From Acidobacteriota bacterium (lineage in GTDB: Bacteria; Acidobacteriota; Terriglobia; Bryobacterales; Bryobacteraceae): a stretch of 64,000 bases of DNA. Numbering within the stretch: position 1 is the stretch's first letter; each line of letters starts with the position of its first letter. Under the pieces are notes generated by a model. It searched no databases and was not told the origin of the DNA. It saw only the letters and a program-made list of their open reading frames with translations. The position numbers were made by a program, and so were the translations under genes. This document shows, one piece after another, positions 1 through 64,000 of the stretch. The stretch spans positions 62,001 through 126,000 of the forward strand of contig JAFKEE010000041.1 in the NCBI GenBank assembly GCA_017307505.1, read 5' to 3'.

Positions 1-185
1 TAGTCGACATCAAACGTGTTGCTGTCGCCCATCCGCGTCCACTTGCCGTCCAGATCGGCCGCGGGCAGAATCCACTGGTGGACCTTCCACTGCCGGCCCA
101 GATCCATTGGCTTTTTAGCGGGTTGCGCCGCCAAACCACACATTCCAATCACCCACCCAAACGCCCACACTGCGAGCCGTTTCAT
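1..185 (-). CDS. Partial secreted protein, N-terminal 61 residues
   Basis: The 5' end of a minus-strand gene that runs off the left edge. It starts at ATG 185 and reads MKRLAVWAFGWVIGMCG then LAAQPAKKP, a short basic N-terminus, a hydrophobic stretch and a likely signal-peptidase site near residue 20. So the product is probably exported. The remaining mature part (DLGRQWKVHQWILP...) is too short to assign to a family. It begins 16 nt after the tsaC stop, so it is probably the last or next gene of the mutM-metH/F-tsaC operon. No function is proposed. Confidence 0.6.
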   Translation of the reverse strand, partial: MKRLAVWAFGWVIGMCGLAAQPAKKPMDLGRQWKVHQWILPAADLDGKWTRMGDSNTFDVD

Positions 186-201
186 CGTTGCCGGTTGTAC
201 C

Positions 202-840
202 TCATGCCCCTTTCAGGCATTCCGCAATCTCTTTTTCCTGGATGCTGCCGGATTTGATCAGGCGCCAGTACGGCTCCGTAATGTCTACCGTCGTTGAACC
301 CGTGCCAATGCAGACGCCGCCGTCCAGCACGAGATCCACTCGCCCATCCATGGTCCCGAATACCTCAATGCCGGTCTGGCAGGTCGGCTGGCCGCTGACA
401 TTCGCGCTGGTCGAAATCAACGGCTGGCCCATCCAGTCGATCAGTGCCTGCGCCACCCGCGACCGCGATTGCCGCAGCGCCAGACGCCCCGTGTTTCCCG
501 TCACTTTCAGCGGAACCTTGGCCGACGCGGGCACAATGATCGTCAACGGACCGGGCCAGAACCGACGCGCCAACAGGTAGAACCGGGCCGGCAGCTCGGT
601 CACCAGGTCTTCCGCCATCAGGAAATCACTCACCAGGAGAGGCAACGACCGGTGCGGCTCGCGACCCTTCGCGGCGAACACTCTCCCCACGGCATGCAGG
701 TTGAACGGATCCGCCACCAGCGTATACAGCGCATCCGTGGGGATCGCCACAATCTCGCCCCGCCGCAGGGCAACCGCCGCGCGTTCAATCGCTTCAACGC
801 TGGGTTGGTCGGAATTGATTTCAATCAGATCTGTCGCCAC
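202..840 (-). CDS. tsaC: L-threonylcarbamoyladenylate synthase (Sua5/YrdC family)
   Basis: Makes threonylcarbamoyl-AMP from threonine, bicarbonate and ATP, the first step of t6A37 tRNA modification in the cytoplasm. The 212-residue protein is a single YrdC domain: IPTDALYTL near residue 33, the KGRE and SLPLLV elements, FWPGPLT, STSAN near residue 146 and STTVD near 183. The length fits the short TsaC form without a Sua5 C-terminal domain. The start is GTG 840, which keeps the usual short N-terminus. It lies 29 nt downstream of the homocysteine methyltransferase/MTHFR gene on the same strand, so co-transcription is likely. The family call is firm; the YciO side branch cannot be fully excluded. 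Confidence 0.88.
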   Translation of the reverse strand: MATDLIEINSDQPSVEAIERAAVALRRGEIVAIPTDALYTLVADPFNLHAVGRVFAAKGREPHRSLPLLVSDFLMAEDLVTELPARFYLLARRFWPGPLTIIVPASAKVPLKVTGNTGRLALRQSRSRVAQALIDWMGQPLISTSANVSGQPTCQTGIEVFGTMDGRVDLVLDGGVCIGTGSTTVDITEPYWRLIKSGSIQEKEIAECLKGA

Positions 841-869
841 TCGTTCACCTGTCCGCGGAAGCCGTCAGT

Positions 870-2750
870 CTAGCGCGACCCGATGGCCTGGGCAACCTCT
901 ACCGCCATGGTGTAGCGGCCAAACGGCGCGCTCAACTGCACGCCGTCCACCATGTGCCGGACGTGCCCCACCATCTCCTGCGCAATCCGGATCCCTTCGG
1001 CACGCGCTTTCTCCGGATCTTCCACGCCGCGCATCCGGTTCATGTACTCATCCGGAACCGGCACACGCAGTTCGTTCACCATGAACTCCGCATTGCGGAA
1101 CGAGGTCAGGGGCCAGATCCCCGTAATCACCGGAATCCGGAATCCCTCGATCTTCTTGAGAAACCGCTCCACCTGCCGGATGTCGAACACCGGCTGCGTC
1201 ACGATGTACTCGGCGCCGGCCTGCACCTTCCATTCGGTCCTGCGGATCTCTTCCTCAATGTTCAGGGCGCCCGGATTGGCCCCTACGCCCAGCAGCAACG
1301 ACGTCTGGGAACCTATTGGATTTCCGCCAATATCCAGGCCATGGTTCAAGTTGTTGACGATGTTCGTCAGGCCGATCGAATCCACATCGAAGACAGCCGT
1401 CGCATCCGGATACGACCCCATGCGCGGCGGATCCCCGGTGATGCAGATCAGGTTGCGGATCCCGGCCGCATGCGCGCCCAGCAGTTCGCTCTGAATGCCC
1501 AGGATGTTCCGGTCGCGGCAGCAGAAATGGAGCACCGATTCGATGCCTGCATCCCGCTCAATCAACTGGCACGTCACCTGGGCCGACATGCGGGCGCTGG
1601 CCCGCGGGCCGTCCGGGACGTTGATTACGTCGATTCCGGCTTCCTTGCAGAGCCTGGCGCCGGCCACTTCCTTCGCCGGATCCACACCGCGCGGCGGCAG
1701 AATCTCCACGAAGGCCACAAACTTTCCGGCCGCCAGCTTGGCGCCCAGCGACGACTTCTGCGCCACCGGCACCTTTTCCATGGCCTTCACTTTGGCCTTC
1801 GGCTCTTCCACCGTCACGCTGAGCTTATGGATGCCCGGCTGCAGCGACCGTGCTTCGCTCTTGATGCTCTTGATGTGCTCCGGCGTGGTGCCGCAGCAGC
1901 CGCCCACCATCTTGACCCCGGCCCACAGCATCCGCCGCGCATACTGCGCCAGATACTCCGGCGAGCTCAGATAGATCGCACGACCTTCGACCTGCGTCGG
2001 ATGGCCTGCGTTCGGCATGCCGGAGACCGGCTTGCCGGTGAACGCCATCATCCGCTCCAGCGTCTCGAGCGTGGCTTTGGGACCCACGGAGCAGTTCAGG
2101 CCCACGACGTCGGCCGGCGAGGAGTCCAGGAACTGCGTGAAGGTCTCCGTCGAGGTGCCGTCCGGCATGTTGCCGTCGTCGTCGATCGTGACCTGCGCCA
2201 CAATCACCATCTCCGGACCGGCCAGTTCCCGCGCCGCCGCCAGACCCTCGCGCAGTTCGCTCAACTGCGAAAACGTCTCAAAAATCAGCAGATCCACGCC
2301 TTCATCCAGGAAGGCGGCAATCTGTTCCCGGAACATCGCCCGAGCCTCTGCAAACGAGGTCGGACCCAGCGGTTCCAGGTGGACCCCCAGCGGACCAATC
2401 GCCCCGGCCACAAAGACATCGCTCCGCTCGGCCGCGGCTTCTCGCGCCAGCCGGACCCCGGCCCGGTTGATCGCTTCCACCTTGTCCGCAATCCCAAACG
2501 TCGCCAGCCGTGCGCGGGTCGCCCCAAAGGTGTTGGTTTCCAGCACTTCCGCGCCGGCCCGGACGTATTCCTGGTGAATCTCGCGCACCATCTGGCCCGC
2601 GCTCAGGTTCAGCTCATCGAAACAGCGGTTGATGAACACACCACGGGTGTAGAGCATCGTGCCCATCGCCCCATCCGCGATAACGGCTCTCTGGCCGATC
2701 AACTGCCGGAACTCGGCAGCCCGGGAGGTTTTCTGTGTGGTGTCGCTCAT
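870..2750 (-). CDS. Bifunctional homocysteine S-methyltransferase / methylenetetrahydrofolate reductase
   Basis: A 626-residue two-domain fusion of one-carbon and methionine metabolism, of the YitJ type. Residues about 1-300 form a homocysteine-binding (S-methyltransferase) TIM barrel, with DGAMGTMLY at the N-terminus and the zinc-ligand cysteines in GLNCS and in GGCCGTTPEHI. Residues about 330-626 form a MetF-type MTHFR barrel, with EILPPRG, the CITGDPP flavin-site motif and AEYIVTQPVFD. The first domain transfers a methyl group to homocysteine; the second reduces methylene-THF to methyl-THF with FAD. The start is ATG 2750, 25 nt after the mutM stop. There is no cobalamin domain, so it is not MetH. 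The methyl donor of the first domain cannot be read from sequence. Confidence 0.9.
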   Translation of the reverse strand: MSDTTQKTSRAAEFRQLIGQRAVIADGAMGTMLYTRGVFINRCFDELNLSAGQMVREIHQEYVRAGAEVLETNTFGATRARLATFGIADKVEAINRAGVRLAREAAAERSDVFVAGAIGPLGVHLEPLGPTSFAEARAMFREQIAAFLDEGVDLLIFETFSQLSELREGLAAARELAGPEMVIVAQVTIDDDGNMPDGTSTETFTQFLDSSPADVVGLNCSVGPKATLETLERMMAFTGKPVSGMPNAGHPTQVEGRAIYLSSPEYLAQYARRMLWAGVKMVGGCCGTTPEHIKSIKSEARSLQPGIHKLSVTVEEPKAKVKAMEKVPVAQKSSLGAKLAAGKFVAFVEILPPRGVDPAKEVAGARLCKEAGIDVINVPDGPRASARMSAQVTCQLIERDAGIESVLHFCCRDRNILGIQSELLGAHAAGIRNLICITGDPPRMGSYPDATAVFDVDSIGLTNIVNNLNHGLDIGGNPIGSQTSLLLGVGANPGALNIEEEIRRTEWKVQAGAEYIVTQPVFDIRQVERFLKKIEGFRIPVITGIWPLTSFRNAEFMVNELRVPVPDEYMNRMRGVEDPEKARAEGIRIAQEMVGHVRHMVDGVQLSAPFGRYTMAVEVAQAIGSR

Positions 2751-2775
2751 TGTTTTCTGTCAGCGGGTTTCCCGC

Positions 2776-3561
2776 CTACCTCTGGCATTTAGGGCAATAG
2801 TAGGTCGACCGCCCGCCCTGCGGCATCCGGCGAATCACCGCCTGGCACCGCCAGCAGGCTTCCCCTTCTCGCCCGTAAACCGCTACCGGGAAGTTCTCAC
2901 CCTCTGTGAACGCACCCGGCTGTTCATAGGCAGCTATTGCTGAGTCTAGCGCAGCCGTCAACACGTCAACAATGTGGCCATGCAGCCGCTTCAGCCGCAC
3001 TACACTGATTTCATTGGACGGTTTCGCCGGATGGATGCCGGCCTGGAACAGCGCCTCGGCGGCGTAAATATTGCCTAATCCTACAACTGCCTTCTGTTCC
3101 ATCAACAGAAGCTTGATGGGCTTCTTTGTACCCCTAGCCTCGTTCACGAAATGCTGCGCGGTAAACTCTGGGGCAAATGGCTCCGGACCCAGGTCGTCAA
3201 ACAGGCCGTCGAGCGTCTCGTGGAAGCTGAGCCGGCCCAGCGCGCGTGGATCCTCCAGGACGATCCCTCGCCCGTCGCTCAAGGTCAACCACGCCCGAAC
3301 GGTCGCCGTTCGCAGCCGGACGTCCGGGATCACCACCAGATTCCCGGTCATCTTCAAATGAACCCGCACCACCGCCCCGCCCGAAAGCGCCAGCAGGATG
3401 TGTTTCCCGCGGCGCGAAACGCTCTCCACCCGGTGCCCGACGGCGCGCTCCAGGCCGGTTGCCGTGGTGGGGCGGAACTGACCAGTCGCCACGATCTCCG
3501 CCCACGGAGCCGCAGCCCGCACTTTCCGGGTAACCGCCTCAACTTCTGGGAGTTCGGGCAT
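2776..3561 (-). CDS. mutM: Formamidopyrimidine-DNA glycosylase (Fpg/MutM)
   Basis: Base-excision repair enzyme that removes 8-oxoguanine and formamidopyrimidines and cleaves the abasic site. The 261 residues start MPELPEVE, giving the catalytic Pro2 and Glu3 after Met removal. The conserved lysine is in SRRGKHILL near residue 53. The helix-two-turn-helix region contains GLGNIYAAEALF. The C-terminal zinc finger is CWRC then YCPKC, with the conserved arginine in GGRSTYYC. ATG 3561 directly follows the TAA of the upstream SAM hydrolase-like gene (no gap), so the two are translationally coupled. Length and all key residues are normal. Confidence 0.96.
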   Translation of the reverse strand: MPELPEVEAVTRKVRAAAPWAEIVATGQFRPTTATGLERAVGHRVESVSRRGKHILLALSGGAVVRVHLKMTGNLVVIPDVRLRTATVRAWLTLSDGRGIVLEDPRALGRLSFHETLDGLFDDLGPEPFAPEFTAQHFVNEARGTKKPIKLLLMEQKAVVGLGNIYAAEALFQAGIHPAKPSNEISVVRLKRLHGHIVDVLTAALDSAIAAYEQPGAFTEGENFPVAVYGREGEACWRCQAVIRRMPQGGRSTYYCPKCQR

Positions 3562-4326
3562 TTACCAGAGCTCCAGTTCCACCGGAGCGCCCAGGCCGAC
3601 GCCCAGCACCTTGGCCGCGGAGCCTTGATTGACCGCCGCTTCCAGGTTCCCGGAACTGCCTTCGATCAGAAAAGGCTCGTCATCGGGAGCCGAACCATAG
3701 CTGGAAACAATGGTCGTCAGCAGCCGCAATCCCACCTTCAGCGCCATGCCCTTGGGGCGCATTTCTCTGAATTCGGAAGCCGGCAGATTCGTGATCAGGT
3801 TCCCGAACCGGTCGATGTGGACAACCTCGCCCTGCCAGAAGCGCCGCCCAATCCGGACCGGTTCTGACGTCGTCTGCCGCAAGGCGTCGACGATCAGCGG
3901 CCCCACCTTGGAGGACGTCACTCCGGCCGTCAAATGAGCGGCAACCGGAGCAAATACATCTCTGCCATGAAAGGTTTGCGAGATATTGTTCAGGAATAAC
4001 TTTGTATTCGTAATGTGCCGCACCTTGGCGCCTTGCCGCACAATGAGGTCACTGAAAAGACCATTGTCCGGGCCCACAAAGCGATGGCCCTCGGCTTCCA
4101 CCAGGATCGGCCGCCGGGCCGTCCCGACGCCCGGATCCACGATACAGACATGAACCGTACGCTTTGGAAAGTACGGCCAGCTCTGCGACAGCAGAAACCG
4201 AGCCTGCCCAATGTGATACGGCTCGACGTCGTGGCTGATATCAATGACCTGGGTCTTCGGGGCGATACCCGCAATGACGCCCTTCATCACGCCGACAAAG
4301 TGGTCGTGCAATCCGAAGTCGGTCAA
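3562..4326 (-). CDS. SAM hydroxide adenosyltransferase (DUF62 family)
   Basis: A fluorinase/chlorinase-superfamily protein. Most bacterial members hydrolyse S-adenosylmethionine to adenosine and methionine. Visible motifs are TDFG at the N-terminus, VDPGVG near residue 65, the GPDNGL motif and HGRDVFAPVAAHL, then a C-terminal domain with HIDRFGNLITN. The start is uncertain. The first usual codon is TTG 4326, which begins at TDFG. The frame stays open upstream (reading ...IVALPLLTLLTDFG), which is how family members normally begin, but offers only rare start codons. It is the first gene of the mutM operon, 44 bp from the divergent cysteine desulfurase gene. The absence of a halogenation cluster favours the hydrolase role. 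Confidence 0.85.
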   Translation of the reverse strand: MTDFGLHDHFVGVMKGVIAGIAPKTQVIDISHDVEPYHIGQARFLLSQSWPYFPKRTVHVCIVDPGVGTARRPILVEAEGHRFVGPDNGLFSDLIVRQGAKVRHITNTKLFLNNISQTFHGRDVFAPVAAHLTAGVTSSKVGPLIVDALRQTTSEPVRIGRRFWQGEVVHIDRFGNLITNLPASEFREMRPKGMALKVGLRLLTTIVSSYGSAPDDEPFLIEGSSGNLEAAVNQGSAAKVLGVGLGAPVELELW

Positions 4327-4370
4327 CAGAGTGAGGAGCGGCAGGGCTACAATTAGAATAACGGGCTTAC

Positions 4371-5471
4371 GTGTACTACTTCGATCACAACGCGACGACT
4401 CCCATTGCGCCGGCCGTGCTGGAGCTTCTCCAGAAGGTCCAGGCCGAGGTGTGGGGCAACCCTTCTTCCATCCATACGCCGGGTCAACGCGCCCGGCAAT
4501 GCGTGGAGACCGCGCGGTCCCAGGTAGCGCAACTGCTGAACTGCGACCCCAAGGAGATCGTCTTCACCTCCGGCGGCACCGAAAGTGACAATCTGGCCGT
4601 CCTGGGTGCACCGCAAGGCCATGTCGTGACGACCGCGATCGAACACCCGGCCATCCTGGGTGCGGCGAAGCATCAGGCTGACTGCACCATCGTGCCCGTC
4701 GATGCCAACGGCTTGGTCGACCCCGAGGACATTCGGAAAGCGCTGCGCCCGGATACGACCATCGTCTCCGTCATGCACGCCAACAACGAAACCGGCGTGA
4801 TCCAGCCCATCGAAGCCATTTCCGCCATCGCCCGCGAAGCCGGCATCCTCTTCCATTCCGATGGTGTTCAGGCGGCGGCCAAGATCCCGGTGGACGTCCG
4901 GGCCCTGGGTGTCGACCTCTACTCGCTGACCGCCCACAAGTTCTCCGGCCCCAAGGGGATCGGCGCGCTCTACGTTCGCGACGGCGTGAAGTTGAACCAG
5001 CGCCAGTTCGGCGGACGGCATGAACGCGAACGCCGCGCCGGAACCGAGAATGTCGCCGGCATCGCCGCCCTGGGTGCAGCCTGTGCCCTCCCTAAGCCCG
5101 AAGTCGGCGCGCTGCGCGACCGACTGGAGCAGGGCCTGTTGGCCCGCATTCCGGACGCCCACGTCAATTCAGCCGGCGCCCCGCGTACCCCCAACACCAC
5201 CAATATCCGCTTCCCTGGTTTGGAAGGCGAAGCGCTTGTCATCGCCCTCGATCTCGCCGGATTCGCCGTCTCCTCCGGAGCCGCCTGCTCCTCCGGAGCC
5301 GTCACCCCGTCCCATGTCCTCACCGCCATGGGTCTTTCGACCGCCGAAGCCCGCGCTTCCATCCGCTTCTCCCTGGGCCGTACCAACACGGAAGAGCAGG
5401 TGGACGCCCTCATCGCCGCCGTGGAAAAGGCCACCGCTCGTTTGCGCAAGCTCGCGCCCGCCCATGTCTGA
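4371..5471 (+). CDS. Cysteine desulfurase (NifS/IscS family)
   Basis: PLP enzyme that takes sulfur from cysteine as a protein persulfide. The 366 residues start at GTG 4371 with (M)YYFDHNATTP. The PLP lysine is in TAHKFSGPKG near residue 195. The catalytic cysteine is in SSGAACSSG near 308 of the mobile loop, and HANNETGVIQP is present. The last 8 nt overlap the start of mnmA, so the natural job is to feed sulfur to MnmA for 2-thiouridine at tRNA position 34. It may also serve general Fe-S assembly; no iscU or suf gene is present in the window. IscS, NifS and SufS cannot be told apart beyond group I (IscS/NifS-like). Confidence 0.93.
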   Translation: MYYFDHNATTPIAPAVLELLQKVQAEVWGNPSSIHTPGQRARQCVETARSQVAQLLNCDPKEIVFTSGGTESDNLAVLGAPQGHVVTTAIEHPAILGAAKHQADCTIVPVDANGLVDPEDIRKALRPDTTIVSVMHANNETGVIQPIEAISAIAREAGILFHSDGVQAAAKIPVDVRALGVDLYSLTAHKFSGPKGIGALYVRDGVKLNQRQFGGRHERERRAGTENVAGIAALGAACALPKPEVGALRDRLEQGLLARIPDAHVNSAGAPRTPNTTNIRFPGLEGEALVIALDLAGFAVSSGAACSSGAVTPSHVLTAMGLSTAEARASIRFSLGRTNTEEQVDALIAAVEKATARLRKLAPAHV

Positions 5472-6582
5472 GCCACCCCCCAACTCGTTGATCGCCGTGG
5501 CCATGTCCGGCGGTGTGGACTCGTCCACGGTCGCAGCCCTGCTGCAGCGCGAGGGCCACCGCCTGGTCGGCATGACCATGCAGCTCTGGAACCAGCGCCG
5601 CCTGCCCGAAATGCAGGTGGAAGGCGCCACCGGCCGCTGCTGTTCGCTCGACGATGTCTACGACGCTCGCGCAGTCGCCAATGTCCTGGGTATTCCTTAC
5701 TACGTCGTCAATTTCGAGGACCGGTTCGAAGAGACGGTGGTGAAGCCGTTCGTCGACGAGTACCTCGCCGGCCGCACGCCCATCCCGTGCACCCTCTGCA
5801 ACAACCACGTCAAGTTCGACCAGTTCCTGGACATGGCTGACGGCGTCGGAGCCGGGTACATTGCCACCGGTCACTACGCTCGCGTGTCGTTCAACTCGGA
5901 ATCCGGCCGCTACGAAATGCGCACCGGCATGGATCTTGGCAAGGACCAGACTTACTTCCTGTTCGGCCTGAAGCAGCACCAGTTGGCCCGGACCCTGTTC
6001 CCCCTGGGCGGCATGACCAAGCCGCAAGTCCGTGCGTTGGCCGCGGAACTCGGCATCCCCACCGCCGCCAAGCACGATTCCCAGGAGATCTGCTTCGTCC
6101 CCAATGGCGACTACGCCGGCTTCATCGACGCGTACTTCAAGGAACGCGGCATCGCCCGCGAGGCCACCCACGGCGAGATCGTCGACAAAGAGGGCAAGGT
6201 CCTGGCGGAGCACGAAGGCGTCCACCATTACACGGTGGGGCAACGCAAGGGTCTGCGCATCGCCGCACCGGAGCCCCTGTACGTCATCGCCACCAACCCC
6301 CAGACCCAGCAGGTGATCGTGGGGCAGGGCACCGATCTCTATCGGGAATCCCTGGTGGCCAAGGACGTCAACTGGGTGTCCATCGCGCCCATCACTGAAC
6401 CGCGAGCCGCACAGGTGAAGATCCGGAACCGGCACGAACCGGCCGAAGCCGTCCTCTACCCGACCGGCGCACAGGACCGCGTGGAAGTCCGCTTCCTCTC
6501 CCCGCAACGGGCCGTCACTCCGGGCCAGGCTGCCGTTATTTACGATCGGGATCTCGTTCTGGCCGGCGGCTGGATAGAATAG
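5464..6582 (+). CDS. mnmA: tRNA-specific 2-thiouridylase MnmA
   Basis: ATP-dependent enzyme that thiolates U34 of Lys, Glu and Gln tRNAs. The 372-residue protein begins at ATG 5464, inside the last codons of the desulfurase gene. It carries the PP-loop SGGVDSS (residues 15-21), the first catalytic cysteine in PCTLCN (about 109 or 112), the second in SQEICFV, and GKDQTYFLFGL. The C-terminal beta-barrel contains HHYTVGQRKG. The open frame extends far upstream of ATG 5464, but that part only shadows the desulfurase and has no family similarity. The 8-nt overlap couples sulfur donor and acceptor. Confidence 0.96.
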   Translation: MSEPPPNSLIAVAMSGGVDSSTVAALLQREGHRLVGMTMQLWNQRRLPEMQVEGATGRCCSLDDVYDARAVANVLGIPYYVVNFEDRFEETVVKPFVDEYLAGRTPIPCTLCNNHVKFDQFLDMADGVGAGYIATGHYARVSFNSESGRYEMRTGMDLGKDQTYFLFGLKQHQLARTLFPLGGMTKPQVRALAAELGIPTAAKHDSQEICFVPNGDYAGFIDAYFKERGIAREATHGEIVDKEGKVLAEHEGVHHYTVGQRKGLRIAAPEPLYVIATNPQTQQVIVGQGTDLYRESLVAKDVNWVSIAPITEPRAAQVKIRNRHEPAEAVLYPTGAQDRVEVRFLSPQRAVTPGQAAVIYDRDLVLAGGWIE

Positions 6583-6586
6583 CCAT

Positions 6587-7483
6587 TTGGCGCGTCACTC
6601 CCCACTCCGCAACCGGCTGGAATACGCGCTGGTCCGTTGCCTGTTGGCGGCCTTCCGAGCGAGCCCCAATCCCACGCGCCTGTCCCGATCTGCCTTCGCG
6701 ATCTTTGACCGCGCCGCTCCGCGGTTGAGCCGGACCGCCCTCCGCAACCTCGAATTCGCCTTGCCCAGTACGACCGCAGCCGAGCGCGCCCGCATCGTCG
6801 ACGGCTGCTGGTGGTCGCTGGCGCGGGTCATCGCGACCGTGGCGCAGTTCCCCCGAATCGACCGGTCGAACGTTCACCAGTTCATCCGCTACGAAGGCTT
6901 CGAGCACTTCGAAGAGTCCAAGCGGCGTGGCAAAGGCATCCTGTTCGCCACCGCCCACCTGGGCAACTGGGAGTTCTCCGCCTTTGCGCATGCCCTGATG
7001 TCGGAGCCGATGAGCTTCGTGGTCCGGCCCCTGGACAACCCCCTGCTCGACGACTTGGCGACGAAGTACCGAACTTTATCCGGCAACCGGCTGCTCGGCC
7101 GCGGGAAAGATTTCCTACGCCCCCTCGTCGAGGCGTTGAAGCACAATGAAGCCGTCGGGATCCTCATCGACCAGAACGTCACGCCCGACCGCGGCATCTT
7201 CATCGACTTCTTTGGCCACAAGGCCTGCGTCGATGCCGGTTTTGCACGCCTGGCTGCACGGACCGGAGCGGCCGTCATCCCGGGCTACGCGCTCTGGTCC
7301 GAAGCCGAACAGAAACACGTCCTGCACTTCGATCCGATTGTCGAGATCAGCGGCGACGTGCAGGACGACACGCAGCGCGTCCATGCCGCACTGGAAGCCG
7401 CCATCCGGCAGCACCCCGAACAATGGCTGTGGATCCACCGCCGCTGGAAAACCCGTCCGCCCGGTGAGCCGTCGCTCTACTGA
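6587..7483 (+). CDS. LpxL/HtrB-family lysophospholipid (lipid A) acyltransferase
   Basis: A 298-residue inner-membrane-associated acyltransferase of the kind that adds secondary acyl chains to lipid A. The catalytic H-x4-E is HLGNWE near residue 124. Downstream are the family element DQNVTPDRGIFIDFFG, the small-residue stretch AARTGAAVIP and the terminal PEQWLWIHRRWK. The N-terminus has a weakly hydrophobic helix (YALVRCLLAAF). It starts with TTG 6587, 4 nt after mnmA, so it is probably read with the thiolation genes. The 3' end overlaps the convergent GH110-like gene by 7 nt. The exact acyl donor and acceptor are unknown. Confidence 0.88.
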   Translation: MARHSPLRNRLEYALVRCLLAAFRASPNPTRLSRSAFAIFDRAAPRLSRTALRNLEFALPSTTAAERARIVDGCWWSLARVIATVAQFPRIDRSNVHQFIRYEGFEHFEESKRRGKGILFATAHLGNWEFSAFAHALMSEPMSFVVRPLDNPLLDDLATKYRTLSGNRLLGRGKDFLRPLVEALKHNEAVGILIDQNVTPDRGIFIDFFGHKACVDAGFARLAARTGAAVIPGYALWSEAEQKHVLHFDPIVEISGDVQDDTQRVHAALEAAIRQHPEQWLWIHRRWKTRPPGEPSLY

Positions 7484-9192
7484 CCCTCGATCTCCACGTG
7501 CACGGAGTCGGTAATCTCGAACGGCTTCGCGCCGGGATTCCGTGCCGGGTAGGCCGTCGACTTCTCCATCCGGTTCTTCCGCACCTTCAGGCCATCCACA
7601 CAGTAAGCCGAGATGATGGGGTTCGTATCGAACTGGCGGAAGAGATTCTCCTCCACGACGATGTTCCGGTTGTAGCCGTTGTGAGTTCGTTCTTTGGGAT
7701 CGATTCCGGCCGCCACTTCGATCACCGCCTTGCCCCAGACCCCGTAATTGCAGTCCTCGAAGCGGTTGCGGCGGATGGTGAGATCCCGCACGCCCGCCTG
7801 TTCAAACCAGTAGCGTGCATCGCCCTCCAACAGGATGGCCGCACCGGCCGTGTGGAACGTATTGTCTTCGATCAGGATCTTCCCGCGTGAGCCCAGCAGC
7901 AGACCGCGAGCCCGGTTGCCCCGGATCGTGCAGTTCCGAATCACGACATCCGGATACGGACCGGCAGCCGCCACGGCATCGCCGACCTTCAGCTCCGCCG
8001 GCAATGGAGTGGTCAAACGGAACCGTGTGTATTCGCTGTTGCGCCGGTCGACGGCTTGGACCACCGCTTCGGCATACGTAATCATGCTCGGACCATGGAC
8101 GAGTTCCACTTTCATGCCCGGCACCAGGAAGTCGAAGCCGCGCTGCTGCGGGTGGACCAGCCTCGCTTCCAGTTCACCGCCAGGCAGCATCGCCGAGATC
8201 TGTGCATAGATGCCGTGAATGTTCGTGGCGTCGTCCTTCTGGTTCTCAAACAGGCAGTTGGTCATCACGATGCGGCCGGAGCAGTTGGAGAAATGCGTGG
8301 CGTCGGCCGTGATGCTGACCACGCGCCCGCTGCCTGGGGAAGGGGTCACGCGCACGTGGTCCAGTTCGATATCCCGGCTGCGTTGTGCAATCACGCCCAT
8401 GGCTCCGCAGTGGTAGATGTTCACCGACAGCAGCCTGAAGTTCTCGCTGTCGGTGACCGTGAAGGCCGGGAAGTTGCGATAAGCGGCTCCGAAGACGAGC
8501 GTGTTGCCTGGCGTGCCCTCAAACTTCGCAATGTGAACCCGCACCTGGCCCGGACCGATCGCCGTAGCCGGCAGATTCTGCCCGGTCCAGTAGTCGCGGG
8601 CCATGTAGGCGGTCTCGCGCTTGATGGGGTCGAACTCGAGCACATTCTGGAACGGCACCACTTCCTTGTCCTCGCCCGTGAAGACCAGCAGTCCGTTCTC
8701 GAGCTTGAACGGGAAGGCCTCACTGATTGAGAGATCGACGCTGTCCTTGCCGACAGCCAGGATTCTCGCTTCGCTGTGAAACGTCCGCTTCCAGTCGATG
8801 GAGAGATTCCGGATGGTGATGTTGCGCGAATGATCGAGTAGAAACGGATTCACGCCGCGGTGGAAGATAAACCGCGCGCCCCTTCCGTCGATCTCCAGGC
8901 CATTGAACCCGCTGAGATCGAACACGATCCGCTTCAGACCCTCGTCATTGTTGCTGACGAACAGATACTTCTCGGAGGCATGAGTGGGCCAGAAGTCGTA
9001 CTGGCCCTCGCTGAACACTAGCTTGGCGGCCTTCGTCTTGCGGCAAGCCTCCAGCGCGGCGCGAACAGCCGGAGTGGCATCCGCGCCGCTGCCGGGTTTC
9101 GCGCCAAACGTGCCGGCGTCGATTGTTCCCTGAGCGTGGATGGCGGGAACCAGGCAAAGCGCTGCCAATAGCGAAAGGGTTTTCAAGTGCAT
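7477..9192 (-). CDS. Secreted right-handed beta-helix protein, GH110-like alpha-1,3-galactosidase
   Basis: A 571-residue exported protein. ATG 9192 gives MHLKTLSLLAALCLVPAIHA, a clean signal peptide. The open frame continues upstream, but that part is antisense-like shadow and lacks a signal. The mature part is a parallel beta-helix with repeated I-x-N-x-x-I/F-x-x-C rungs (DVVIRNCTIRGN, ILIEDNTF, LTIRRNRF, IVVEENLF). The N-terminal block DEGLKRIVFDLSGF / LEIDGRGARFIFH and the acidic pair in QKDDATNIHG resemble family GH110 exo-alpha-1,3-galactosidases, which cleave terminal alpha-galactose in blood-group-B-like glycans. The GH110 assignment is from memory of the motif pattern; a broader pectate-lyase-fold glycosidase is the alternative. 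Confidence 0.72.
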   Translation of the reverse strand: MHLKTLSLLAALCLVPAIHAQGTIDAGTFGAKPGSGADATPAVRAALEACRKTKAAKLVFSEGQYDFWPTHASEKYLFVSNNDEGLKRIVFDLSGFNGLEIDGRGARFIFHRGVNPFLLDHSRNITIRNLSIDWKRTFHSEARILAVGKDSVDLSISEAFPFKLENGLLVFTGEDKEVVPFQNVLEFDPIKRETAYMARDYWTGQNLPATAIGPGQVRVHIAKFEGTPGNTLVFGAAYRNFPAFTVTDSENFRLLSVNIYHCGAMGVIAQRSRDIELDHVRVTPSPGSGRVVSITADATHFSNCSGRIVMTNCLFENQKDDATNIHGIYAQISAMLPGGELEARLVHPQQRGFDFLVPGMKVELVHGPSMITYAEAVVQAVDRRNSEYTRFRLTTPLPAELKVGDAVAAAGPYPDVVIRNCTIRGNRARGLLLGSRGKILIEDNTFHTAGAAILLEGDARYWFEQAGVRDLTIRRNRFEDCNYGVWGKAVIEVAAGIDPKERTHNGYNRNIVVEENLFRQFDTNPIISAYCVDGLKVRKNRMEKSTAYPARNPGAKPFEITDSVHVEIEGQ

Positions 9193-9268
9193 TGGATGAT
9201 AGGCGGAAATCAATCCAGATCCTATCACCGGAAGAAGGAAAGCTGTTCCGCTCGGCCCTGGTGGCAGA

Positions 9269-10087
9269 TCACTGCGGAACAACAAGGCGGCGCAGCAGGT
9301 CCGCGATGCGCTGGTTGAGCGCTCCGTGCTGCTCGCGCGCGTGCCGCTCCGCCGCCTGCTCCTGAGCCTCGCTGATTGCGATGGCCTGCCCGTAATACTG
9401 CAACGCGGCCCCGGTCCGTCCCGCTCTTTCCAGCAGTTCACCCTTCATCCCGTGCGCCTGCGCGTTCTCCGGCTGCAGCCGGATCCAGTCCTCCGTATGC
9501 GCAATTGCTTCGTCGAGGGCGTTGCGCAAAGCAGCGTACTCGGCCAGCAACCGCTGATCCTCCGCGCGTTCGGCCACACTCGGTTCTGCGGGCGGCGCCT
9601 TCAGTTCGATAGCTACGTCGCCCGCGTCCAGAGTGCCGTTCCATTCGTCGCCCAGTGCGATGGTGCTGGTGTCGAGCGTCGCGCGGAGCAGATACGGTCC
9701 TTCCGCCAGCGCGGACGTCTGTTCGGGGGAGAGGCTCCAGGCGGCCTCGGCCTGCTCCGCGGGATTCAATACCAGGCGCTGCTCCGGTGGAGCGTGGAGC
9801 GTAAACGCAACGTCCACGGCTTCGCCTTGGGCGTTGTAGAGCGTGACCCGCACGGCCTTCGCCCAGGACTCCTCCAAGGCCGGCAGGACCACCGGGTGCC
9901 ACTCTTCTCCCTCCCGTGCCTCCAGCATGAGGGGATGCAGCACAGAGAGCTGCACCATCAGCGGCTGACCCGCGCGGAGCTGGGTCTTTGTGCGGCCGTT
10001 CACGCTCACCGAAAGCTCAGGTGTCGCGGATTGAGCCGCACAGGCAACGGCCAGCATCATCATCAGAAAAGGAATTCGCGTCTTCAT
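9269..10087 (-). CDS. Secreted protein with a C-terminal TPR-like segment
   Basis: A 272-residue protein starting at ATG 10087, with AGGAG eight bases upstream. The N-terminal signal peptide is MKTRIPFLMMMLAVACAAQS. The middle (residues about 25-180) looks like beta-sandwich material describing a value-modifier domain (VRVTLYNAQGEAVDVAF, YLLRATLDTSTI). Residues about 190-255 are helical and TPR-like (AEYAALRNALDEAIAHTEDW, then GELLERAGRTGAALQYYGQA). It lies 11 nt downstream of the metzincin-like gene and is probably its operon partner. Enzyme motifs are absent. No function can be assigned. Confidence 0.65.
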   Translation of the reverse strand: MKTRIPFLMMMLAVACAAQSATPELSVSVNGRTKTQLRAGQPLMVQLSVLHPLMLEAREGEEWHPVVLPALEESWAKAVRVTLYNAQGEAVDVAFTLHAPPEQRLVLNPAEQAEAAWSLSPEQTSALAEGPYLLRATLDTSTIALGDEWNGTLDAGDVAIELKAPPAEPSVAERAEDQRLLAEYAALRNALDEAIAHTEDWIRLQPENAQAHGMKGELLERAGRTGAALQYYGQAIAISEAQEQAAERHAREQHGALNQRIADLLRRLVVPQ

Positions 10088-10098
10088 GGAGTCTCCTG

Positions 10099-12306
10099 TC
10101 AGCGGGCCGGATGATCGTGCGCGTCGTTCACGCAGATCATGTTGCGGCAGCCGCCGCGGTTCGGCGAGGCATCCCCGTGGCGGGACTGCGGCTTCCGAGT
10201 GGCGTCGTTGTTGCCCGTGCCCACGGGGCTGTCGCACAGCTGCCGGCCGCGCCGCTGCTCCGGAAGCATATAGAAGGTGTCCGGCTGGGAGACGGACTGA
10301 GCCAGCACCGCGTATTCATAGCGCATCAGGCAGTCGTCGTTGCCACTATGCTGGCCGCCCTTTTCCCCAACGAGGGGGAAGGCCAGGAACGAGAAGCCTG
10401 TGTCGGACTTCAGGTCTTCGTAATAGTGGTCGACATCCTTTTGCGGCCAGACATTCGGATTGCTGAATGCGGCGTGGAGCTGCGCCGCCATCGGCCCGCC
10501 CGCATCTGCCCCGGATTCGTCGAGCACGTTCAGGAAGGCACCGGAGTACCGTTCGTAGATCGTGGGCACCTCCGCTCCTGGGGCCAGTTTCAGCCGCCAG
10601 CTTTGCGTGTAGTCGCTCTCCCCGTGGTGCCACACGTTCACGGAGTGCATCAACTCGTGCGCGATGGCTTTGTGGAGATAGTCGATGGGACCCTTGCCGC
10701 GGGACTCAGGCAGCTTCGGCGGAATCACAATCAGATCTACGGTCTTCGGCGTGCCGATGTCCGTGTAGGTCTTCGACCACGCCTGCGGATGCGGGGTCTC
10801 GGCTGTTTCCATCAGCACGACGCCGTGCTGGTCCACGAGATGCGGCGCCGACTCATGGTTCTTGTTGATGACGTGCGATTCGGGATAGACCAGCAGTTCG
10901 TCGTCCTTCAATCGGTGATGAACGGTGAGTCCAGTGAGCTGAGCGAAGAGCACAATCGCCGGCTTGGCCCGCGCTCCGATCTGGTCGAGAACGAACAGAT
11001 CCTTTTGATCGGGCCGCGTGCGGAGGTGCTTTCCGTTCTCATAGAAGCCGCGATACTCCTCGTAGAGCGTCAGGCCGTCGCCCGCATGGCCGTCGCCGGT
11101 AGGCCGCTCGTCCTCGTCGGCATCGTCCGCGCCGCTGAAACCGGTCTGCTCCTTCCAGGCGTCGGCGATCTTGGAGTCGGAGGCACGGCGCGGCAGGCGG
11201 GCCGAGGTCTCTCCTTTGTACGTACCCGTGATGGTGCGTCCGTCATCCAGCACCGCGCTGACACGGATCTGGCCCCAGGCGCCCCAGTCGTAGGCGCCGG
11301 CCGTCGCCATGCCGGCGAGTCCGTCCCCGGGACCTTCCGCATGCAGGCCCTGGTTCGAGACGCTGAGGTCGGGGTTGAGGTCCTGCCCAAAAGCAAGATC
11401 GGGCCGCCGGGCGGCGTCCTTCACCGGAAAGTTCATGGCCACGCCCGGCACGGTGGACGATTCCAGGTTGAAGAGGAATTTGGCGACCCTCGCCTTGGGG
11501 GTGCCGCCGCCCTTCTTCTGGAGCTCGGCCCGGATCTGGATGGAGTTGCCCCACTGGCGCTCTGAACGCGAGCCTTCCGGGATCCAGTCGTGATAGTTCA
11601 ACGGCTCAAACGTGAGTTCGACGTCTTCCGCGCCCAGCGGCTGGAGGTTCCACGTGACTTCATAGTCAAACGGCGGCGGCGCTGTGCCCAGGACGGGTCC
11701 GGGAAAGAAACCCTTGATGGTTTTGGTCCCCTGCAGGTTTAGGCCGGTCGAAGGCAGTTTCTCCTGAAACATGCGGCCCGCCGGCCCCCACGGGTAGTAA
11801 GAAGGCAGTGTCAGGAAGGGTGTGCCGCAAATGGTCACTTTGCCGGTGCCATCGATCGTGCTGTCGGACGGGAAGATGTTGTAGGTGCCGTCGTCGTTCA
11901 GATAGAAGTAGAACTGGCGCGGTTTCCCCTCGAAATCGGTCGCGATGGAGCCACCGCCTTTGTTGGTCGTCACGCCCGTGCAACCGGTGCCCGGGTTGAA
12001 CTCGGTATAGGTCTCGTCGACCGCGGCCTTACCGTCGATGGTGCCGACCCAGCCCTGAAGCTCCGGATCCCAGTGCGTCAGGCGCACCGTACCTTCGCCC
12101 GAGTGCCCGATGTCCCAGGTAAACTTCAGGCCCAGGTAATCTGCGCTGCCCTTGGCGCTGGCGCGCACGGAGTAGGTTCCTGTCCAGCCCGTGACATTGC
12201 GGAAGCGTGCCCACGACTGGGCGCCGGCGGGCCAGCAGGTCGCCAAGGTCAGGAAGATCAGGGCAGGGATCGAGCAGGTTGCGCCACGGCGTCGCGAATC
12301 CGTCAT
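10099..12306 (-). CDS. Large secreted metzincin-like metalloprotease candidate
   Basis: 735 residues with an N-terminal signal peptide (cut near AGAQS, residue 30). Residues about 35-330 look like beta-rich binding domains with glycine and aspartate turns. Around residue 390 there is a DADEDE...GDGLTLYEEY stretch that resembles an EF-hand or thrombospondin-type calcium loop. At residues 550-560 the motif HELMHSVNVWH fits the zinc-binding pattern HExxHxx(G/N)xxH, with Asn at the usual Gly position. About 100 residues later CLMRYEY looks like a metzincin Met-turn. So an extracellular zinc protease is likely, though I do not recognise a named family. It is followed after 11 nt by the TPR-like gene and preceded by the ExbB-like gene. 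Confidence 0.6.
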   Translation of the reverse strand: MTDSRRRGATCSIPALIFLTLATCWPAGAQSWARFRNVTGWTGTYSVRASAKGSADYLGLKFTWDIGHSGEGTVRLTHWDPELQGWVGTIDGKAAVDETYTEFNPGTGCTGVTTNKGGGSIATDFEGKPRQFYFYLNDDGTYNIFPSDSTIDGTGKVTICGTPFLTLPSYYPWGPAGRMFQEKLPSTGLNLQGTKTIKGFFPGPVLGTAPPPFDYEVTWNLQPLGAEDVELTFEPLNYHDWIPEGSRSERQWGNSIQIRAELQKKGGGTPKARVAKFLFNLESSTVPGVAMNFPVKDAARRPDLAFGQDLNPDLSVSNQGLHAEGPGDGLAGMATAGAYDWGAWGQIRVSAVLDDGRTITGTYKGETSARLPRRASDSKIADAWKEQTGFSGADDADEDERPTGDGHAGDGLTLYEEYRGFYENGKHLRTRPDQKDLFVLDQIGARAKPAIVLFAQLTGLTVHHRLKDDELLVYPESHVINKNHESAPHLVDQHGVVLMETAETPHPQAWSKTYTDIGTPKTVDLIVIPPKLPESRGKGPIDYLHKAIAHELMHSVNVWHHGESDYTQSWRLKLAPGAEVPTIYERYSGAFLNVLDESGADAGGPMAAQLHAAFSNPNVWPQKDVDHYYEDLKSDTGFSFLAFPLVGEKGGQHSGNDDCLMRYEYAVLAQSVSQPDTFYMLPEQRRGRQLCDSPVGTGNNDATRKPQSRHGDASPNRGGCRNMICVNDAHDHPAR

Positions 12307-12359
12307 CTTGTTCTGGTTTCAGCCTCTAGATAGGACGCGCGGTGGAGGCGGAAATGGGA

Positions 12360-12866
12360 TCAGGAGATGGGGATAATGTTGCGCGATTCTTTTCGGAGCG
12401 GAAGGAGGCAGAGCGCGTTGGCGAGTTCGAGGGTTGCGGATTTCATTTCCAGGGCGAGTTCGTCGAGCTCCTGGCACAGATACCGGTACATCCAGAAGGA
12501 CATGAGTCCGACAAGAAGACCTGTGGGACAGCGCGCGATCGCGTAAGCCAGATTGCCCGCCAGGGCGGCCATACACATTGACTTCTCGCCGCCACAGCCC
12601 GTGAAGGAACCGATAATTCCTGGCATCGTGATAAAGAGACCCAGCAGCGGCGCAATCACCGAAATGGTGGCCAAGCTGGCAACGCCTCTGCAAAGGCGCG
12701 CCTGTGTCACACGGGCCGTCCACTCCATGACGCGCCCCACCGCCTCAATGACGAGGGACCTGGAATCCGGCTCCATATTCTGGTTGGACACCACCAGGGC
12801 TACTTTGTTTCTGATTACTGGCCGGCAGGCGGCGGCGACGGGAACCACGGGGTATCCGGACCGCAT
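12360..12866 (-). CDS. Short MotA/TolQ/ExbB-like membrane protein
   Basis: Residues about 62-150 match the core of the ExbB/TolQ/MotA proton-channel fold: SLATISVIAPLLGLFITMPGIIGSF, then a second long hydrophobic segment LAYAIARCPTGLLVGLMSFWMYRYL and a helical tail. At 168 residues it is shorter than ExbB or TolQ (about 210-240) and lacks their N-terminal periplasmic/TM part. The linker is unusually cysteine-rich (SFTGCGGEKSMC). No ExbD/TolR partner lies beside it. The start is uncertain. ATG 12866 overlaps the upstream gene by 52 nt and its first 25 residues look like out-of-frame sequence; GTG 12794 or 12791, or ATG 12776, would avoid this. Confidence 0.55.
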   Translation of the reverse strand: MRSGYPVVPVAAACRPVIRNKVALVVSNQNMEPDSRSLVIEAVGRVMEWTARVTQARLCRGVASLATISVIAPLLGLFITMPGIIGSFTGCGGEKSMCMAALAGNLAYAIARCPTGLLVGLMSFWMYRYLCQELDELALEMKSATLELANALCLLPLRKESRNIIPIS

Positions 12867-13465
12867 TCATCCGGGTGCAGCGCCAGAATGTCGCAACGCC
12901 CGGGGTCCTTCTTCACGCATTCCCCGCAGAAAATATCGGCCCGCGGATTGTCCCACGGTGAGCGCTCCGGTTGATACCCCTCGCGATAGGAAATCCAGTC
13001 AGGCAGGTTGAAGTAGCGGATCAGTTCCGCCTGGTTGATCCGGCAGGTGGCAGAGATGGTGGGGCCGTGCACACTCTGCTTTTCCAGTCGCACGGCCAGG
13101 CCCGCCGCGCGCATAGAGCGTTCAATCCCCTGCAGGTGTTCACACGTGGCCAGCGCAGCAGCGTCCTCTGCGTAGGCGATCTGTGCTGGCGTTTGAGGCC
13201 GGACGTAAGATGGCGGAGCAGGCAGGTTCCGGTTGCCGGACCACGGCAGCGGATAGGTGCCCTTTGCCGGCAGATGCTTCCAGGGCGCAATGCCCATAAA
13301 GAGGCAGTAGAGGCCGCCGGCGAGGATCGCGATGGAGGACGCAGCGGCAAATCCAAAAACCGAATCGGGGATGGACTGTGTCTTCTCGTGGATCTGGAAG
13401 CCCGCGGCAATGACAACGGCAAAGGACACCGCGACCGACACCAGGGCCGCCAGAAGGGAACGCAT
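12815..13465 (-). CDS. Two-TM membrane protein with a cysteine-containing C-terminal domain, unknown function
   Basis: A 216-residue protein. Two hydrophobic segments lie near residues 5-22 (ALVSVAVSFAVVIAAGF) and 38-58 (FGFAAASSIAILAGGLYCLF). A proline-rich linker and a soluble domain follow, with helix AYAEDAAALATCEHLQGIERSMRAAG and cysteines near the end (FCGECVKKDPGRCD and DECGP). The C-terminal cysteine pattern suggests disulfides or metal binding. It is the first gene of a short leftward run with the ExbB-like gene. I do not recognise a family. Confidence 0.55.
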   Translation of the reverse strand: MRSLLAALVSVAVSFAVVIAAGFQIHEKTQSIPDSVFGFAAASSIAILAGGLYCLFMGIAPWKHLPAKGTYPLPWSGNRNLPAPPSYVRPQTPAQIAYAEDAAALATCEHLQGIERSMRAAGLAVRLEKQSVHGPTISATCRINQAELIRYFNLPDWISYREGYQPERSPWDNPRADIFCGECVKKDPGRCDILALHPDECGPDTPWFPSPPPAGQ

Positions 13466-13550
13466 AGTCGATTGTAGCCGGGAACCCTCAGGACACTGGG
13501 AAAGGAGACGACAGAGGGAGCACCGCCGTCTCCAGAGTTTCCCAGCGAGG

Positions 13551-14882
13551 CTAAACCACGCGAATGGTAAGCGTCGATTGCGCGCTGGCGCCGGTCCGGT
13601 CCGTCACCGTCAAAACCAGCCGGTAGATGCCTTTCCCGCTGAACTGAACAACCGGCGCGGCCTTCCCATTGCCCAGGATCGCCGGCACCGGATAGCCCGG
13701 GGCCGGGGTCCATTCATACTGCAGGTCCCCGCCGTTGGTGGAACTGGAAGTTGACCCGTCCACAACAATCTGCGAACTTTGTGTTTCCACCGTGTTCGTG
13801 TCCACTTTCGTGCCTTGCGCCGTGGCCACGGCCGTGACGCCGGTGGCAGTGGCGGTGGCGGGCAGGATCATAAATTCAAACTGGAACACGTTGCGGCTGT
13901 TTGGCCGGATGTGGGCCACGGCCCAGTGGACATCGCCGGAGCCGGGCACTTCCAGACGCGTGAAATTGAGGATGCGGTTGCCGCGGGCATCCAAGGCAGG
14001 TTCAAAGGGCGTGCAGTTGCCCGTCGCCGTCGTGCAGGCGGGCCAGTTCTCAGTCAGCGGCTTGTCGACGCGCATGTAATGGCTGTCGCCCGATACCATC
14101 ACCACCTCACCCGGGAAGTTCTTGGTCTCCTCGCGCAAGGCCGTCACGAAGTCGGCAAAGCCGGAGTGCGTGCTGCCCGTACCGGTGTCCATAAAGCTCT
14201 CAAAGACGTTGGCCTGGATGAGGAGCATTACGCCGAGCGCCTTCGTCGCCCGGGCCGTCTGGAATGCCTTGTGCAACCAGGCGAGGTTCGCGGCATTGCG
14301 GGCTGTGTACTCCTTATCGTTGTCGTAGAAAGGATTCGCAGCGCCCTGCGCGGTCCTGTACTCATAATTGTTGTTGCTCCCGGGCATGTGAATGGTGGCG
14401 AAGACCACGGGCGGCTTCACCAGCATACGGTTCTCCGAGTAGAGCGCGTACTGCGCGTCGTCGCTCTGCACCATCAGTTGCACAGGATTGCGGCCCATGC
14501 TCATGTTGGACGAGAAGTAGGTCTTGCGGATCAGAGCCAGGCGGTCCAGCGGATCGTAGCCGCCGTTGTTGGCGCGCAGACAGTCGGTCCATTCGTTGTC
14601 GCCGACGGAGTACATCAGTGGCTTGTCAAAGGAGTTGAACCAGTTCAACGTCTTCCCATAGTGCGCATCGTCGCAGCGCGTGGAGCCGCTCTTCGTATCT
14701 CCGATGTGCACAGTAAGCTCGACGCCGGCTTTATTGATATCGGCGATCATCCGTTCGTATTTCGGTTCCGTGGCGGCGCCGTACGGGACATCTCCAATCA
14801 ACGCGACGTCATAGGCGGACTGGGCGCACACCGCGAACGGAAGGCAGACCCAGAGTGTCATCAGCAGGGGCTTGAAGGTCAT
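13551..14882 (-). CDS. Secreted calcineurin-like metallophosphoesterase with C-terminal PKD domain
   Basis: 443 residues from ATG 14882, with signal peptide MTFKPLLMTLWVCLPFAVCA. The metallophosphoesterase part (residues about 24-330) shows the metal-site blocks ALIGDVPYG, HIGDTKSG, YSVGDNEWTDC, and VSGDSHYMRVDKP near residue 265. These resemble the D-x-H, GDxxD, GN(D/H)E and GHxH elements in diverged form. The last 90 residues form a PKD/Ig-like beta domain (EWTPAPGYP, YRLVLTVTDRTGASAQSTLTI). The substrate is unknown; an extracellular phosphoesterase is the likely role. It is separated from its neighbours by 85 nt and 102 nt, so it may be its own transcription unit. Confidence 0.75.
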   Translation of the reverse strand: MTFKPLLMTLWVCLPFAVCAQSAYDVALIGDVPYGAATEPKYERMIADINKAGVELTVHIGDTKSGSTRCDDAHYGKTLNWFNSFDKPLMYSVGDNEWTDCLRANNGGYDPLDRLALIRKTYFSSNMSMGRNPVQLMVQSDDAQYALYSENRMLVKPPVVFATIHMPGSNNNYEYRTAQGAANPFYDNDKEYTARNAANLAWLHKAFQTARATKALGVMLLIQANVFESFMDTGTGSTHSGFADFVTALREETKNFPGEVVMVSGDSHYMRVDKPLTENWPACTTATGNCTPFEPALDARGNRILNFTRLEVPGSGDVHWAVAHIRPNSRNVFQFEFMILPATATATGVTAVATAQGTKVDTNTVETQSSQIVVDGSTSSSTNGGDLQYEWTPAPGYPVPAILGNGKAAPVVQFSGKGIYRLVLTVTDRTGASAQSTLTIRVV

Positions 14883-14984
14883 GGTTGGCTGTTCATTATT
14901 CCCCGGGGGAATTGCAGCCGCATGACTGTTGTATGGCGGGTCGGAGAATTTCGCCTCCATCCTGCGCCGTGTCCGCTTCCTCCG

Positions 14985-17627
14985 CTACTCAGCCCGGAGC
15001 GCGCGTACCGGATCGATGGACGCAGCCCGGCGGGCCGGCAGGTACGCCGCTACGGCCGCCGTCAAGGCCAGGACGAGACAAGCTGCCGTCAGGAGAACCG
15101 GGCTTGCCGGCGAAACTCCGAACAGGAGCTGGCTGATCAGGCGGCCGGCGACAAGGGCCCCGGCGAGCCCCAGCACAAGGCCGATCAGCACCAGGCGCGC
15201 CGCACGGCCGAGGACTAGACCCAGCACCTCGTGACGGCCGGCGCCCAGCGCGATGCGCACGCCGAACTCACGGGTCCGGCGGACCACGGAATAGGCGAGG
15301 ACTCCGTAGAGTCCCACCACGGTGAGCAGAAGCGCGATGCCGGCGAAACCGCCCAATAGGTAGACCGGGACCCGGGCCTGCGCGAAGCCTTTGGTCAGGA
15401 TCGTGTCAAGCGTCACGACATCGAAGACGGGTAGTTGCTTGTCGAGCGAGGCGATAGTGCGCCGGATTTCGGGCTCCAACGCGCCTGGCGCCGAGGCTGT
15501 CCGCACCACCGCTGAGGCGCAGCACCAGCTGAGCTGCTTGTAGGGGAAGTAGTAGATCGGCTCGGCCCGCGGATTCAGCGTCGATTGTCGGGCATTGCCG
15601 ACGATGCCCACAATCTGGCGCTGTTTCTTGTCCCGCGCGCCGGAGGTGGCGCCGGGTTCGATCCATTTTCCGACGGCGTCCTCGCCCGGGAAGAAACGTT
15701 CAGCGAACGCCTTGTTGACGATCAGCACAAAAGGCGCGTTCTCGTCGTCCCGCTCTGAGAAGAAGCGGCCGCGCAGCAAAGGCGCTCCGATGGCTTTAAA
15801 GTAGTCCGGAGTGACGATGGCCATGTCGGAAGACGGGCGCTCCGAGGGGGCGGCCGGCCGCTCCAGGATGTTGAAGGAGATCCGCATCTGGCTGCCGGTG
15901 AGAGGTAGAGGCATGGCCAGGGCGGCCGCCTCGACGCCGGGCAGGGTAGAGAGCCGGTCGAGCATCTCGGCATGGAAGCTCAGCTGCCGCTGTTTGGGGT
16001 ACGACTTGCCGGGCAGGTCGACGTTGAAACTCAGCACCCGTTCGGGTTGCAGGCCCAGATCCCGGTGCAGCAGTTGGACAAAGCTGGCGATTAACAGGCA
16101 CGCCGCGCTCAACAGCACCAGACCCATGGCGATCTGGCCGATGCAGAGCGCGCCGCGTAAGCCGTCGGCATTGTCGGTGACGCTGCGGCCGCCCTCCCTC
16201 AAGCCTTCCTGGAAGTCAGCTTTGGCCACACGAACGGCAGGCGCCAGGCCGAACAGGACGCTGGTCAGGATGGCCAGCGCGGCAGAAAAGCCGAGGACCC
16301 GCGCGTCGATGCTGGTCTCCTGGATCCGGGGAATGGCGTCGCCAATGAGCGGGAGCAGGAACTGGGAGGTCCACATGGCGGCGAGAATCCCTAGGCCGCA
16401 TCCGATGAACGAGAGCGTGAGGCTTTCGGTAACGAGTTGCCGCACGATGCGGCCCTGGCCCGCTCCAATGGCCGCCCGCAAGGCGAATTCGCGATAGCGC
16501 TCAGAGGTACGCGCCAGCAGGAGGTTGGCAATGTTCGCACAGGCGATCAGCAGCACCAGGCCCACCGCGCCCAGCAGCATCAGGAGCGGAGCCTTGGCTT
16601 CGCCCGCCAATGCCTCCCCCGCCGGCAGTACCCTCGTCCGCGAGATGTTCTTGTTCGAATCCGGGTAGGTGCGCGCCAGGGCCGCGGCGACCACGTCCAA
16701 TTGGGCCTGCGCCTGCGTCATCGAGACACCCGGCTTGAGACGAGCCAGCAGGGAGAGCATGCGGGCGCCGCGCTGCTTGGTGACCGGCGTGATGGTGGAG
16801 GAATCGGCGTCGCGGCCCAGTGTCAGCCAGAGGCGGACGGAACGGTCGCCGGGCGGGAAGGAGAAACCCGGTGGAGCGATGCCCACCACTGTGTGCGGCA
16901 TGCTGTCGATGGTCACACTCCGCCCGACGAGGGACGGGTCGCCGCCGAACTCTTCACGCCAGATCTCACTGCTCAGCACGACGGCCCGCTGGCCGGATTC
17001 CTCCTCCTGGGGCAGAAAACCGCGTCCCAGCGCGGGCTGAATGCCCGCCATCGGAAAGAGATCCCACGAGACGATCTGCGCCCGTACATGGATGGGTTGC
17101 GACGCGCCATTTAACGTAGCATCGGTCGACCGGAAGCTGACCAGGTGTTCGAAGACTCTGTTCTCTTTCCGTAAGTCAAAGAAGTTGGGGTAGGAGAGAT
17201 CGGAGAGTTGCTTGGGATCGCGGTCATGGATCGAGGCGACGAAAGCGACGCGATCCGGCTCGGCGAAAGGTAGAGGCCGCAGGACCACCGCGTTCACCAC
17301 ACTAAAGACGACGGTATTGGCGCCGATGCCCAGGGCGAGCGTCAGGACGCAAGCGGTGGTGAACGACGGCGATTTCCGCAACTGGCGAAGGGCGAAGCGG
17401 ACGTCGGTCAGGAAGTCCTCCACGGCGGTCCACCGCCACACCTCGCGGCCCTGCTCCTCGAGACGAACCGCATTTCCGAAGGCCCGCCGCGCCGCCAGTT
17501 CGGCCTCTTTCCGGGAGAGGCCTTCCGACATGAGTCCGTCGACCTTCTCCTCCATGTGCTGGCGGATCTCCTCCGCCAGGTCCCTGTCGAGCTGCCGCCG
17601 TGAGAAAAGCTGCTGAATCCAGTTCAT
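14985..17627 (-). CDS. ADOP-type ABC transporter permease (MacB_PCD/FtsX, duplicated)
   Basis: An 880-residue inner-membrane protein of the acidobacterial duplicated orphan permease group. It begins with the ADOP N-terminal cytosolic helix (RRQLDRDLAEEIRQHMEEK and GLSRKEAELAARRAFGN). Then come two MacB-type units, each with a TM helix, a large periplasmic domain and FtsX helices. The first unit holds LTLALGIGANTVVFSVVNAV and the LLLIACANIANLLLARTSER hallmark; the second ends with GEFGVRIALGAG-like and DPVRALRAE. There is no ATPase gene beside it, which is normal for ADOP genes. The PadR gene overlaps its start by 4 nt, so expression is coupled. The transported substrate is unknown. Confidence 0.9.
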   Translation of the reverse strand: MNWIQQLFSRRQLDRDLAEEIRQHMEEKVDGLMSEGLSRKEAELAARRAFGNAVRLEEQGREVWRWTAVEDFLTDVRFALRQLRKSPSFTTACVLTLALGIGANTVVFSVVNAVVLRPLPFAEPDRVAFVASIHDRDPKQLSDLSYPNFFDLRKENRVFEHLVSFRSTDATLNGASQPIHVRAQIVSWDLFPMAGIQPALGRGFLPQEEESGQRAVVLSSEIWREEFGGDPSLVGRSVTIDSMPHTVVGIAPPGFSFPPGDRSVRLWLTLGRDADSSTITPVTKQRGARMLSLLARLKPGVSMTQAQAQLDVVAAALARTYPDSNKNISRTRVLPAGEALAGEAKAPLLMLLGAVGLVLLIACANIANLLLARTSERYREFALRAAIGAGQGRIVRQLVTESLTLSFIGCGLGILAAMWTSQFLLPLIGDAIPRIQETSIDARVLGFSAALAILTSVLFGLAPAVRVAKADFQEGLREGGRSVTDNADGLRGALCIGQIAMGLVLLSAACLLIASFVQLLHRDLGLQPERVLSFNVDLPGKSYPKQRQLSFHAEMLDRLSTLPGVEAAALAMPLPLTGSQMRISFNILERPAAPSERPSSDMAIVTPDYFKAIGAPLLRGRFFSERDDENAPFVLIVNKAFAERFFPGEDAVGKWIEPGATSGARDKKQRQIVGIVGNARQSTLNPRAEPIYYFPYKQLSWCCASAVVRTASAPGALEPEIRRTIASLDKQLPVFDVVTLDTILTKGFAQARVPVYLLGGFAGIALLLTVVGLYGVLAYSVVRRTREFGVRIALGAGRHEVLGLVLGRAARLVLIGLVLGLAGALVAGRLISQLLFGVSPASPVLLTAACLVLALTAAVAAYLPARRAASIDPVRALRAE

Positions 17628-17965
17628 GGCTTCACCGGGGCGAGCACCAGGCGAATCCCTTCCAGCATCCGCTCAAAACTGCGGACCTCCTGTGCCAGGT
17701 GTTTTGAGCCTGCCTCCGAGATCTCGTAAATCCGAACCCGGCGGCCTGTGGAGGAAACGCCCCAGTTCGCCCGGACCAGTCCGCTCTTCAGCATCCTCTG
17801 CAGGGCAGGGTAGAGAGACCCCTCCTCCACCTGCAGCAGGTCGTTCGAATTCCGCTGGATGTGCTGGACCAAGGCGTAGCCATGCAGGGGCTGTCCGCTC
17901 AGGGTCTGGAGGATCATCATCTCCAGGGCCCCGGGGAAGAGGTCTTTGCGTTCGGTGTTCTTCAT
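17624..17965 (-). CDS. PadR-family transcriptional regulator
   Basis: A 113-residue winged-helix protein: GALEMMILQTLSGQPLHGYALVQHI (HTH), VEEGSLYPALQRMLKSGLV and RRVRIYEISEAGSKHL (wing), then a short dimer helix (FERMLEGIRLVL). The length fits the PadR subgroup that pairs with ADOP permeases. Its stop overlaps the permease start in ATGA fashion (17624-17627), so the two are co-transcribed and the regulator probably controls its own operon. A candidate promoter lies at 18003-18031. The effector is unknown. Confidence 0.93.
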   Translation of the reverse strand: MKNTERKDLFPGALEMMILQTLSGQPLHGYALVQHIQRNSNDLLQVEEGSLYPALQRMLKSGLVRANWGVSSTGRRVRIYEISEAGSKHLAQEVRSFERMLEGIRLVLAPVKP

Positions 17966-18699
17966 GCCCAGGCACCTGCCATACTGGTTTGCTCAAGGCC
18001 TAGAGTAAACAGGTATCCTGCTGCCCGTCAAGCGATTTCGGGGCCAGTTGCCGGATCGGCCCGTTTCCCGGCTCGGTAGGACACCTTAGAGAGGCTGATG
18101 TAAATCACCGAGTTCCGTACATTCCATTCCGTTCAATTGTTTAGTACGGTCGCCGTGTTTTGTAAATTTCCGCATACAACAAGTGATCCAGGATTTGCTT
18201 GATCGTGGATTCTTGAGTGTAGATTGCGAAACAGGTCATTTCACCGGCTGGAGCAAAGTTGCGTCGCGATGGTGGTGGGGCTTTGGCGGAATGACAAGGA
18301 GAAGGCCGCGGTGTGGTGGCCTAATCTGACCTCCAAGATACTGGATAGCCGGCCTCAACAATCGTTCTAGAAGGCTGCTGATAACAGTAGGTTACGGATC
18401 TGGAATCGCCCTGCCACGCTATCGAAGCGGGTCTGTCAGGTCAGCGGAAACGGAGACTTCCGTCCAGCGCAGGTAAGCCTCAACTGAGGGGCCATTTCTG
18501 TCAGTTGAACTACATAGGACTTGACACCGCCGCAGGCCCGCGTGGCGGGAGATTCCATGATATGAACACATTACCAATCTTAAGGATGCTACACAAAGGG
18601 CCATCTAGTGTAGCCAATATGGGTTAACGATGTTAAGATGATAAGTAACAAGTCAAGACCGATAGTCCTGACTTCTGTCTCTTCAGGAGTCCCCATAAC
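17966..18699. other. Long gene-free region between padR and TonB receptor 1
   Basis: About 730 bp, visibly richer in A and T than its flanks in its right half. The left end should hold the padR promoter; the right end holds the receptor promoter and leader, with AGGAG at 18685-18689 before GTG 18700. Short open frames here have no ribosome site or coding character. I see no RNA gene that I can name. Confidence 0.5.
18003..18031 (-). promoter_or_regulatory. Candidate sigma-70 promoter of padR-ADOP
   Basis: On the minus strand TTGACG (18026-18031) is followed after 17 bp by TTACTC (18003-18008). The spacer holds AGGATACCT, an imperfect palindrome that could be part of a PadR site. The -10 is a poor match, so this is tentative. 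Confidence 0.35.
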
Positions 18700-21600
18700 G
18701 TGCCACGAAGACATGTAAGTCCTACCCGTTTTTTCACATTTGTTACAACTTTAGTTTTTGTTACATTGCTCACACAAGGAGCCTTGTTGGCTCAGGTCGC
18801 CGGTCGTCTCGGCGGCAGTGTGGTAGATTCCACCGGCGCAGCGGTCCCGAACGCCCAGGTGCGCGTCTTCCTGCCCGGCGGCAAGGAACCGGTGCTCGAA
18901 ACCACCACCAATGGCGCCGGCATCTTCTCTTTCATCGCAGTCCGACCCGAAACCTATGAAGTGGAAGTGAGTGCGAGCGGTTTCGCCTCTTCCCGCGCCA
19001 CCGCGGTGAAGGTGAATCCCATTCAGGAAACGAATCTTCCGCCCATTACCCTGGAAGTGAAGTCAACGCAGGTGACTGTCGAAGTCGCCGCCGTCATCCA
19101 GGGAGTGCAGACCGCCAACAGCGAGATCTCCTCCACCGTCACCTCCAGCCAGGTTCAGAACCTGCCCGTGCTGGATCGCCAGGTGAGCACGTTGTTCCTG
19201 ACCCAGCCGGGCGTCAGCTCCGGCCGCGGTGCCACTGTCGTCAACGGCATGCGCACCTCGTTCGCCAACGTCACCCTGGACGGCATCAATATCCAGGACA
19301 ACTTCATCCGTACCAACTCGCTGGACTACATCCCCACCAAGACCACCATCGACCAGATCGCGGAAATCACCATCGCCACCTCGAATGCCTCCACCACCAT
19401 CGGCGGCGGCGGCGCGCAGATGGTGCTCGTCACCCGCTCCGGATCCAACGAATGGCACGGGGCCGCTTACTGGTACAACCGCAACAGCGCCCTCTCGGCC
19501 AACGACTGGTTCAATAACCGCGCCGGTGTCGGCGTGCCGTTCCTGAACCTGAACCAGCCCGGCGCCTCCATTGGCGGCCGCATCATCCGCGACAAGCTGT
19601 TCTTCTACACCAACTACGAAGCCTACCGGCTGCGCCAGCAGTCCTCCACCCTGCGCACGACGCTGCTCAGCGATGCCCGCAACGGCATCTTCACCTATAA
19701 GGACACCAACGGCGTCACCCAGAAGGCCAATCTGTTGACGATGCGCGGCATCCAGATCGACCCGACCATCAAGGGCATGCTGGGCCAGTTGCCCGCCGCC
19801 AACAGCGTGGACGCCGGCGACGGCCTGAACACCGGTGGCTATCTGTTCAATGCCCGCTCGAACGAGGACCGCAATCACTTCATCTATAAGAGTGATTACT
19901 ACCTCTCGCCGAGGCACAACTTCACCGGTACCTACAACTACACCAGCGACAAGGTGGATCGTCCCGACCTCGGCGACTTCTACACCACGGTTCCCCCGGT
20001 CTACAACGACAACCACAATCACCTGCTCAGCGCCGCCTGGCGTTGGGTGGTGGCCCCCACGCTGACCAACGAACTGCGCGGCGGCTTCAACCTTGGCCCT
20101 GGCAACTTCAACGTCAGCAACGATTACTCGAAGTACCTGCTGGCCGGTCTGGCCTTCAGCAACCCGACGAACACTTTCCTCAAGCAGGGCCGTGACACGA
20201 ACACCTACACTCTGCAGGACAACGCGAGCTGGCTGAAGGGCAAGCACGAGATCGCCTTCGGCTTCCAGTCCCAGTACATCCGGACGTCGCCGTTCAACGA
20301 CGGCGGCATTCTGCCGCAGTACACCCTGGGCATCAGCACCGGCAACACCACGGGCCTGCTGGCCGCCGAGTTGCCCGGCATCCGCTCTTCCGACCTGAAC
20401 ACCGCCAATTCGTTGTACGCAACGCTCGGCGGCATCATCAGCCGGTATGATCAGACGTTCAACGTGACTGGCCGCGATTCCGGTTTCGTGAACGGCGCCA
20501 CCAACTTGCGCCGGTTTAGCTATGACACCTATGCGGGCTACATCAGTGACAAATGGCGCGTTCTGCCTCGCTTGACCCTCAACCTGGGTCTCCGTTACGA
20601 ATACTGGGCCCGGCTGAACGAGAAGGATTCTCTGTTCCTGCTGCCCACGCTCGTCAACAACGACGTTCGGGGCACCCTGCTGAATCCCAACGCTTCCTTC
20701 GATTTCGCGGGCAACAGCGTGGGCCGTCCTTATTACAACAAGGACCTCAACAACTTCGCGCCGAGCTTCGGCTTCGCCTACGACCTCACCGGCGAACAGA
20801 AGACTGTCGTCCGCGGCGGCTACAGCATCAGCTATGTGAACGACGACACCATCACGGCTGTCCGCAACAACATCAATACGAATACCGGCCTGGCCTCTAC
20901 GGTCACCAACACGAATGTCGTGGCGAACCTCGCCGGCGCGCCCTCCATTCCGGTGCCCCTCTATAAGGTGCCGCGCACCCAGGCGGACAACTACGCGCTC
21001 AGCACCTCCGCCGCGCTCGGTATGCCCGACCCGAATCTGCGCACACCCTACGTGCAGCAGTACACCCTCGGCATCCAGCATGAACTCAAGGGCACGGTCA
21101 TCGAAGCCCGTTACCTCGGAAACCATGGCGTCAAGTTGTTCCGCGCCTACGACTACAATCAGGTACAGATTGGCCCCAACGGTTTCCTGGACGACTTCAA
21201 ACGCGCCCAGGCGAACGGCTTCGCGGCCCTCTCCGCCACTGGCAAGTTTGACCCCCGCTACAGCGCGGCCATTCCCGGCAGCCAGCAGCTTCCGTTCTTC
21301 AATCAGTTGCCCAGCGGCGGCCTGCTCACCAACTCCACCGTTCTGGCCTACATCCGGCAGGGCGAGCCTGGCACCCTGGCGGAAATCTATCAGACCAACG
21401 GACTGAACGGTCCCTTCAGCTTCTTCCGGAACCCGAACGCGCTCGGTGCAAACGTCATCGCGAACGCATCGAACTCCACCTACAATGCAGCCCAGGTGGA
21501 CGTCCGCCGCCGCATCAGCCGTGGCCTCCAGGTCCAGGGCAACTACACCTTCTCGAAGGTGATGAGCGACACCACCGGCGACGGCCAGACCCGTTTCGAA

Positions 21601-22305
21601 TCCTTCCTGGATGAGAACAACGGCAAGCTGGAGCGCGCCCGTGCGCCCTTCGACATCACGCATGTCATCAAAGGCAACTTCTACTACGAGCTGCCCTTCG
21701 GCGCCGGCAAGGCCTTCAGCGGCAGCCACCTGATGAACCAGATCTTCGGCGGATGGTCGCTGAGCGGCATTATGACCTACCAGTCAGGTACGCCGTTCTC
21801 GATCTTCTCGAATCGCGGCACCCTCAACCGTGGAGCCCGTTCCACCGGCACCAACACAGCCAGCATCGCCGGCCTCTCCAAGGACCAGTTGGATTCCTCG
21901 GTGGGCGGTCTGTTCATGAACGGCAACGGCCCCTTCTTCCTGTCGCCCTCGCTCATCGGTCCCGATGGCCGCGGTGTGAACAGCGACGGGTCGGGTACCT
22001 ACGCCGGCCAGATCTTCTACAACCCGGCCGCCGGTACGCTCGGCAATCTCCAGCGCCGCATGTTCTCCGGCCCCTGGTTCTTCAACTTCGACGCCTCCGT
22101 CGCCAAGCGCGTGGTCTTCGCCGAACGGCACTCCGTGGACATCCGCATGGACGTCTACAACCTGCCCAACCACCCGGCGTTCTACGCTGGCAACGAGACC
22201 AGCAGCACGACTCGCTTCAACATCAACCAGACGACCTTCGGACGCATCTCCTCCACGCTGAATGCGGCCCGCATCGTCCAGTTCGGTATGTACTACCGCT
22301 TCTAG
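18700..22305 (+). CDS. TonB-dependent receptor, Oar-like with carboxypeptidase-regulatory N-terminus (receptor 1)
   Basis: A 1201-residue outer-membrane protein from GTG 18700, preceded by AGGAGT. It has a signal peptide (cut near LLAQ, residue 32). A carboxypeptidase D regulatory-like beta-sandwich lies at about 36-115 (GRLGGSVVDSTGAAVPNAQVRV), a plug-like domain at about 125-250 (LPVLDRQVSTLFLTQPGV, VNGMRTSFANVTLDGINI), and a long beta-barrel ends with an aromatic C-terminus (FGMYYRF). In this phylum such receptors are thought to take up polymers or siderophore-like ligands; the ligand here is unknown. An intrinsic terminator follows 50 nt after the stop. No SusD gene or regulator is adjacent. 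Confidence 0.9.
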   Translation: MPRRHVSPTRFFTFVTTLVFVTLLTQGALLAQVAGRLGGSVVDSTGAAVPNAQVRVFLPGGKEPVLETTTNGAGIFSFIAVRPETYEVEVSASGFASSRATAVKVNPIQETNLPPITLEVKSTQVTVEVAAVIQGVQTANSEISSTVTSSQVQNLPVLDRQVSTLFLTQPGVSSGRGATVVNGMRTSFANVTLDGINIQDNFIRTNSLDYIPTKTTIDQIAEITIATSNASTTIGGGGAQMVLVTRSGSNEWHGAAYWYNRNSALSANDWFNNRAGVGVPFLNLNQPGASIGGRIIRDKLFFYTNYEAYRLRQQSSTLRTTLLSDARNGIFTYKDTNGVTQKANLLTMRGIQIDPTIKGMLGQLPAANSVDAGDGLNTGGYLFNARSNEDRNHFIYKSDYYLSPRHNFTGTYNYTSDKVDRPDLGDFYTTVPPVYNDNHNHLLSAAWRWVVAPTLTNELRGGFNLGPGNFNVSNDYSKYLLAGLAFSNPTNTFLKQGRDTNTYTLQDNASWLKGKHEIAFGFQSQYIRTSPFNDGGILPQYTLGISTGNTTGLLAAELPGIRSSDLNTANSLYATLGGIISRYDQTFNVTGRDSGFVNGATNLRRFSYDTYAGYISDKWRVLPRLTLNLGLRYEYWARLNEKDSLFLLPTLVNNDVRGTLLNPNASFDFAGNSVGRPYYNKDLNNFAPSFGFAYDLTGEQKTVVRGGYSISYVNDDTITAVRNNINTNTGLASTVTNTNVVANLAGAPSIPVPLYKVPRTQADNYALSTSAALGMPDPNLRTPYVQQYTLGIQHELKGTVIEARYLGNHGVKLFRAYDYNQVQIGPNGFLDDFKRAQANGFAALSATGKFDPRYSAAIPGSQQLPFFNQLPSGGLLTNSTVLAYIRQGEPGTLAEIYQTNGLNGPFSFFRNPNALGANVIANASNSTYNAAQVDVRRRISRGLQVQGNYTFSKVMSDTTGDGQTRFESFLDENNGKLERARAPFDITHVIKGNFYYELPFGAGKAFSGSHLMNQIFGGWSLSGIMTYQSGTPFSIFSNRGTLNRGARSTGTNTASIAGLSKDQLDSSVGGLFMNGNGPFFLSPSLIGPDGRGVNSDGSGTYAGQIFYNPAAGTLGNLQRRMFSGPWFFNFDASVAKRVVFAERHSVDIRMDVYNLPNHPAFYAGNETSSTTRFNINQTTFGRISSTLNAARIVQFGMYYRF

Positions 22306-22689
22306 TCCCGACGATCGCGCCGCGCACTCTCCCGCGCGGCGTCATCGCAAATAGCAAAGGCCGCCCCCAACCGGGGCGGCCTTTGTTGTCTCCAGCCAGG
22401 AATCTACAGCAGAACTCCACATGGAAACGAAACGAATGACGACGGCCGGGGTTTGGAATAGGCCACGGCCTGAACAAACTGGGCAGGCGTCATCGTTGTC
22501 CCCGGGAGTGATCAGGATAAAGTGGAATTGGACCATTTTGCTGGACACGACCAACCCCGCTCAGCCGGAATCATCGGCCAGCAGCAGCTCGGCGGCTTCC
22601 TATCCGGCGCACGTCATCGAAGTAACTCGTACCCGGGTTTCCAACGACTTCCGGCCCGTTGAACCATGCACTCCAGGAGATCTGCCCCT
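22306..22689. other. Intergenic region, receptor 1 to HEAT-like gene
   Basis: Apart from the terminator, about 300 bp hold no convincing gene. Short open frames on both strands cross 22420-22690 without ribosome sites. The stretch at 22520-22550 (AAGTGGAATTGGACC, then TTTGCTGGACACG) has the look of an insertion-sequence end, but no transposase reading frame or second end is present. AGGAGA at 22675-22680 is the ribosome site of the next gene. Confidence 0.35.
22356..22384 (+). terminator. Intrinsic terminator after TonB receptor 1
   Basis: A perfect 12-bp stem, AAAGGCCGCCCC (22356-22367) with GGGGCGGCCTTT (22373-22384), loop CAACC. The A-rich 5' arm and T-rich 3' arm give a hairpin that could work on both strands. 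Only a short T run follows (TTTGTTG). Confidence 0.8.
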
Positions 22690-23493
22690 ATGAAGCTCGG
22701 GTTGTTTCTTGTCGGCCTGATGGCGGTCACGATTCCCTGCTGCGCGCAACGCGAACGGATCAGTTCCATGCTCAACTCCATGGAACACGGCGGACCTGTG
22801 CCAAGCGAAAAGGTATTCCGGGCCACGGTTGATGAGAACTACGTCAAGAGCCTACCTTCGGACCTGGTGGAGCAGTTCCTGCGTCCCGCCGGTAGACTTT
22901 TGAGCGACCCGCGGCCGGAAGCTCGGCAATATGCCCTGACGTGTTTTCTCCCGGTCGTCTTGCGGCCCTCCCGTGACAGCGAAGCCCTCTTGGAACCGCA
23001 TGTGCCTGCGCTCCTCATGATCTTGAATAATCGCGCGGACCCGCTCAGGGAGATGGCTAAGGGAATCTTGAGCTACTCTCAGCCAAGAATCTCCAGCAAG
23101 ACAATTGAGTACCTGAAAGCCCACCTCGCCGATCAGGAGAACGATACAAGAGATACAGGCTGGATGGCATGGATGCTGCTGGACACTCGAAACGACACCC
23201 TGGCTCAGGATGTCATTGCGTTCGTACGGAAGCAGGACAATCCCGAAGTCATAGCGGAAGTCCTGAGGTGCATCCGGGTGCGCCAGATCCCGAGGACCGC
23301 CGATGTCCTCTCGTTAATCAGCTACGGGCTCGATAGCCCGGCTGAGTGGACGCGCCGAAGGGCCGTGGAGGCAGTCGCTACTCTGCCTTTCGTGGAGAGA
23401 TCTCCTTTTCTGGCGCAGTTGAAACGCCTGGCTACCGACCCGAAGGAGACCCCCGAAAACCGGAGCGCTGCTGCGAACGTGCTGAAGAAATGA
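22690..23493 (+). CDS. Secreted HEAT-repeat-like protein
   Basis: 267 residues from ATG 22690, chosen because AGGAGA lies 9 nt upstream and the translation then opens with signal peptide MKLGLFLVGLMAVTIPCCAQ. A Cys next to the cleavage region raises the possibility of a lipoprotein, but no clean lipobox is visible. The body is all-helical with HEAT-like pairs (LLSDPRPEARQYALTCFLPVVL, LLEPHVPALLMILNNRADPLREMA, NPEVIAEVLRCIRV, AEWTRRRAVEAVATLPF). Such proteins are scaffolds; no partner is apparent. It is flanked by long gene-free DNA on both sides. Confidence 0.65.
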   Translation: MKLGLFLVGLMAVTIPCCAQRERISSMLNSMEHGGPVPSEKVFRATVDENYVKSLPSDLVEQFLRPAGRLLSDPRPEARQYALTCFLPVVLRPSRDSEALLEPHVPALLMILNNRADPLREMAKGILSYSQPRISSKTIEYLKAHLADQENDTRDTGWMAWMLLDTRNDTLAQDVIAFVRKQDNPEVIAEVLRCIRVRQIPRTADVLSLISYGLDSPAEWTRRRAVEAVATLPFVERSPFLAQLKRLATDPKETPENRSAAANVLKK

Positions 23494-23822
23494 CGTAAGG
23501 ACTCGTCGGGTAGGAGTCCGAGTTCCCGTCCCGGCTTCGCGTGGTCTCAGTGGGCGCGACACCTTTCTGAGAGAATCTTCAGCCGCACGAATCCAGCCGC
23601 CTCAAACCCACTTCTCCACCAATCCAGCATTAAGCCGTTTTCATTCACCGTCGATTTGGATATTTATCTGTCTTGGCTGCAATCAGTTGCAATCCAGGCG
23701 TCCAGAAACAAACGGACATGCGGCTATACTCTTCACGCTGGACACGGCGCACTGCCCGCATCCAGCTGATCTTTGATTCTTGAACCTCCACACCCCTGCG
23801 GGAGCAGTCTCCCTGTTTGTAG

Positions 23823-23889
23823 TGGAAGTCCCGCGAGCCGCGCGGCAGGGGTCTGCGAGCCCGTGGCTCGTTCCTGCCGTGGGCTTCCA
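23823..23889. repeat. Nested inverted repeat, possible structured RNA or mobile-element remnant
   Basis: Three sets of arms nest around one loop: TGGAAG (23823-23828) with CTTCCA (23884-23889), CGGCAGG (23843-23849) with CCTGCCG (23873-23879), and CGAGCC (23856-23861) with GGCTCG (23865-23870), loop CGT. The structure is 67 nt long and is not followed by a T tract on either strand, so it is not a simple terminator. Confidence 0.6.
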
Positions 23890-23946
23890 ACCCTCCCGAT
23901 GCAACTGCTGGCCCGCCCGGCACCAACCCGTGGACGACACCCACAA

Positions 23947-24181
23947 TTCCAACGCTGTTGAGGGATCAAAGCCATTTCTTCTACCTGTGTTCTCCCCCTG
24001 CGATCGAAGTCAGAGGGTCGAAGATGGATCTGACGTCATTCAGCCCGCGGCATGTCCTTTCCAACGCTGTTGAGGGATCAAAGCCATTTCTTCCCCTCGC
24101 CTTCTCCTCGCGGGCGATGGAAAAGCCCCTCGGACACGGCTCGCGCAATCCTCCATTTTTGAGGGATCAAAGCCATTTCTT
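23947..24181. repeat. Three-copy direct repeat, intergenic
   Basis: Copies 1 (23947-23981) and 2 (24059-24093) are identical over 35 nt, containing TTGAGGGATCAAAGCCATTT. Copy 3 keeps the right-hand 23 nt (24159-24181) with a degenerate left part. Start-to-start distances of the shared core are 112 and 89 nt. DNA downstream of each copy is also loosely alike (CTCC...GCGAT near +20), so the true unit is longer than 35 nt. There are no cas genes and the gaps are too long and uneven for a normal CRISPR array. Confidence 0.8.
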
Positions 24182-24394
24182 TCCGTTCTCATCGCCCATG
24201 AGATTATCCCGGGCGATTCCGCAAAAACCCCACCGCTACAATCTGGCGTAAAACATCAAGGGCAATTTGCAGGGCGCCGCGAGGCGGTCGACGATTTCAA
24301 AATAAATCGTACGCCTCGAATCAAGCACTTAGCGGGTATCTCTTCGAAAACGCTTTTTCCGCTCCAGGACACTTTCTCGCGAAGGAGATTTCGC

Positions 24395-25207
24395 GTGAAC
24401 ATATACCCCTTAACCCTGAATGCGTGCGGGCGGCTGCCCGAGGCCGCCGAGCGCGACCCGCTGCTCGCTGAGATACAACGTTACGAGATTCCCGATCTCA
24501 TGCTGTTTGCCGTGGACGGGACCACCCCGGAGGAGATGATCTCCGGCATCTCGCAGGAATTGCTCTGGATGCCCCTGGGCGTTGTCCGCTGGGAACAGAG
24601 CGTCGCGCCCGCCGCACGCAGCCTGGCGCTGCTGCTGCAATACATCCGTCTCGCCCTGCCGCGCACCCGCATCCATCTGGCCGGGCACGGAGCCGGCGCG
24701 CACGTAGCCGCGGCCGCCACCGTCTCGTGTGTCGAGCCGATCCTGTCAACCCTCACCCTGCTGCGGCCCAACATCTCGCCCTTCGCCTTGGCGAGCCACG
24801 GCGCGCTGCATCGCCTTCTCGGACGCAGCCTCGTCCTGGGCCCCACCGTCGTCACCTTCCAGCGCAAACCCAGCGAGTTCGGCATGGGCCGCGCCGGAGC
24901 ACACGGCCTTGACGAAGGTCAGTCCGTGGTCCTGCCCATCGACGACCTCAAGGGCCTGAGCGGGAACCTGCGCCGGCGCGTGATCAATCTGGAAGGCGAA
25001 GCCACCACCGCCAATGCGGCCGCGCTGCTTAAAACTCTATGCTGCCGCGAAGATACAGTGCCGCCTCTCCGGCGATGCCCACCCGTTCGCCGCGCAACGC
25101 GCAAAACAGCGTCCCGCCCCGCTTTGAAACTTGTCGCGCCACCAGTTCCGTCTTGCCCAGCCGCTCCGCCCAGTACGGAATCAGCGTGCAATGCGCCGAG
25201 CCGGTAA
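24395..25207 (+). CDS. Alpha/beta-hydrolase-like protein lacking the nucleophile serine
   Basis: 270 residues from GTG 24395, with GAAGGAGA seven bases upstream. The region around residue 95 reads RIHLAGHGAGAHVAAA. This is the nucleophile elbow of arylformamidase/BD-FAE-type esterases (normally GHSAGAH) with Ser replaced by Gly. LPIDDLKGLSGNLRRR near residue 190 may be the late strand-helix part of the fold. The last 55-60 residues (CCREDTVPPLRRC onward) are arginine- and proline-rich, read antisense to the phzF-like gene and look non-native, so the stop may have been lost. The convergent overlap is 179 nt. The product is either a non-catalytic hydrolase homologue or a decaying gene. Confidence 0.5.
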   Translation: MNIYPLTLNACGRLPEAAERDPLLAEIQRYEIPDLMLFAVDGTTPEEMISGISQELLWMPLGVVRWEQSVAPAARSLALLLQYIRLALPRTRIHLAGHGAGAHVAAAATVSCVEPILSTLTLLRPNISPFALASHGALHRLLGRSLVLGPTVVTFQRKPSEFGMGRAGAHGLDEGQSVVLPIDDLKGLSGNLRRRVINLEGEATTANAAALLKTLCCREDTVPPLRRCPPVRRATRKTASRPALKLVAPPVPSCPAAPPSTESACNAPSR

Positions 25208-25814
25208 CCGGATCTTCTGGCACGCCTTGCGACGGCGCGAAGAAGCGCGAAACGAAGTCCACGCCCGGCGTCGACGACGGTGCAGTCGCGATCACCGCAA
25301 ATCTGTCGATCGGGCACAGCCCGTTCATGTCGGGCGTCAGGGCGTGGACCTCTTCCTCTGTCTCGTAGACGACGAGGTAATCGCGCGAGGCCAGCACCTG
25401 CTTGGGCGCTCCGCCCAGGGCCTGCACCAGGCCAGGGCAGGGCCGAACCGGTTCAGGAGGACGGGCAGGGAAGTCCATCGACAACCGCTCGCCCTCCTTG
25501 GTCACCACCAGTTCACCGCTCAGCGTGTCAAACCGGATCACGTCCGCCGCCGCGTCCAGGAACCGGTAAATGATGTACGCCGAAGCCAGAGTCGCGTGCC
25601 CGCACAGGTCCACCTCGACGGCCGGCGTAAACCACCGCAAATGATACCGGTCATCCGACTTCACGAAAAACGCGGTCTCGGCCAGGTTGTTCTCCGCCGC
25701 GATCGCTTGCATCGCCTCTGCCGGTAGCCAGGATTCCAGGGGGCATACTGCCGCCGGATTGCCTGAAAACACGCTGCTGGAGAAAGCGTCTACCTGGTAG
25801 ATGAGGAGTTCCAT
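25029..25814 (-). CDS. PhzF-family isomerase
   Basis: A 261-residue diaminopimelate-epimerase-fold protein. Landmarks are the N-terminal VDAFSSSVFSGNPAAVC, the catalytic glutamate in ENNLAETAFF (near residue 45), RWFTPAVEVDLCGHATLA and DPVTGSAH near 208. In Pseudomonas, PhzF isomerises a phenazine precursor. Stand-alone homologues like this, with no phenazine genes nearby, usually have unknown substrates. ATG 25814 is the natural start. Its 3' end overlaps the convergent hydrolase-like gene. Confidence 0.92.
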   Translation of the reverse strand: MELLIYQVDAFSSSVFSGNPAAVCPLESWLPAEAMQAIAAENNLAETAFFVKSDDRYHLRWFTPAVEVDLCGHATLASAYIIYRFLDAAADVIRFDTLSGELVVTKEGERLSMDFPARPPEPVRPCPGLVQALGGAPKQVLASRDYLVVYETEEEVHALTPDMNGLCPIDRFAVIATAPSSTPGVDFVSRFFAPSQGVPEDPVTGSAHCTLIPYWAERLGKTELVARQVSKRGGTLFCALRGERVGIAGEAALYLRGSIEF

Positions 25815-25837
25815 CCACTTAGTTTAATGCAGCGGTC

Positions 25838-27097
25838 TCAGCGTGTCCGCACGAAGGACATCACATCTCCGCGCGCCCGGGCCAGGTTCGCCGAGGCCAG
25901 CAGCCCCTCGTACCGTGTCCGGATCTCCTCTTCTTCCGTCTGCGCCAGATTGCCCTGCGCCGTGATCACATCCAGGTTCGTCGTCAGACCCGCACCATAA
26001 CGGAGCCGGGCCAGTTCCAAAGACTCCCGGGCCGCTGCGGTCGCCTTCGAAGCCGATTCCAGGGCCTGCCGCGCTGCATCCCGCTCCACGCGCGCCTGCG
26101 CCGACTCCTGGTCAATGGCCAGATCCAGCGCCCGCTTCTGCTGGTCCAACTGCTGCAGCCGCAACCGCGCCGCCTTGATCTCGTTCTCAATCCGGCCGCT
26201 CGTCCACACCGGCACCGCCACCGTCACACCCACCGTGTACGTGCTGACGGCATTCGAAGGATCCTGCCCCAACACCCCGAAGTCGCCAAACGCCCCGATC
26301 TTCGGGTACCGCTGCTTCTCCGCCTGGCGCTTCTCTTCGTCCAGGACCTTGCGTTTCGCGTCCAGCGCCAGAGACTCCGGCCGCACCCCCGCACCGGGTT
26401 CCGCCGCAGCCGGCGAGAACTCCACCACTTCCATCTCGGTGCTCTGCGCCACACCGATCGTCTTCTTCAAGGTCGTCAATAGCGAGTCCCGATCGCGCCG
26501 CGCCAGAATCAGCGTCGCCTGTTCCGACTCGATCCGCTGTGTCGCCCGCGCCACATCCAGCTTGCTCGACGTCCCGGCCTTTTCCGCATCACCCACCTGT
26601 CCGAGCACTGCCTTGGCCGTCTCGACCCGGGCTTCCGCCGCACGCGCCCGCGAATCCGCCGCCAGCGTCTGCAGATAGAGCTGAATTACCGCCAGCCGCG
26701 TCCGTTCCGCCGTCGTCTCCGCATCGAACTTGGCCTGCCCGGCCCGCGCCTTGGCCGCCCGGTACTGGGCCAGCAGTGACAGATCCAACACCTGTTGCGT
26801 CAACCGCGGCCGGGCATCAAACACCCGGTAAGGACCCACCCGCGACGGGAACCCCGGAGCAATCACCCCGATCCCCTGCAGGTTCGTCGTCTGGTAGCTC
26901 ATCCCGAGGTTCATGCCCAACTGCGGCAGCAGCGCCGCCTTCTGCGCCAGCGCCTGCGCCTCGCCTTCCAGTGCACGAAGCCGCGCCTCCTGCACCTCCG
27001 GACTCGCCTTCTCCGCCGTGGCCAGCGCCTGCTCCAGCGTCATCCGTTCTGCCCAAACCGGCGCCGTCAGAAGCAGCGCCCACAGGAACCGTTTCAC
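25838..27097 (-). CDS. TolC-family outer-membrane efflux protein
   Basis: 419 residues from GTG 27097, which gives signal peptide (M)KRFLWALLLTAPVWA. The GTGA overlap (27094-27097) couples it to the HlyD gene. The body has the two long helical OEP repeats typical of TolC channels: AQKAALLPQLGMNLGMSYQ, KTIGVAQSTEME, RYPKIGAFGDFGVLG, and ELARLRYGAGLTTNLDVITAQGNLAQTEEE near residue 375. It forms the trimeric outer-membrane duct for the ABC exporter encoded just upstream. It is the last gene of the operon. Confidence 0.93.
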   Translation of the reverse strand: MKRFLWALLLTAPVWAERMTLEQALATAEKASPEVQEARLRALEGEAQALAQKAALLPQLGMNLGMSYQTTNLQGIGVIAPGFPSRVGPYRVFDARPRLTQQVLDLSLLAQYRAAKARAGQAKFDAETTAERTRLAVIQLYLQTLAADSRARAAEARVETAKAVLGQVGDAEKAGTSSKLDVARATQRIESEQATLILARRDRDSLLTTLKKTIGVAQSTEMEVVEFSPAAAEPGAGVRPESLALDAKRKVLDEEKRQAEKQRYPKIGAFGDFGVLGQDPSNAVSTYTVGVTVAVPVWTSGRIENEIKAARLRLQQLDQQKRALDLAIDQESAQARVERDAARQALESASKATAAARESLELARLRYGAGLTTNLDVITAQGNLAQTEEEEIRTRYEGLLASANLARARGDVMSFVRTR

Positions 27098-28128
27098 TTC
27101 TGGACCTCCAGGAACGCATCCACGCGCAGTCCCACCGGCAGCTGCTGGCCGGCATCCAGTTCCACCAGCGTCTCGAGGATCTTCGTATCCACACGTTCGC
27201 TCGGCTCGTCGGTGCGCACGTTCTTGCGGCCCAGCGCCTGCCCGATCCGCACTACCTTGCCCGTAAACTTCCGGCCGTTGTACGCATCGGCCGTCACCCA
27301 CGCCGCCTGCCCGACGTGCAGCTTGGCGACATCTACTTCATCGACATCCACCCGCACGCGCAGCCGGTCCAGATCGCCCAGCGACACGATCGGCGTATCG
27401 CCCTTGCCCGAAACACTCTCGCCGCTCTTGCGATATTTCCGCAACACGCGGCCATCAATCGGCGACCGGACATAGGTCTTCTCGAGCAGCGCCTGCGCCT
27501 CCGCCACGTTCGCTTCCGACTGCGCCAGCTCCGCTTCCGCCCGCCGGATATCCTCGACCCGCGACTGCTGCCGGACCACCGCCAGCCGTTCCCGCGCCGC
27601 ATCCACCCGCGCCCGCGCCGTCTCGTAGTCGCGAGCCGTCAGGTCGTACTCACTGCGTGAGATCGCACCGCGGTCCAGCAGCGTCTGCCGCCGGTCGCGC
27701 TCCGACAGCGCCGTTTGCATCTGCGCCATCGCTTCCCGCAGCTGGGCTTCGCTCTCGCGTTTCTCTTCCTCGCGAGCCCCGTTCCGCAGCCGGTCCAGCG
27801 ACGCCCGCCGCTCGCCGACAGTGGCCTTGGCCAGCTCCACACGCGCCTGGTAGTCGCCGTTCGTGAGCATCGCCAGCACCTGGCCCCGCTTCACGTTGTC
27901 GCCCTCTTCCACCAGGACCCGGGCCAGCTTGCCGTCCATCTCACTGCCGACCTTGATCTCCTCGCCCGCCGGCTCCACCCGGCCTGCGGCGGAGATAAAA
28001 TTCCCTTGCTTCACCGCCGCGGCCGGCACGTTCGCCGGAGCCGCCTGCACCTGCCGCCGGCTGCTCACCGTCAATGCCAGCGCAGCGCCCGCCAGCAGGA
28101 TCGTTACGACACTCCATGTCTTCTTCAT
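27094..28128 (-). CDS. HlyD/DevB-family membrane-fusion protein
   Basis: A 344-residue periplasmic adaptor. An N-terminal anchor (WSVVTILLAGAALALTVSS) is followed by a lipoyl half-motif GKLARVLVEEGDNVKRGQVLAML. A long coiled coil (about residues 95-215, rich in R, E, A and Q) precedes the second half-motif TYVRSPIDGRVLRKYRKSGESV, then the beta-barrel part with RVRVDVDEVDVAKLHVGQ. It joins the inner-membrane ABC unit to TolC. Its start overlaps the ATPase stop by 4 nt (28125-28128) and its end overlaps tolC. The gene set is most like the DevBCA exporter type. Confidence 0.93.
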   Translation of the reverse strand: MKKTWSVVTILLAGAALALTVSSRRQVQAAPANVPAAAVKQGNFISAAGRVEPAGEEIKVGSEMDGKLARVLVEEGDNVKRGQVLAMLTNGDYQARVELAKATVGERRASLDRLRNGAREEEKRESEAQLREAMAQMQTALSERDRRQTLLDRGAISRSEYDLTARDYETARARVDAARERLAVVRQQSRVEDIRRAEAELAQSEANVAEAQALLEKTYVRSPIDGRVLRKYRKSGESVSGKGDTPIVSLGDLDRLRVRVDVDEVDVAKLHVGQAAWVTADAYNGRKFTGKVVRIGQALGRKNVRTDEPSERVDTKILETLVELDAGQQLPVGLRVDAFLEVQK

Positions 28129-28820
28129 GCGGCCTCCTCCTTTGCTTCTTCTTCCGATCCGGCGATCCTGCCGTCGGCGATGTGAACGATGCGGTCTGCG
28201 TAGTGCAACACGCGGCTATCGTGGGTCACCACCACTACCGCGCGGTCGCGTTCGCGGGCCAGGCTGGTGAGAATCTCCATGACGGTCAGGCCGGAATGGG
28301 AGTCCAGCGCGGCCGTCGGTTCATCGGCCAGGATGATGGGCGGATCCCCGGCCAGCGCCCGCGCAATCGCGATGCGCTGCTTCTGCCCGCCGCTCAGGTC
28401 CGCTGGATACGACTTGAACTTGTCGGCCAGCCCCACCTGCTCCAACAGGTGTTCGGCCCGCTTGCGGCCTGCCGACCCTGTGATTCCCTTCAGCTTCAGG
28501 GTGAGCTCGACGTTCTCCCGCGCCGTCAGGGCAGGGAACAGATTGAACCCCTGAAAGATGAAACCGAAGTGATCCAGCCGCACCTTGGGCAGCTTCTTCT
28601 CGGCCAGCCCGACAATCTCCTGCCCCGCAATCTTGACGCTGCCCGAGGTCGCCTGCAGGATGCAGCCCATGATCGACAACAGTGTCGTCTTGCCGCTGCC
28701 CGACGGTCCCATCAGCATCAGCACTTCGCCCGTGCTGACTTCCAGGTCGACCCCGCTCAGGGCGTGCACAGCCGCACTCCCTCGACCGTAGGTTTTGACT
28801 ACGTTCCGGATTTCGATCAT
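28125..28820 (-). CDS. ABC transporter ATP-binding protein (DevA/MacB-like)
   Basis: 231 residues from ATG 28820. The open frame runs further up, but those residues overlap the permease end and are not family-like. It has Walker A GPSGSGKTT (about 39-47), the Q-loop in FIFQGFNLF, signature LSGGQKQRIAIA, Walker B IILADEPTAALDS and the H-loop in VVVVTHD. It belongs to the LolD/MacB/DevA subfamily that powers export without moving substrate through the TM domains. It sits 14 nt after the permease gene and overlaps hlyD by 4 nt. Confidence 0.95.
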   Translation of the reverse strand: MIEIRNVVKTYGRGSAAVHALSGVDLEVSTGEVLMLMGPSGSGKTTLLSIMGCILQATSGSVKIAGQEIVGLAEKKLPKVRLDHFGFIFQGFNLFPALTARENVELTLKLKGITGSAGRKRAEHLLEQVGLADKFKSYPADLSGGQKQRIAIARALAGDPPIILADEPTAALDSHSGLTVMEILTSLARERDRAVVVVTHDSRVLHYADRIVHIADGRIAGSEEEAKEEAA

Positions 28821-28834
28821 TGTTGTGTCCTTGA

Positions 28835-29965
28835 TTAGCCTCGGAAGACCATGGCTGGGTCGATCCGCGTGGCCTTGCGGATCGAGATGATGGAAGCCCC
28901 CGCGCACATCGCAATCGCCAGGGCCAACGTCCCCGCCGCCACTTCCGGCGGCAGCGCAATCGGCGCATTGCCGTTCTGGCTGGATTGAGAGATCGGAGCC
29001 GCAATCGCCATCGCCAGCACGTAGCCGAAGATGCCGCTCATCGCAGCCTGCGCCAGAATCACCTGGTAGATCCGCGAGTTCGTGGCGCCCATCGCCTTCA
29101 ATGTGCCGAACTCACGAATATGATCGACGGTCGCCGCATAGATGGTCTGCGCCACGACGACAATACCTACAATCAGGCCGAGCACCGCACCCAGTAACGT
29201 GGTGATCCCGGCGCCGGTCTGGAAGACCCAGTAGATCTGAGTGCGCTTGTGCATCTCCGCATTCGTCAGCACGTCGAAGTCGCCCAGCTTGGCCTTCATC
29301 GCGGTCTTCAGCTGTTCCAGATTCACCCCGGCCGCGGCCCGGACCAGCAGGAACATCGTCTGGTTCTCCTTCACCACGCCGCCCGCATAGTTCTGCGCGT
29401 TCTTGAAGGAGCAGAAGACAAACGGAGCCGTGGTGAAGCTCCGAATCCCGCGCGTGAATCCGACAATCCGCGCCCGGTGGTTGCTGATCTCCACCGTCTG
29501 CCCCAGATGCGTCACGCCGAGCTTCTCTTTGTAGAGCTCATCGACGATCACGGTGTCCTCGCCGCGAAGGTCCTCCACGGAGCCGGCCGTCAGGTTCCAC
29601 GGCCCGCCCAGCTTGCTCTCCAGCGAGAAGCCGGTGATCTGGACGTTCTCGATCGCTCCTGAGGGCAGTTTCCAGGGCACCCATGCCAGGATGTAGCGAT
29701 CGACCCGCTCGACGCCGGGCACTTCCATCGCCTTCCAACGCTTTGATTCCTGGATCGGCGACGCTCCATTGACATAGGGCAGTTCCGGGGCCGAGATCCA
29801 AAGGCTCGCCCCACTGCGTTCCACAATGTTGGCGCTGGTGTCCATGAAGCTTAGGAACAACCCAAACTGCACCAGGATGAGGACCAGCGCGAAGACAATG
29901 CCGACCAGTGTAACCACCAGCCGGACTTTGTCATGAATGAGATTCTTCCAGGCTAGAGTGACCAT
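28835..29965 (-). CDS. ABC transporter permease (DevC/FtsX-like)
   Basis: A 376-residue inner-membrane protein. TM1 is near residues 16-40 (VRLVVTLVGIVFALVLILVQ), a periplasmic domain lies at about 45-250, and three TM helices follow (LLGAVLGLIVGIVVVAQTIY, the ILAQAAMSGIFGYVLAMAIA segment, and VAAGTLALAIAMCAGASI). The FtsX-type coupling element EFGTLKAMGATNSRIYQV is present. It ends DPAMVFRG, as DevC proteins do. It is the first gene of the permease-ATPase-HlyD-TolC operon. Its promoter and probable TetR operator lie within 75 nt upstream. Substrate unknown: a lipid, a glycolipid or a toxic compound are all possible. Confidence 0.93.
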   Translation of the reverse strand: MVTLAWKNLIHDKVRLVVTLVGIVFALVLILVQFGLFLSFMDTSANIVERSGASLWISAPELPYVNGASPIQESKRWKAMEVPGVERVDRYILAWVPWKLPSGAIENVQITGFSLESKLGGPWNLTAGSVEDLRGEDTVIVDELYKEKLGVTHLGQTVEISNHRARIVGFTRGIRSFTTAPFVFCSFKNAQNYAGGVVKENQTMFLLVRAAAGVNLEQLKTAMKAKLGDFDVLTNAEMHKRTQIYWVFQTGAGITTLLGAVLGLIVGIVVVAQTIYAATVDHIREFGTLKAMGATNSRIYQVILAQAAMSGIFGYVLAMAIAAPISQSSQNGNAPIALPPEVAAGTLALAIAMCAGASIISIRKATRIDPAMVFRG

Positions 29966-30010
29966 AACAGTGTCCGCTCAGTAACTGATTTTCTGTTACT
30001 GAACACTGTT
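29966..30010. promoter_or_regulatory. Double inverted repeat in the leader of the exporter operon
   Basis: Immediately upstream of the permease ATG, AACAGTGT (29966-29973) pairs with ACACTGTT (30003-30010), and TCAGTAAC (29978-29985) pairs with GTTACTGA (29995-30002). In mRNA this makes a stem-loop that covers the ribosome-binding region; as DNA it is a large dyad next to the TetR operator. Confidence 0.6.
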
Positions 30011-30012
30011 CA
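30000..30012. promoter_or_regulatory. Putative TetR operator of the exporter operon
   Basis: TGAACACTGTTCA, a 13-bp near-perfect palindrome at the transcription start, touching the -10 box. The same pattern TGAACnCnGTTCA, preceded by AC in both cases, occurs at 30700-30712 in the tetR promoter. Confidence 0.7.
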
Positions 30013-30040
30013 CTATACGGCTAGCGTTCTCCCGAGTCAA
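30012..30040 (-). promoter_or_regulatory. Sigma-70 promoter of the exporter operon
   Basis: On the minus strand TTGACT (30035-30040), a 17-bp spacer, then TATAGT (30012-30017). Both boxes are close to consensus. Transcription would start around 30005-30006, inside the TGAAC...GTTCA palindrome. Confidence 0.7.
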
Positions 30041-30052
30041 TAGGAATACTTG

Positions 30053-30667
30053 TTAATTTAGTCCACGAATCAGACGGTCAATGGAGGACTCAATCAGCAT
30101 CGTGCGTTCGACGAACGGGAACCCGCAATCGACCACGAGTCCCGTGGTCACCCCATGCACGAACAACCAGGCCGACTGCGCGGCCGTCTCCACATCGTCC
30201 ACCCGAATCGAACCGTCTTCCATGCAGGCTTTGATGCCGACTCGCAGCCGGTTGAACGAAGTCATTGCCATGCCGTTGACATCGCACCTCTGGTCCTGGC
30301 CCATGTCCTTGAAAACCGCCGGCGGCGTGCAGAAGACGAACATGTAGTGGCTGGGATGTTCCAGACCAAAGTGGATGTAGTCGATGAGGCTGCGGCGCAG
30401 CGTCTCGATGGGCGTCAGGCCGAGGTTGCGAATCGCTTCCAGGCGGCGGTCGAGCTCGGAGAACGTTTCAAAGCAGATGCTCGAGACGAGTTCTACTTTG
30501 TCCTTGAAGTACAGGTAGATGGTGGAAGGCGCATACTCGATGCGGTCAGCGATCTTGCGCATCGAGACGCTTTCGTAGCCCTGCTCCAGAAAGAGCGCCG
30601 TCGCCGCTTCCAGAATTCTCCGGCGAAGCTCGTCCTTCTCTCTGGCTCGACGTTCTGCGGTGCCCAT
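30053..30667 (-). CDS. TetR/AcrR-family transcriptional regulator
   Basis: 204 residues from ATG 30667, with AGGAT close upstream; a longer frame from ATG 30697 would start inside the promoter. The N-terminal HTH is standard: RRRILEAATALFLEQGYESVSMRKIADRIEYAPSTIYLYFKDK (about residues 14-57). The C-terminal helices form the ligand and dimer domain (TetR_C_33-like in general look; DYIHFGLEHPSHYMFVF). It lies 87 nt upstream of the exporter operon on the same strand. Matching palindromes in its own promoter and in the exporter promoter indicate autorepression and exporter repression. The ligand is probably an exported or toxic compound. Confidence 0.92.
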   Translation of the reverse strand: MGTAERRAREKDELRRRILEAATALFLEQGYESVSMRKIADRIEYAPSTIYLYFKDKVELVSSICFETFSELDRRLEAIRNLGLTPIETLRRSLIDYIHFGLEHPSHYMFVFCTPPAVFKDMGQDQRCDVNGMAMTSFNRLRVGIKACMEDGSIRVDDVETAAQSAWLFVHGVTTGLVVDCGFPFVERTMLIESSIDRLIRGLN

Positions 30668-30693
30668 AATCCTGTCTCCCCGTTCCGGTTCCA

Positions 30694-30721
30694 GCATACT
30701 GAACGCCGTTCATTTTGACAA
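30694..30721 (-). promoter_or_regulatory. tetR promoter with operator in the spacer
   Basis: Minus strand: TTGTCA (30716-30721), 17-bp spacer, TATGCT (30693-30698). The spacer contains the perfect palindrome TGAACGGCGTTCA (30700-30712), so a bound repressor would sit between -35 and -10, a classical autoregulation layout. Confidence 0.65.
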
Positions 30722-30848
30722 GATGTGTTCGAATGTTGACGGCTTATGGAGGAAAACGACAAGATCAAAGAGTAAGCCATTCCGGCCGCCTGCTTGGTGT
30801 TTTCACCAGCCGGCAGTCGTGATAGATTCTGTGCAGGGAGGTGTCATA

Positions 30849-31871
30849 ATGTATCCTAAAGTACTGATTGCGATTGGGTTAACCGGGGTCTGCGCCCTGG
30901 CCGCCGAGGTGCCGGCCTACAAGCTCAAGGTCTTCAAACCGCTGCCGGCGGCGATGGACTCCGCGACGAATCCGCCCACTCAGGCGAAGATCGAGCTCGG
31001 CCGGATGCTCTACTTCGAGAACCGGCTGTCCAAGAGCCAGAAGTTCTCCTGTAACTCGTGCCACATGCTGGACAAGTTCGGCGTGGACAACCAGCCTACC
31101 TCCGAAGGCCACAAGGGCCAGCGTGGCGACCGCAACTCCCCGACGGTGTTCAATGCAGCGCTGCACATGGCCCAGTTCTGGGACGGTCGCGCGGCCGATG
31201 TGGAAGCACAGGCGAAGGGCCCGGTCCTGAACCCCGTGGAGATGGCCATGCCGGACGAGAGCACGGTCGTCAAGACATTGAAGTCGATGCCCGAGTACAC
31301 AGCTCTGTTCGCCAAAGCGTTCCCGGGCGAGAAGGATCCCGTCACCTACGACAACATGGCCAAGGCCATCGGAGCGTTTGAACGCAAGCTGGTGACCCCT
31401 TCCCGGTGGGACAAATTCCTGGCCGGTGACAAGACAGCGCTCACCACGCAGGAGCAGGCCGGCCTGGCGAAGTTCCTGGACGCCGGCTGCGCTGGCTGCC
31501 ACTCGGGCACCCTGCTGGGCGGATCGTCCTACCAGAAGCTCGGCGCGGCGCACCCCTATCCCGGTCTGAAGGATGAAGGCCGTGCGAAGGTATCGAAGAA
31601 CGCCGGCGAGAAGTACTATTTTAAAGTCCCGTCGCTGCGCAACATCGACCGGACGGCGCCCTACTATCACGACGGGTCGGTTAAGACTCTGGACGAGGCG
31701 GTGAACCGCATGGCCGAGTTCCAGCTGGGCACCAAACTCGCTCCGGCGGACGTGAATTCGATCGTCACCTGGCTGAAGTCGCTGACCGGCGAAGTGCCGG
31801 CGTCGCTGATCGCCAAGCCCAAGCTGCCGGCCTCCACGCCGCAGACTCCGAAGCCCGATACGACGGACTAG
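30849..31871 (+). CDS. Di-haem cytochrome c peroxidase (CcpA/MauG family)
   Basis: 340 residues from ATG 30849, preceded by GGGAGG. The signal peptide ends near ALAAE (residue 20). Two CxxCH haem sites are visible: CNSCH near residue 74 and CAGCH near 216. Between and after them are the family blocks DRNSPTVFNAALHMAQFWDGRA, LNPVEMAMP, FKVPSLRNIDRTAPYYHDGS and a distal methionine region. It reduces hydrogen peroxide in the periplasm with electrons from small cytochromes. It ends with a proline/lysine-rich tail. The next gene, 5 nt on, encodes another c-type haem protein. Confidence 0.94.
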   Translation: MYPKVLIAIGLTGVCALAAEVPAYKLKVFKPLPAAMDSATNPPTQAKIELGRMLYFENRLSKSQKFSCNSCHMLDKFGVDNQPTSEGHKGQRGDRNSPTVFNAALHMAQFWDGRAADVEAQAKGPVLNPVEMAMPDESTVVKTLKSMPEYTALFAKAFPGEKDPVTYDNMAKAIGAFERKLVTPSRWDKFLAGDKTALTTQEQAGLAKFLDAGCAGCHSGTLLGGSSYQKLGAAHPYPGLKDEGRAKVSKNAGEKYYFKVPSLRNIDRTAPYYHDGSVKTLDEAVNRMAEFQLGTKLAPADVNSIVTWLKSLTGEVPASLIAKPKLPASTPQTPKPDTTD

Positions 31872-31876
31872 TACCC

Positions 31877-32428
31877 ATGAAGGCGCGGGCTTCCGTCCTC
31901 CTCCTGGCTGTCGCGGTGTGGTCGCAGGAACCCACACCGCGGCAGCGCGCCACGTCGGCAATCACTGACCTGGGCCGCGTGCTGCAGCAGTTATTGAGCG
32001 AAGAGATGAAACAGGGCGGCTACGCCGGAGCGGTCAAGTCCTGTGCCGAAAACGCGCAGGTCGCCACCGAGGAGTTCAGCCGCGAACGCGGTCTCGAGAT
32101 CCGGCGGGTGAGCCTCAAGTACCGCAATCCAAAAGACGCGCCGGACGAGTGGGAAACGCAGCATCTGAAAGCCTGGGCCAGGCAGGCGGAGGCGGGTGAG
32201 GCAGCCGCGCCAGTGGAAGAGACGGTCACGGAAAACGGCCGGCGGTTCCTGCGGGTGCTGAAACCAATTACCCTCCAGGCGGTCTGCCTGGGCTGCCATG
32301 GACCGGCCAACCAGATTGGGGCTGACGTGAGGGAAGCCCTAAATGCTCACTATCCCAGGGACAAAGCCACGGGCTATAAGGTGGGCGAACTGCGGGGCGC
32401 GTTCAGCGCCGTGGTGCCCTTGCCGTAG
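31877..32428 (+). CDS. DUF3365 (Tll0287-like) c-type haem protein
   Basis: 183 residues with a short signal peptide (MKARASVLLLAVAVWSQ). The domain shows CAENAQVATEEFSRERGLEIRRVSLKYRNPKDAPDEWE near the N-terminal third and a single haem site CLGCHG near residue 137, followed by HYPRDKATGYKVGELRGAFS. This arrangement is the DUF3365/Tll0287-like sensor-type haem domain. It is found as a secreted stand-alone protein here, 5 nt after the peroxidase gene, so the two are co-expressed. The role may be electron donation or redox or nitric-oxide sensing. Confidence 0.85.
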   Translation: MKARASVLLLAVAVWSQEPTPRQRATSAITDLGRVLQQLLSEEMKQGGYAGAVKSCAENAQVATEEFSRERGLEIRRVSLKYRNPKDAPDEWETQHLKAWARQAEAGEAAAPVEETVTENGRRFLRVLKPITLQAVCLGCHGPANQIGADVREALNAHYPRDKATGYKVGELRGAFSAVVPLP

Positions 32429-32552
32429 CTCCAGTTGCCCGGGATCGAAGCTAACTCTTGCTCTGGGAGCCGCCGGTTGCCGGAGGCGTGGCCGAACTCT
32501 GACCCGTCGTGTTGGAGGGACGTCGGGACCCGACGTCACAGGTAGCGGACAT

Positions 32553-32642
32553 TCAAGTCGGCACGCCCAACTTCGGCAGGACAAACTTCATCACCACGAA
32601 GTAGCCCGCCACAAACAGCACCATCACCAGCCATTCAGGCAT
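32553..32642 (-). CDS. 29-residue single-TM protein downstream of usp
   Basis: A very short gene. ATG 32642 is preceded by AAGGGGAT, a good ribosome site, 9 nt after the stop of the universal stress protein gene. The product begins MPEWLVMVLFVAGYFVVMKF and ends VLPKLGVPT before TGA. One helix fills almost the whole protein, with Lys near the cytosolic side and the ending PKLGVPT. The ribosome site, the spacing and the clean amphipathic layout argue that it is real. Small membrane proteins like this often act as subunits or regulators of larger membrane complexes; no partner is evident. Confidence 0.6.
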   Translation of the reverse strand: MPEWLVMVLFVAGYFVVMKFVLPKLGVPT

Positions 32643-32651
32643 ATATCCCCT

Positions 32652-33110
32652 TCAGCATACAGACTTTTCAGGCGGGATCGCCAGTATAGGCACCCGCGCC
32701 TGCTCAATTGTGCGCGTGGTGACCGACCCCATCCAGACCTGGCGCCAGCCGGTCCGGCCATGTGTGCCCATGACTACGCAGGAGTTCCCACGATGGGCCG
32801 AGGCGATGATTGCTTCCACGGGTGGGGCATCGCTGACCTCATAGTGAACGTCCAGTCCACTGGGCAGATTCCGCGCCGCCCATTGCTTGAGGTGGTTCTC
32901 CGCCTGTTCCCGGACCTGCCCCCACTGGTCCAGAATCTCCTGCTTCTGCTGGGTCGAGATGTAGGCCGGCATATCGAGGTGGACAGCGTGCAGCAGGCGC
33001 AAAGGCTTTGCCAGCGATGCAGCCAACCAGGCGGCCCAACGCAGAGCATTCGCCGAACAGTCGCTAAAGTCGATGGGGCAGAGAATCGAGTCGAAAGCCG
33101 GTGTCGACAT
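32652..33110 (-). CDS. Universal stress protein (UspA family)
   Basis: 152 residues from ATG 33110 (MSTPAFDSILCPIDFSDCS). The longer frame to 33140 adds residues atypical of the family. It has the Usp fold: N-terminal strand with CPIDFS, helix ANALRWAAWLAASLA, VVMGTHGRTGWRQVWMGSVTTRTIEQARVPILAIP at the end. The ATP-binding pattern G-x2-G-x9-G-(S/T) is matched in form by GTHGRTGWRQVWMGSVT, so nucleotide binding is likely. The 29-aa membrane protein gene follows it. Confidence 0.9.
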   Translation of the reverse strand: MSTPAFDSILCPIDFSDCSANALRWAAWLAASLAKPLRLLHAVHLDMPAYISTQQKQEILDQWGQVREQAENHLKQWAARNLPSGLDVHYEVSDAPPVEAIIASAHRGNSCVVMGTHGRTGWRQVWMGSVTTRTIEQARVPILAIPPEKSVC

Positions 33111-33187
33111 AGCCGTGAAGCCTCCGCTATGACGATGCAACTTTCAGGTAGTGGTGACAAGGGGGTTGAGGGTCCAAAAATGGAAAA

Positions 33188-33220
33188 CCCCTGGTCCGGC
33201 GGGATTTGCCGGACCAGGGG
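33188..33220 (-). terminator. Intrinsic terminator after TonB receptor 2
   Basis: A perfect 13-bp stem, CCCCTGGTCCGGC (33188-33200) with GCCGGACCAGGGG (33208-33220). Reading on the minus strand it is followed by TTTTCCATTTTT, as expected for termination of the receptor gene that ends at 33245. Confidence 0.85.
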
Positions 33221-33244
33221 CAGCTTATGCAAGCTGACAGTGGT

Positions 33245-36200
33245 TTAGAACGTCAGCTTCAGCGACATCTGCCAGGACCGGGGTGTGTCCTGACCGGTGA
33301 TGCTGCCGAACGACGGGCTGGTCGGATCTGTATTGGGATCGTACAGATTCGGGTGGTTGAGGGCGTTGAACGTCTCGGCGCGGAACTGCGTGTTCCAGCG
33401 CTCGCTGAGGCGGAAGTTCTTGATCAGCGAGAAGTCCCAGCGGTCCTGGTTGGGGCCGCGGGCCGAGCTGAAGCGCAGCGGGAAGCGCCGCAGGTTCGAA
33501 GCCAACTGGGCGGAGCCGAGCGTCTCGAAACCGGCTACTTTCGCGGGTGTAAACCAGGAGTCCACATTCCGTTCATTCTCCGGCTTCACAAAGTTCTTCA
33601 CGTCGCCGTTGAAGATGCGATTGCCGAAGCCCAGGGGGGCGCCGCTCTGGTGCTGGTAGATGCCGCCCAGCTGCCAGCCGCCGGCGATGAAGTCGACAGC
33701 CTTAGGCATGCCGCCACCCCAATGACGGCCGCGGCCGAAGGGGATTTCCCAGATACCGGAACCGGTGAGGCGGTGGGTGCGGTCGAGGCCCGCCAGACTC
33801 TCGTAGGGCATGGGGTCCTGGGAGTTCATGAACTCGGTGGCTTCCATCGCCTTCGACCAGGTGTAGGATGCCTGCACGGTCCAGGCATTGGCGAAGCGCC
33901 GTTCCACACGAGTCTGCAGCGAGTGATACCAGGAGTAACCGGCGGGGTCGCCCAGGATCTGCACGCTGCTGAACTGGTTGTAGGGCCGCAGCAGGTTGGC
34001 GCGGGTCATATTGGCGCCAAAGATCGAGTTCAGGCCCAGGTAGGGGTTGGGGAAGTTCGCGCCGAGGTAGTTGATTGTTGCCTGATCGCGAACCGGCGAG
34101 GTGCTGAGGTACTGGCCCGGGGTGTAGCTGAGTTCGCGGGTGACGCCCAGCCGCGTGTTGCGGTTGCCGACATAGGCCGCTTCGATCATGAACTTCTGGG
34201 GCAGTTCCTGCTGGATGCCGAAGCTCCAGCGCTGGGAGTAGGGGTGGGAGCGGCGGTCGCCGAAGAACTGCACCTGCTGGCCGATGTTGGTGAGCAGGCC
34301 GTTGCCGGCGCCGGCGGGCTTGATCAGGCCGGCGGGGAACGGATTCGCGTTGGTGGCGATGTAGGTCAGGCCGTTGTCGAGTGAAGCCTGGATGGGCGTC
34401 GAGATGGAGAAGCCGGTCTGGTTGGTGTTGGTGTAGTTCACACCGATGGAGGCGGTGTAGATGCCGTAGCCGCCGCGAATGATGGTCTTGGGCTTGTACT
34501 GGTAAGCAAAGCCGATGCGCGGCTGGAAGTTGTTCTTTTCGGGCACCCAGTAGGTGCGCGGGTTGTTGCCGACGTTGGCGAAGGTCAGTCCGCCGATGGC
34601 CGCGAACTGCGAAGCGGGCAGTTCGGGGATCGGGTTCTTGGCGTAGTTCGCCTTGGCCGCATCGTTCAGCGGGTTGGGCGTCTTCCCGTCGTAGTGGATC
34701 GCAGCGCGGTCGAAGCGCTCCGTCATCGGCGATTCGTACTCATAGCGCAGGCCCAGGTTCACGGTCAGCTTGCGGGACACTTTCCAGTCGTCCTGGAAGT
34801 AGAGCGCGAAGTACTTGTCCTGTTCCACATAGGACGCCGTGGTGGCCATGCTGCCGGCGGGGATGCCGTAGAGCAGCGAAGCGACTTCGCCGCCGAGCGT
34901 GGGGTTGGCCGCCGTGTCATTGGCTTTGGTGTAGGTGGCGTTGAAGACGTACTGCGGAGACAGGCCGGCACCGTAGCGGTTGCGGCTCTCGCGATACACG
35001 CGGAACTCGGGGCCGAAGCGGAAGGTGTGGTTGCCCTTCATCTTCGTGAAGTTGCCGACGAAGGAATTGGTCGTGGAGGCGGTGAGGCCGTCCTGCGATT
35101 CCCACTGCGAGAGCTGGCTGAACGGGCTGATCTGGATGTTCGGAATCGGGGCGATCTTCTTGTCGGGCAACTGGCCGATCAGGTTCGACGAAAGGCCCAG
35201 TGAGCCGAGGTCGTAGCCCTGCGACGTGCGGCGCTCCGGAAAGTCCTGGAAGGTCAGGCCATAGCGGAAGTTGAGAAGGAAGCTCGGGCTGAACACATAG
35301 ACGTCGTCAAACGCGATGCCCTTGTTGTTGCGGTTCAGGATGACGCCGTTGACGTCGTTGCTGAAGTTGCGGTTCTTGTCTTCCTGCCAGTAGTCGCGGT
35401 GCAGGCGGAGGAATACACGGTGGTTCTCGCTGAAGGCATGGTCGAGGCGGGTGATCCAGACCCAGTAGTCTTCCAGGGCCTTGCCGGACCGGTAGTAGTT
35501 ATTGCGGTAGTCCGAGGTGCCGGGCTGATTCGGCAGCGGATACAGGTTGATGAAGTTCAGGCCGACGGCGTCCAACTGGCTCTTCGGAATGATGTTGCCG
35601 GGCACCGCGGTGCGGACATAGCGGCCATTCTGCAGTGACGTGGAGCGCGGATCGTAGACCTGGTAGGCAGCGCCGAGCTTCAGGTAGTCCGACAGATCGC
35701 CGTCGTGCATCTTGGCGGTGGGTACGGTGGAGGTGATGTTGCCGCCCGAATCCGGGTTGCCGAACTTGTTGGCTTCGTACGCAAAGAACCAGAACGTGCG
35801 GTTCTTGCCGTCATACAGCTTCGGGATGTAGACGGGAGCGCCGGCCGAAGCGCCGTAGCGGTTGTCCTGATAGATGGAGATCTTCTGGCCCGACCGGTTC
35901 TGGAAGATGGTCGGGGCGTCGAGGGCGGAATGGCGGAACCATTCGTGCGCTTCGCCGTGCAGTGCGTTGGTGCCGGACTTCGTCGACACGTTCACCGTGC
36001 TGCCCATGGTGTGGCCCAGGGAGGCGTCGAAGGCCGAGGTCTGAACCTTAAACTCGGCGATGGCCGTCTGCGGCGGCGAGAAGGCGACGCGGGGGGCCGT
36101 GCCATCACTATATGTATTGGACACGCCGTCGATCGAGAACTCGTTCTGGTTGTTGCCGCCGCCGTCCGTCGAGAAAGTGGAGGGGGCGCTGTTGAAGCCG

Positions 36201-36733
36201 GCTTTGCGCAGCCGCATGTTGGTGCCGTTCACGGTACCCGGAGCCAGGTGCACGAGGTCCATGGCGTTGCCGGCGAACTGAGGCAGTTCGAGCACGCGGC
36301 GTTCGTCGATGACCTGGCCGAGCGAGGCTTCGGCTGTCGACAACAGCGGGGTGGAATCCTTGACTTCGATCGTTTCGGAAGTCGCGCCGACCGCGAGGTC
36401 GATGTCCACTTCGACGCTATCGTTGATGCGGACCTGCACACCCTGCCGCAGGAACTTTTTGAAACCGGTGAGTTCGCAGGTGATCGTGTAGTTGCCCGTA
36501 ATCAGGTACGGCAGGACATAGTTGCCTGAATTATTGGTCTTGCTCGAGACGGCAACACCGGTGCTGTCGTTCGTTGCCTTGACTTCGGCATTGGGAACAA
36601 CCGCGCCGGTGCCGTCAACGACACGTCCGAGGATCGTGCCGCGAGGATCCTGCGCGCTCAGCGGCAGGAGGGCGGAAATGAGGAGTGCGGCTAGCGGAAG
36701 GGCGCGCGCTAGGCTGGTTCGGAATTGGTGCAT
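33245..36733 (-). CDS. TonB-dependent receptor, Oar-like (receptor 2)
   Basis: 1162 residues from ATG 36733, with AGGAG nine bases upstream; the open frame above it is leader. Signal peptide with ALPLAALLISALLPLSAQ. Carboxypeptidase-regulatory domain at about 30-110 (GRVVDGTGAVVPNAEVKATND), plug about 115-240 (LELPQFAGNAMDLVHLAPG, FSIDGVSNTYSDG), then the barrel with a final LKLTF. Its start faces the wHTH membrane regulator gene at 37152, and the 418 bp between them should hold both promoters, so that protein may regulate it. Ligand unknown. A strong terminator lies just beyond its stop. Confidence 0.9.
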   Translation of the reverse strand: MHQFRTSLARALPLAALLISALLPLSAQDPRGTILGRVVDGTGAVVPNAEVKATNDSTGVAVSSKTNNSGNYVLPYLITGNYTITCELTGFKKFLRQGVQVRINDSVEVDIDLAVGATSETIEVKDSTPLLSTAEASLGQVIDERRVLELPQFAGNAMDLVHLAPGTVNGTNMRLRKAGFNSAPSTFSTDGGGNNQNEFSIDGVSNTYSDGTAPRVAFSPPQTAIAEFKVQTSAFDASLGHTMGSTVNVSTKSGTNALHGEAHEWFRHSALDAPTIFQNRSGQKISIYQDNRYGASAGAPVYIPKLYDGKNRTFWFFAYEANKFGNPDSGGNITSTVPTAKMHDGDLSDYLKLGAAYQVYDPRSTSLQNGRYVRTAVPGNIIPKSQLDAVGLNFINLYPLPNQPGTSDYRNNYYRSGKALEDYWVWITRLDHAFSENHRVFLRLHRDYWQEDKNRNFSNDVNGVILNRNNKGIAFDDVYVFSPSFLLNFRYGLTFQDFPERRTSQGYDLGSLGLSSNLIGQLPDKKIAPIPNIQISPFSQLSQWESQDGLTASTTNSFVGNFTKMKGNHTFRFGPEFRVYRESRNRYGAGLSPQYVFNATYTKANDTAANPTLGGEVASLLYGIPAGSMATTASYVEQDKYFALYFQDDWKVSRKLTVNLGLRYEYESPMTERFDRAAIHYDGKTPNPLNDAAKANYAKNPIPELPASQFAAIGGLTFANVGNNPRTYWVPEKNNFQPRIGFAYQYKPKTIIRGGYGIYTASIGVNYTNTNQTGFSISTPIQASLDNGLTYIATNANPFPAGLIKPAGAGNGLLTNIGQQVQFFGDRRSHPYSQRWSFGIQQELPQKFMIEAAYVGNRNTRLGVTRELSYTPGQYLSTSPVRDQATINYLGANFPNPYLGLNSIFGANMTRANLLRPYNQFSSVQILGDPAGYSWYHSLQTRVERRFANAWTVQASYTWSKAMEATEFMNSQDPMPYESLAGLDRTHRLTGSGIWEIPFGRGRHWGGGMPKAVDFIAGGWQLGGIYQHQSGAPLGFGNRIFNGDVKNFVKPENERNVDSWFTPAKVAGFETLGSAQLASNLRRFPLRFSSARGPNQDRWDFSLIKNFRLSERWNTQFRAETFNALNHPNLYDPNTDPTSPSFGSITGQDTPRSWQMSLKLTF

Positions 36734-37151
36734 AAATAGAACTCCTAAGGACGAGGCCTTGGTCCGGCGGAAGAGGGGCACAAGGCGCTGGAGAACGTTT
36801 CTCTGAAACTCCGACAATCTGTGTAGAGTTGGCAGTCAATCCGCGAACAGGGAGATTCGAGACTGGGGACAACCACGACGCGCGGACCCCTCAAATTGGC
36901 GTTGTGACCCACTTTGCCCTGTAGCATTAGACTAACTAGTACAGGGTTGTCAGATTGGTCTCAGGGGAACAAGTGTATTCTCGGCGAATTCTCCGTGAAA
37001 CCGCCATCCTCTCGAGGGTTTCCAGCTTCCCCTAACGCAGGCGGGACGGCGATTCCGCCGGGCAGCGGCAGCTTGCGGCAAGCATCTGAAATGATATACT
37101 TCCGTCAGAGTTCGTGAGGGGTTAACGTCCCCCGGAACCCTACGGCGCAAG
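36734..37151. other. Divergent regulatory region between receptor 2 and the wHTH regulator
   Basis: 418 bp without a gene. It contains ribosome site AGGAG for the receptor on the left and a leader with GGGGTTAACGTCCCC-type symmetry near 37117-37133 on the right. I cannot pick secure -35/-10 pairs. Confidence 0.45.
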
Positions 37152-38429
37152 ATGGCCTCCGACCCGCAGCCGCGTCCCATTGTCGCTCTCCCGTTACACG
37201 ACGAGAGATGGGCGTTACTGCACCGGATTGCAGCCAGTTCCGCCTTCCAGAAATCGAATCGATGCCGGGAGCTCCTACTGTTTGTGGGAGAACGCTCCCT
37301 GACCGATCCGCAGCATGTAATTCGTGAGCAAGAGATCGGAGTGTCTGTATTCGGCCGGCCGCCGTCCTACGACACCAGCCAGGACACGCTCGTAAGAGTT
37401 CAGATTTCCCAGCTCCGAAAGAAGATTCACCAGTATTTCGCCGAGGAAGGGAAAGACGAAACCCTGGGCCTGGAAGTGCCCAAGGGTTCGTACTCAATTG
37501 TCTTCCATCCCCGCTCGTCGGAAGCCGAGCAGGACCCGGTGGAACTGCTGGGCCGCCGGACGCGCCGGACCTACATCCTGGCCGGACTGGCCGCGGTGCT
37601 TGCTCTGGCTTGCGGTTGGCTGGGCGTCCAGAATTATGAACTCCGTCACCGGGCGCACCTGGGGTTGGGCGACAAGCCCCTGGTGGACAGGTTCTGGCGG
37701 CAGATGTTCCAGAACAGCCTCCACACCTACCTGGTGCTTGCGGATGGCAACATTCTGGTTCTGCAGGACCAGATCAAGCACCAGATCTCGGTACAGGAGT
37801 ACGAGAGCAAGGCGTTCGAACGGATGGCCACGAAGGCGATTGAGGATCCGGCGCTGCGGGCACTGACACTCAACGTGGCCTACCGGCGATTCACCGGTAT
37901 CGCCGACGCGTCGCTGGCGGTGCGCATGGGGCTGGTGGGGGCGTCGAACGATCTGGGCCTGGACGTAGTGCTGGCCCGGGATGTATCGATGCCGCAGGTC
38001 TCGACCCACAACACGATCCTGATGGGCAGCCGGCGGGCCAACCCGTGGGTTGGTTTATTCGAGGAGAAGCTGAACTTCCGGACCGTCTTTGAGGAATCGC
38101 CCAAACTGGTCTATTTTCAGAACGTAGCTCCCAAACCGGGCGAGCAGGCCGAGTACCGCGGCCAGTGGAGCAAGCTCAGCTACTGCCGGGTGGCCTACCT
38201 GCCGAACCCAAAGGGCAACGGCAGCGTGCTGTTGATCTCCGGCACCGACGTGCAGGCGACGGAGGCCGGCGGGGAGTTTGTCACCAATGAACATTGGGTT
38301 CGAACGTTCAGAAATGCCCTCGGCCTGAAGCCAGACGAATCCGTACCGTATTTTGAATTCCTTCTGGAAGGCAAAATGGTGATCAATACGGTGCCACAAT
38401 TCCAGGTGATCGCCTGGCGGCGGCACTAG
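37152..38429 (+). CDS. Membrane-anchored winged-helix regulator (ToxR/CadC-like layout)
   Basis: 425 residues. Residues about 15-115 form an OmpR-type winged helix of the subgroup with CRELLLFVGERSL, EQEIGVSVFGRPPSYDTS, LVRVQISQLRKKIHQYF and LEVPKGSYSIVF. A single TM helix follows near 137-155 (TYILAGLAAVLALACGWLGV). The rest (about 160-425) is a periplasmic domain with no name I recognise; it contains LVLADGNILVLQDQIKH and ANPWVGLFEEKLNF. The layout suggests one-step signalling from periplasm to DNA. It is divergent from TonB receptor 2 and 27 nt before an outer-membrane porin gene, so control of uptake genes is the obvious hypothesis. Confidence 0.78.
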   Translation: MASDPQPRPIVALPLHDERWALLHRIAASSAFQKSNRCRELLLFVGERSLTDPQHVIREQEIGVSVFGRPPSYDTSQDTLVRVQISQLRKKIHQYFAEEGKDETLGLEVPKGSYSIVFHPRSSEAEQDPVELLGRRTRRTYILAGLAAVLALACGWLGVQNYELRHRAHLGLGDKPLVDRFWRQMFQNSLHTYLVLADGNILVLQDQIKHQISVQEYESKAFERMATKAIEDPALRALTLNVAYRRFTGIADASLAVRMGLVGASNDLGLDVVLARDVSMPQVSTHNTILMGSRRANPWVGLFEEKLNFRTVFEESPKLVYFQNVAPKPGEQAEYRGQWSKLSYCRVAYLPNPKGNGSVLLISGTDVQATEAGGEFVTNEHWVRTFRNALGLKPDESVPYFEFLLEGKMVINTVPQFQVIAWRRH

Positions 38430-38456
38430 GCCGCCCGCCTGTGATATGTTCCGCAG

Positions 38457-39764
38457 ATGCAGTTCCGCCGTTGGCTCCGGCCGCTGGCGGCGGCCACCTT
38501 TCTGCTCCAGGCAACGTTGAGTGCGCAATGGTGGACTGCCGGCGATACTCTCAATCAGGAAATCGGCAATGCGACCGGCGGGACGCTGTCTCTCTCGCTG
38601 GAACTGCGCAGCCGTCTGGAGCACCGCCAGAGCCAGACTTTTGGCTTTGATCCCGACCGGAGTGCTGATTTCGTCCGGACCCGGGTGGGCCTGGCCTGGA
38701 AGCCGGCCAGCTGGCTCAAAATCGCGGCGAAATTGCAGGACGCCCGCGCTCCCTTTTATGGCCAGAATGCGCCGAATACCGTCCGCGATCCCGCGGATCT
38801 GTACGAGGCGTACGTGGAACTCCGCGGCGACGCCAAGCGCGGTTTCGGGCTGAGCGCCGGGCGCCGGGTTCTCAACTTTGGGGATGGACGCCTGATCGGC
38901 GTGCCGGACTGGAGCAATACCGCGCGGCCGTTTGACCACACCCGTCTGTGGTGGCAGGCCGGGCAGGCCCGCTTTGAAGTGCTGATGGTTTCCATGGTCC
39001 GGATCCGCACCGGCGATTTCAACCGGCTGAATCTGGGCGACCGCGTCTGGGGCACCTACAATGTTCTGCCGGAACTGGGCCAGGGGCACCGGGCCGAAGT
39101 GTATATCCTGCGGCACGACCAGGACGCATCCGGCGGTTTTACGGGGCAGGGCACGCTGGGGGTGAACTCCTTCGGGTCCCGCTGGACGGGCCCCATCGCC
39201 GCCGGTTGGAAGTATGCCGTGGAAGGGGTTTTGCAGGGAGGCCACGTGGGTCCGGCAACCCATCGGGCCGCGGCGTGGTCTTCGGTTGTTTCGAAGACTG
39301 TGGGCAAAGTGGAGACTTCAGTAGAGTATAAGTTCGCCTCAGGAACCGCGCATCCGGAGGATCGCAGCCGGGATACCACGTTTGACCAGCTCTATCCGGC
39401 CAATCATGACAAGTTTGGCCACCAGGATCTGTTCGGCTGGCGCAACATGCACAATATACGAGGCCTGGCGGCCTGGCATGTCCGTCCGAAGGTGACGCTG
39501 AGCGCCATGTTTGATGACTACTGGCTGGCCCAGGCGCGCGATGGCCTGTATAACGGTCCGGGGCGCCTGATTGCCCGGTCGGCCGACGGTTCGGCCGGGC
39601 GGCACGTGGGCCAGGATCTGGATTTCTTTGCCACCTGGCGTCCGGTGAAACCGCTGATGCTGGGCGCCGGCTTCGGAGTGTTCCTGAAAGGCGAGTTCAT
39701 CCGCAAGGCGACGCCGAATGTTGCGCCGGTCTACGTGTACTTCTTCCAGACCTACTCTTTCTGA
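38457..39764 (+). CDS. Alginate-export-type outer-membrane beta-barrel
   Basis: 435 residues with signal peptide MQFRRWLRPLAAATFLLQATLSA. The body alternates short polar and aromatic strands as in porins of the AlgE/Alginate_exp family. Typical blocks are LSLELRSRLEHRQ, AWKPASWLKIAAKLQDARAPF, GFGLSAGRRVLNFGDGRLIG, and FDQLYPANHDKFGHQDLFGWRN near residue 305. It ends in aromatic YFFQTYSF, the outer-membrane assembly signal. No alginate synthesis genes are here, so the solute is unknown. It follows the wHTH gene closely and ends 2 nt before the convergent DAHP synthase stop. Confidence 0.8.
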   Translation: MQFRRWLRPLAAATFLLQATLSAQWWTAGDTLNQEIGNATGGTLSLSLELRSRLEHRQSQTFGFDPDRSADFVRTRVGLAWKPASWLKIAAKLQDARAPFYGQNAPNTVRDPADLYEAYVELRGDAKRGFGLSAGRRVLNFGDGRLIGVPDWSNTARPFDHTRLWWQAGQARFEVLMVSMVRIRTGDFNRLNLGDRVWGTYNVLPELGQGHRAEVYILRHDQDASGGFTGQGTLGVNSFGSRWTGPIAAGWKYAVEGVLQGGHVGPATHRAAAWSSVVSKTVGKVETSVEYKFASGTAHPEDRSRDTTFDQLYPANHDKFGHQDLFGWRNMHNIRGLAAWHVRPKVTLSAMFDDYWLAQARDGLYNGPGRLIARSADGSAGRHVGQDLDFFATWRPVKPLMLGAGFGVFLKGEFIRKATPNVAPVYVYFFQTYSF

Positions 39765-39766
39765 AT

Positions 39767-41128
39767 TCAGGGATTCGGTGATTCTGCCCTGAGTTTGCTG
39801 GCGACCAGCAGCGCGAGTTCCAGCGACTGCTCGTAGTTCAAGCGCGGGTCGACCTCGGTCTCGTAGGCGCGGTGGAGGTCGTGCTCGTTCAGGCCGCGAG
39901 CGCCGCCGGTGCATTCGGTGACGTTTTCACCGGTCAGTTCGATGTGCACGCCGCCCAGGTGGGAACCGAGCCGGGCGTGGATGTCGAAGGCCTGGCTGAG
40001 TTCGCTTTCGATCTCGCCGAAGTCGCGGGTTTTGTAGCCGTTGCTGGTCGATTTCGTATTGCCGTGCATGGGATCGCAGATCCACAGCACGCGGCGTCCG
40101 GCGCCCTGGACGGCCTCGACCAGAGGCGGCAGGCCTGCGGCGATCTTCTCGGAGCCGAAGCGGTGGATCAGCGTGAGGCGGCCGGGCTCATTGTCCGGGT
40201 CGAGGATGTCCATCAACTTCAGCAGCATATCGGGCGGAGTCGCCTTGCCGACCTTCATGCCGATGGGATTGTCGATGCCGCGCATGTACTCGACGTGGGC
40301 ACCGTCGGGGGCGATGGTGCGGATGCCGATCCAGGGGAAGTGCGTGGACAGGTTGTACCAGCCGGTGCGGTGCGGCACTTTGCGGGTCTGGGCCTGTTCA
40401 TAGCCCAGGTGGAGCGCTTCGTGGGAGGTGTAGAAGTCAATGCGGTCGCTGCCGCCGGCCGGGGCGCCGAGGATGTTCTCCATGAAGCGCAGGCTGTCGG
40501 TGATGGAGCGGAGGAGGTTGTGGTACTCCTCGGCCTGGGGCGAGTGCTTGGTCCAGTCGAGATCCCAGTATTCGGGGTGATGCAGGTCGGCGAAGCCGCC
40601 TTTGACCAGCGCGCGGATGAAGTTCAGGGTGAGGGCCGCGCGTTCATAGCCGCGGAGCAAGAGGTTGGGATCCGGGGTGCGGGCTTCCAGCGTCGGCTCG
40701 GGGCGGTTGATGAGGTCGCCGCGGTACGAGGGCAGGCGCACGCCCTGCACGTCTTCGTAGTCGGCGGAGCGGGGTTTGGCGTACTGGCCGGCGAAGCGGC
40801 CGATGCGGACCACCGGCTTGCGGGCGCCCTGCACGAGGACGAGGCTCATCTGGATGAGGATCTTGAGCTGATTGGCGATGCGCTGGGAGGAACAATCGGC
40901 GAAACGTTCGGCGCAATCGCCGCCCTGGAGGACGAAACACTGTCCGGCGGCGGCGCGGGCGAGCTGCTCCTTCAGGGCGACCACTTCCCAACTGGTGACC
41001 AGGGGCGGGAGCTTGGAGAGTTCAGACAGCGCGTGCTGGAGCACGGGAAGATCGGGGTATTCGGGTTGCTGGAGAGCGGGAAGGCCGCTCCAGGAATCCG
41101 GCGCCCACTTTCGGCGAGAGGCAACCAT
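39767..41128 (-). CDS. Class II 3-deoxy-7-phosphoheptulonate synthase
   Basis: First step of the shikimate pathway: PEP plus erythrose-4-phosphate to DAHP. 453 residues from ATG 41128 (MVASRRKWAPDSW), chosen for GGAGAG upstream and because class II enzymes start this way; ATGs at 41140 and 41152 are in frame. Conserved blocks are LQGGDCAERF (metal cysteine), KPVVRIGRFAGQYAKPRS, TSHEALHLGYEQA, WICDPMHGNT, and GSHLGGVHIELTGENVTECTGG. The length matches the bacterial and plant class II type. It stands alone, convergent with the porin gene and 57 bp from the divergent patatin gene. Confidence 0.95.
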   Translation of the reverse strand: MVASRRKWAPDSWSGLPALQQPEYPDLPVLQHALSELSKLPPLVTSWEVVALKEQLARAAAGQCFVLQGGDCAERFADCSSQRIANQLKILIQMSLVLVQGARKPVVRIGRFAGQYAKPRSADYEDVQGVRLPSYRGDLINRPEPTLEARTPDPNLLLRGYERAALTLNFIRALVKGGFADLHHPEYWDLDWTKHSPQAEEYHNLLRSITDSLRFMENILGAPAGGSDRIDFYTSHEALHLGYEQAQTRKVPHRTGWYNLSTHFPWIGIRTIAPDGAHVEYMRGIDNPIGMKVGKATPPDMLLKLMDILDPDNEPGRLTLIHRFGSEKIAAGLPPLVEAVQGAGRRVLWICDPMHGNTKSTSNGYKTRDFGEIESELSQAFDIHARLGSHLGGVHIELTGENVTECTGGARGLNEHDLHRAYETEVDPRLNYEQSLELALLVASKLRAESPNP

Positions 41129-41185
41129 GGCTCTCTCCATTTCAACATGCATGGAGTTACAGGGTAGCATGGGGTAACGAACCCC

Positions 41186-43375
41186 ATGAGAATTGCCTCG
41201 CGCCTCGTAATCCTCTGCCTGCTGCTCTGCCGGCTGATTCCAGCGCAGGAGGCAGCGGAGGCAGAGAGACGACGGCGTCCTAAGATCGGCCTGGCCCTCT
41301 CGGGCGGCAGCGCTTTCGGCCTGACCCACATCGGCGTATTGAAGTGGCTGGAAGAGAATCGCATTCCTGTGGACTACGTGGCCGGGACGAGCATGGGGAG
41401 CCTGGTGGGCGCTCTGTACGCCACTGCTTATTCGCCCAAAGAGATTGAGACGTATGTGGACGGGATCGACTGGGCCGGGGTCCTCTCACCGTCCATCGCC
41501 TTCCGGCAATTGGCCTATCGACGGAAGGAGGATATGCGTGAGTACCCCTCGGCCGTCGAGTTCGGCTTAAAGGGCGGGATCCGGCTGCCTTCCGGACTTT
41601 CCGGCGGACAGGGCGTGGGTCTGGTGATCAGCCGTTTTGCGGCCCCGTATGGAGACCTGGCGAAGTTCGACGACCTGCCGACGCCCTTCCGGTGTGTAGC
41701 CACCGACCTGAAAAAGGGGCGGGAGGTCGTCTTCGAAAAAGGCCCGCTGTTTGATGCTTTGCGGGCGTCGATGTCTTTGCCTGCTTTGTTTGCTCCGGTC
41801 CGGATGGGCGACCTGACACTGGTGGATGGAGGGCTGCTGAACAACATCCCGGTGGACGTTGTGAAGAAGATGGGGGCGGATATCGTCATTGCGGTGGCCC
41901 TGGACAAGCCGCCGGAGGAGGCGCAGTTCCGGTCCCTGCTGGGCGTCGCGGCGCGCAGCATCACGGTCATGATCACGGCCAACGAACGGCGCAGCCTGGG
42001 GATGGCCGATACCGTGCTGATGCCGGACCTGAGCGGCATGGGCACCAACGATTACCTGAAATGGAAGGAACTGGAAGAACGCGGCTACGCTGCGGCGGCG
42101 GCGAAGAAGGCGATGCTGGAGAAGCTGAGCCTGAGTCCTGAGGAGTACGAGGCTTATCAACAAAAGCGCCTGGCCAAGCGCCGCAGCGGCGAGTTGAAGC
42201 CGGCATTCGTGGAAGTGGATGGCGACATCGCTCCGAAGAGGACGGAAGCTCTGATCGACGCGATCGCGGCGAATCCGAACGAGCCGTTGGATCGCGGCAA
42301 GCTGGAGAACGAGCTGACAAAGATTACGGGTATGGGCCGGTTCGACACTGCGAACTACTCGTTTGTGCACCGGGGTGACCTGCCGGGGATCCGGGTGAGC
42401 GTGCACGAGAAGGACTATGGTCCGCCGTTCCTGAAGGTGGCGTTCCTGCTGGATGCATCGCGGCAGGAGGGTTTCCGGTTCGGCATTGGCGGCCGGTTCA
42501 CGGTGCTGGACCTGGGCGGGCCGGCGTCGGAATGGCGATCGGATTTGAGCATCGGCCAGTTCAACCGGGCGTCGACGGAGTATTACTACCGGATTGCGGG
42601 CGGGAAATGGTTCGTGGCGCCGCGGCTGTTCTATCTGGAGGACAGCCTGCCGCTCTATCAGGGGGACCAGCAGGTTTCGGATTTTACGACGCGCCAGACT
42701 GGCGGAGCGGTGGATGTGGGCTACGCGTTTGGGCGGTTCCAGGAGTTGAGGACCGGCTACACGCTGAGCCACGACCGGTTGGCTGTCAGCAAGGGCGTGA
42801 ACTCGTTCGATCCGGTAAAAGGCCGCTATTCGGATTTTCACGTGAAGTGGGTGTATGAGGGCCAGGACAGTCCGATGGTGCCGCGGCGCGGCGTGCGGGC
42901 CTCGGTGCAGGGGGCGTGGGTGCTCGACCATCCTGGGGTGAACCGGACTTATCCGATGGCCGACATCACGTTCGGCTACGCACGTCCCTTCAATAAGAAC
43001 TACTCGTTATTGACGAATTTCGCGGGCGGCTCGACGGTGAGCGAAGAGGCGTTGTCGACAGTATTTGCGTTGGGTGGAGTCGGACGGGTTGACGCCTTGG
43101 GCCGCGGCCGTATGTTGGGGAACCACTACTATTACGGCGGCGCTCGGGTGTTGCGGACGCTGGCCAGCGATTCGTTGTCGTTATTTGGCAGGTTTTATCT
43201 GACGGCCGGCCTGGAGAGCGGCAAGGCGTGGACTCCGTCGGTAGGAGCGATGCCGCGCTATAGCGGTTCGTTTGGTTTATTGGGCGAAACAACCTTCGGC
43301 GTAGTGTATTTTGGAGCCGGAATCGGGGATCGCGGAGACCGGCGCATGTTTTTCCGGCTGGGCCGAGTGTTTTAG
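41186..43375 (+). CDS. PlpD-like patatin phospholipase with outer-membrane barrel (type Vd)
   Basis: 729 residues, nearly the length of PlpD of Pseudomonas. Signal peptide with VILCLLLCRLIPAQ. The patatin domain (about 30-330) has the oxyanion loop SGGSAFGLTHIG, nucleophile GTSMGS and catalytic Asp in LVDGG. A POTRA-like segment (about 340-410, PAFVEVDGDIAPKRTEALIDAI) precedes a BamA/Omp85-type barrel that ends RRMFFRLGRVF. Such proteins secrete their own phospholipase domain (type Vd autotransport). All catalytic residues are present. It is probably transcribed with the 133-aa gene 25 nt downstream. Confidence 0.88.
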   Translation: MRIASRLVILCLLLCRLIPAQEAAEAERRRRPKIGLALSGGSAFGLTHIGVLKWLEENRIPVDYVAGTSMGSLVGALYATAYSPKEIETYVDGIDWAGVLSPSIAFRQLAYRRKEDMREYPSAVEFGLKGGIRLPSGLSGGQGVGLVISRFAAPYGDLAKFDDLPTPFRCVATDLKKGREVVFEKGPLFDALRASMSLPALFAPVRMGDLTLVDGGLLNNIPVDVVKKMGADIVIAVALDKPPEEAQFRSLLGVAARSITVMITANERRSLGMADTVLMPDLSGMGTNDYLKWKELEERGYAAAAAKKAMLEKLSLSPEEYEAYQQKRLAKRRSGELKPAFVEVDGDIAPKRTEALIDAIAANPNEPLDRGKLENELTKITGMGRFDTANYSFVHRGDLPGIRVSVHEKDYGPPFLKVAFLLDASRQEGFRFGIGGRFTVLDLGGPASEWRSDLSIGQFNRASTEYYYRIAGGKWFVAPRLFYLEDSLPLYQGDQQVSDFTTRQTGGAVDVGYAFGRFQELRTGYTLSHDRLAVSKGVNSFDPVKGRYSDFHVKWVYEGQDSPMVPRRGVRASVQGAWVLDHPGVNRTYPMADITFGYARPFNKNYSLLTNFAGGSTVSEEALSTVFALGGVGRVDALGRGRMLGNHYYYGGARVLRTLASDSLSLFGRFYLTAGLESGKAWTPSVGAMPRYSGSFGLLGETTFGVVYFGAGIGDRGDRRMFFRLGRVF

Positions 43376-43400
43376 GCTGTATAAGTGGGAGGGAACTCTC

Positions 43401-43802
43401 ATGGATTACAGCCATTTGATTCAATTACTGCTGGATTCTTCCGAAGCGGATTGGCTTTGGAACGAGCCCCGTTCGATCTGGACGTTCAAACCGGATCTGA
43501 ACATTACGCTGCGTGAAACGCAGACCCCAGGGCGTGGAGAGCTCCGCCCGTTCGCGGAGAAGTGGGCCCGCGAGTATCCGGACCAGGATGCGCGGGCGAC
43601 GCAGATCGAGCTCTGGTATGGAGCGTCGTTCGTGAAGGAGTACGGGTTCGTGCTGGTGGATGGGTACCGGGCGAGCCTGCCTGTGCCGAAGCCTGCCGAC
43701 GATTTGACGATCACCCGCGAGCAACTGGCCGTGGCGGTGGCGGTGAATGCCGGGCGGGCTGAGTTCCCGCGGTATATCAGCCGGTTCCAGGTCAGCGGCT
43801 GA
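43401..43802 (+). CDS. Small conserved-looking protein of unknown function
   Basis: 133 residues from ATG 43401, with GGGAGGG ten bases upstream. No signal peptide or TM segment. The sequence has a soluble alpha/beta look (LLLDSSEADWLWNEP, ARATQIELWYGASFVKEYGFVLVDGYRASLP, LTITREQLAVAVAVNAG). It follows the patatin-barrel gene by 25 nt. I recognise no family. A GC-rich hairpin (43824-43848, GGCCGGC with GCCGGCC) just after it may end transcription, though no T tract follows. Confidence 0.6.
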   Translation: MDYSHLIQLLLDSSEADWLWNEPRSIWTFKPDLNITLRETQTPGRGELRPFAEKWAREYPDQDARATQIELWYGASFVKEYGFVLVDGYRASLPVPKPADDLTITREQLAVAVAVNAGRAEFPRYISRFQVSG

Positions 43803-43885
43803 AGAAGGGTGAGAGACACCGATGGCCGGCTGCCCGGGGTGGCCGGCCGCTTCCTGCTTCTGTCCATCGTCTTAGGAGTTCCTGC

Positions 43886-45115
43886 ATGACCGTGTTGTGG
43901 CGCTGTCAATGGATCCTTGTGCTTGGCACATTCGCCATGCAGGCACAGGAGCCTGGAGCGAAGGAGTGTTCCGCGGCCCTGGCGGACTTCGAAGCGGTGT
44001 TGGTGGGTTCGCATGCGGGCGAGTCCTCGCGAGTGGAGGCTGCGCGTGTGTTGCAGTTCGCGCGAGAGGGGCTGAGGCTGCACCGGCAGGAGTTGGTTCG
44101 CCCGGCGGGCGAGAGGCTGCGGCGCTGGCTGGAAGGGAGCCGGGGCGCTGTGCCGGCCGCGGAACGCGTGGATCTCGAAGCTGCTTTCCGAGCGCTGGCG
44201 CCGTGTTCGAACTGGCAGAGCGATTCGACTCCTGCTGGTCCTGGTGGTTGGGGCACAGTTCGAGCACAGGTGTTTATCGCTCCAGAAGGCTCGCCGGATT
44301 CCACCGGAGAGGGGCTCGTTCCTGCTGAGGGGACGATGCTCTTTGTGGGGGCTGTGGAGATGGCCCGGACTAGTAAGGACGGAGTGGCCGAGTTCCGGTA
44401 TCCTTCCGGCACGCACGTGGTGCAGGCGATGCGGTTCCCCTATTACGCCACGGATGCGACCGTCACTGTGGCCAGCGGAGAGAGGGCTCAAGTCCGTATG
44501 CTGCTGGATTCCGGCAAAGAGATCGCCGCGTACAGTCATCCGTTTATTGATGAACTTCAGGATGGTGTGTTGCCTGGAGTGCTCGAGTCCTTCCACATTG
44601 GGTTTGCCTTCGACGAGGATGGACGCATCGCCGTGCTGGATTTTCTCACTTCGGTTATTGCCACTGATGACAGGAGTGGTGAATCGTATGACCTTACGGG
44701 CGACTGCGAAGCGAGAAACGGCCGGATCCTCGTACGGATCACGAAGCCGTTTAGAGAGTTTCTGGCAAAGGCACAAGAGGGCGTCACATTGGATGTGTAT
44801 GCCGGGACCGCGGATGAGTGGCCGCACCGCGACACGATTCGTTTCGTCTACGGCGGAGTCCCCCTGCCTGGCGCCGCAGAGATGAAGCAGGCACCGGATT
44901 TGCCGTGGGATTTGAGGATCTTCTGCCGCTCACACGGCGGGCTTACGAAATACGTACGGTGTGATCGGGCCGGCTGCGACGTGCGGGGTTTGCCGAAGGG
45001 GCCGGTGTCGATTGGTGTGATTACGGCGCACACGGCGTTTTCGATGGATCTTGAACTTTCGGGCGAGTTTCCGATTCGGGCCCTTGCGGACGAGGTAGGA
45101 AAACAGCTGCAGTGA
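43886..45115 (+). CDS. Secreted protein of unknown function
   Basis: 409 residues with an N-terminal signal peptide (WILVLGTFAMQA) and an alanine/arginine-rich helical segment to about residue 110. Then comes a beta-domain like those with carboxypeptidase-regulatory folds (AQVFIAPEGSP..., DGVAEFRYPSGTHVVQAMRFPYY near 175), a section with HIGFAFDEDGRIAVLDFLTS near 245, and a C-terminal part with four cysteines (FCRSHGGLTKYVRCDRAGC). GTCTTAGGAG precedes the ATG. The last 16 kDa or so could be a separate domain. No enzymatic motif is visible. Confidence 0.6.
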   Translation: MTVLWRCQWILVLGTFAMQAQEPGAKECSAALADFEAVLVGSHAGESSRVEAARVLQFAREGLRLHRQELVRPAGERLRRWLEGSRGAVPAAERVDLEAAFRALAPCSNWQSDSTPAGPGGWGTVRAQVFIAPEGSPDSTGEGLVPAEGTMLFVGAVEMARTSKDGVAEFRYPSGTHVVQAMRFPYYATDATVTVASGERAQVRMLLDSGKEIAAYSHPFIDELQDGVLPGVLESFHIGFAFDEDGRIAVLDFLTSVIATDDRSGESYDLTGDCEARNGRILVRITKPFREFLAKAQEGVTLDVYAGTADEWPHRDTIRFVYGGVPLPGAAEMKQAPDLPWDLRIFCRSHGGLTKYVRCDRAGCDVRGLPKGPVSIGVITAHTAFSMDLELSGEFPIRALADEVGKQLQ

Positions 45116-45331
45116 GGTGGCGGCAGATTCACGAGATGATCAGGCTCCGCCTGTAGGAACTTGGTACACCGATTTGGGGAGTGAGGTGAATTTCCGAATT
45201 GTGTGCTGCTATTCCCGGACATGTTTCTGATGAATTGAGGACATGATTGGGATTGACGCCGTAGAACCGCAAGTTGATAATGAGCCAGTGCATTCTGCTG
45301 ATTCCATCGCTGATGTTGTGGAGGGACAGCC

Positions 45332-46150
45332 ATGATTGACAAACGTTCCAGCTCGCTTCTTTTCTGCGCAGCCATCGCGCTTTCCGGTTCGTCTGGAGCC
45401 GTCCTTGCTGCGCAAGTTCCTCCAGGGCGTGCGGAGTTCACTGTCAACATGACCGTCGTCTACACCAATGTGAAGAGTGGCAAGAGCACGACGACGAACA
45501 GGAGTTACGCCCAGCGAAGCGATGGAAGTTCTCGTGAGGACGTAGCGGATTACCACACGACTCGTGGCCAGGGCGTCCTTCGCTCCGTTTATCTGGCTCT
45601 GCCTGCTGAGAAGATATTTCAGCACGGGCACCCCTATGTTCAATCGGTTTCCACGATATCGATGACCGACGCAGAGGTGCAGCAATACGGGATCATTCCG
45701 CGATTTGACGAGAAGTGCTCCACGAAAAAGGGTCTGGAGGGCGCGGCGTTTGCGGGGTTCTCGAGTGTGGCGGGTCAACGGGTGGCGGTCTATACGTTCT
45801 CCCTGAGGCGGGAAAACTTCGAGTTTTCGTTCGCGCCGGATCTGGAGTGCTATCCGCTACGGATGACTGTCGACACCTTGGACGACAAGGGGGCGGTTGT
45901 CCGGAGGTACAAGAGCGAGGCCTATGGTGTGGATCTGGGGGCGCCCGATTCCGGGTTGTTTGCTGATCCGTTCGCGGGATTCGTTGAACGCCCGCCCTCC
46001 GAGATCATCAGGCTGATGGCGCTGAAGATTTTCCACCGGTCTCCTTCTTCGGAAGATACGTTGGAGTCCAGGCGCCGGTTGGATGATTTCTACTATCAGC
46101 GGATGCCGAGGGGCGGAATTACCAGGGATCCGGCCGGGAGCGAGAAGTAG
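45332..46150 (+). CDS. Secreted protein of unknown function
   Basis: 272 residues, ATG 45332 with GGAGGG ten bases upstream. Signal peptide cut near VLAAQ (residue 27). The mature part is beta-rich (RAEFTVNMTVVYTNVKSGKSTTTNRSYAQRSDG, RVAVYTFSLRRENFEFSFAPDLECYPLRMTVDT), with a helical C-terminal segment (SEIIRLMALKIFHR, TLESRRRLDDFYYQRMP). It resembles periplasmic lipoprotein-carrier-like sandwiches in general look only. It is followed by a terminator at 46268-46298 and is probably monocistronic. Confidence 0.6.
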   Translation: MIDKRSSSLLFCAAIALSGSSGAVLAAQVPPGRAEFTVNMTVVYTNVKSGKSTTTNRSYAQRSDGSSREDVADYHTTRGQGVLRSVYLALPAEKIFQHGHPYVQSVSTISMTDAEVQQYGIIPRFDEKCSTKKGLEGAAFAGFSSVAGQRVAVYTFSLRRENFEFSFAPDLECYPLRMTVDTLDDKGAVVRRYKSEAYGVDLGAPDSGLFADPFAGFVERPPSEIIRLMALKIFHRSPSSEDTLESRRRLDDFYYQRMPRGGITRDPAGSEK

Positions 46151-46267
46151 CTGCGGGGTCTTTTTGATCGCGTTGTGAGTGCACGAGTGTTCTGTCGGCT
46201 ATACGGCGGGGACGCCTCCCTTATGGTCGGCGTTCGTAGAGAGTTTTCTTCCATTCCCAACAGAAAG

Positions 46268-46298
46268 GGCCCGCAGCGTGAAGCCGCGGGCCTTTTTT
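46268..46298 (+). terminator. Intrinsic terminator, probably shared by converging genes
   Basis: Stem GGCCCGC (46268-46274) with GCGGGCC (46286-46292), loop AGCGTGAAGCC, then six T on the plus strand. On the minus strand the hairpin is followed by CTTTC, so it may also end the leftward receptor 3 transcript. Confidence 0.8.
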
Positions 46299-46338
46299 CC
46301 TCCGACTCAATCTCCTGGGATTGTGTTCGGGGTGAACT

Positions 46339-49300
46339 CTAGAAGTTCACCTTGATGCCTAGCTGCATGAACCTGGGGCCGACCTGGACCGCGGTGGCGC
46401 GGCCGAAGTTGGGATCCGTCAGGTTCACGTTGATGCCTCCGAAGAGCGTCCGGTTCAGGACGTTCGACGCGTCGGCTCGCAGTTCGAGATCGACGGGCTG
46501 ATCCTTGTAGGCGAACAGGATCGTGCGCTTGACGATGGAGAAGCTCTCCGACAGGACCGGCGGGGTGCGCAGGTCGTTGAGGAAAGCGGCGGAGGTGCCA
46601 AACTGGAGCGGGCCGGGCAGCGTGAAGGCGTTCCGGTCGAACCAGCGGACGTTCGGGTTGTCGGGATCGAGATCCGTGCGGTTGGTGCCCGTGCGGATCG
46701 AAGAACCGGAGAGGTTGGCGCGCAATACCGGGTTGAAGAGGGACGCAGCCAGCGTGTTGGGCACGGTGGGCTGCAGCAGGGTGCCGGAGCGGTACTGGTG
46801 GATGCCGGAGATGGTCCAGCCACCGGCCAGCTTCTTCATGAGGTTGCTGCCTTTCTTGCCGAACGGCAGGTCCCAGGTGTAGATGAGGTTCAGCACCTGC
46901 GGCGTGTCGAAGCGCTGGAAGCTCTTCTCGTTGCCGAGGTTGTACTGGTCCTGAACCGCGATGCCGGAGCCCGTCTGGGTTTCGGCGCCGACGTTGGACA
47001 GGCCCTTGGACCAGGTGTAGCCCATGAGGACGCTGAGCGACTTGTAGCGGCGCTCCACCTTGGCCTGCAGGGCGTTGTAGGTGCTGCCCGCGTTGCCGAG
47101 GTAGGTGTGGGTGATGTTGAGGTACTGCGGATAGGGGCGCAGCGCCTGGGCGAGAGTGCCTGCGAACGTCGGGAACGGCTTGGTGAAGCCGGCGTTGACG
47201 ACCCGCGAATCGTTGATGTTCAGGGGCAGCAGATCGCCGTACTTCAGCTGGCCCGGGTTCACCTGGTTGTACGGCGTGGCCGAGTTCAGGTGGGTGCTCT
47301 TCATGCCGACGTAGGCGACATCCAGGAACCAGCTGCCAGGCAGTTCGCGCTGGACGTTGAAGCTCCAGTTCTGGATCTTGCCGGGCAGGCCATCCTCGGC
47401 CGTGAGGATGAGGACGCTCTGGCCGTTGGCGAAGGAGGGATCGACGACGGGCAGGGGACGGGGCGGTCCGGGGGTGAAGCCATTGTCCCAGTTGAAGACG
47501 GGGGCGAGGCCATCGAGCGACTGCGGAGCGCTGCTGTAGCTGGTGCCCCAGCCGCAGGGGAAGCAACCGCCGCCGGTGTTGCCGTTGGCCGCCGAGTAGT
47601 AGAGGCCATAACCGCCGCGCAGGACGGTCTTCTGATCCAACTGGTAGGCCGCGCCGAGGCGGGGTCCGAAGTTGGTGGGGTAGATGCTGCCGAAGCGCTT
47701 CTTGCCGTTGCGGCCGGGTCCTTCGCCGAGGAAGGTGAGCGCGCCGGGCAGTCCGCCCGCGCCCGGATTGGGGACGCCGGGATCGAAGCTCGAGATCGTG
47801 TAGTTCTGGTCGAACCGGGGGAAGTAGAGCTCGTAGCGGACACCGACGTTCAGCGTCAGGCGCGACGACACTTTGATGTTGTCGGTGATGAACGCGGAGT
47901 TGGTGATGTAGAGGATGTTGACGCCCTTGGTGTTGAAGTCGCGGCGGGCGCTATCGGGTCCGCCGAGCAGGAAGCTGGCGAACGAGTAGCCGGTGGTGGC
48001 GCGCAGGGCTCCGGGGGCGGCCGTCTGGAAATTGGTGTAGTTGAAACGGCCGTGGGCGTAGGCGTCGTCCAGAGGATCCTGGAAGGTGCGGCCGCGGCGG
48101 TATTCGAAGCCGAACTTCAGGTCGTGGCGGCCGAGCACTTTGCTGGCCGTGTCGGAGATGGTGTAGGTCCAGTTGGACTGGTTGCCGCGGTTCTTGGGAT
48201 CGTTGCCGAAGCCGGTGAGACCGTCGGTGAAGGTGACGATGGGGAACGAGCTGGAGCCGTCGGTGGCCACGCCCTTCAGGCCGAGCTTCTCGGGCCAGCC
48301 CTGCTTGTGCTGCGGCAGCTGGTCGAAGTAGTTGTTGTACCGCGAGAGGCCGAAGACGAAGTGGTTGAAGAAGGTGGGCGAGAGGCTGGCGTCGTAGGTG
48401 GCGCGCCAGGTGTCCGGTTTGTCCAGAGTGTAGAGGCCGCTGGCGAGAGGACCGGGGAGGCCGCCTTCGGCCAGCTGCGTGATGTTCTGCTTGCTGAGGA
48501 AGAAGCTCACGCGGTTGGTGTCGTTGAAGATGTGATCGGCCTTGATGCTCCAGATGTCGAGATCGCGCACGCCCAGGTTGGTGACGGAGAAATTGGACGA
48601 GATGCCCGGTCCGGTGGGATTCGGGATGAGGCCCAGGATGTTCTTCGACACGCTGCTGAAGCGGTTGGTGGGAATCTGGTTGTTGGCGAACGGTGTGCGG
48701 GTGACTACCCCATTGACGGTCTGGGTGCTGTTGGGATCGTAGATCAGCTTCGAACCCAGCTCAGAGAAATCGCCGCCGCGCATGGCCTGGGTGGCGATGC
48801 TGGCGACGGCCGTGCTGGAAGCGTTGGCCTGGCGATACCAGTTGCGGGTGAAGTAGAAGAACGACTTATTCTTGCCGTTGTAGACGCCGGGGATCCAGAC
48901 GGGTCCGCCGAGGTTCAGGCCGTATTCGTTCTGCCGCACCTTGGCCTTGTTGGGGTTGCGGGTGTCGCCATCGGGGTACTTGCGCTGGCGGTTGATGGAC
49001 CAGCCGGCCGCGTCGTAGGCATCGTTGCGGTTGTATTCAAAGACGCCGCCGTGGAATTGGTTGGAGCCCGACTTGGTGACGAAGACTTCGATGCCGCCCG
49101 CCGTTCGCCCATACTCCGCCGAGAAATTGGAGTTCAGCAGTTTGAACTCGCCGTACTGTTCGACGGAACCGATGCCGCCGTTGGAGGTGAAGGCGACACC
49201 GCCGCTCTCGGGGTTGGTGTGCGAGGCGCCGTCGATGAGGATTTCCTTGCCGCGGCGGGGTCCGCCGTTGATGCTGGAATCCTGGACGCCGTTGTTGACG

Positions 49301-49797
49301 CCGGGCAGATACGAGATAAAGTTTTCCGGATTGCGAAAACCGCCGCTGACGAAGAGCGGCGCATCTTTCATAAACTTCGGCTGAAAGCTGGTGCCGAGAT
49401 CGCTGCTGGCCGCGTTGAGCAAGGGCGCTTCGTCCTTGACATCGACGGTCTGCGAGACATCGCCGACTTCCATGCGGGCATCGACGTTGACGCGCGTGGC
49501 AGTGGCTACAACGATGCCCGTACGGGACATCTTCTTGAACCCGGCTACTTCCACATTGAGTGTGTAAGAACCGACTTCCAAAGCGGGGAATGAGTAGATT
49601 CCAGAATCGGAACTTACAGTCGCCAACTCGCGGTTGGTCGCCTCCTGAATCAGCCTGACGGTGGCGCCCGGCACGGCTGCACCGGCAGGGTCGGTCACCT
49701 GGCCTGAAATAGCGCCCGAGCCGGTCTGGCCGTAAACAAGGGCCAAAGGCAGGGCGAGCAGGCACACAACTTGGTATGTGATTTTCTTAACGAACAA
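46339..49797 (-). CDS. TonB-dependent receptor, Oar-like (receptor 3)
   Basis: 1152 residues from TTG 49797, chosen because GGGAGGGG lies just upstream and the product then opens with a clean signal peptide (KKITYQVVCLLALPLALVYG). Carboxypeptidase-regulatory domain at about 25-105 (GQVTDPAGAAVPGATVRLIQ). Plug at about 110-250 (LFVSGGFRNPENFISYLPGV, RRGKEILIDGASHTNP, EVFVTKSGSNQFHGGVFEYNRN). Barrel ending QLGIKVNF. Like receptors 1 and 2 it has no adjacent SusD or TonB gene. Its promoter region is shared with the divergent DinB gene. Ligand unknown. Confidence 0.9.
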   Translation of the reverse strand: MFVKKITYQVVCLLALPLALVYGQTGSGAISGQVTDPAGAAVPGATVRLIQEATNRELATVSSDSGIYSFPALEVGSYTLNVEVAGFKKMSRTGIVVATATRVNVDARMEVGDVSQTVDVKDEAPLLNAASSDLGTSFQPKFMKDAPLFVSGGFRNPENFISYLPGVNNGVQDSSINGGPRRGKEILIDGASHTNPESGGVAFTSNGGIGSVEQYGEFKLLNSNFSAEYGRTAGGIEVFVTKSGSNQFHGGVFEYNRNDAYDAAGWSINRQRKYPDGDTRNPNKAKVRQNEYGLNLGGPVWIPGVYNGKNKSFFYFTRNWYRQANASSTAVASIATQAMRGGDFSELGSKLIYDPNSTQTVNGVVTRTPFANNQIPTNRFSSVSKNILGLIPNPTGPGISSNFSVTNLGVRDLDIWSIKADHIFNDTNRVSFFLSKQNITQLAEGGLPGPLASGLYTLDKPDTWRATYDASLSPTFFNHFVFGLSRYNNYFDQLPQHKQGWPEKLGLKGVATDGSSSFPIVTFTDGLTGFGNDPKNRGNQSNWTYTISDTASKVLGRHDLKFGFEYRRGRTFQDPLDDAYAHGRFNYTNFQTAAPGALRATTGYSFASFLLGGPDSARRDFNTKGVNILYITNSAFITDNIKVSSRLTLNVGVRYELYFPRFDQNYTISSFDPGVPNPGAGGLPGALTFLGEGPGRNGKKRFGSIYPTNFGPRLGAAYQLDQKTVLRGGYGLYYSAANGNTGGGCFPCGWGTSYSSAPQSLDGLAPVFNWDNGFTPGPPRPLPVVDPSFANGQSVLILTAEDGLPGKIQNWSFNVQRELPGSWFLDVAYVGMKSTHLNSATPYNQVNPGQLKYGDLLPLNINDSRVVNAGFTKPFPTFAGTLAQALRPYPQYLNITHTYLGNAGSTYNALQAKVERRYKSLSVLMGYTWSKGLSNVGAETQTGSGIAVQDQYNLGNEKSFQRFDTPQVLNLIYTWDLPFGKKGSNLMKKLAGGWTISGIHQYRSGTLLQPTVPNTLAASLFNPVLRANLSGSSIRTGTNRTDLDPDNPNVRWFDRNAFTLPGPLQFGTSAAFLNDLRTPPVLSESFSIVKRTILFAYKDQPVDLELRADASNVLNRTLFGGINVNLTDPNFGRATAVQVGPRFMQLGIKVNF

Positions 49798-49901
49798 GGA
49801 ACCCCTCCCAGTGGGATTTTCTGGCAGTCTACAGGAGTTGATACTAGATGACAACGTGAATGTTTGCCCGGGGTCGTCCGATATCGGGTAAATTCGCTGG
49901 T

Positions 49902-50438
49902 ATGAACCGCCGCTGCTTCAATTCCGCGATGGCTGCGAATGTGATAACTGTCTCCGGAACGGCCGCCGCGCCCGAGGGAACGCCCGAAAACTGGCCGGCG
50001 CTCTGGAAGGTCTCGCGCGAGTTTACGCTGGCTGTGGCCGACGCAATGCCGGCGGAGGAGTACGGATTCGTGCCTGCCGAGGGCGAGATGAGCTTCGCGG
50101 CGCTGATGATCCACATCGCCACCGCGCAGGCATTCCGCTTTGCGCAGATGGCGGGGGACCAGATGCCACTGACGGTACCCCGAACCATGGCAAAGGCAGA
50201 CGCGAAGGCAGTAGCGCGCAAGCTGCTGGAGGAGTCGTTCGAGTACTGCCAGAGCCGGGCTGGCCGGCTGACTCAGGCGCAGTTGGCCGCGTCTTACAAA
50301 GTCGACTGGTATGAACGGCCGTCTGTTTCCGGCGACCGGCTGATGCTGGCGATGTTTGCGCACACTGCGCACCACCGGGGACAGGCCGAGGTCTATCTGC
50401 GTTTGAAGGGCATCAAGCCGCCAGCTTACCGGTTTTGA
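49902..50438 (+). CDS. DinB-family protein
   Basis: 178 residues from ATG 49902; the start is not certain, since no good ribosome site is visible for this ATG or for ATG 49929. It is a four-helix DinB-like protein: ENWPALWKVSREFTLAVADAMP, MSFAALMIHIATAQAFRFAQM (first metal His), and MLAMFAHTAHHRGQAEVYLRLKGIKPP at the end with the second and third His. DinB-like proteins are metal-dependent thiol (bacillithiol or similar) transferases or of unknown role. It is divergent from TonB receptor 3 with about 100 bp between them. Confidence 0.85.
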   Translation: MNRRCFNSAMAANVITVSGTAAAPEGTPENWPALWKVSREFTLAVADAMPAEEYGFVPAEGEMSFAALMIHIATAQAFRFAQMAGDQMPLTVPRTMAKADAKAVARKLLEESFEYCQSRAGRLTQAQLAASYKVDWYERPSVSGDRLMLAMFAHTAHHRGQAEVYLRLKGIKPPAYRF

Positions 50439-50740
50439 TCAATTTTTCGAGTGTTCGCGGATTGATAGTACTAAGCGGGTTCTGGGACTAGACGCCGGAC
50501 CCGGCCCCCCTTTCCCAGCCACGAAGTCCAATCGGGAAGTACCGATTCCCCCTCCGTTGGTCCCAATCCACCCTGTTTTCGGGCGTTTGCGCCCGCGCCT
50601 GGCACCAGAGGCGGTTTGCAGTCCTAGGATTTGAGGTTCTGGGGGCGAGCAAATGCGCCCGCTAGGTTACTGGTGTGACTGCCTGCCGGGTGGAGCGCCG
50701 AAACGTTCCAGAGGGCCGGCAGAACAACCGGAGAACAAGA
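50439..50740. other. Leader region of the PEP-CTERM gene with two related hairpins
   Basis: 302 bp without a gene. Hairpin 1 is CGGGCG (50580-50585) TTTG CGCCCG (50590-50595). Hairpin 2 is GGGCG (50643-50647) with CGCCC (50656-50660). Both contain TGCGCCCGC, 66 nt apart. GGAGA before ATG 50741 is the ribosome site. No secure promoter was identified. Confidence 0.5.
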
Positions 50741-51475
50741 ATGAAACTCAAACCAATGCTATTCGGAGCGGCGACCGTGCTGGCGGTCCTCTCCTCAGCC
50801 TCCGCGGCGCCTTTGCCGCCCTCCGTGCTGGGGACTGACAAAGCGGTCGTGATCCAGAATGAAGACCTGCAGGTCCTGACAGGCGGGGGCTTCGGGGGCA
50901 CGCTCGCTGGAATCAACACCTACCTGTGGTGTGTCGATTGGGAAGACTACATCGCCGGCCCGCCGGATGCCTATAAGGCCAACGTGGTGGCCCTGGGCGA
51001 CTGGACCCCGGCCCAAAGGGCGCAGGTACAAAAGGGGAACAACACGAATTGGGCGGTGGATCCTCCGGCCCTGAGCGCTCTGCAGCGCTATCAGGTGGCG
51101 GCTTACCTGCTTTCCCAGATGGTCACCTTCCAGACACTCACGCCACAGACCGGCGCTACGCTGACGGCGGACCAGAACCTGCAGAATTCGCTGTGGAAGA
51201 TCCTGAATCTCGGTGCGCCCTCGTATCCGAGCCCGATGCCCTCCAATCTGGGGCCGCTGAATGCCGCGATTGCCTATGTGCAGAGCCACCCCACCTACGG
51301 TTTTGGCTCGTTCGCGGTGGTGAGCGGGATCTCGTCCGATGGCGTCCTGGGCCGAACGAAGAAGCAGACCTTCCTGGTGGCGATTCAACCGGCCTCGGTA
51401 CCTGAGCCGGGCACCTACGCCCTGATGGGCCTGGGGCTGGGCGCCCTGGCGCTGCTCCGCAAACGCAAAGCTTAG
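50741..51475 (+). CDS. PEP-CTERM sorting-signal protein
   Basis: 244 residues with a signal peptide (MKLKPMLFGAATVLAVLSSASA). The extreme C-terminus is the exosortase signal VPEPGTYALMGLGLGALALL then RKRKA: the VPEP box, a TM helix and a basic end. The mature part has no enzyme motif (LWCVDWEDYIAGPPDAY, RYQVAAYLLSQMVTF). After EpsH/exosortase cleavage it would be attached or released at the cell envelope, often with exopolysaccharide. No exosortase gene is in the window. An intrinsic terminator follows. Confidence 0.9.
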   Translation: MKLKPMLFGAATVLAVLSSASAAPLPPSVLGTDKAVVIQNEDLQVLTGGGFGGTLAGINTYLWCVDWEDYIAGPPDAYKANVVALGDWTPAQRAQVQKGNNTNWAVDPPALSALQRYQVAAYLLSQMVTFQTLTPQTGATLTADQNLQNSLWKILNLGAPSYPSPMPSNLGPLNAAIAYVQSHPTYGFGSFAVVSGISSDGVLGRTKKQTFLVAIQPASVPEPGTYALMGLGLGALALLRKRKA

Positions 51476-51504
51476 TCCGCTCCTCCTCTCCCAGCTACAG
51501 TCAA

Positions 51505-51538
51505 ACGGCCGCCCGCAGCGATGCGGGCGGCCGTTTTT
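51505..51538 (+). terminator. Intrinsic terminator after the PEP-CTERM gene
   Basis: A perfect 13-bp stem, ACGGCCGCCCGCA (51505-51517) with TGCGGGCGGCCGT (51522-51534), loop GCGA, then TTTTT. It stands 10 nt before the stop of the converging ADOP gene. Confidence 0.88.
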
Positions 51539-51547
51539 GCGTGGGTG

Positions 51548-53902
51548 CTAGTCGCGGCGCAGCGCGGTCATGGGGTCGAGCCGTGAGGCGCGCAGGCCGG
51601 GCTGGAGGGCCGCGGCGACGGCCACGGCGAGCAGCAGGAAGAGGACCGAGGCGTAGATCCAGGGAGATTGGAATTCAGTCTGGAACAGCAGTCCCTTGAG
51701 GTAGCGCACGCTGGCGAGGGAGGCGCAAAGACCAAGGATTGCGCCGGCGACGGTCCAGCGCAGCGCGCGGCTGAGAATCAGGGACACAATGCCGGCGGGC
51801 GTAGAGCCGAGGCACAGGCGCACTCCGATTTCGCGCGTGCGCTGTGTGACGAAGAAACTGATGACGGCATACAGGCCGATGCTGGCCAGCAGGATGCCCA
51901 CCAACGCAAAGGAAGTGAGCACCACGGTCTGGAAGCGCGGCCGCTGGTAGAGGCCGGCCACTTTGTCCTCCATGGAGTTGATCTCGACTGGCAGGTGCGG
52001 ATCCATGGCGGCCATCTCGCCGCGGATGAGAGGCGCCATGGCGGTGGAGGGCAGAGCGCTTCGGATGATGGCGATCCAGCGGCGTGCCGGGCCCGGGATC
52101 ACCTGGGGCCGCTGCATATAGTACTCGGAATCCTGCTTCTGACCGGGCGGCGCGTTGCGGACCTCACCGGCAATGCCGATGACGGTGAGCCAGGGGTTCT
52201 CGGGCCCGGCGCGCAGGCGGCGGCCCAGGGGATCCTGCCGGCCAAAGAGGCGGGCGGCGAGGGAGCCGCTGAGGACGATGGTGTCCTTGTCGCCGGACTG
52301 AAAGGCGCGGCCGCGCAGCAGCGGGATGCCGAGGGCGGGGAAGTAGTCCGGAGTCACCCAGCGGTAGACCACCATGCCGCCGGTGCCCTGGCGGGTTTCG
52401 GCGGGCTGTCCCTCCAACTGGATGCGCGAGTAGATCATGGCCTGGGTACGGCCCGAGGGTGGTACGGAATCGGCCAGGGCCACCTGGGCGACGCCGGGCA
52501 GGCGGCGCAGGCGTTGCTGTGCCTCCAGGGCGTGCTGGGCGTCGAGGCGCATGGTGGCGGTGAGGACGCGGTTTTCCTGGAAGCCGAGCGGGACGTTCTG
52601 GAGCTTCCACAGGCTATGGAGAAGGAGCCCGGCTCCGGTGAGCAGGACGACGGTGATGGCGAACTGAGCCGTGACCAGGAGGGGCTTCAACCAGAGGCCG
52701 CGGCGCTCCGTGGCGCGGGTGCCGGAGAGGTCTTCGAGAGAGACGCGCAGGAGGGCGGGCGCGAGTCCGGAGAGCAGGCCGGCGGCCAGGGTCAGGAGGA
52801 CCGCGAAGGCGGCGACGCGCCAATCGATCTGGGCGTCGCGGAGACGGGCGATGCCTTCGGGCGCAAGGCTGCGCAGCAGGCGCAGGAGCCACCAGGCGAG
52901 ACCAATGCCGGCCAGGCCGCCGGCAGAGGCGAGCAGCAGGGTACCGGCGAGGGATTCCCGGATGAGTTGCCAGCGGGTGGCGCCCAGGGCGGCCCGGACC
53001 GCGCGCTCCTGCGACTGGCCGGAGGCCCGGGCCAGCAGAAGGTTCGCGACGTTGGCGCAGGCGATGAGCAGGACGCAGAAGACGGCTCCGGTGAGGAGTT
53101 GGGCGGCGAGGCGGGCATCGCGCGACTGGCGGTCGCGGAGTCCGGAGATCTTCAACGAGATTTCCTTGCGGAACTGGGCCGGGACGAGTTTGAGGGACTC
53201 CTGGTAGAGCGGCAGCAAGCCGGCGCGGATCTGGGGCAGGGTGAGGCCCGGTTTCATCCGGCCGAAGACGACGAGTAGCGCCATGCGATCGCGGGCTCGC
53301 TGGACGGCTTCGTCCAACTGTTGGGGCAGGAGAACGTCGATGCGGGTCAGGTTGGGGTACTCGAAGTTGGCGGGCAGGACTCCGGCGATGCGCGTGGGGC
53401 GGCCGTCCAGGTTGATGGTGCGGTTGAGAACGGCCGGGTCGCCGCCGAAGCGGCCGCGCCACATTTCATAGGAGATGAGGGCATTCTGGGCAACGCCGGG
53501 ACGATCGTCGTCGCGCGTGAGGTCGCGGCCCAGGACCGGGGCGACACCGAGAGTCGACAGGAAGTTCGCTTCCACGCGGCCGCAGCGGAGGCGGGCCGGG
53601 TTGTCTTCGAAGAGGTCGCAGTCGCCGGCCATGCTGGTGGAGGTGATGGCGCTGAAGACGGTCTGCCTGTCACGCCAGTCCAGGTAATCCGGCCCGAGCA
53701 GGAACTCTTCCTCGGCGAGCGGTGTACCCATGCCGAGCCAGATGAGTTGGTGCTCCGCGGCGTAGGGCAGGGAGCGGATCAGGATGCGGTCGACGACGCT
53801 GAAGACCGCGGTGGCGGAGCCGACACCCAGAGCAAGCGCCAGGACGGCCGTGGTGGTGAAGGCCGGAGCGCGGAAAAAGGAGCGGAGAGCGGGTTTCCAC
53901 AT
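51548..53902 (-). CDS. ADOP-type ABC transporter permease, short form
   Basis: 784 residues from ATG 53902 (MWKPALRSFFRAPAF). The open frame continues upstream to 54382, but that segment is not family-like. It has two MacB_PCD/FtsX units: LALALGVGSATAVFSVVDRIL, the hallmark LLIACANVANLLLARASGQSQERAVRAALGATR, a second TM set, and the ending LRASRLDPMTALRRD. Unlike the copy at 14985-17627 it lacks the cytosolic N-terminal ADOP helix, and no PadR gene is adjacent. As usual no ATPase gene is nearby. It probably works with an ATPase encoded elsewhere. Confidence 0.87.
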   Translation of the reverse strand: MWKPALRSFFRAPAFTTTAVLALALGVGSATAVFSVVDRILIRSLPYAAEHQLIWLGMGTPLAEEEFLLGPDYLDWRDRQTVFSAITSTSMAGDCDLFEDNPARLRCGRVEANFLSTLGVAPVLGRDLTRDDDRPGVAQNALISYEMWRGRFGGDPAVLNRTINLDGRPTRIAGVLPANFEYPNLTRIDVLLPQQLDEAVQRARDRMALLVVFGRMKPGLTLPQIRAGLLPLYQESLKLVPAQFRKEISLKISGLRDRQSRDARLAAQLLTGAVFCVLLIACANVANLLLARASGQSQERAVRAALGATRWQLIRESLAGTLLLASAGGLAGIGLAWWLLRLLRSLAPEGIARLRDAQIDWRVAAFAVLLTLAAGLLSGLAPALLRVSLEDLSGTRATERRGLWLKPLLVTAQFAITVVLLTGAGLLLHSLWKLQNVPLGFQENRVLTATMRLDAQHALEAQQRLRRLPGVAQVALADSVPPSGRTQAMIYSRIQLEGQPAETRQGTGGMVVYRWVTPDYFPALGIPLLRGRAFQSGDKDTIVLSGSLAARLFGRQDPLGRRLRAGPENPWLTVIGIAGEVRNAPPGQKQDSEYYMQRPQVIPGPARRWIAIIRSALPSTAMAPLIRGEMAAMDPHLPVEINSMEDKVAGLYQRPRFQTVVLTSFALVGILLASIGLYAVISFFVTQRTREIGVRLCLGSTPAGIVSLILSRALRWTVAGAILGLCASLASVRYLKGLLFQTEFQSPWIYASVLFLLLAVAVAAALQPGLRASRLDPMTALRRD

Positions 53903-54136
53903 AGCTGTGCCCAGTGCAGGGATAGACTCCAGGCGATCTGGGACAGTTCCCGGGGCGTGTAGGATTTCCAGATTTGCCGTGTAGGAGATTCCAGCATAAC
54001 CAGAGCCGATTGACTCAATTAAGAGAAGGATGTCCTTTGTTTGCAATGAGGCGATGGATGGACCGCCAACTGCAATGGCTCGTGTAGGCGAATCCGACTT
54101 TTGAGGAAACGCCACCAGGTGACAAAGGAGATTCCG

Positions 54137-54430
54137 ATGTTCGGTATCGATTGGAACAATCCGCAGACGATGTGGCTCAACTACACGAATCTGGCGCTGG
54201 GCGTAGTGACGCTCATCTGCTTCGTGGCCGTGGGCTACAACATCGTGAGGGAGTTGCTGGAACAACGGCAGAAGCACAACGCGATGGATCGCGAGTTGAA
54301 GGACATGCTGGCCGCGCAGGGTCATGCCATGGAGGTTCCGGGTTTGGGCTGGACCATGGCCGACGGCGGAGAGCCGGTGCATCCGCCGGTGTTCAAGCGT
54401 CCGCCCACGCCGCGGGAGAAGAAGCAGTAG
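54137..54430 (+). CDS. Small single-TM protein, first gene of the quinone-oxidoreductase operon
   Basis: 97 residues from ATG 54137, with AAAGGAG just upstream. One TM helix near residues 15-36 (YTNLALGVVTLICFVAVGYNI), then a basic/charged helix (VRELLEQRQKHNAMDRELKDML) and a proline-rich tail. It resembles the small membrane subunits found beside NrfD-type complexes, but I cannot name a family. It starts the rightward series that runs without large gaps to 60419, so it is likely an accessory subunit. Confidence 0.65.
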   Translation: MFGIDWNNPQTMWLNYTNLALGVVTLICFVAVGYNIVRELLEQRQKHNAMDRELKDMLAAQGHAMEVPGLGWTMADGGEPVHPPVFKRPPTPREKKQ

Positions 54431-54442
54431 GAGGAGATTGCC

Positions 54443-55360
54443 GTGAGCTGCCCGTTTCTCAGGGAAGCACGTGCCCGCAGCTGCCAGGCTGCGCCGTTAC
54501 GGAAGCTGATTGTGGAAGGCCGCACCGACACTTCCGGCGAGAAGTGTTCATCGGCCGCGCATCAGCAGTGCTCCATTTTCGTGGATCAGCGCGCCATTTC
54601 GGAAGATCCGGGCCGGTGTCCGTTTCTGCACGAATCGCTTATGCAGTACTGCGCGGCGCAGTCGGTACCGAAGATGGTTCCGTACAGCGAGTCGCAGTTG
54701 GGCAAGTGCGGATCGGACAGCTACCAGTATTGCGAGTTGTACCTGCAGATGGCGCATCCCGGCGGATCGCATGCGGCGAACGAGTGGCAGGTGGAAGGCA
54801 TTCCGGTGCCCTCCAGACTGCACTACACCGCCAACCACATGTGGATCGACACGCACGCGAGCGGCGCCTGCCACATCGGCATTGATGGTTTTCTGGCCCG
54901 CCTGATCGGCAGGCTGGACGGAGTCAACTTTGCGACGCAGCGCGGGGTCAGCCGGCCCAGCGCTGTCCTGAACCTGCATGGGGCGGACTGGCCGCTGGTC
55001 TTCCCGAATCAGGTATTGATCAGTTCAGCCAACCTCTATCTGCGCGGCAATCCGGCGCGGCTGGCAGCCGATCCTTATGGTTCAGGCTACCTGTTTGAAG
55101 GTTGGGAACCGCCGTCCGGTTCGCCGTCGAGCCATGGCCTGATGCATGGCCGCCAGGCGATTCACTGGATCCGGCAGGAAGTCTCCAGGCTATCGGAGTT
55201 CGTCCAGCAGTGTGCCAGCCGGCGCGGGTCCGGCGTGGATGCCACACTGTGCGACGGCGGCACCTGCGTGCCGGGACTACTTGACCATCTGACCCGCGAC
55301 GAGATGTTCCGGCTGCTGCACGAGTTCTTCGATCCTCATGCAGCGTGGCCTGCCCAATAA
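54443..55360 (+). CDS. GcvH-like protein with tandem cysteine modules, no lipoyl lysine
   Basis: 305 residues from GTG 54443, with GGAGGAG upstream. The N-terminal 105 residues hold two similar Cys4 units: CPFLREARARSC...KCSSAAHQQC (C3, C14, C35, C43) and CPFLHESLMQYC...KCGSDSYQYC (C59, C70, C89, C97). Residues about 125-235 are like the glycine-cleavage H protein (ANHMWIDTHASGACHIGIDGF..., NLYLRGNPARLAADPYGSGYLFEGW). The position of the lipoyl lysine is occupied by a non-lysine residue in HGADWPLVFPN. So it is not a lipoyl carrier. It probably serves as a structural or metal-binding accessory of the adjacent redox complex. Confidence 0.7.
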   Translation: MSCPFLREARARSCQAAPLRKLIVEGRTDTSGEKCSSAAHQQCSIFVDQRAISEDPGRCPFLHESLMQYCAAQSVPKMVPYSESQLGKCGSDSYQYCELYLQMAHPGGSHAANEWQVEGIPVPSRLHYTANHMWIDTHASGACHIGIDGFLARLIGRLDGVNFATQRGVSRPSAVLNLHGADWPLVFPNQVLISSANLYLRGNPARLAADPYGSGYLFEGWEPPSGSPSSHGLMHGRQAIHWIRQEVSRLSEFVQQCASRRGSGVDATLCDGGTCVPGLLDHLTRDEMFRLLHEFFDPHAAWPAQ

Positions 55361-55376
55361 CAAGGAGATACAAATC

Positions 55377-55955
55377 ATGCGCTCCGCCATCCTCTTCCTG
55401 GCGGGCTTGGTATCGGTGCTCACCGCGGGTTGGACGGTTTTCCCGCGGGCTTTATACAAGAGCAGCCCTCAGCCTCTGCAGTTCAATCATAAAGTTCACG
55501 CCGAGAAGGCCGGCAGCGAATGCAGTTCCTGCCACGAAATCAGGGCAGACGGTTCCTTCAGCGGAATCCCGGGCATCGCCAACTGCGCGGGATGTCATCC
55601 CGAGCCGCAGGGCACCAGCCTGGCGGAGAAGACGCTGGTGGAAAAGTATGTCAAACCCAACGTGGAAATCCCCTGGCATGGCTACTACCGGCAGCCCATC
55701 AACGCGCGGTTCTCTCATGTACGGCATGTGAAGGCCGGCAAGCTGAAGTGCGAGACCTGCCATGGCGATCATGGCAAGTCGTCCAGCCTGCCGCCCTATG
55801 AGGAGAACCGGATCAGCGGCTACAGCCGCCGGATCTGGGGCGCAAAGATGCTGCGCGTGAATATCCGCCCCGACGAAGGCATGAAGATGTCTGACTGTGA
55901 AAACTGCCATGCCCAGCGCGGCGTTTCCGCTGGCTGCCTCGGGTGCCATCAATAG
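55377..55955 (+). CDS. Pentahaem c-type cytochrome, Qrc/class III-like subunit
   Basis: 192 residues from ATG 55377, with AAGGAGA nine bases upstream. An N-terminal hydrophobic segment (AILFLAGLVSVLTAGWTV) acts as signal or anchor. Five CxxCH sites are visible: CSSCH, CAGCH, CETCH, CENCH and CLGCH, with additional histidines (FNHKVHAEKAG, FSHVRHVKAG) suited as distal ligands. QrcA of sulfate reducers has six haems, so this is a five-haem relative. It should receive or deliver periplasmic electrons for the membrane complex encoded next. Start and stop are tightly packed with neighbours. Confidence 0.9.
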   Translation: MRSAILFLAGLVSVLTAGWTVFPRALYKSSPQPLQFNHKVHAEKAGSECSSCHEIRADGSFSGIPGIANCAGCHPEPQGTSLAEKTLVEKYVKPNVEIPWHGYYRQPINARFSHVRHVKAGKLKCETCHGDHGKSSSLPPYEENRISGYSRRIWGAKMLRVNIRPDEGMKMSDCENCHAQRGVSAGCLGCHQ

Positions 55956-55964
55956 GAGCCTGCC

Positions 55965-57581
55965 ATGAAACCTACCAGGCGAGATCTGATTACTCTCGGC
56001 GCAGGCGCCGTGGTGGCGCTGCCCTTTACCCCCCTGCCTTGGAAACTCCTGGACGATTCAGCGATCTGGACGCAGAACTGGCCGTGGATCCCGACTCCGG
56101 CTCGCGGCGAGCCAAGCACGAAGTTCACGGCCTGTACGTTGTGTCCGGCCGCCTGCGGCCTGAAGGTGCGCTGCATTGGCGGGAAGCCGGTGGGCATTGC
56201 GCCGGTAGCCGCGCATCCGGTGAGCCGAGGCGGGCTGTGCGCCCTGGCCTTCGGCGCGCACCAGTTGCCCTGGCACCCGGCCAGGCTGAAGCAGCCGGTG
56301 CTGCGCGGCCAGATGGTGACGATGGAGAAGGCGCAAGCCGCGGTTGCCGCGGAACTGAAGCGCGCGGGGTCGAACGTCGCGTTTCTGGATGCACGGCCCG
56401 GCCGGACGGCGTCCGCGCTCTATCGCCGGTTTCTGCAGGCCAATGGCAGCGACCGGTACCTCACGGTGGGGCGGTCCGGTGAGGGCGCCGGCCGGTTGCT
56501 GCGCCAGTGGAGCGGCTCGGCTGAGCCCCTGGGCCTCGATATTGAGAATGCGAAGACTGTGCTGAGCTTCGGCGTGCCGGTGTTGGACGGCTGGGCGACT
56601 CCGGGGCGCGTGCTGGCTGCCTGGAAGAAGAAGAGCTTCCGCCTGATTCAGGTGGACTCGGTGGCCACCACAACCGCGGGCCTGGCTGACCGGTGGCTGC
56701 TGATCGAACCCGGGTCCGAGGCCGCGCTGGCGCAGGCCCTGGCCGGGACGATCACCGCAGAAGAGGGTGCGAAGGCGACCGGTCTCTCGGTTGCGCTGAT
56801 TCGGGACACGGCGCGCGAGCTCGCGGCCTCCGCTCCGGCTCTGGTGCTTGGAGACGATCCGGCCGTGGCCGCGTTGAATGTTCACTTGCAGAATGTGGGC
56901 CGCGCGGGCGGCTACGTCAGCCGGCGCGGCGCCGCGGGTGTGCAGGGTATGCCTCTGGAGGGCGTACCGGATGGTTCATTGGAACTCCTGTTTGTGGAAG
57001 ACGACGCGGCGCCCTGGGATGTGCTGAAGAAGAAGCTGAGCCCCACCGGGTACCTGGTCTGCTTCTCGGCTTACCATGCGGGACTTGCCACGCACGCCCC
57101 TTGCGTGATTCCGGTACCGGCGAACCTGGAAGCGGCCGATGATGCCTCAGAGCCATTCGACGCGCTGGCGGCTTCGTACTCCGTGGCGCAGGCGCTGCTG
57201 CCGGCGCCGCAGGGTGTCGCCCCGGCGCATGCGTTTCTTGGACGCCTGGCGGGCTGGGCGGAAGACGAGTATGCGGCGGAGCAGAAGAAGCGGGTGGACG
57301 CGATTTTTGCGGCGAAACGAGGCTCCGTGTTCGATCCGGCGGCCGGCGCCGCCACCGCTGTGAGCGAGTTGAAAGACGCCGCCAAGCTGCAGGAAGCGCT
57401 GCAGCAGGGCGGCTGCTGGCAGGACGACGCGGCCGGACCCAAGGTGCTGAAGTGCACCGTGCCGGCCACGCTGGCCAGAGCGGCGGCTGTGCAGAGCAGC
57501 AACTGGACAGCCGCCGTGAGGCCACCGCTGGCGACGAAGATCTATCAGGAGTCCACGCTCCGTTCGACGAGGGAGATTTGA
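55965..57581 (+). CDS. Molybdopterin-oxidoreductase-family subunit, QrcB/ActB-like
   Basis: 538 residues with a twin-arginine signal (TRRDLITLGAGAVVALP). The [4Fe-4S] site is CTLCPAACGLKVRC near residues 57-69 with a fourth Cys in GGLCALAFG near 91. The rest is the alpha/beta body of the family, with alanine-rich, diverged cofactor regions. At 538 residues it is shorter than true molybdoenzymes (usually over 650). In Qrc and alternative complex III the equivalent subunit lacks molybdenum and acts as a scaffold; that seems likely here but is inference. It is 9 nt after the cytochrome gene and 1 nt before the ferredoxin subunit gene. Confidence 0.82.
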   Translation: MKPTRRDLITLGAGAVVALPFTPLPWKLLDDSAIWTQNWPWIPTPARGEPSTKFTACTLCPAACGLKVRCIGGKPVGIAPVAAHPVSRGGLCALAFGAHQLPWHPARLKQPVLRGQMVTMEKAQAAVAAELKRAGSNVAFLDARPGRTASALYRRFLQANGSDRYLTVGRSGEGAGRLLRQWSGSAEPLGLDIENAKTVLSFGVPVLDGWATPGRVLAAWKKKSFRLIQVDSVATTTAGLADRWLLIEPGSEAALAQALAGTITAEEGAKATGLSVALIRDTARELAASAPALVLGDDPAVAALNVHLQNVGRAGGYVSRRGAAGVQGMPLEGVPDGSLELLFVEDDAAPWDVLKKKLSPTGYLVCFSAYHAGLATHAPCVIPVPANLEAADDASEPFDALAASYSVAQALLPAPQGVAPAHAFLGRLAGWAEDEYAAEQKKRVDAIFAAKRGSVFDPAAGAATAVSELKDAAKLQEALQQGGCWQDDAAGPKVLKCTVPATLARAAAVQSSNWTAAVRPPLATKIYQESTLRSTREI

Positions 57582-57582
57582 C

Positions 57583-58332
57583 ATGGCTGCGACGAAGAAA
57601 CACCGCCGCTACGGAATGGTCGTGGACATCGACCTTTGCACGGGCTGCGGCGCCTGCATGGTGGCCTGTGCGGCGGAGAACAATGTGGCTCCAGCGCCGG
57701 AGCGGGCGACGGACCGCACCGGCATCACGCCGATGCGAGTGTATCCGGTGCACAATGGGGCTCCGGGCGACAGGCGCCAAACGGCGTTTCTGCCGCTGAT
57801 GTGCATGCACTGCAGCGAGCCGCCCTGCGAGTCGGTCTGCCCGCAGCAGGCCGTCGAACTGGACGAAGCGACCGGCATAGTCACCCAGATGCCGCAGCGC
57901 TGTCTGGGCTGCCGCTACTGCATGACGGCCTGCCCGTACCACGCACGCTATTTCAACTGGTGGGATCCGCAATGGCCGGTGGGCATGGAGGCGACGTTGA
58001 ATCCGACCGTTGCGCCGCGCTCACGAGGCGTCGTGGAGAAGTGCAATCTCTGCGCTTCCCGGCTGCATGCGGCGGAGGATCAGGCTACGGCCGAAGGGCA
58101 ACCGATGCCCGCGACCTATGTTTCGGCTTGTGTCGAAGCATGCCCCACGGGCGCGATGGTGCTGGGCGATCTGGACGATCCGGATACCGAGGCCCACAAG
58201 CTGGCCAAAGCGGAAGGCACCTTCCAACTGCTGGCCAAGCTGGGCACCCGCCCGAAGGTGTATTACCACTCCAGCCGGCCTTGGGTCCGCAGCCTGTCGG
58301 AACGCAACGCCAAGGAGCAAGCCCATGCCTAG
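57583..58332 (+). CDS. Four-cluster [4Fe-4S] ferredoxin subunit, QrcC/NrfC-like
   Basis: 249 residues. Sixteen cysteines in four groups are visible: CTGCGACMVAC (19-29), CMHCSEPPCESVC (about 74-86), CLGCRYCMTAC (about 107-117), and CNLC...CVEACP (about 153-187). This is the DmsB/NrfC/QrcC electron-transfer type. No TAT signal is present; such subunits travel with the TAT-bearing partner. It passes electrons between the cytochrome/molybdopterin-fold subunit and the NrfD membrane subunit. The stop overlaps the NrfD start by 8 nt. Confidence 0.92.
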   Translation: MAATKKHRRYGMVVDIDLCTGCGACMVACAAENNVAPAPERATDRTGITPMRVYPVHNGAPGDRRQTAFLPLMCMHCSEPPCESVCPQQAVELDEATGIVTQMPQRCLGCRYCMTACPYHARYFNWWDPQWPVGMEATLNPTVAPRSRGVVEKCNLCASRLHAAEDQATAEGQPMPATYVSACVEACPTGAMVLGDLDDPDTEAHKLAKAEGTFQLLAKLGTRPKVYYHSSRPWVRSLSERNAKEQAHA

Positions 58333-59605
58333 CTTCAATGACCGCAACCTGATTCCGCGGGGACTGGAACGGTGTTCCCTGCAAGGCTTCGCGCTGCGCC
58401 TGGCGCCGTGGCTGCTGCTGTTCGCTTTTGGCGCGTACTGCATCTATCTGTGCCTGCGGTTTGGTTTGAACCAGACCAACATGGACAACCGGTTCGCGTT
58501 CGGGTTGTGGATCTTCCTCGACCTCACGGTGATCGCGCTGGGCGCGGGCGCTTTCTTCACCGGCTTCTTGCTGTATCTCATGAAGTGGAAGGCCCTGAAG
58601 TCTGTCATCAACAGTGCGGTGATCATCGGCTTTGTCTGCTATAGCGGCGCCATGGTGGCGCTGGCGGTGGATGTCGGCCAACCGCTGCGCGCCTGGTTCA
58701 CCTTCTGGCATCCCAACGTGCATTCGATGCTGACCGAAGTGTCGTTCTGCATCACCTGCTACCTCACGGTGCTGGCGGTGGAGTACATCCCGATCCTGCT
58801 GAAGAACCGCAAGCTGAAGCAGATTCCGTCGTTCCTGGTCTTCGAGTTTGAACTGCACAAGGTGATTCCCGTGCTGGCGGCAGTAGGCACGCTGCTGTCT
58901 TTCTTCCACCAGGGCTCGCTCGGCGGGCTGTATGGCGTACTGCGCGGCAGGCCCTTCGCCTACCGGGAAGGTTTTGCCATCTGGCCGTCGACCTTCTTCC
59001 TGTTCATCCTTTCGGCGATCGCGGTTGGTCCGAGCTTCATCCTGCTCACCACCAAGCTGGCGGAGAAGTTGAGCCGCAAGCCGCTGGTGCGGGGCGGGGT
59101 CTATCAGATGCTGGGCAAGACGTCCGGCGTGCTGCTCACCGTCTATGTCGCCCTCAAGAGCGTGGACACCCTGATCTGGCTGAACAAGACGTCGCAAGCG
59201 GCCGGTTTCACTCCGTTCGAGTTCTACACGTTCAAGCCGTTCGGCACCTGGATCCTCTTCGCCGAAATCGTGCTGCTGGGACTGGTGCCGGCGCTGCTGC
59301 TGTTGTCGTCGAGAATGCGGGCCAGGCCGGCGGTGCTGACCGGTGCGGCCATCCTGGCCTGCTGTGGTGTGGCGCTGAACCGCTTCGTGCTGACCATCCA
59401 GACGCTGGCGCTGCCCACACTGCCGTTTGACGAGTTTCTGTCCTACTTTCCGAGCTGGCAGGAGTTCGGCGTGTTTGCCGCCGTCCTCGCCTACGGCGTT
59501 CTTGTGTATGCGGTGTCGTTCCGCTATCTGCCGCTGTTTCCCGATGAGAAGCAGCTGACCGCGCCCGTTGAAACTGAGGAGTTGGAATATGTTTCCCGGA
59601 GTTAA
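58325..59605 (+). CDS. NrfD/PsrC-family integral membrane subunit, QrcD-like
   Basis: 426 residues from ATG 58325, which lies inside the ferredoxin gene end; the open frame above it is shadow. About ten TM helices: LAPWLLLFAFGAYCIYLCLRF, FGLWIFLDLTVIALGAGAFF, SVINSAVIIGFVCYSGAMVAL, MLTEVSFCITCYLTVLAVEY, VIPVLAAVGTLLSFFHQGSLG, and more. RPFAYREGFAIWPSTFF and HKVIPVLAAVG are typical of QrcD/ActC/HmeC-type proteins. It forms the menaquinone-binding part of the complex. Together with the preceding three genes it makes a full Qrc-like set. Overlaps the last H-like gene by 17 nt. Confidence 0.92.
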   Translation: MPSFNDRNLIPRGLERCSLQGFALRLAPWLLLFAFGAYCIYLCLRFGLNQTNMDNRFAFGLWIFLDLTVIALGAGAFFTGFLLYLMKWKALKSVINSAVIIGFVCYSGAMVALAVDVGQPLRAWFTFWHPNVHSMLTEVSFCITCYLTVLAVEYIPILLKNRKLKQIPSFLVFEFELHKVIPVLAAVGTLLSFFHQGSLGGLYGVLRGRPFAYREGFAIWPSTFFLFILSAIAVGPSFILLTTKLAEKLSRKPLVRGGVYQMLGKTSGVLLTVYVALKSVDTLIWLNKTSQAAGFTPFEFYTFKPFGTWILFAEIVLLGLVPALLLLSSRMRARPAVLTGAAILACCGVALNRFVLTIQTLALPTLPFDEFLSYFPSWQEFGVFAAVLAYGVLVYAVSFRYLPLFPDEKQLTAPVETEELEYVSRS

Positions 59606-60419
59606 TGGCTTTCACTGGACGTTCGGACACATCCTGTTCGTCTCCATCTTCTGCATGGTGGGCCTGGTGATTCTCACCACGGCCATCGTGGCTGCCTACA
59701 GGAGCTGGCGGGATGCGAGACTCAATCGCGAGCCGCGGATCCGCTGGCAGAGCGACTTCCACGACCTGAGCGATCGGGAGCGCCGCTGCCGTCACATGCT
59801 CTCCGGCGAGACCAAGTCGAGGCTCTGCCCGAATGCGTTTGAATGCCGCGATTGTGTGACGCATCCGAAGTTTGTCGAGCTGGCTCCGGTGGCGGAGCAG
59901 ATGGTTCCGGTGGAGACCTACGGGATGGATTTCCCGCCCGAGAATTACTATCACCGCGGTCATGCGTGGGTCCGGCCGGAGGAGAACGGCACGCTGGTGG
60001 TGGGGCTCGATGACCTGGGGCGGCGCCTGATCGGGCCGCCGGATCATGTGGAGCTGCCCGCTCCGGGAACGCAGCTCGAGAACAACGGCGTGGCTTGGCG
60101 TGGGGACCGCAATGGGGTGTCGTTCCGTGTCCTGGCTCCCGTTGAAGGGGAAGTGGTGGAGACGGGCGGGCCGGACAAGGGCTGGTATCTGCGCCTGCGT
60201 CCGGTGGCCAACAAGCCGACGGACCTGCGGCATCTGTTGCATGGATACGAGGTGAGCGGCTGGTTGCGGGACGAGCTGGACCGCTTGCAGATGTTGCTGT
60301 CGCCGGAAGCGACGGGTCCGTCGCTGGCCGATGGCGGCGTCCTAATGGAAGACCTCAGCAAGGCGCAGCCGGGCGCGAACTGGGACAAGGTGATGGGGGA
60401 GATGTTTTTGGAGCCGTAG
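59589..60419 (+). CDS. Membrane-anchored GcvH-like protein with a Cys4 motif, no lipoyl lysine
   Basis: 276 residues from ATG 59589, overlapping the NrfD gene by 17 nt. TM helix near residues 13-37 (HILFVSIFCMVGLVILTTAIV). A cysteine motif follows (RRCRHMLSGETKSRLCPNAF then ECRDC, near 67-90). Residues about 115-240 are like the glycine-cleavage H protein: YHRGHAWVRPEENGTLVVGLDDLGRRLIG, LAPVEGEVVETGG, WYLRLRP, LLHGYEVSGWL. The lipoyl-lysine position, 8 residues before the Pro of LAPVEG, is Gly. So the domain keeps the fold but not the carrier residue. It is the last gene of the operon and a membrane-bound counterpart of the 54443-55360 protein. Confidence 0.75.
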   Translation: MFPGVNGFHWTFGHILFVSIFCMVGLVILTTAIVAAYRSWRDARLNREPRIRWQSDFHDLSDRERRCRHMLSGETKSRLCPNAFECRDCVTHPKFVELAPVAEQMVPVETYGMDFPPENYYHRGHAWVRPEENGTLVVGLDDLGRRLIGPPDHVELPAPGTQLENNGVAWRGDRNGVSFRVLAPVEGEVVETGGPDKGWYLRLRPVANKPTDLRHLLHGYEVSGWLRDELDRLQMLLSPEATGPSLADGGVLMEDLSKAQPGANWDKVMGEMFLEP

Positions 60420-60424
60420 CTTCG

Positions 60425-60478
60425 GAGCTGTCAGCTGTCTACGCTGAGCTTTCAGCGATCAGCGATCAGCTGTCAGCC
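60425..60478. repeat. Short-period degenerate repeat
   Basis: Repeated AGCTGTCAGC / CAGCGATCAGCGATCAGC units form a low-complexity tract just after the quinone-oxidoreductase operon. Such tracts are dispersed in many genomes; no function is visible. Confidence 0.55.
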
Positions 60479-60550
60479 GAGTTAGTTTGCGTTGGCTGCT
60501 CGAAGACTCGCAGCAGAGCGGCACTGATTTGCCCTCCGGCGACCGTTGCC

Positions 60551-60573
60551 CCTGTTGGTATAATGCCAACAGG
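60551..60573. promoter_or_regulatory. Operator palindrome enclosing a -10 box, upstream of the MqsA-like gene
   Basis: CCTGTTGG (60551-60558), TATAATG (60559-60565), CCAACAGG (60566-60573): a perfect 8-bp inverted repeat whose 7-bp spacer is a consensus -10 box. MqsA-type proteins bind such dyads, so binding would block the promoter directly. No good -35 is visible. Confidence 0.65.
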
Positions 60574-60652
60574 TGTATGATGAACCGCTCAGCGGGGCTG
60601 GAGCTAAAGCCAAGCTGAATTGGTGCTTCGAAGCCGGCGCCCGGAGGGCCGC

Positions 60653-61180
60653 ATGAGCAGTGAGCGCATCCACACTTGCACGAATTGCGGAGAGCCCGCT
60701 GTGTTCGAACGGCGCCGCTATCACTATCTCGAGAGCGGCATCTCCAACCTCTACCTGCAGGGCGTTGAGGTGGCTGAATGTCTTCAGTGTAGGGAATCCG
60801 AGGTGGTCCTTCCGCGCCTTGAGAAGCTGCACCGTGCCATCGCCCTGGCGCTGGCAAACAGTCCCGCTCGGTTGACGGGTGAACAGTTGCGCTTCCTGCG
60901 GAAACATTTGGGCTTGAGTGGGGAGCAGTTGGGTCGCTATCTCCACACCGACAAGACTAAGATTTCGAAGTGGGAGTCGGGTGAGGATCCCATTGGCCCT
61001 TCCACGGACCGCTTGATCCGACTGCTGGTTGCTGCGCTGGACAACGAGCTTCGACCGGGCGTCTCTGCCATAGCGGAGCATCTGCCGCAGATCCTCGATG
61101 AGTCCGGCAAGGTCTGGGAGCTTCAGGTGGATGTGTCGACGCTCCAATCCACGTTCGTGAGCGTCTCCCGGGCCGCCTGA
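60653..61180 (+). CDS. MqsA-like zinc-finger HTH regulator (orphan antitoxin type)
   Basis: 175 residues from ATG 60653, with GGAGGG upstream. The N-terminal YgiT-type zinc finger has CTNC (C9, C12) and CLQC (about 43-46). The C-terminal XRE-type HTH lies at about 75-135: LTGEQLRFLRKHLGLSGEQLGRYLHTDKTKISKWESGEDP. This is the MqsA antitoxin layout, with a longer C-terminal tail of about 35 residues. The usual toxin gene (mqsR) is absent upstream and downstream; instead 230 bp of non-coding DNA precede it. It may act alone as an autoregulated repressor. The strong dyad at 60551-60573 supports autoregulation. Confidence 0.78.
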   Translation: MSSERIHTCTNCGEPAVFERRRYHYLESGISNLYLQGVEVAECLQCRESEVVLPRLEKLHRAIALALANSPARLTGEQLRFLRKHLGLSGEQLGRYLHTDKTKISKWESGEDPIGPSTDRLIRLLVAALDNELRPGVSAIAEHLPQILDESGKVWELQVDVSTLQSTFVSVSRAA

Positions 61181-61200
61181 CTCAATGGCTCAGAACCAGT

Positions 61201-61410
61201 TCAGGACTTTTGCCCCAGGCGTCCGCTGCGAAAGGCGGCGATGAAGCGTTCGGGGTCTTCCATCTCGTGCTCCACCTTCAGCAGACCGCTGATGAGATAG
61301 AGGATCCCCAATGGGATTCCGATGACCGTAATGCAGAGCGCCCAGAAGAAGAGCCAACTTCCCATGAACTCGTAACGAACGATCTTGGACATGCCAAGAT
61401 CATCGCTCAT
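61201..61410 (-). CDS. Small membrane protein of unknown function
   Basis: 69 residues from ATG 61410, overlapping the gmhB stop in ATGA fashion. One long or two short TM segments near residues 18-44 (SWLFFWALCITVIGIPLGIL then YLISGLL), then an acidic/basic cytosolic tail (EHEMEDPERFIAAFRSGRLGQ). It is coupled to gmhB, hence likely cell-envelope related. Convergent with the MqsA-like gene, 20 nt away. Confidence 0.6.
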   Translation of the reverse strand: MSDDLGMSKIVRYEFMGSWLFFWALCITVIGIPLGILYLISGLLKVEHEMEDPERFIAAFRSGRLGQKS

Positions 61411-61976
61411 TCCGTGGTGCGCGCGGGCGACTGCTGGGTGAGGACCCATTGGGCCGCGGTGAGCAGGTCCCCGGCGACGAAGTCCGGCCGGACGCGGCCG
61501 GCGGCCAGGTGCCCGGCGCCGTAGCCCGTTGTCACCAGCACACCCTTCGCTCCGGCATTGTGCGCGAGTCCCACGTCGACATCCTTGTCGCCGATGACGA
61601 CGCAGTCCGACGCCACGAAGCCGAGTTCTTCGGACGCCTGCTGCAGCAGGCCCGGCTTCGGTTTGCGGCAGTCGCACTCATCGGCCGGGGCGTGCGGGCA
61701 GACATAGATTCCGTCGAAGGAACCCAGCAGTTCCTCCAACCGCTGGTTCATTGCCAGCACGGCGTCCATGCCGAAGTAGCCGCGTCCAACGCCCGACTGG
61801 TTTGTGACGACGATGAGGCCATAGCCGGCCGCACGCAGACGGTCTACGGCTTCGCGGGCTCCCGGGAGGAGCTCGATCTGAGCGGGGTCTGCGAGATAGT
61901 TCTTCTCCGCGATCAGCGTACCGTCGCGATCGAAGGCCACAAACCGGCGGGCACCGGAGCTACTTGCTGGATTCAC
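61407..61976 (-). CDS. gmhB: D-glycero-D-manno-heptose 1,7-bisphosphate 7-phosphatase
   Basis: A 189-residue HAD phosphatase of LPS heptose biosynthesis. Motif I FDRDGTLI (nucleophile Asp), VVTNQSGVGRGYF (motif II), zinc loop CPHAPADECDCRKPKP, and motif III/IV VVIGDKDVDVGLAHNAG. It removes the 7-phosphate from ADP-heptose precursors. Its start overlaps the FmdB gene by 17 nt and its stop overlaps the small membrane protein gene by 4 nt. Specificity for alpha or beta anomer cannot be read here; HisB-type phosphatase is a minor alternative. Confidence 0.9.
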   Translation of the reverse strand: MNPASSSGARRFVAFDRDGTLIAEKNYLADPAQIELLPGAREAVDRLRAAGYGLIVVTNQSGVGRGYFGMDAVLAMNQRLEELLGSFDGIYVCPHAPADECDCRKPKPGLLQQASEELGFVASDCVVIGDKDVDVGLAHNAGAKGVLVTTGYGAGHLAAGRVRPDFVAGDLLTAAQWVLTQQSPARTTE

Positions 61977-62271
61977 TGGCCGCGGGCTTGGGCGTCGATT
62001 CCGTCTTCGACGACGAGGACTCGGTGCTGGTGGAAGAAGTATCTTTACTGCCCGTGCTCTTGCCGTTTGAGGAGCTGCTGCCCGAAGACTTGGACTTGGA
62101 ATAGTCCGTGATGTAAAAGCCGCTGCCTTTGAACTGAAGGGCAGATGGTGAGATCAGCCGGGCCAGAGCTCCGCCGCAGCCCTCGTGAACAGAGAGCGGT
62201 GCGTCGGAAAACTTCTGCAGGACCTCAATCGTCTGATTGCAGCGATCACATTTGTATTCGTACAGTGGCAT
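61960..62271 (-). CDS. FmdB-type zinc-ribbon protein
   Basis: 103 residues. The N-terminus MPLYEYKCDRCNQTIEVLQKF and EGCGGALARLISPSALQFKGSGFYITDYSK are the FmdB zinc ribbon. The first knuckle is CDRC; the second keeps only GCGG, so one zinc ligand is diverged. The last 45 residues are a low-complexity Ser/Thr/Lys tail (SSGSSSSNGKSTGSKDTSST). Function of FmdB-like proteins is unclear (regulatory or ribosome-associated roles are proposed). Lies 5 nt after the S41 gene and overlaps gmhB. Confidence 0.85.
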   Translation of the reverse strand: MPLYEYKCDRCNQTIEVLQKFSDAPLSVHEGCGGALARLISPSALQFKGSGFYITDYSKSKSSGSSSSNGKSTGSKDTSSTSTESSSSKTESTPKPAASESSK

Positions 62272-62276
62272 AGCTG

Positions 62277-63569
62277 TTAATTCTTGGGTGCCGGGATGTT
62301 CAGCGGGCGCATCACGCTGGCGTCCCCCGGCTTCACGTCAACGGTATTGGAAGCCTGAACCTTGCCGTTCACCACTTCCAAGGCCTTCTTGAGAATCGGA
62401 TCTTCCGTGGACTTCGGCTCTTTGGGCGCGTTGGGCGCAGGCGTCGCGTCGTCCTCGTCAGTGGTGGCTTCCGGCTCGGAATCGGTTACCGGGTAGTTCG
62501 GCACCACAGAGGTGTCCTGAATGGCCTTGCCGTTGGGCGAGTAGTACTTCGCAACAGCCAGCAGCACGGCGCCGCCGTCTTCGGTGGTGACGGCCTTGCG
62601 CAGGGCGGCGTCGCCGTAGGTACGTTCCCCGACAACGGAGGCGCGCTTATTGTCGAGCAGGGCAGCGGCCACAATCTCGGCCGCACCCGTGGTGCCGCGA
62701 TTGGTCAGCACCACCAGCGGTCCTTTATAGGAAGCCTTGGCCGGATCGGCCTGGTAGGTCTGCTTGGGGACTTTCTGTCCGCTCAGGGAACCGATGGTGC
62801 CCTTTTCCAGGAAGAGGTTGGCCAGCGAGACCCCTTCTTCCGGCGCATTTACCGCGGAGTGGCGCAGGTCCAGGATCATCTTCTTGGCGCCCTGCTTCTC
62901 CAGCGAGGCGATGGCGCTCTGCACCGACTGGGTCTTGCCCTTACCGAGATCTTCCACGCTCACGTAGCCGACTTCCTTGTCGAGCATCTTCGAGACGAGC
63001 GCCGGAGCCTGCACTTGCGCGCGGGTCAGGGTCATCTTGGTCGGCTCGGGCTTGCGCAGCCGCAACACCGTCAACTCGATGGTGGAGCCGGGCTCGCCGT
63101 GCAGCAGCACATCGGCGTAGGCCAGCGGCATGTCTCGTGTGGAGATGCCATTGATCGCTTCCAGGATGTCGCCGGTGGAGAGGCCGGCTTTGTCGGCGGG
63201 GGAACCCGGGATCGCGTCGACCACACCGAGTTCATAGCCGTACTTGCGGCTGAGCACCAGGCCGATGTCGGCCTTCGGAGCTGACTTCACCTTCAAATAT
63301 TGTTTGTACTGCTCAGCGTTCAAGTAGCTGGCGAACGGATCGAGGGAAACCAGCAGACCATTCACGGCGCCCAGGGTGACATTCTTCATGTCGGGCTCTT
63401 CCACATAGTCTGCTTTCACCTTGGCGAACACTTCGGTGAAGACGTTCAGATGGCGGTAGGGGTCCGCGGGATTGGTTTCAGGGCTCTGGCCCAGGACAGC
63501 CCCGATCAGCAGCAGTGCCACCAGCACGGTGGACACGCTGACCACCGAGTACTTGAATCCGTTGCTCAT
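62277..63569 (-). CDS. S41 (CtpA-like) peptidase homologue with lost catalytic dyad
   Basis: 430 residues with an N-terminal anchor (YSVVSVSTVLVALLLIGAVLG). The PDZ domain lies at about 95-185 (IGLVLSRKYGYELGVVDAIPGSPADKAGLSTGDILEAINGIST). The S41 core is at about 195-360. In active enzymes the nucleophile sits in (G)SASASE and the lysine in TFGKG. Here they read NRGTTGAAEIVAAALLD and ERTYGDAAL: the Ser is Gly and the Lys is Asp. So it is probably non-proteolytic, or uses other residues. The C-terminal tail is Pro/Glu-rich and disordered. Followed by FmdB and gmhB in one leftward unit. Confidence 0.88.
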   Translation of the reverse strand: MSNGFKYSVVSVSTVLVALLLIGAVLGQSPETNPADPYRHLNVFTEVFAKVKADYVEEPDMKNVTLGAVNGLLVSLDPFASYLNAEQYKQYLKVKSAPKADIGLVLSRKYGYELGVVDAIPGSPADKAGLSTGDILEAINGISTRDMPLAYADVLLHGEPGSTIELTVLRLRKPEPTKMTLTRAQVQAPALVSKMLDKEVGYVSVEDLGKGKTQSVQSAIASLEKQGAKKMILDLRHSAVNAPEEGVSLANLFLEKGTIGSLSGQKVPKQTYQADPAKASYKGPLVVLTNRGTTGAAEIVAAALLDNKRASVVGERTYGDAALRKAVTTEDGGAVLLAVAKYYSPNGKAIQDTSVVPNYPVTDSEPEATTDEDDATPAPNAPKEPKSTEDPILKKALEVVNGKVQASNTVDVKPGDASVMRPLNIPAPKN

Positions 63570-63612
63570 GTGTAGTAGCCCCTCCGGGTACTTCCGGCCG
63601 GGTGCAATCTCC

Positions 63613-63631
63613 CTGATAGGAAGTATATCAG
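63613..63631. promoter_or_regulatory. Inverted repeat over a -10-like box upstream of the S41 gene
   Basis: CTGATA (63613-63618) and TATCAG (63626-63631) flank a 7-bp spacer. On the minus strand the right arm and spacer include TATACT (63622-63627), a -10-like box about 55 bp before the S41 start. No clear -35. Confidence 0.4.
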
Positions 63632-63712
63632 GCCCGGCCAGTCAGATCGCTCTAACCCATAGACGCTTCACGTCCGGTTTTGGGTGCAAGGGGAAACTGT
63701 ACGCGAGTGGAC

Positions 63713-63750
63713 AAAAAAAAGGGGGCCGCCGTGGAGTGTTTGGGCGGCCC
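63713..63750 (-). terminator. Strong intrinsic terminator, minus strand
   Basis: On the minus strand GGGCCGCC (63750-63743) pairs with GGCGGCCC (63730-63723) and is followed by eight T (63720-63713). It stands between the sigma-54 promoter and the S41 gene and has no protein-coding gene directly upstream inside the window. Confidence 0.88.
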
Positions 63751-63834
63751 GCGAGGATCAGGATCGCTTGTTTTTGGAGAATTTGAACGGTCGATCCGGA
63801 GGCTGCTACGACCGCCGTTTCGCTTACGTATTCC
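63713..63834 (-). ncRNA. Candidate sigma-54-dependent small RNA, about 120 nt
   Basis: Bounded by a consensus sigma-54 promoter and a U8 intrinsic terminator. Predicted start is near 63834 (GGAATACG...). A 5' hairpin has CGGTCG paired with CGACCG (63814-63809 and 63793-63788) and a 15-nt loop whose centre is CCUCC (63802-63798), complementary to Shine-Dalgarno sequences. An unstructured A-rich middle and the terminator hairpin follow. No reading frame with a ribosome site lies within it. A trans-acting regulator of translation is the likely role; the target is unknown. Confidence 0.62.
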
Positions 63835-63845
63835 GACTTTATAGA

Positions 63846-63861
63846 AGCAATGGGCGTGCCA
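63846..63861 (-). promoter_or_regulatory. Sigma-54 (RpoN) promoter
   Basis: Minus strand TGGCACG-CCCA-TTGCT: an exact match to the -24/-12 consensus TGGCACG-N4-TTGCW, with GG and GC ten bases apart. Predicted start is 12 nt beyond the GC, near 63833-63836. Confidence 0.85.
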
Positions 63862-63911
63862 AAACTAACGCCCTTTATTTTCAGCACTTTTCCACTTATG
63901 TCAGGGAGAAA

Positions 63912-63947
63912 GGGGACAAGTTGTCCCCATCCGCGCGACAGCCTGTC
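63912..63947. promoter_or_regulatory. Tandem palindromes, candidate enhancer-binding-protein sites
   Basis: Palindrome A is GGGGACAAGTTGTCCCC (63912-63928); palindrome B is GACAGCCTGTC (63937-63947). Both contain GACA-N3-TGTC and their centres are 22 bp apart, two helical turns. They lie 50-90 bp upstream of the sigma-54 promoter, where activators usually bind. Confidence 0.6.
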
Positions 63948-64000
63948 CCCCTTGAGGCCATCAGGGCCTGACCCGCAGCATCGCCACGCCATGGGCCGGG

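Follow-up and report, generated by a model that had tools for sequence, protein, structure and literature searches.

Small RNAs under sigma-54 control in other bacteria

Acidobacteriota are among the commonest and least tractable phyla of soil. In Vibrio, the Qrr RNAs are activator-switched, sigma-54-dependent small RNAs (sRNAs), and the site recognized by the activator GlrR has the form TGTC-N10-GACA. The GlmY RNA of Enterobacteriaceae is made from a sigma-54 promoter activated by QseF/GlrR, and the activator also drives rpoE (PMC6075780). CrcZ and CrcY of Pseudomonas and Azotobacter are switched by CbrB via sigma-54 and sequester Hfq/Crc (PMC8657755). LhrC of Listeria and RsaE of Staphylococcus bind to Shine-Dalgarno regions through UCCC-type motifs that they carry in several copies (see also PMC4132741). 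As a kind, sigma-54-dependent sRNAs are thus known (PMC6075780; PMC8657755). In the open-licence literature, no report was found of such an RNA in an acidobacterium.

The locus described here lies near one end of the window, the whole 64,000-nt stretch of DNA that was analyzed, which belongs to a 9.4-Mb genome of the Bryobacteraceae (Acidobacteriota), denoted G000. The initial annotation had proposed a sigma-54- and activator-dependent sRNA, and comparison with relatives supports that proposal. As with GlmY, transcription of the RNA is predicted to begin at a sigma-54 promoter preceded by activator sites, under an activator that would also drive protein genes (PMC6075780). It differs from GlmY in that the GlmY activator has a receiver domain, which the candidates here lack, and in having no Rfam match. 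It also differs from GlrR targets in the orientation of the half-sites, which face the other way (GACA-N3-TGTC). By Rfam, no sequence relation to the Qrr RNAs or to CrcZ/CrcY was found; with the latter, which act by sequestering Hfq/Crc, it shares the switching of an sRNA by an activator through sigma-54 (PMC8657755). It resembles LhrC and RsaE in that a pyrimidine motif containing UCCU recurs within a sequence that varies elsewhere, whereas here UYCU stands within tandem GAUYCU, the phylum and the promoter type are others, and pairing is putative.

The RNA could initially be matched to no described one, and indeed no Rfam 15 family reached the gathering score in the window; a tRNA was the sole family to do so among the four homologue-type loci that were scanned, and a further scan gave two sub-threshold chance matches only. 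What appears to be new is a family-wide tandem operator, together with a predicted sRNA without an Rfam family in Acidobacteriota.

Promoter, operator and conservation of the locus

The locus is on the minus strand, beyond the 3′ end of an alpha-galactosidase gene of the same strand (Melibiase_2, Pfam; 63961-64000) that enters from outside the window and has its stop at 63961. The perfect -24/-12 promoter originally reported, TGGCACGCCCATTGCT (TGGCACG-CCCA-TTGCT), is present at 63861-63846. Nowhere else in the window is TGGCACGN4TTGCW matched exactly; five further matches each have two mismatches, and since the total of six is below the shuffle mean of 12.2, it is the exactness of the promoter alone that is notable. 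Upstream of it are two palindromes, 22 bp apart, that the initial annotation did not mention: GGGGACA-N3-TGTCCCC at 63912-63928 (palindrome 1, centered at about -85) and GACA-N3-TGTC at 63937-63947 (palindrome 2, centered at about -107). Both are putative activator sites, and together they take the form GACA-N3-TGTC-N11-GACA-N3-TGTC. With at most two mismatches, GGGGACANNNTGTCCCC matches three times in the window, once within the S41 peptidase gene, against 0.35 in shuffles. The RNA itself is placed at 63713-63837, where a conserved block begins at 63837; it is predicted to start at about 63835 and to end with a U run, which gives a length of about 122 nt.

Six Bryobacteraceae genomes were found with the RNA, five of one genus (G000, G001, G005, G007, and G008) and one, G013 (JACADU010000199.1), of another genus in the same family. 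Among G000, G001, and G007, pairwise identity is 89-93% over the RNA and only 60-66% over the 120 bp upstream, a diverged stretch that still keeps the promoter and the two palindromes in both close relatives. The strict tandem is retained in G001 and G007, and palindrome 1 is found as a single strict copy in G008 and as degenerate copies in G005 and G013. The -24/-12 letters GG-N10-GC are common to all six homologues and TGGC to five: the key letters are unchanged in G000, G001, and G007 (TGGCACGCCCATTGCT, TGGCACAAGCCTTGCT, and TGGCGCGGCAGTTGCA), G013 has TGGCATCCGACCTGC and G005 TGGCGGAGATCCTGC, and G008, examined by eye, has GG-N10-GC only. In the three close species, the shared block starts 10-11 nt past the C of the -12 element, the position expected for a sigma-54 start. 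Because promoter, RNA, and terminator are conserved together in relatives, the locus stands above chance, and on the strength of sequence comparison it very probably encodes a genuine sigma-54-dependent sRNA.

Distribution among Bryobacteraceae

In a DNA search of nine genus genomes, G001 and G007 matched at 88 and 87% identity, respectively, and G008 matched partially (81% over 56 nt), the remaining hits having E values of 0.06-0.9. When 200 family genomes were searched with a shorter query, ten matched at E ≤ 0.01, namely G000, G001, G007, G008, G013, and five more; the latter (G045, G056, G072, G140, and G172; E 0.002-0.009) were discarded as matches to unrelated sequence. G005 was found through its neighborhood when the region upstream of the S41 gene was inspected in all nine congeners. 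Within 600 nt upstream of that gene, G002, G003, G004, and G006 have no promoter with core, and this absence in four of nine congeners, together with the small number of family members found, counts against the explanation that we prefer. A pattern combining promoter and core matched 17 of 237 genomes, with real loci in G000, G001, G007, and G013; the other 13 were rejected because they resemble coding sequence, judged from the letters alone. In the GTDB species collection, which may omit records near the window's own genome, the pattern matched 13 stretches: G013, G005, and 11 from unrelated organisms.

A covariance model, run with strict filters and 20 candidates scored per genome, gave matches at E ≤ 1 in 103 of the 237 genomes, and only the five training loci exceeded 33 bits. 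None of 22 weaker matches read among L075-L099 has a palindrome within 250 nt upstream (L075, L092, and L097, near contig ends, lie outside this set), and in L078 -24/-12-like strings occur about 200-230 nt upstream of the match, apparently inside coding sequence. This search missed G005, so that absence in other genomes is weakly tested. Promoter, RNA, and terminator are kept together in relatives; the CCUCC stem-loop, the conservation of which the initial annotation proposed as a check, is not kept.

A tandem operator shared with secreted subtilases

The tandem palindrome, with 7-16 bases allowed between its two parts, occurs at 42 sites in 28 of the 237 family genomes, against five sites for a control pattern read backwards. 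All 42 sites were examined without selection. A strict -24/-12 element lies 35-85 bp beyond the operator, on either strand, at 18 of them, against 16 of 1640 windows drawn at random from these loci; a frame with a subtilase serine motif starts within 350 bp at 20, and both occur together at ten. The 18 sites carry 19 strict promoters, 11 of which start 53-54 bp past the second palindrome, and three of these 11 are those of the sRNA in G000, G001, and G007. A strict promoter is lacking at the remaining 24 sites, and there are many sites without an adjoining subtilase. A looser pattern of one palindrome plus promoter is found in 76 of 237 genomes, and a good part of these matches must be chance, since the reversed control is found in 27; the 20 loci taken from this search were chosen by eye and are not an unbiased sample.

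Pfam assigned to S8 the five of eight operator-linked proteins that had been picked as subtilase-like, and of the other three, one has an HD domain, another TPR and receiver domains, and the last no Pfam match. In G000, two S8 genes are situated behind a single palindrome and a -24/-12 element, L182 (601 aa; gene 1571-3373) and L183 (554 aa; gene 3428-5089), and both proteins end in VVWG-type repeats. Judging by these counts, the tandem palindrome is a candidate sigma-54 operator of family-wide occurrence. As the same operator and spacing precede secreted subtilase genes, the RNA and extracellular proteases are probably produced together, and we regard its membership of a secreted-protease regulon as likely. 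A literature search found no report of an S8/sigma-54 regulon, and the PrsR/PEP-CTERM sigma-54 system was dropped as a counterpart, the regulated genes here being subtilases.

Runs of C-terminal VVWG/NVVWGD-type repeats were observed in the operator-linked secreted subtilases L182, L183, L187, L195, L198, L200, and others. The HD-domain protein (L111) and the TPR-plus-receiver protein (L189) lie behind the same palindrome and promoter.

Candidate activators

About 310 bp past the S8 gene of L182 is the gene (3685-4713) of a 342-aa sigma-54 activator of AAA+/Fis type without a receiver match, homologues of which (E ≤ 1e-75) are encoded in 111 of the 237 genomes. The activator gene adjoins one or two palindromes in G100, G145, G156, G155, and G197, and in four of these five it is divergent from a gene for a protein of 814-828 aa, the side being uncallable in G155. 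Since G145 and G156 are near copies, these amount to about three independent cases. The 814-828-aa proteins of G100 and G156 have GAF, HD, and GGDEF domains. A second activator gene of G000 (L335, 2686-3753) adjoins a similar 822-aa gene, with no strict operator between them. At E 1e-75, G007 and G008, both of which have the RNA, encode no homologue other than a close relative of the L335 activator, and this makes the L335 protein the better candidate for control of the RNA. Against the assignment, no activator homologue reaches E 1e-75 in G005, which also carries the RNA. On genomic linkage, the activator of the RNA is probably one of the short, receiver-less AAA+/Fis-type proteins encoded beside the operator elsewhere in the family.

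A recurrent pair was observed in L335, L338, L340, L341, and L342, in which a receiver-less activator gene is divergent from that of a membrane-type protein of 814-828 aa; GAF, HD, and GGDEF domains are present in the three proteins of this type that were scanned.

The recurrent pair suggests a link between c-di-GMP and the protease regulon. A broader and quite tentative reading, which we hold at somewhat less than even chances, is that of an undescribed sigma-54 regulon of Bryobacteraceae, in which the tandem operator, together with an activator that has no receiver and is encoded next to HD-GYP/GGDEF membrane proteins, would turn on secreted subtilases with VVWG-type repeats, while the sRNA would silence other mRNAs through its repeated UYCU core. 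If so, a single switch would couple protease secretion to post-transcriptional silencing, with the sRNA confined to one genus and near kin. If the explanation preferred below is right, a family of sRNAs gains an operator and a regulon of its own in a soil phylum, and the operator predicts the genes made together with the RNA. The regulon around the RNA may be the more interesting result.

The RNA body and its possible partners

The 5′ part of the RNA had first been described as a CGGTCG/CGACCG stem with a 15-nt loop holding CCUCC. These elements are present at 63814-63788, whereas the hairpin lies outside the minimum-energy fold and is unconserved; it was rejected as a functional element, its outermost pair being lost in G001 and a G.G occurring in it in G007. 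An alternative hairpin at 63792-63822, common to G000, G001, and G007, buries the CCUCC (63802-63798) by pairing CCUCC/CCUUC with GG(C/A/U)GG, and eight of its nine pairs are kept in the three species; it is not the minimum-energy fold of G000 either. G008, G013, and G005 have strong 5′ hairpins of unrelated sequence. The fold of the full RNA is no more stable than that of shuffled sequences (z -1.06), 27 of 200 of which did as well.

Common to all six homologues is the core AAGCRAUYCUGAUYCU, which stands between the variable 5′ hairpin and the terminator hairpin and contains a tandem GAUYCU with two UYCU repeats. In G000 it is AAGCGAUCCUGAUCCU, at 63754-63769, with two UCCU repeats. Structure prediction leaves most of it unpaired in G001, G007, and G005 but pairs part of it in G000, G008, and G013. 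In G005, both repeats have changed in step from C to U.

The initial annotation had the RNA silencing mRNAs at their ribosome-binding sites, a claim left unproven by two comparisons. Near-complements of the core in G000 were counted at 78, and 70 distinct ones among those listed, the RNA gene itself included, were examined. A plausible gene start is close to two of them, roughly the number expected by chance; the count of 12 in the control is uninformative, since its pattern is the reversed one and differs in composition. One of the two (L268; window 9208-9224, minus strand) is 15 nt before the ATG of a secreted-looking protein, and the other (L252) is just within a kinase-like frame the true start of which is uncertain. 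Likewise, pairing of the core with 56 start regions gave a mean duplex energy of -13.37; shuffled cores gave -13.54, and 26 of 40 of them did as well. With starts taken mechanically, the S8 genes of L183 and L182 ranked 23rd and 26th, the S41 gene 42nd, and the activator gene 55th.

We put the chance that the RNA acts by pairing with mRNAs at slightly better than even. It might instead be a decoy that binds a protein through the repeated GAUYCU core, without pairing to mRNAs, which we consider unlikely. The conserved tandem repeat, the C-to-U change in both repeats of G005, and the lack of enrichment of mRNA complementarity would all suit a decoy, and the sigma-54-dependent CrcZ/CrcY act by sequestering Hfq/Crc (PMC8657755). 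However, the C-to-U changes still allow pairing with G in an mRNA. Moreover, we know of no protein that binds a GAUYCU-type motif.

The explanation that we prefer, and hold to be moderately probable in full, is that of a standalone sigma-54 sRNA gene that is linked to proteases and pairs with mRNAs through UYCU. An activator would bind the two GACA-N3-TGTC palindromes about 85-107 bp upstream, and sigma-54 RNA polymerase would transcribe the gene, so that the RNA would be made together with secreted subtilases under a common operator. The predicted transcript consists of a variable 5′ hairpin, the core AAGCRAUYCUGAUYCU, and an intrinsic terminator, and its two UYCU repeats may base-pair with target mRNAs at purine-rich ribosome-binding sites and prevent translation of these mRNAs. 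The comparison supports the retention of promoter, operator, RNA, and terminator as a set and the sharing of the operator with secreted proteases; the identity of the activator, base pairing, and repression are what we infer from it.

The terminator and the downstream peptidase gene

The GC-rich hairpin followed by eight T of the initial annotation was recovered as GGGCCGCC-N12-GGCGGCCC (63750-63723) with U8 (63720-63713). In this intrinsic terminator (63713-63750), 63750-63743 pairs with 63730-63723 in an 8-bp helix closed by a 12-nt loop; the terminator scan reports none because its loops are limited to 8 nt. All six homologues have the terminator, with an imperfect U tract in G005. Covariation is absent from its helix, none of eight pairs being changed on both sides and 95% of cells pairing in an alignment where the G005 terminator is misaligned.

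Downstream, on the same strand, is a gene for an S41 peptidase with a PDZ domain (Pfam; 62277-63569). The RNA lies directly upstream of this gene in five of the six homologues, and among G000, G001, and G007 identity over the 150 nt past the terminator is 91-94%, which equals the conservation of the RNA itself. Both facts would also be explained if the RNA were a sigma-54-driven leader or attenuator with a conditional terminator, read-through of which would add peptidase mRNA under activator control. We judge this to be rather improbable, and an attenuator or riboswitch leader was set aside on structural grounds: in all six homologues the terminator hairpin (-17.6 to -21.8 kcal/mol) far outweighs the competing upstream structures (-4.3 to -8.4 kcal/mol), and the homologues share no antiterminator or mutually exclusive structure before the S41 gene. 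This gene also has an extended -10 promoter of its own (TGATATACT, 63621-63630, minus strand), which is found in all nine congeners, once in the form TGGTATACT, including the four without the RNA. In G013, finally, the RNA precedes an oxidoreductase-type gene (named by eye) and not S41.

Coding potential

The initial annotation saw no credible open reading frame, and neither ATG, GTG, nor TTG occurs within the 124 nt of the RNA. A 116-aa open frame (63992-63642) crosses it but begins upstream of the promoter. In the three close species, nine columns have changed, five, two, and two of them at third codon positions of the three frames, and the frame with five is stopped in the other three homologues. 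A short peptide (..QAILIL..) might be encoded through the core, such that the conservation of nucleotides would be that of codons. Wherever the core differs among the six homologues, the difference is at a third position of this frame. The frame stays open through the RNA in five of them, and an in-frame GTG or TTG is found inside the RNA in G005 and G013. Nevertheless, we regard a peptide as highly improbable: the RNAs of G000 and G001 have no start codon, the frame is stopped in G001, only two of the nine changes among the close species are at its third positions, and the homologues share no peptide similarity beyond AILIL. The RNA is accordingly called non-coding on its sequence, with the caveat of the QAILIL frame.

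That the locus is untranscribed, its promoter being a fortuitous resemblance ahead of the upstream gene's terminator, is just as improbable: mismatched -24/-12-like strings are no rarer in the window than in shuffles, but promoter, spacing, tandem operator, and terminator are kept while the flank diverges.

Other RNA-like units

A second short RNA-like unit was observed in another genus (L190, about 2987-2880, minus strand, G124:C309; also L124), between truA-like and convergent M1-peptidase-like genes named by eye. It has three GACA-N3-TGTC-type sites, a -24/-12 element TGGCGCCCCACCTGC, about 95 nt, and a terminator GGGCCGCUC..GAGCGGCC-U7, and its homology to the window RNA is putative. An intergenic element of a different kind, marked by CUCUCUCC and UUCCAGUUCC and by a terminator resembling GGCCCGCCGUUUCUCCCAACGGCGGGCC, is conserved among L077, L079, L081, and L095 of genus g5 and looks like another pyrimidine-rich sRNA family.
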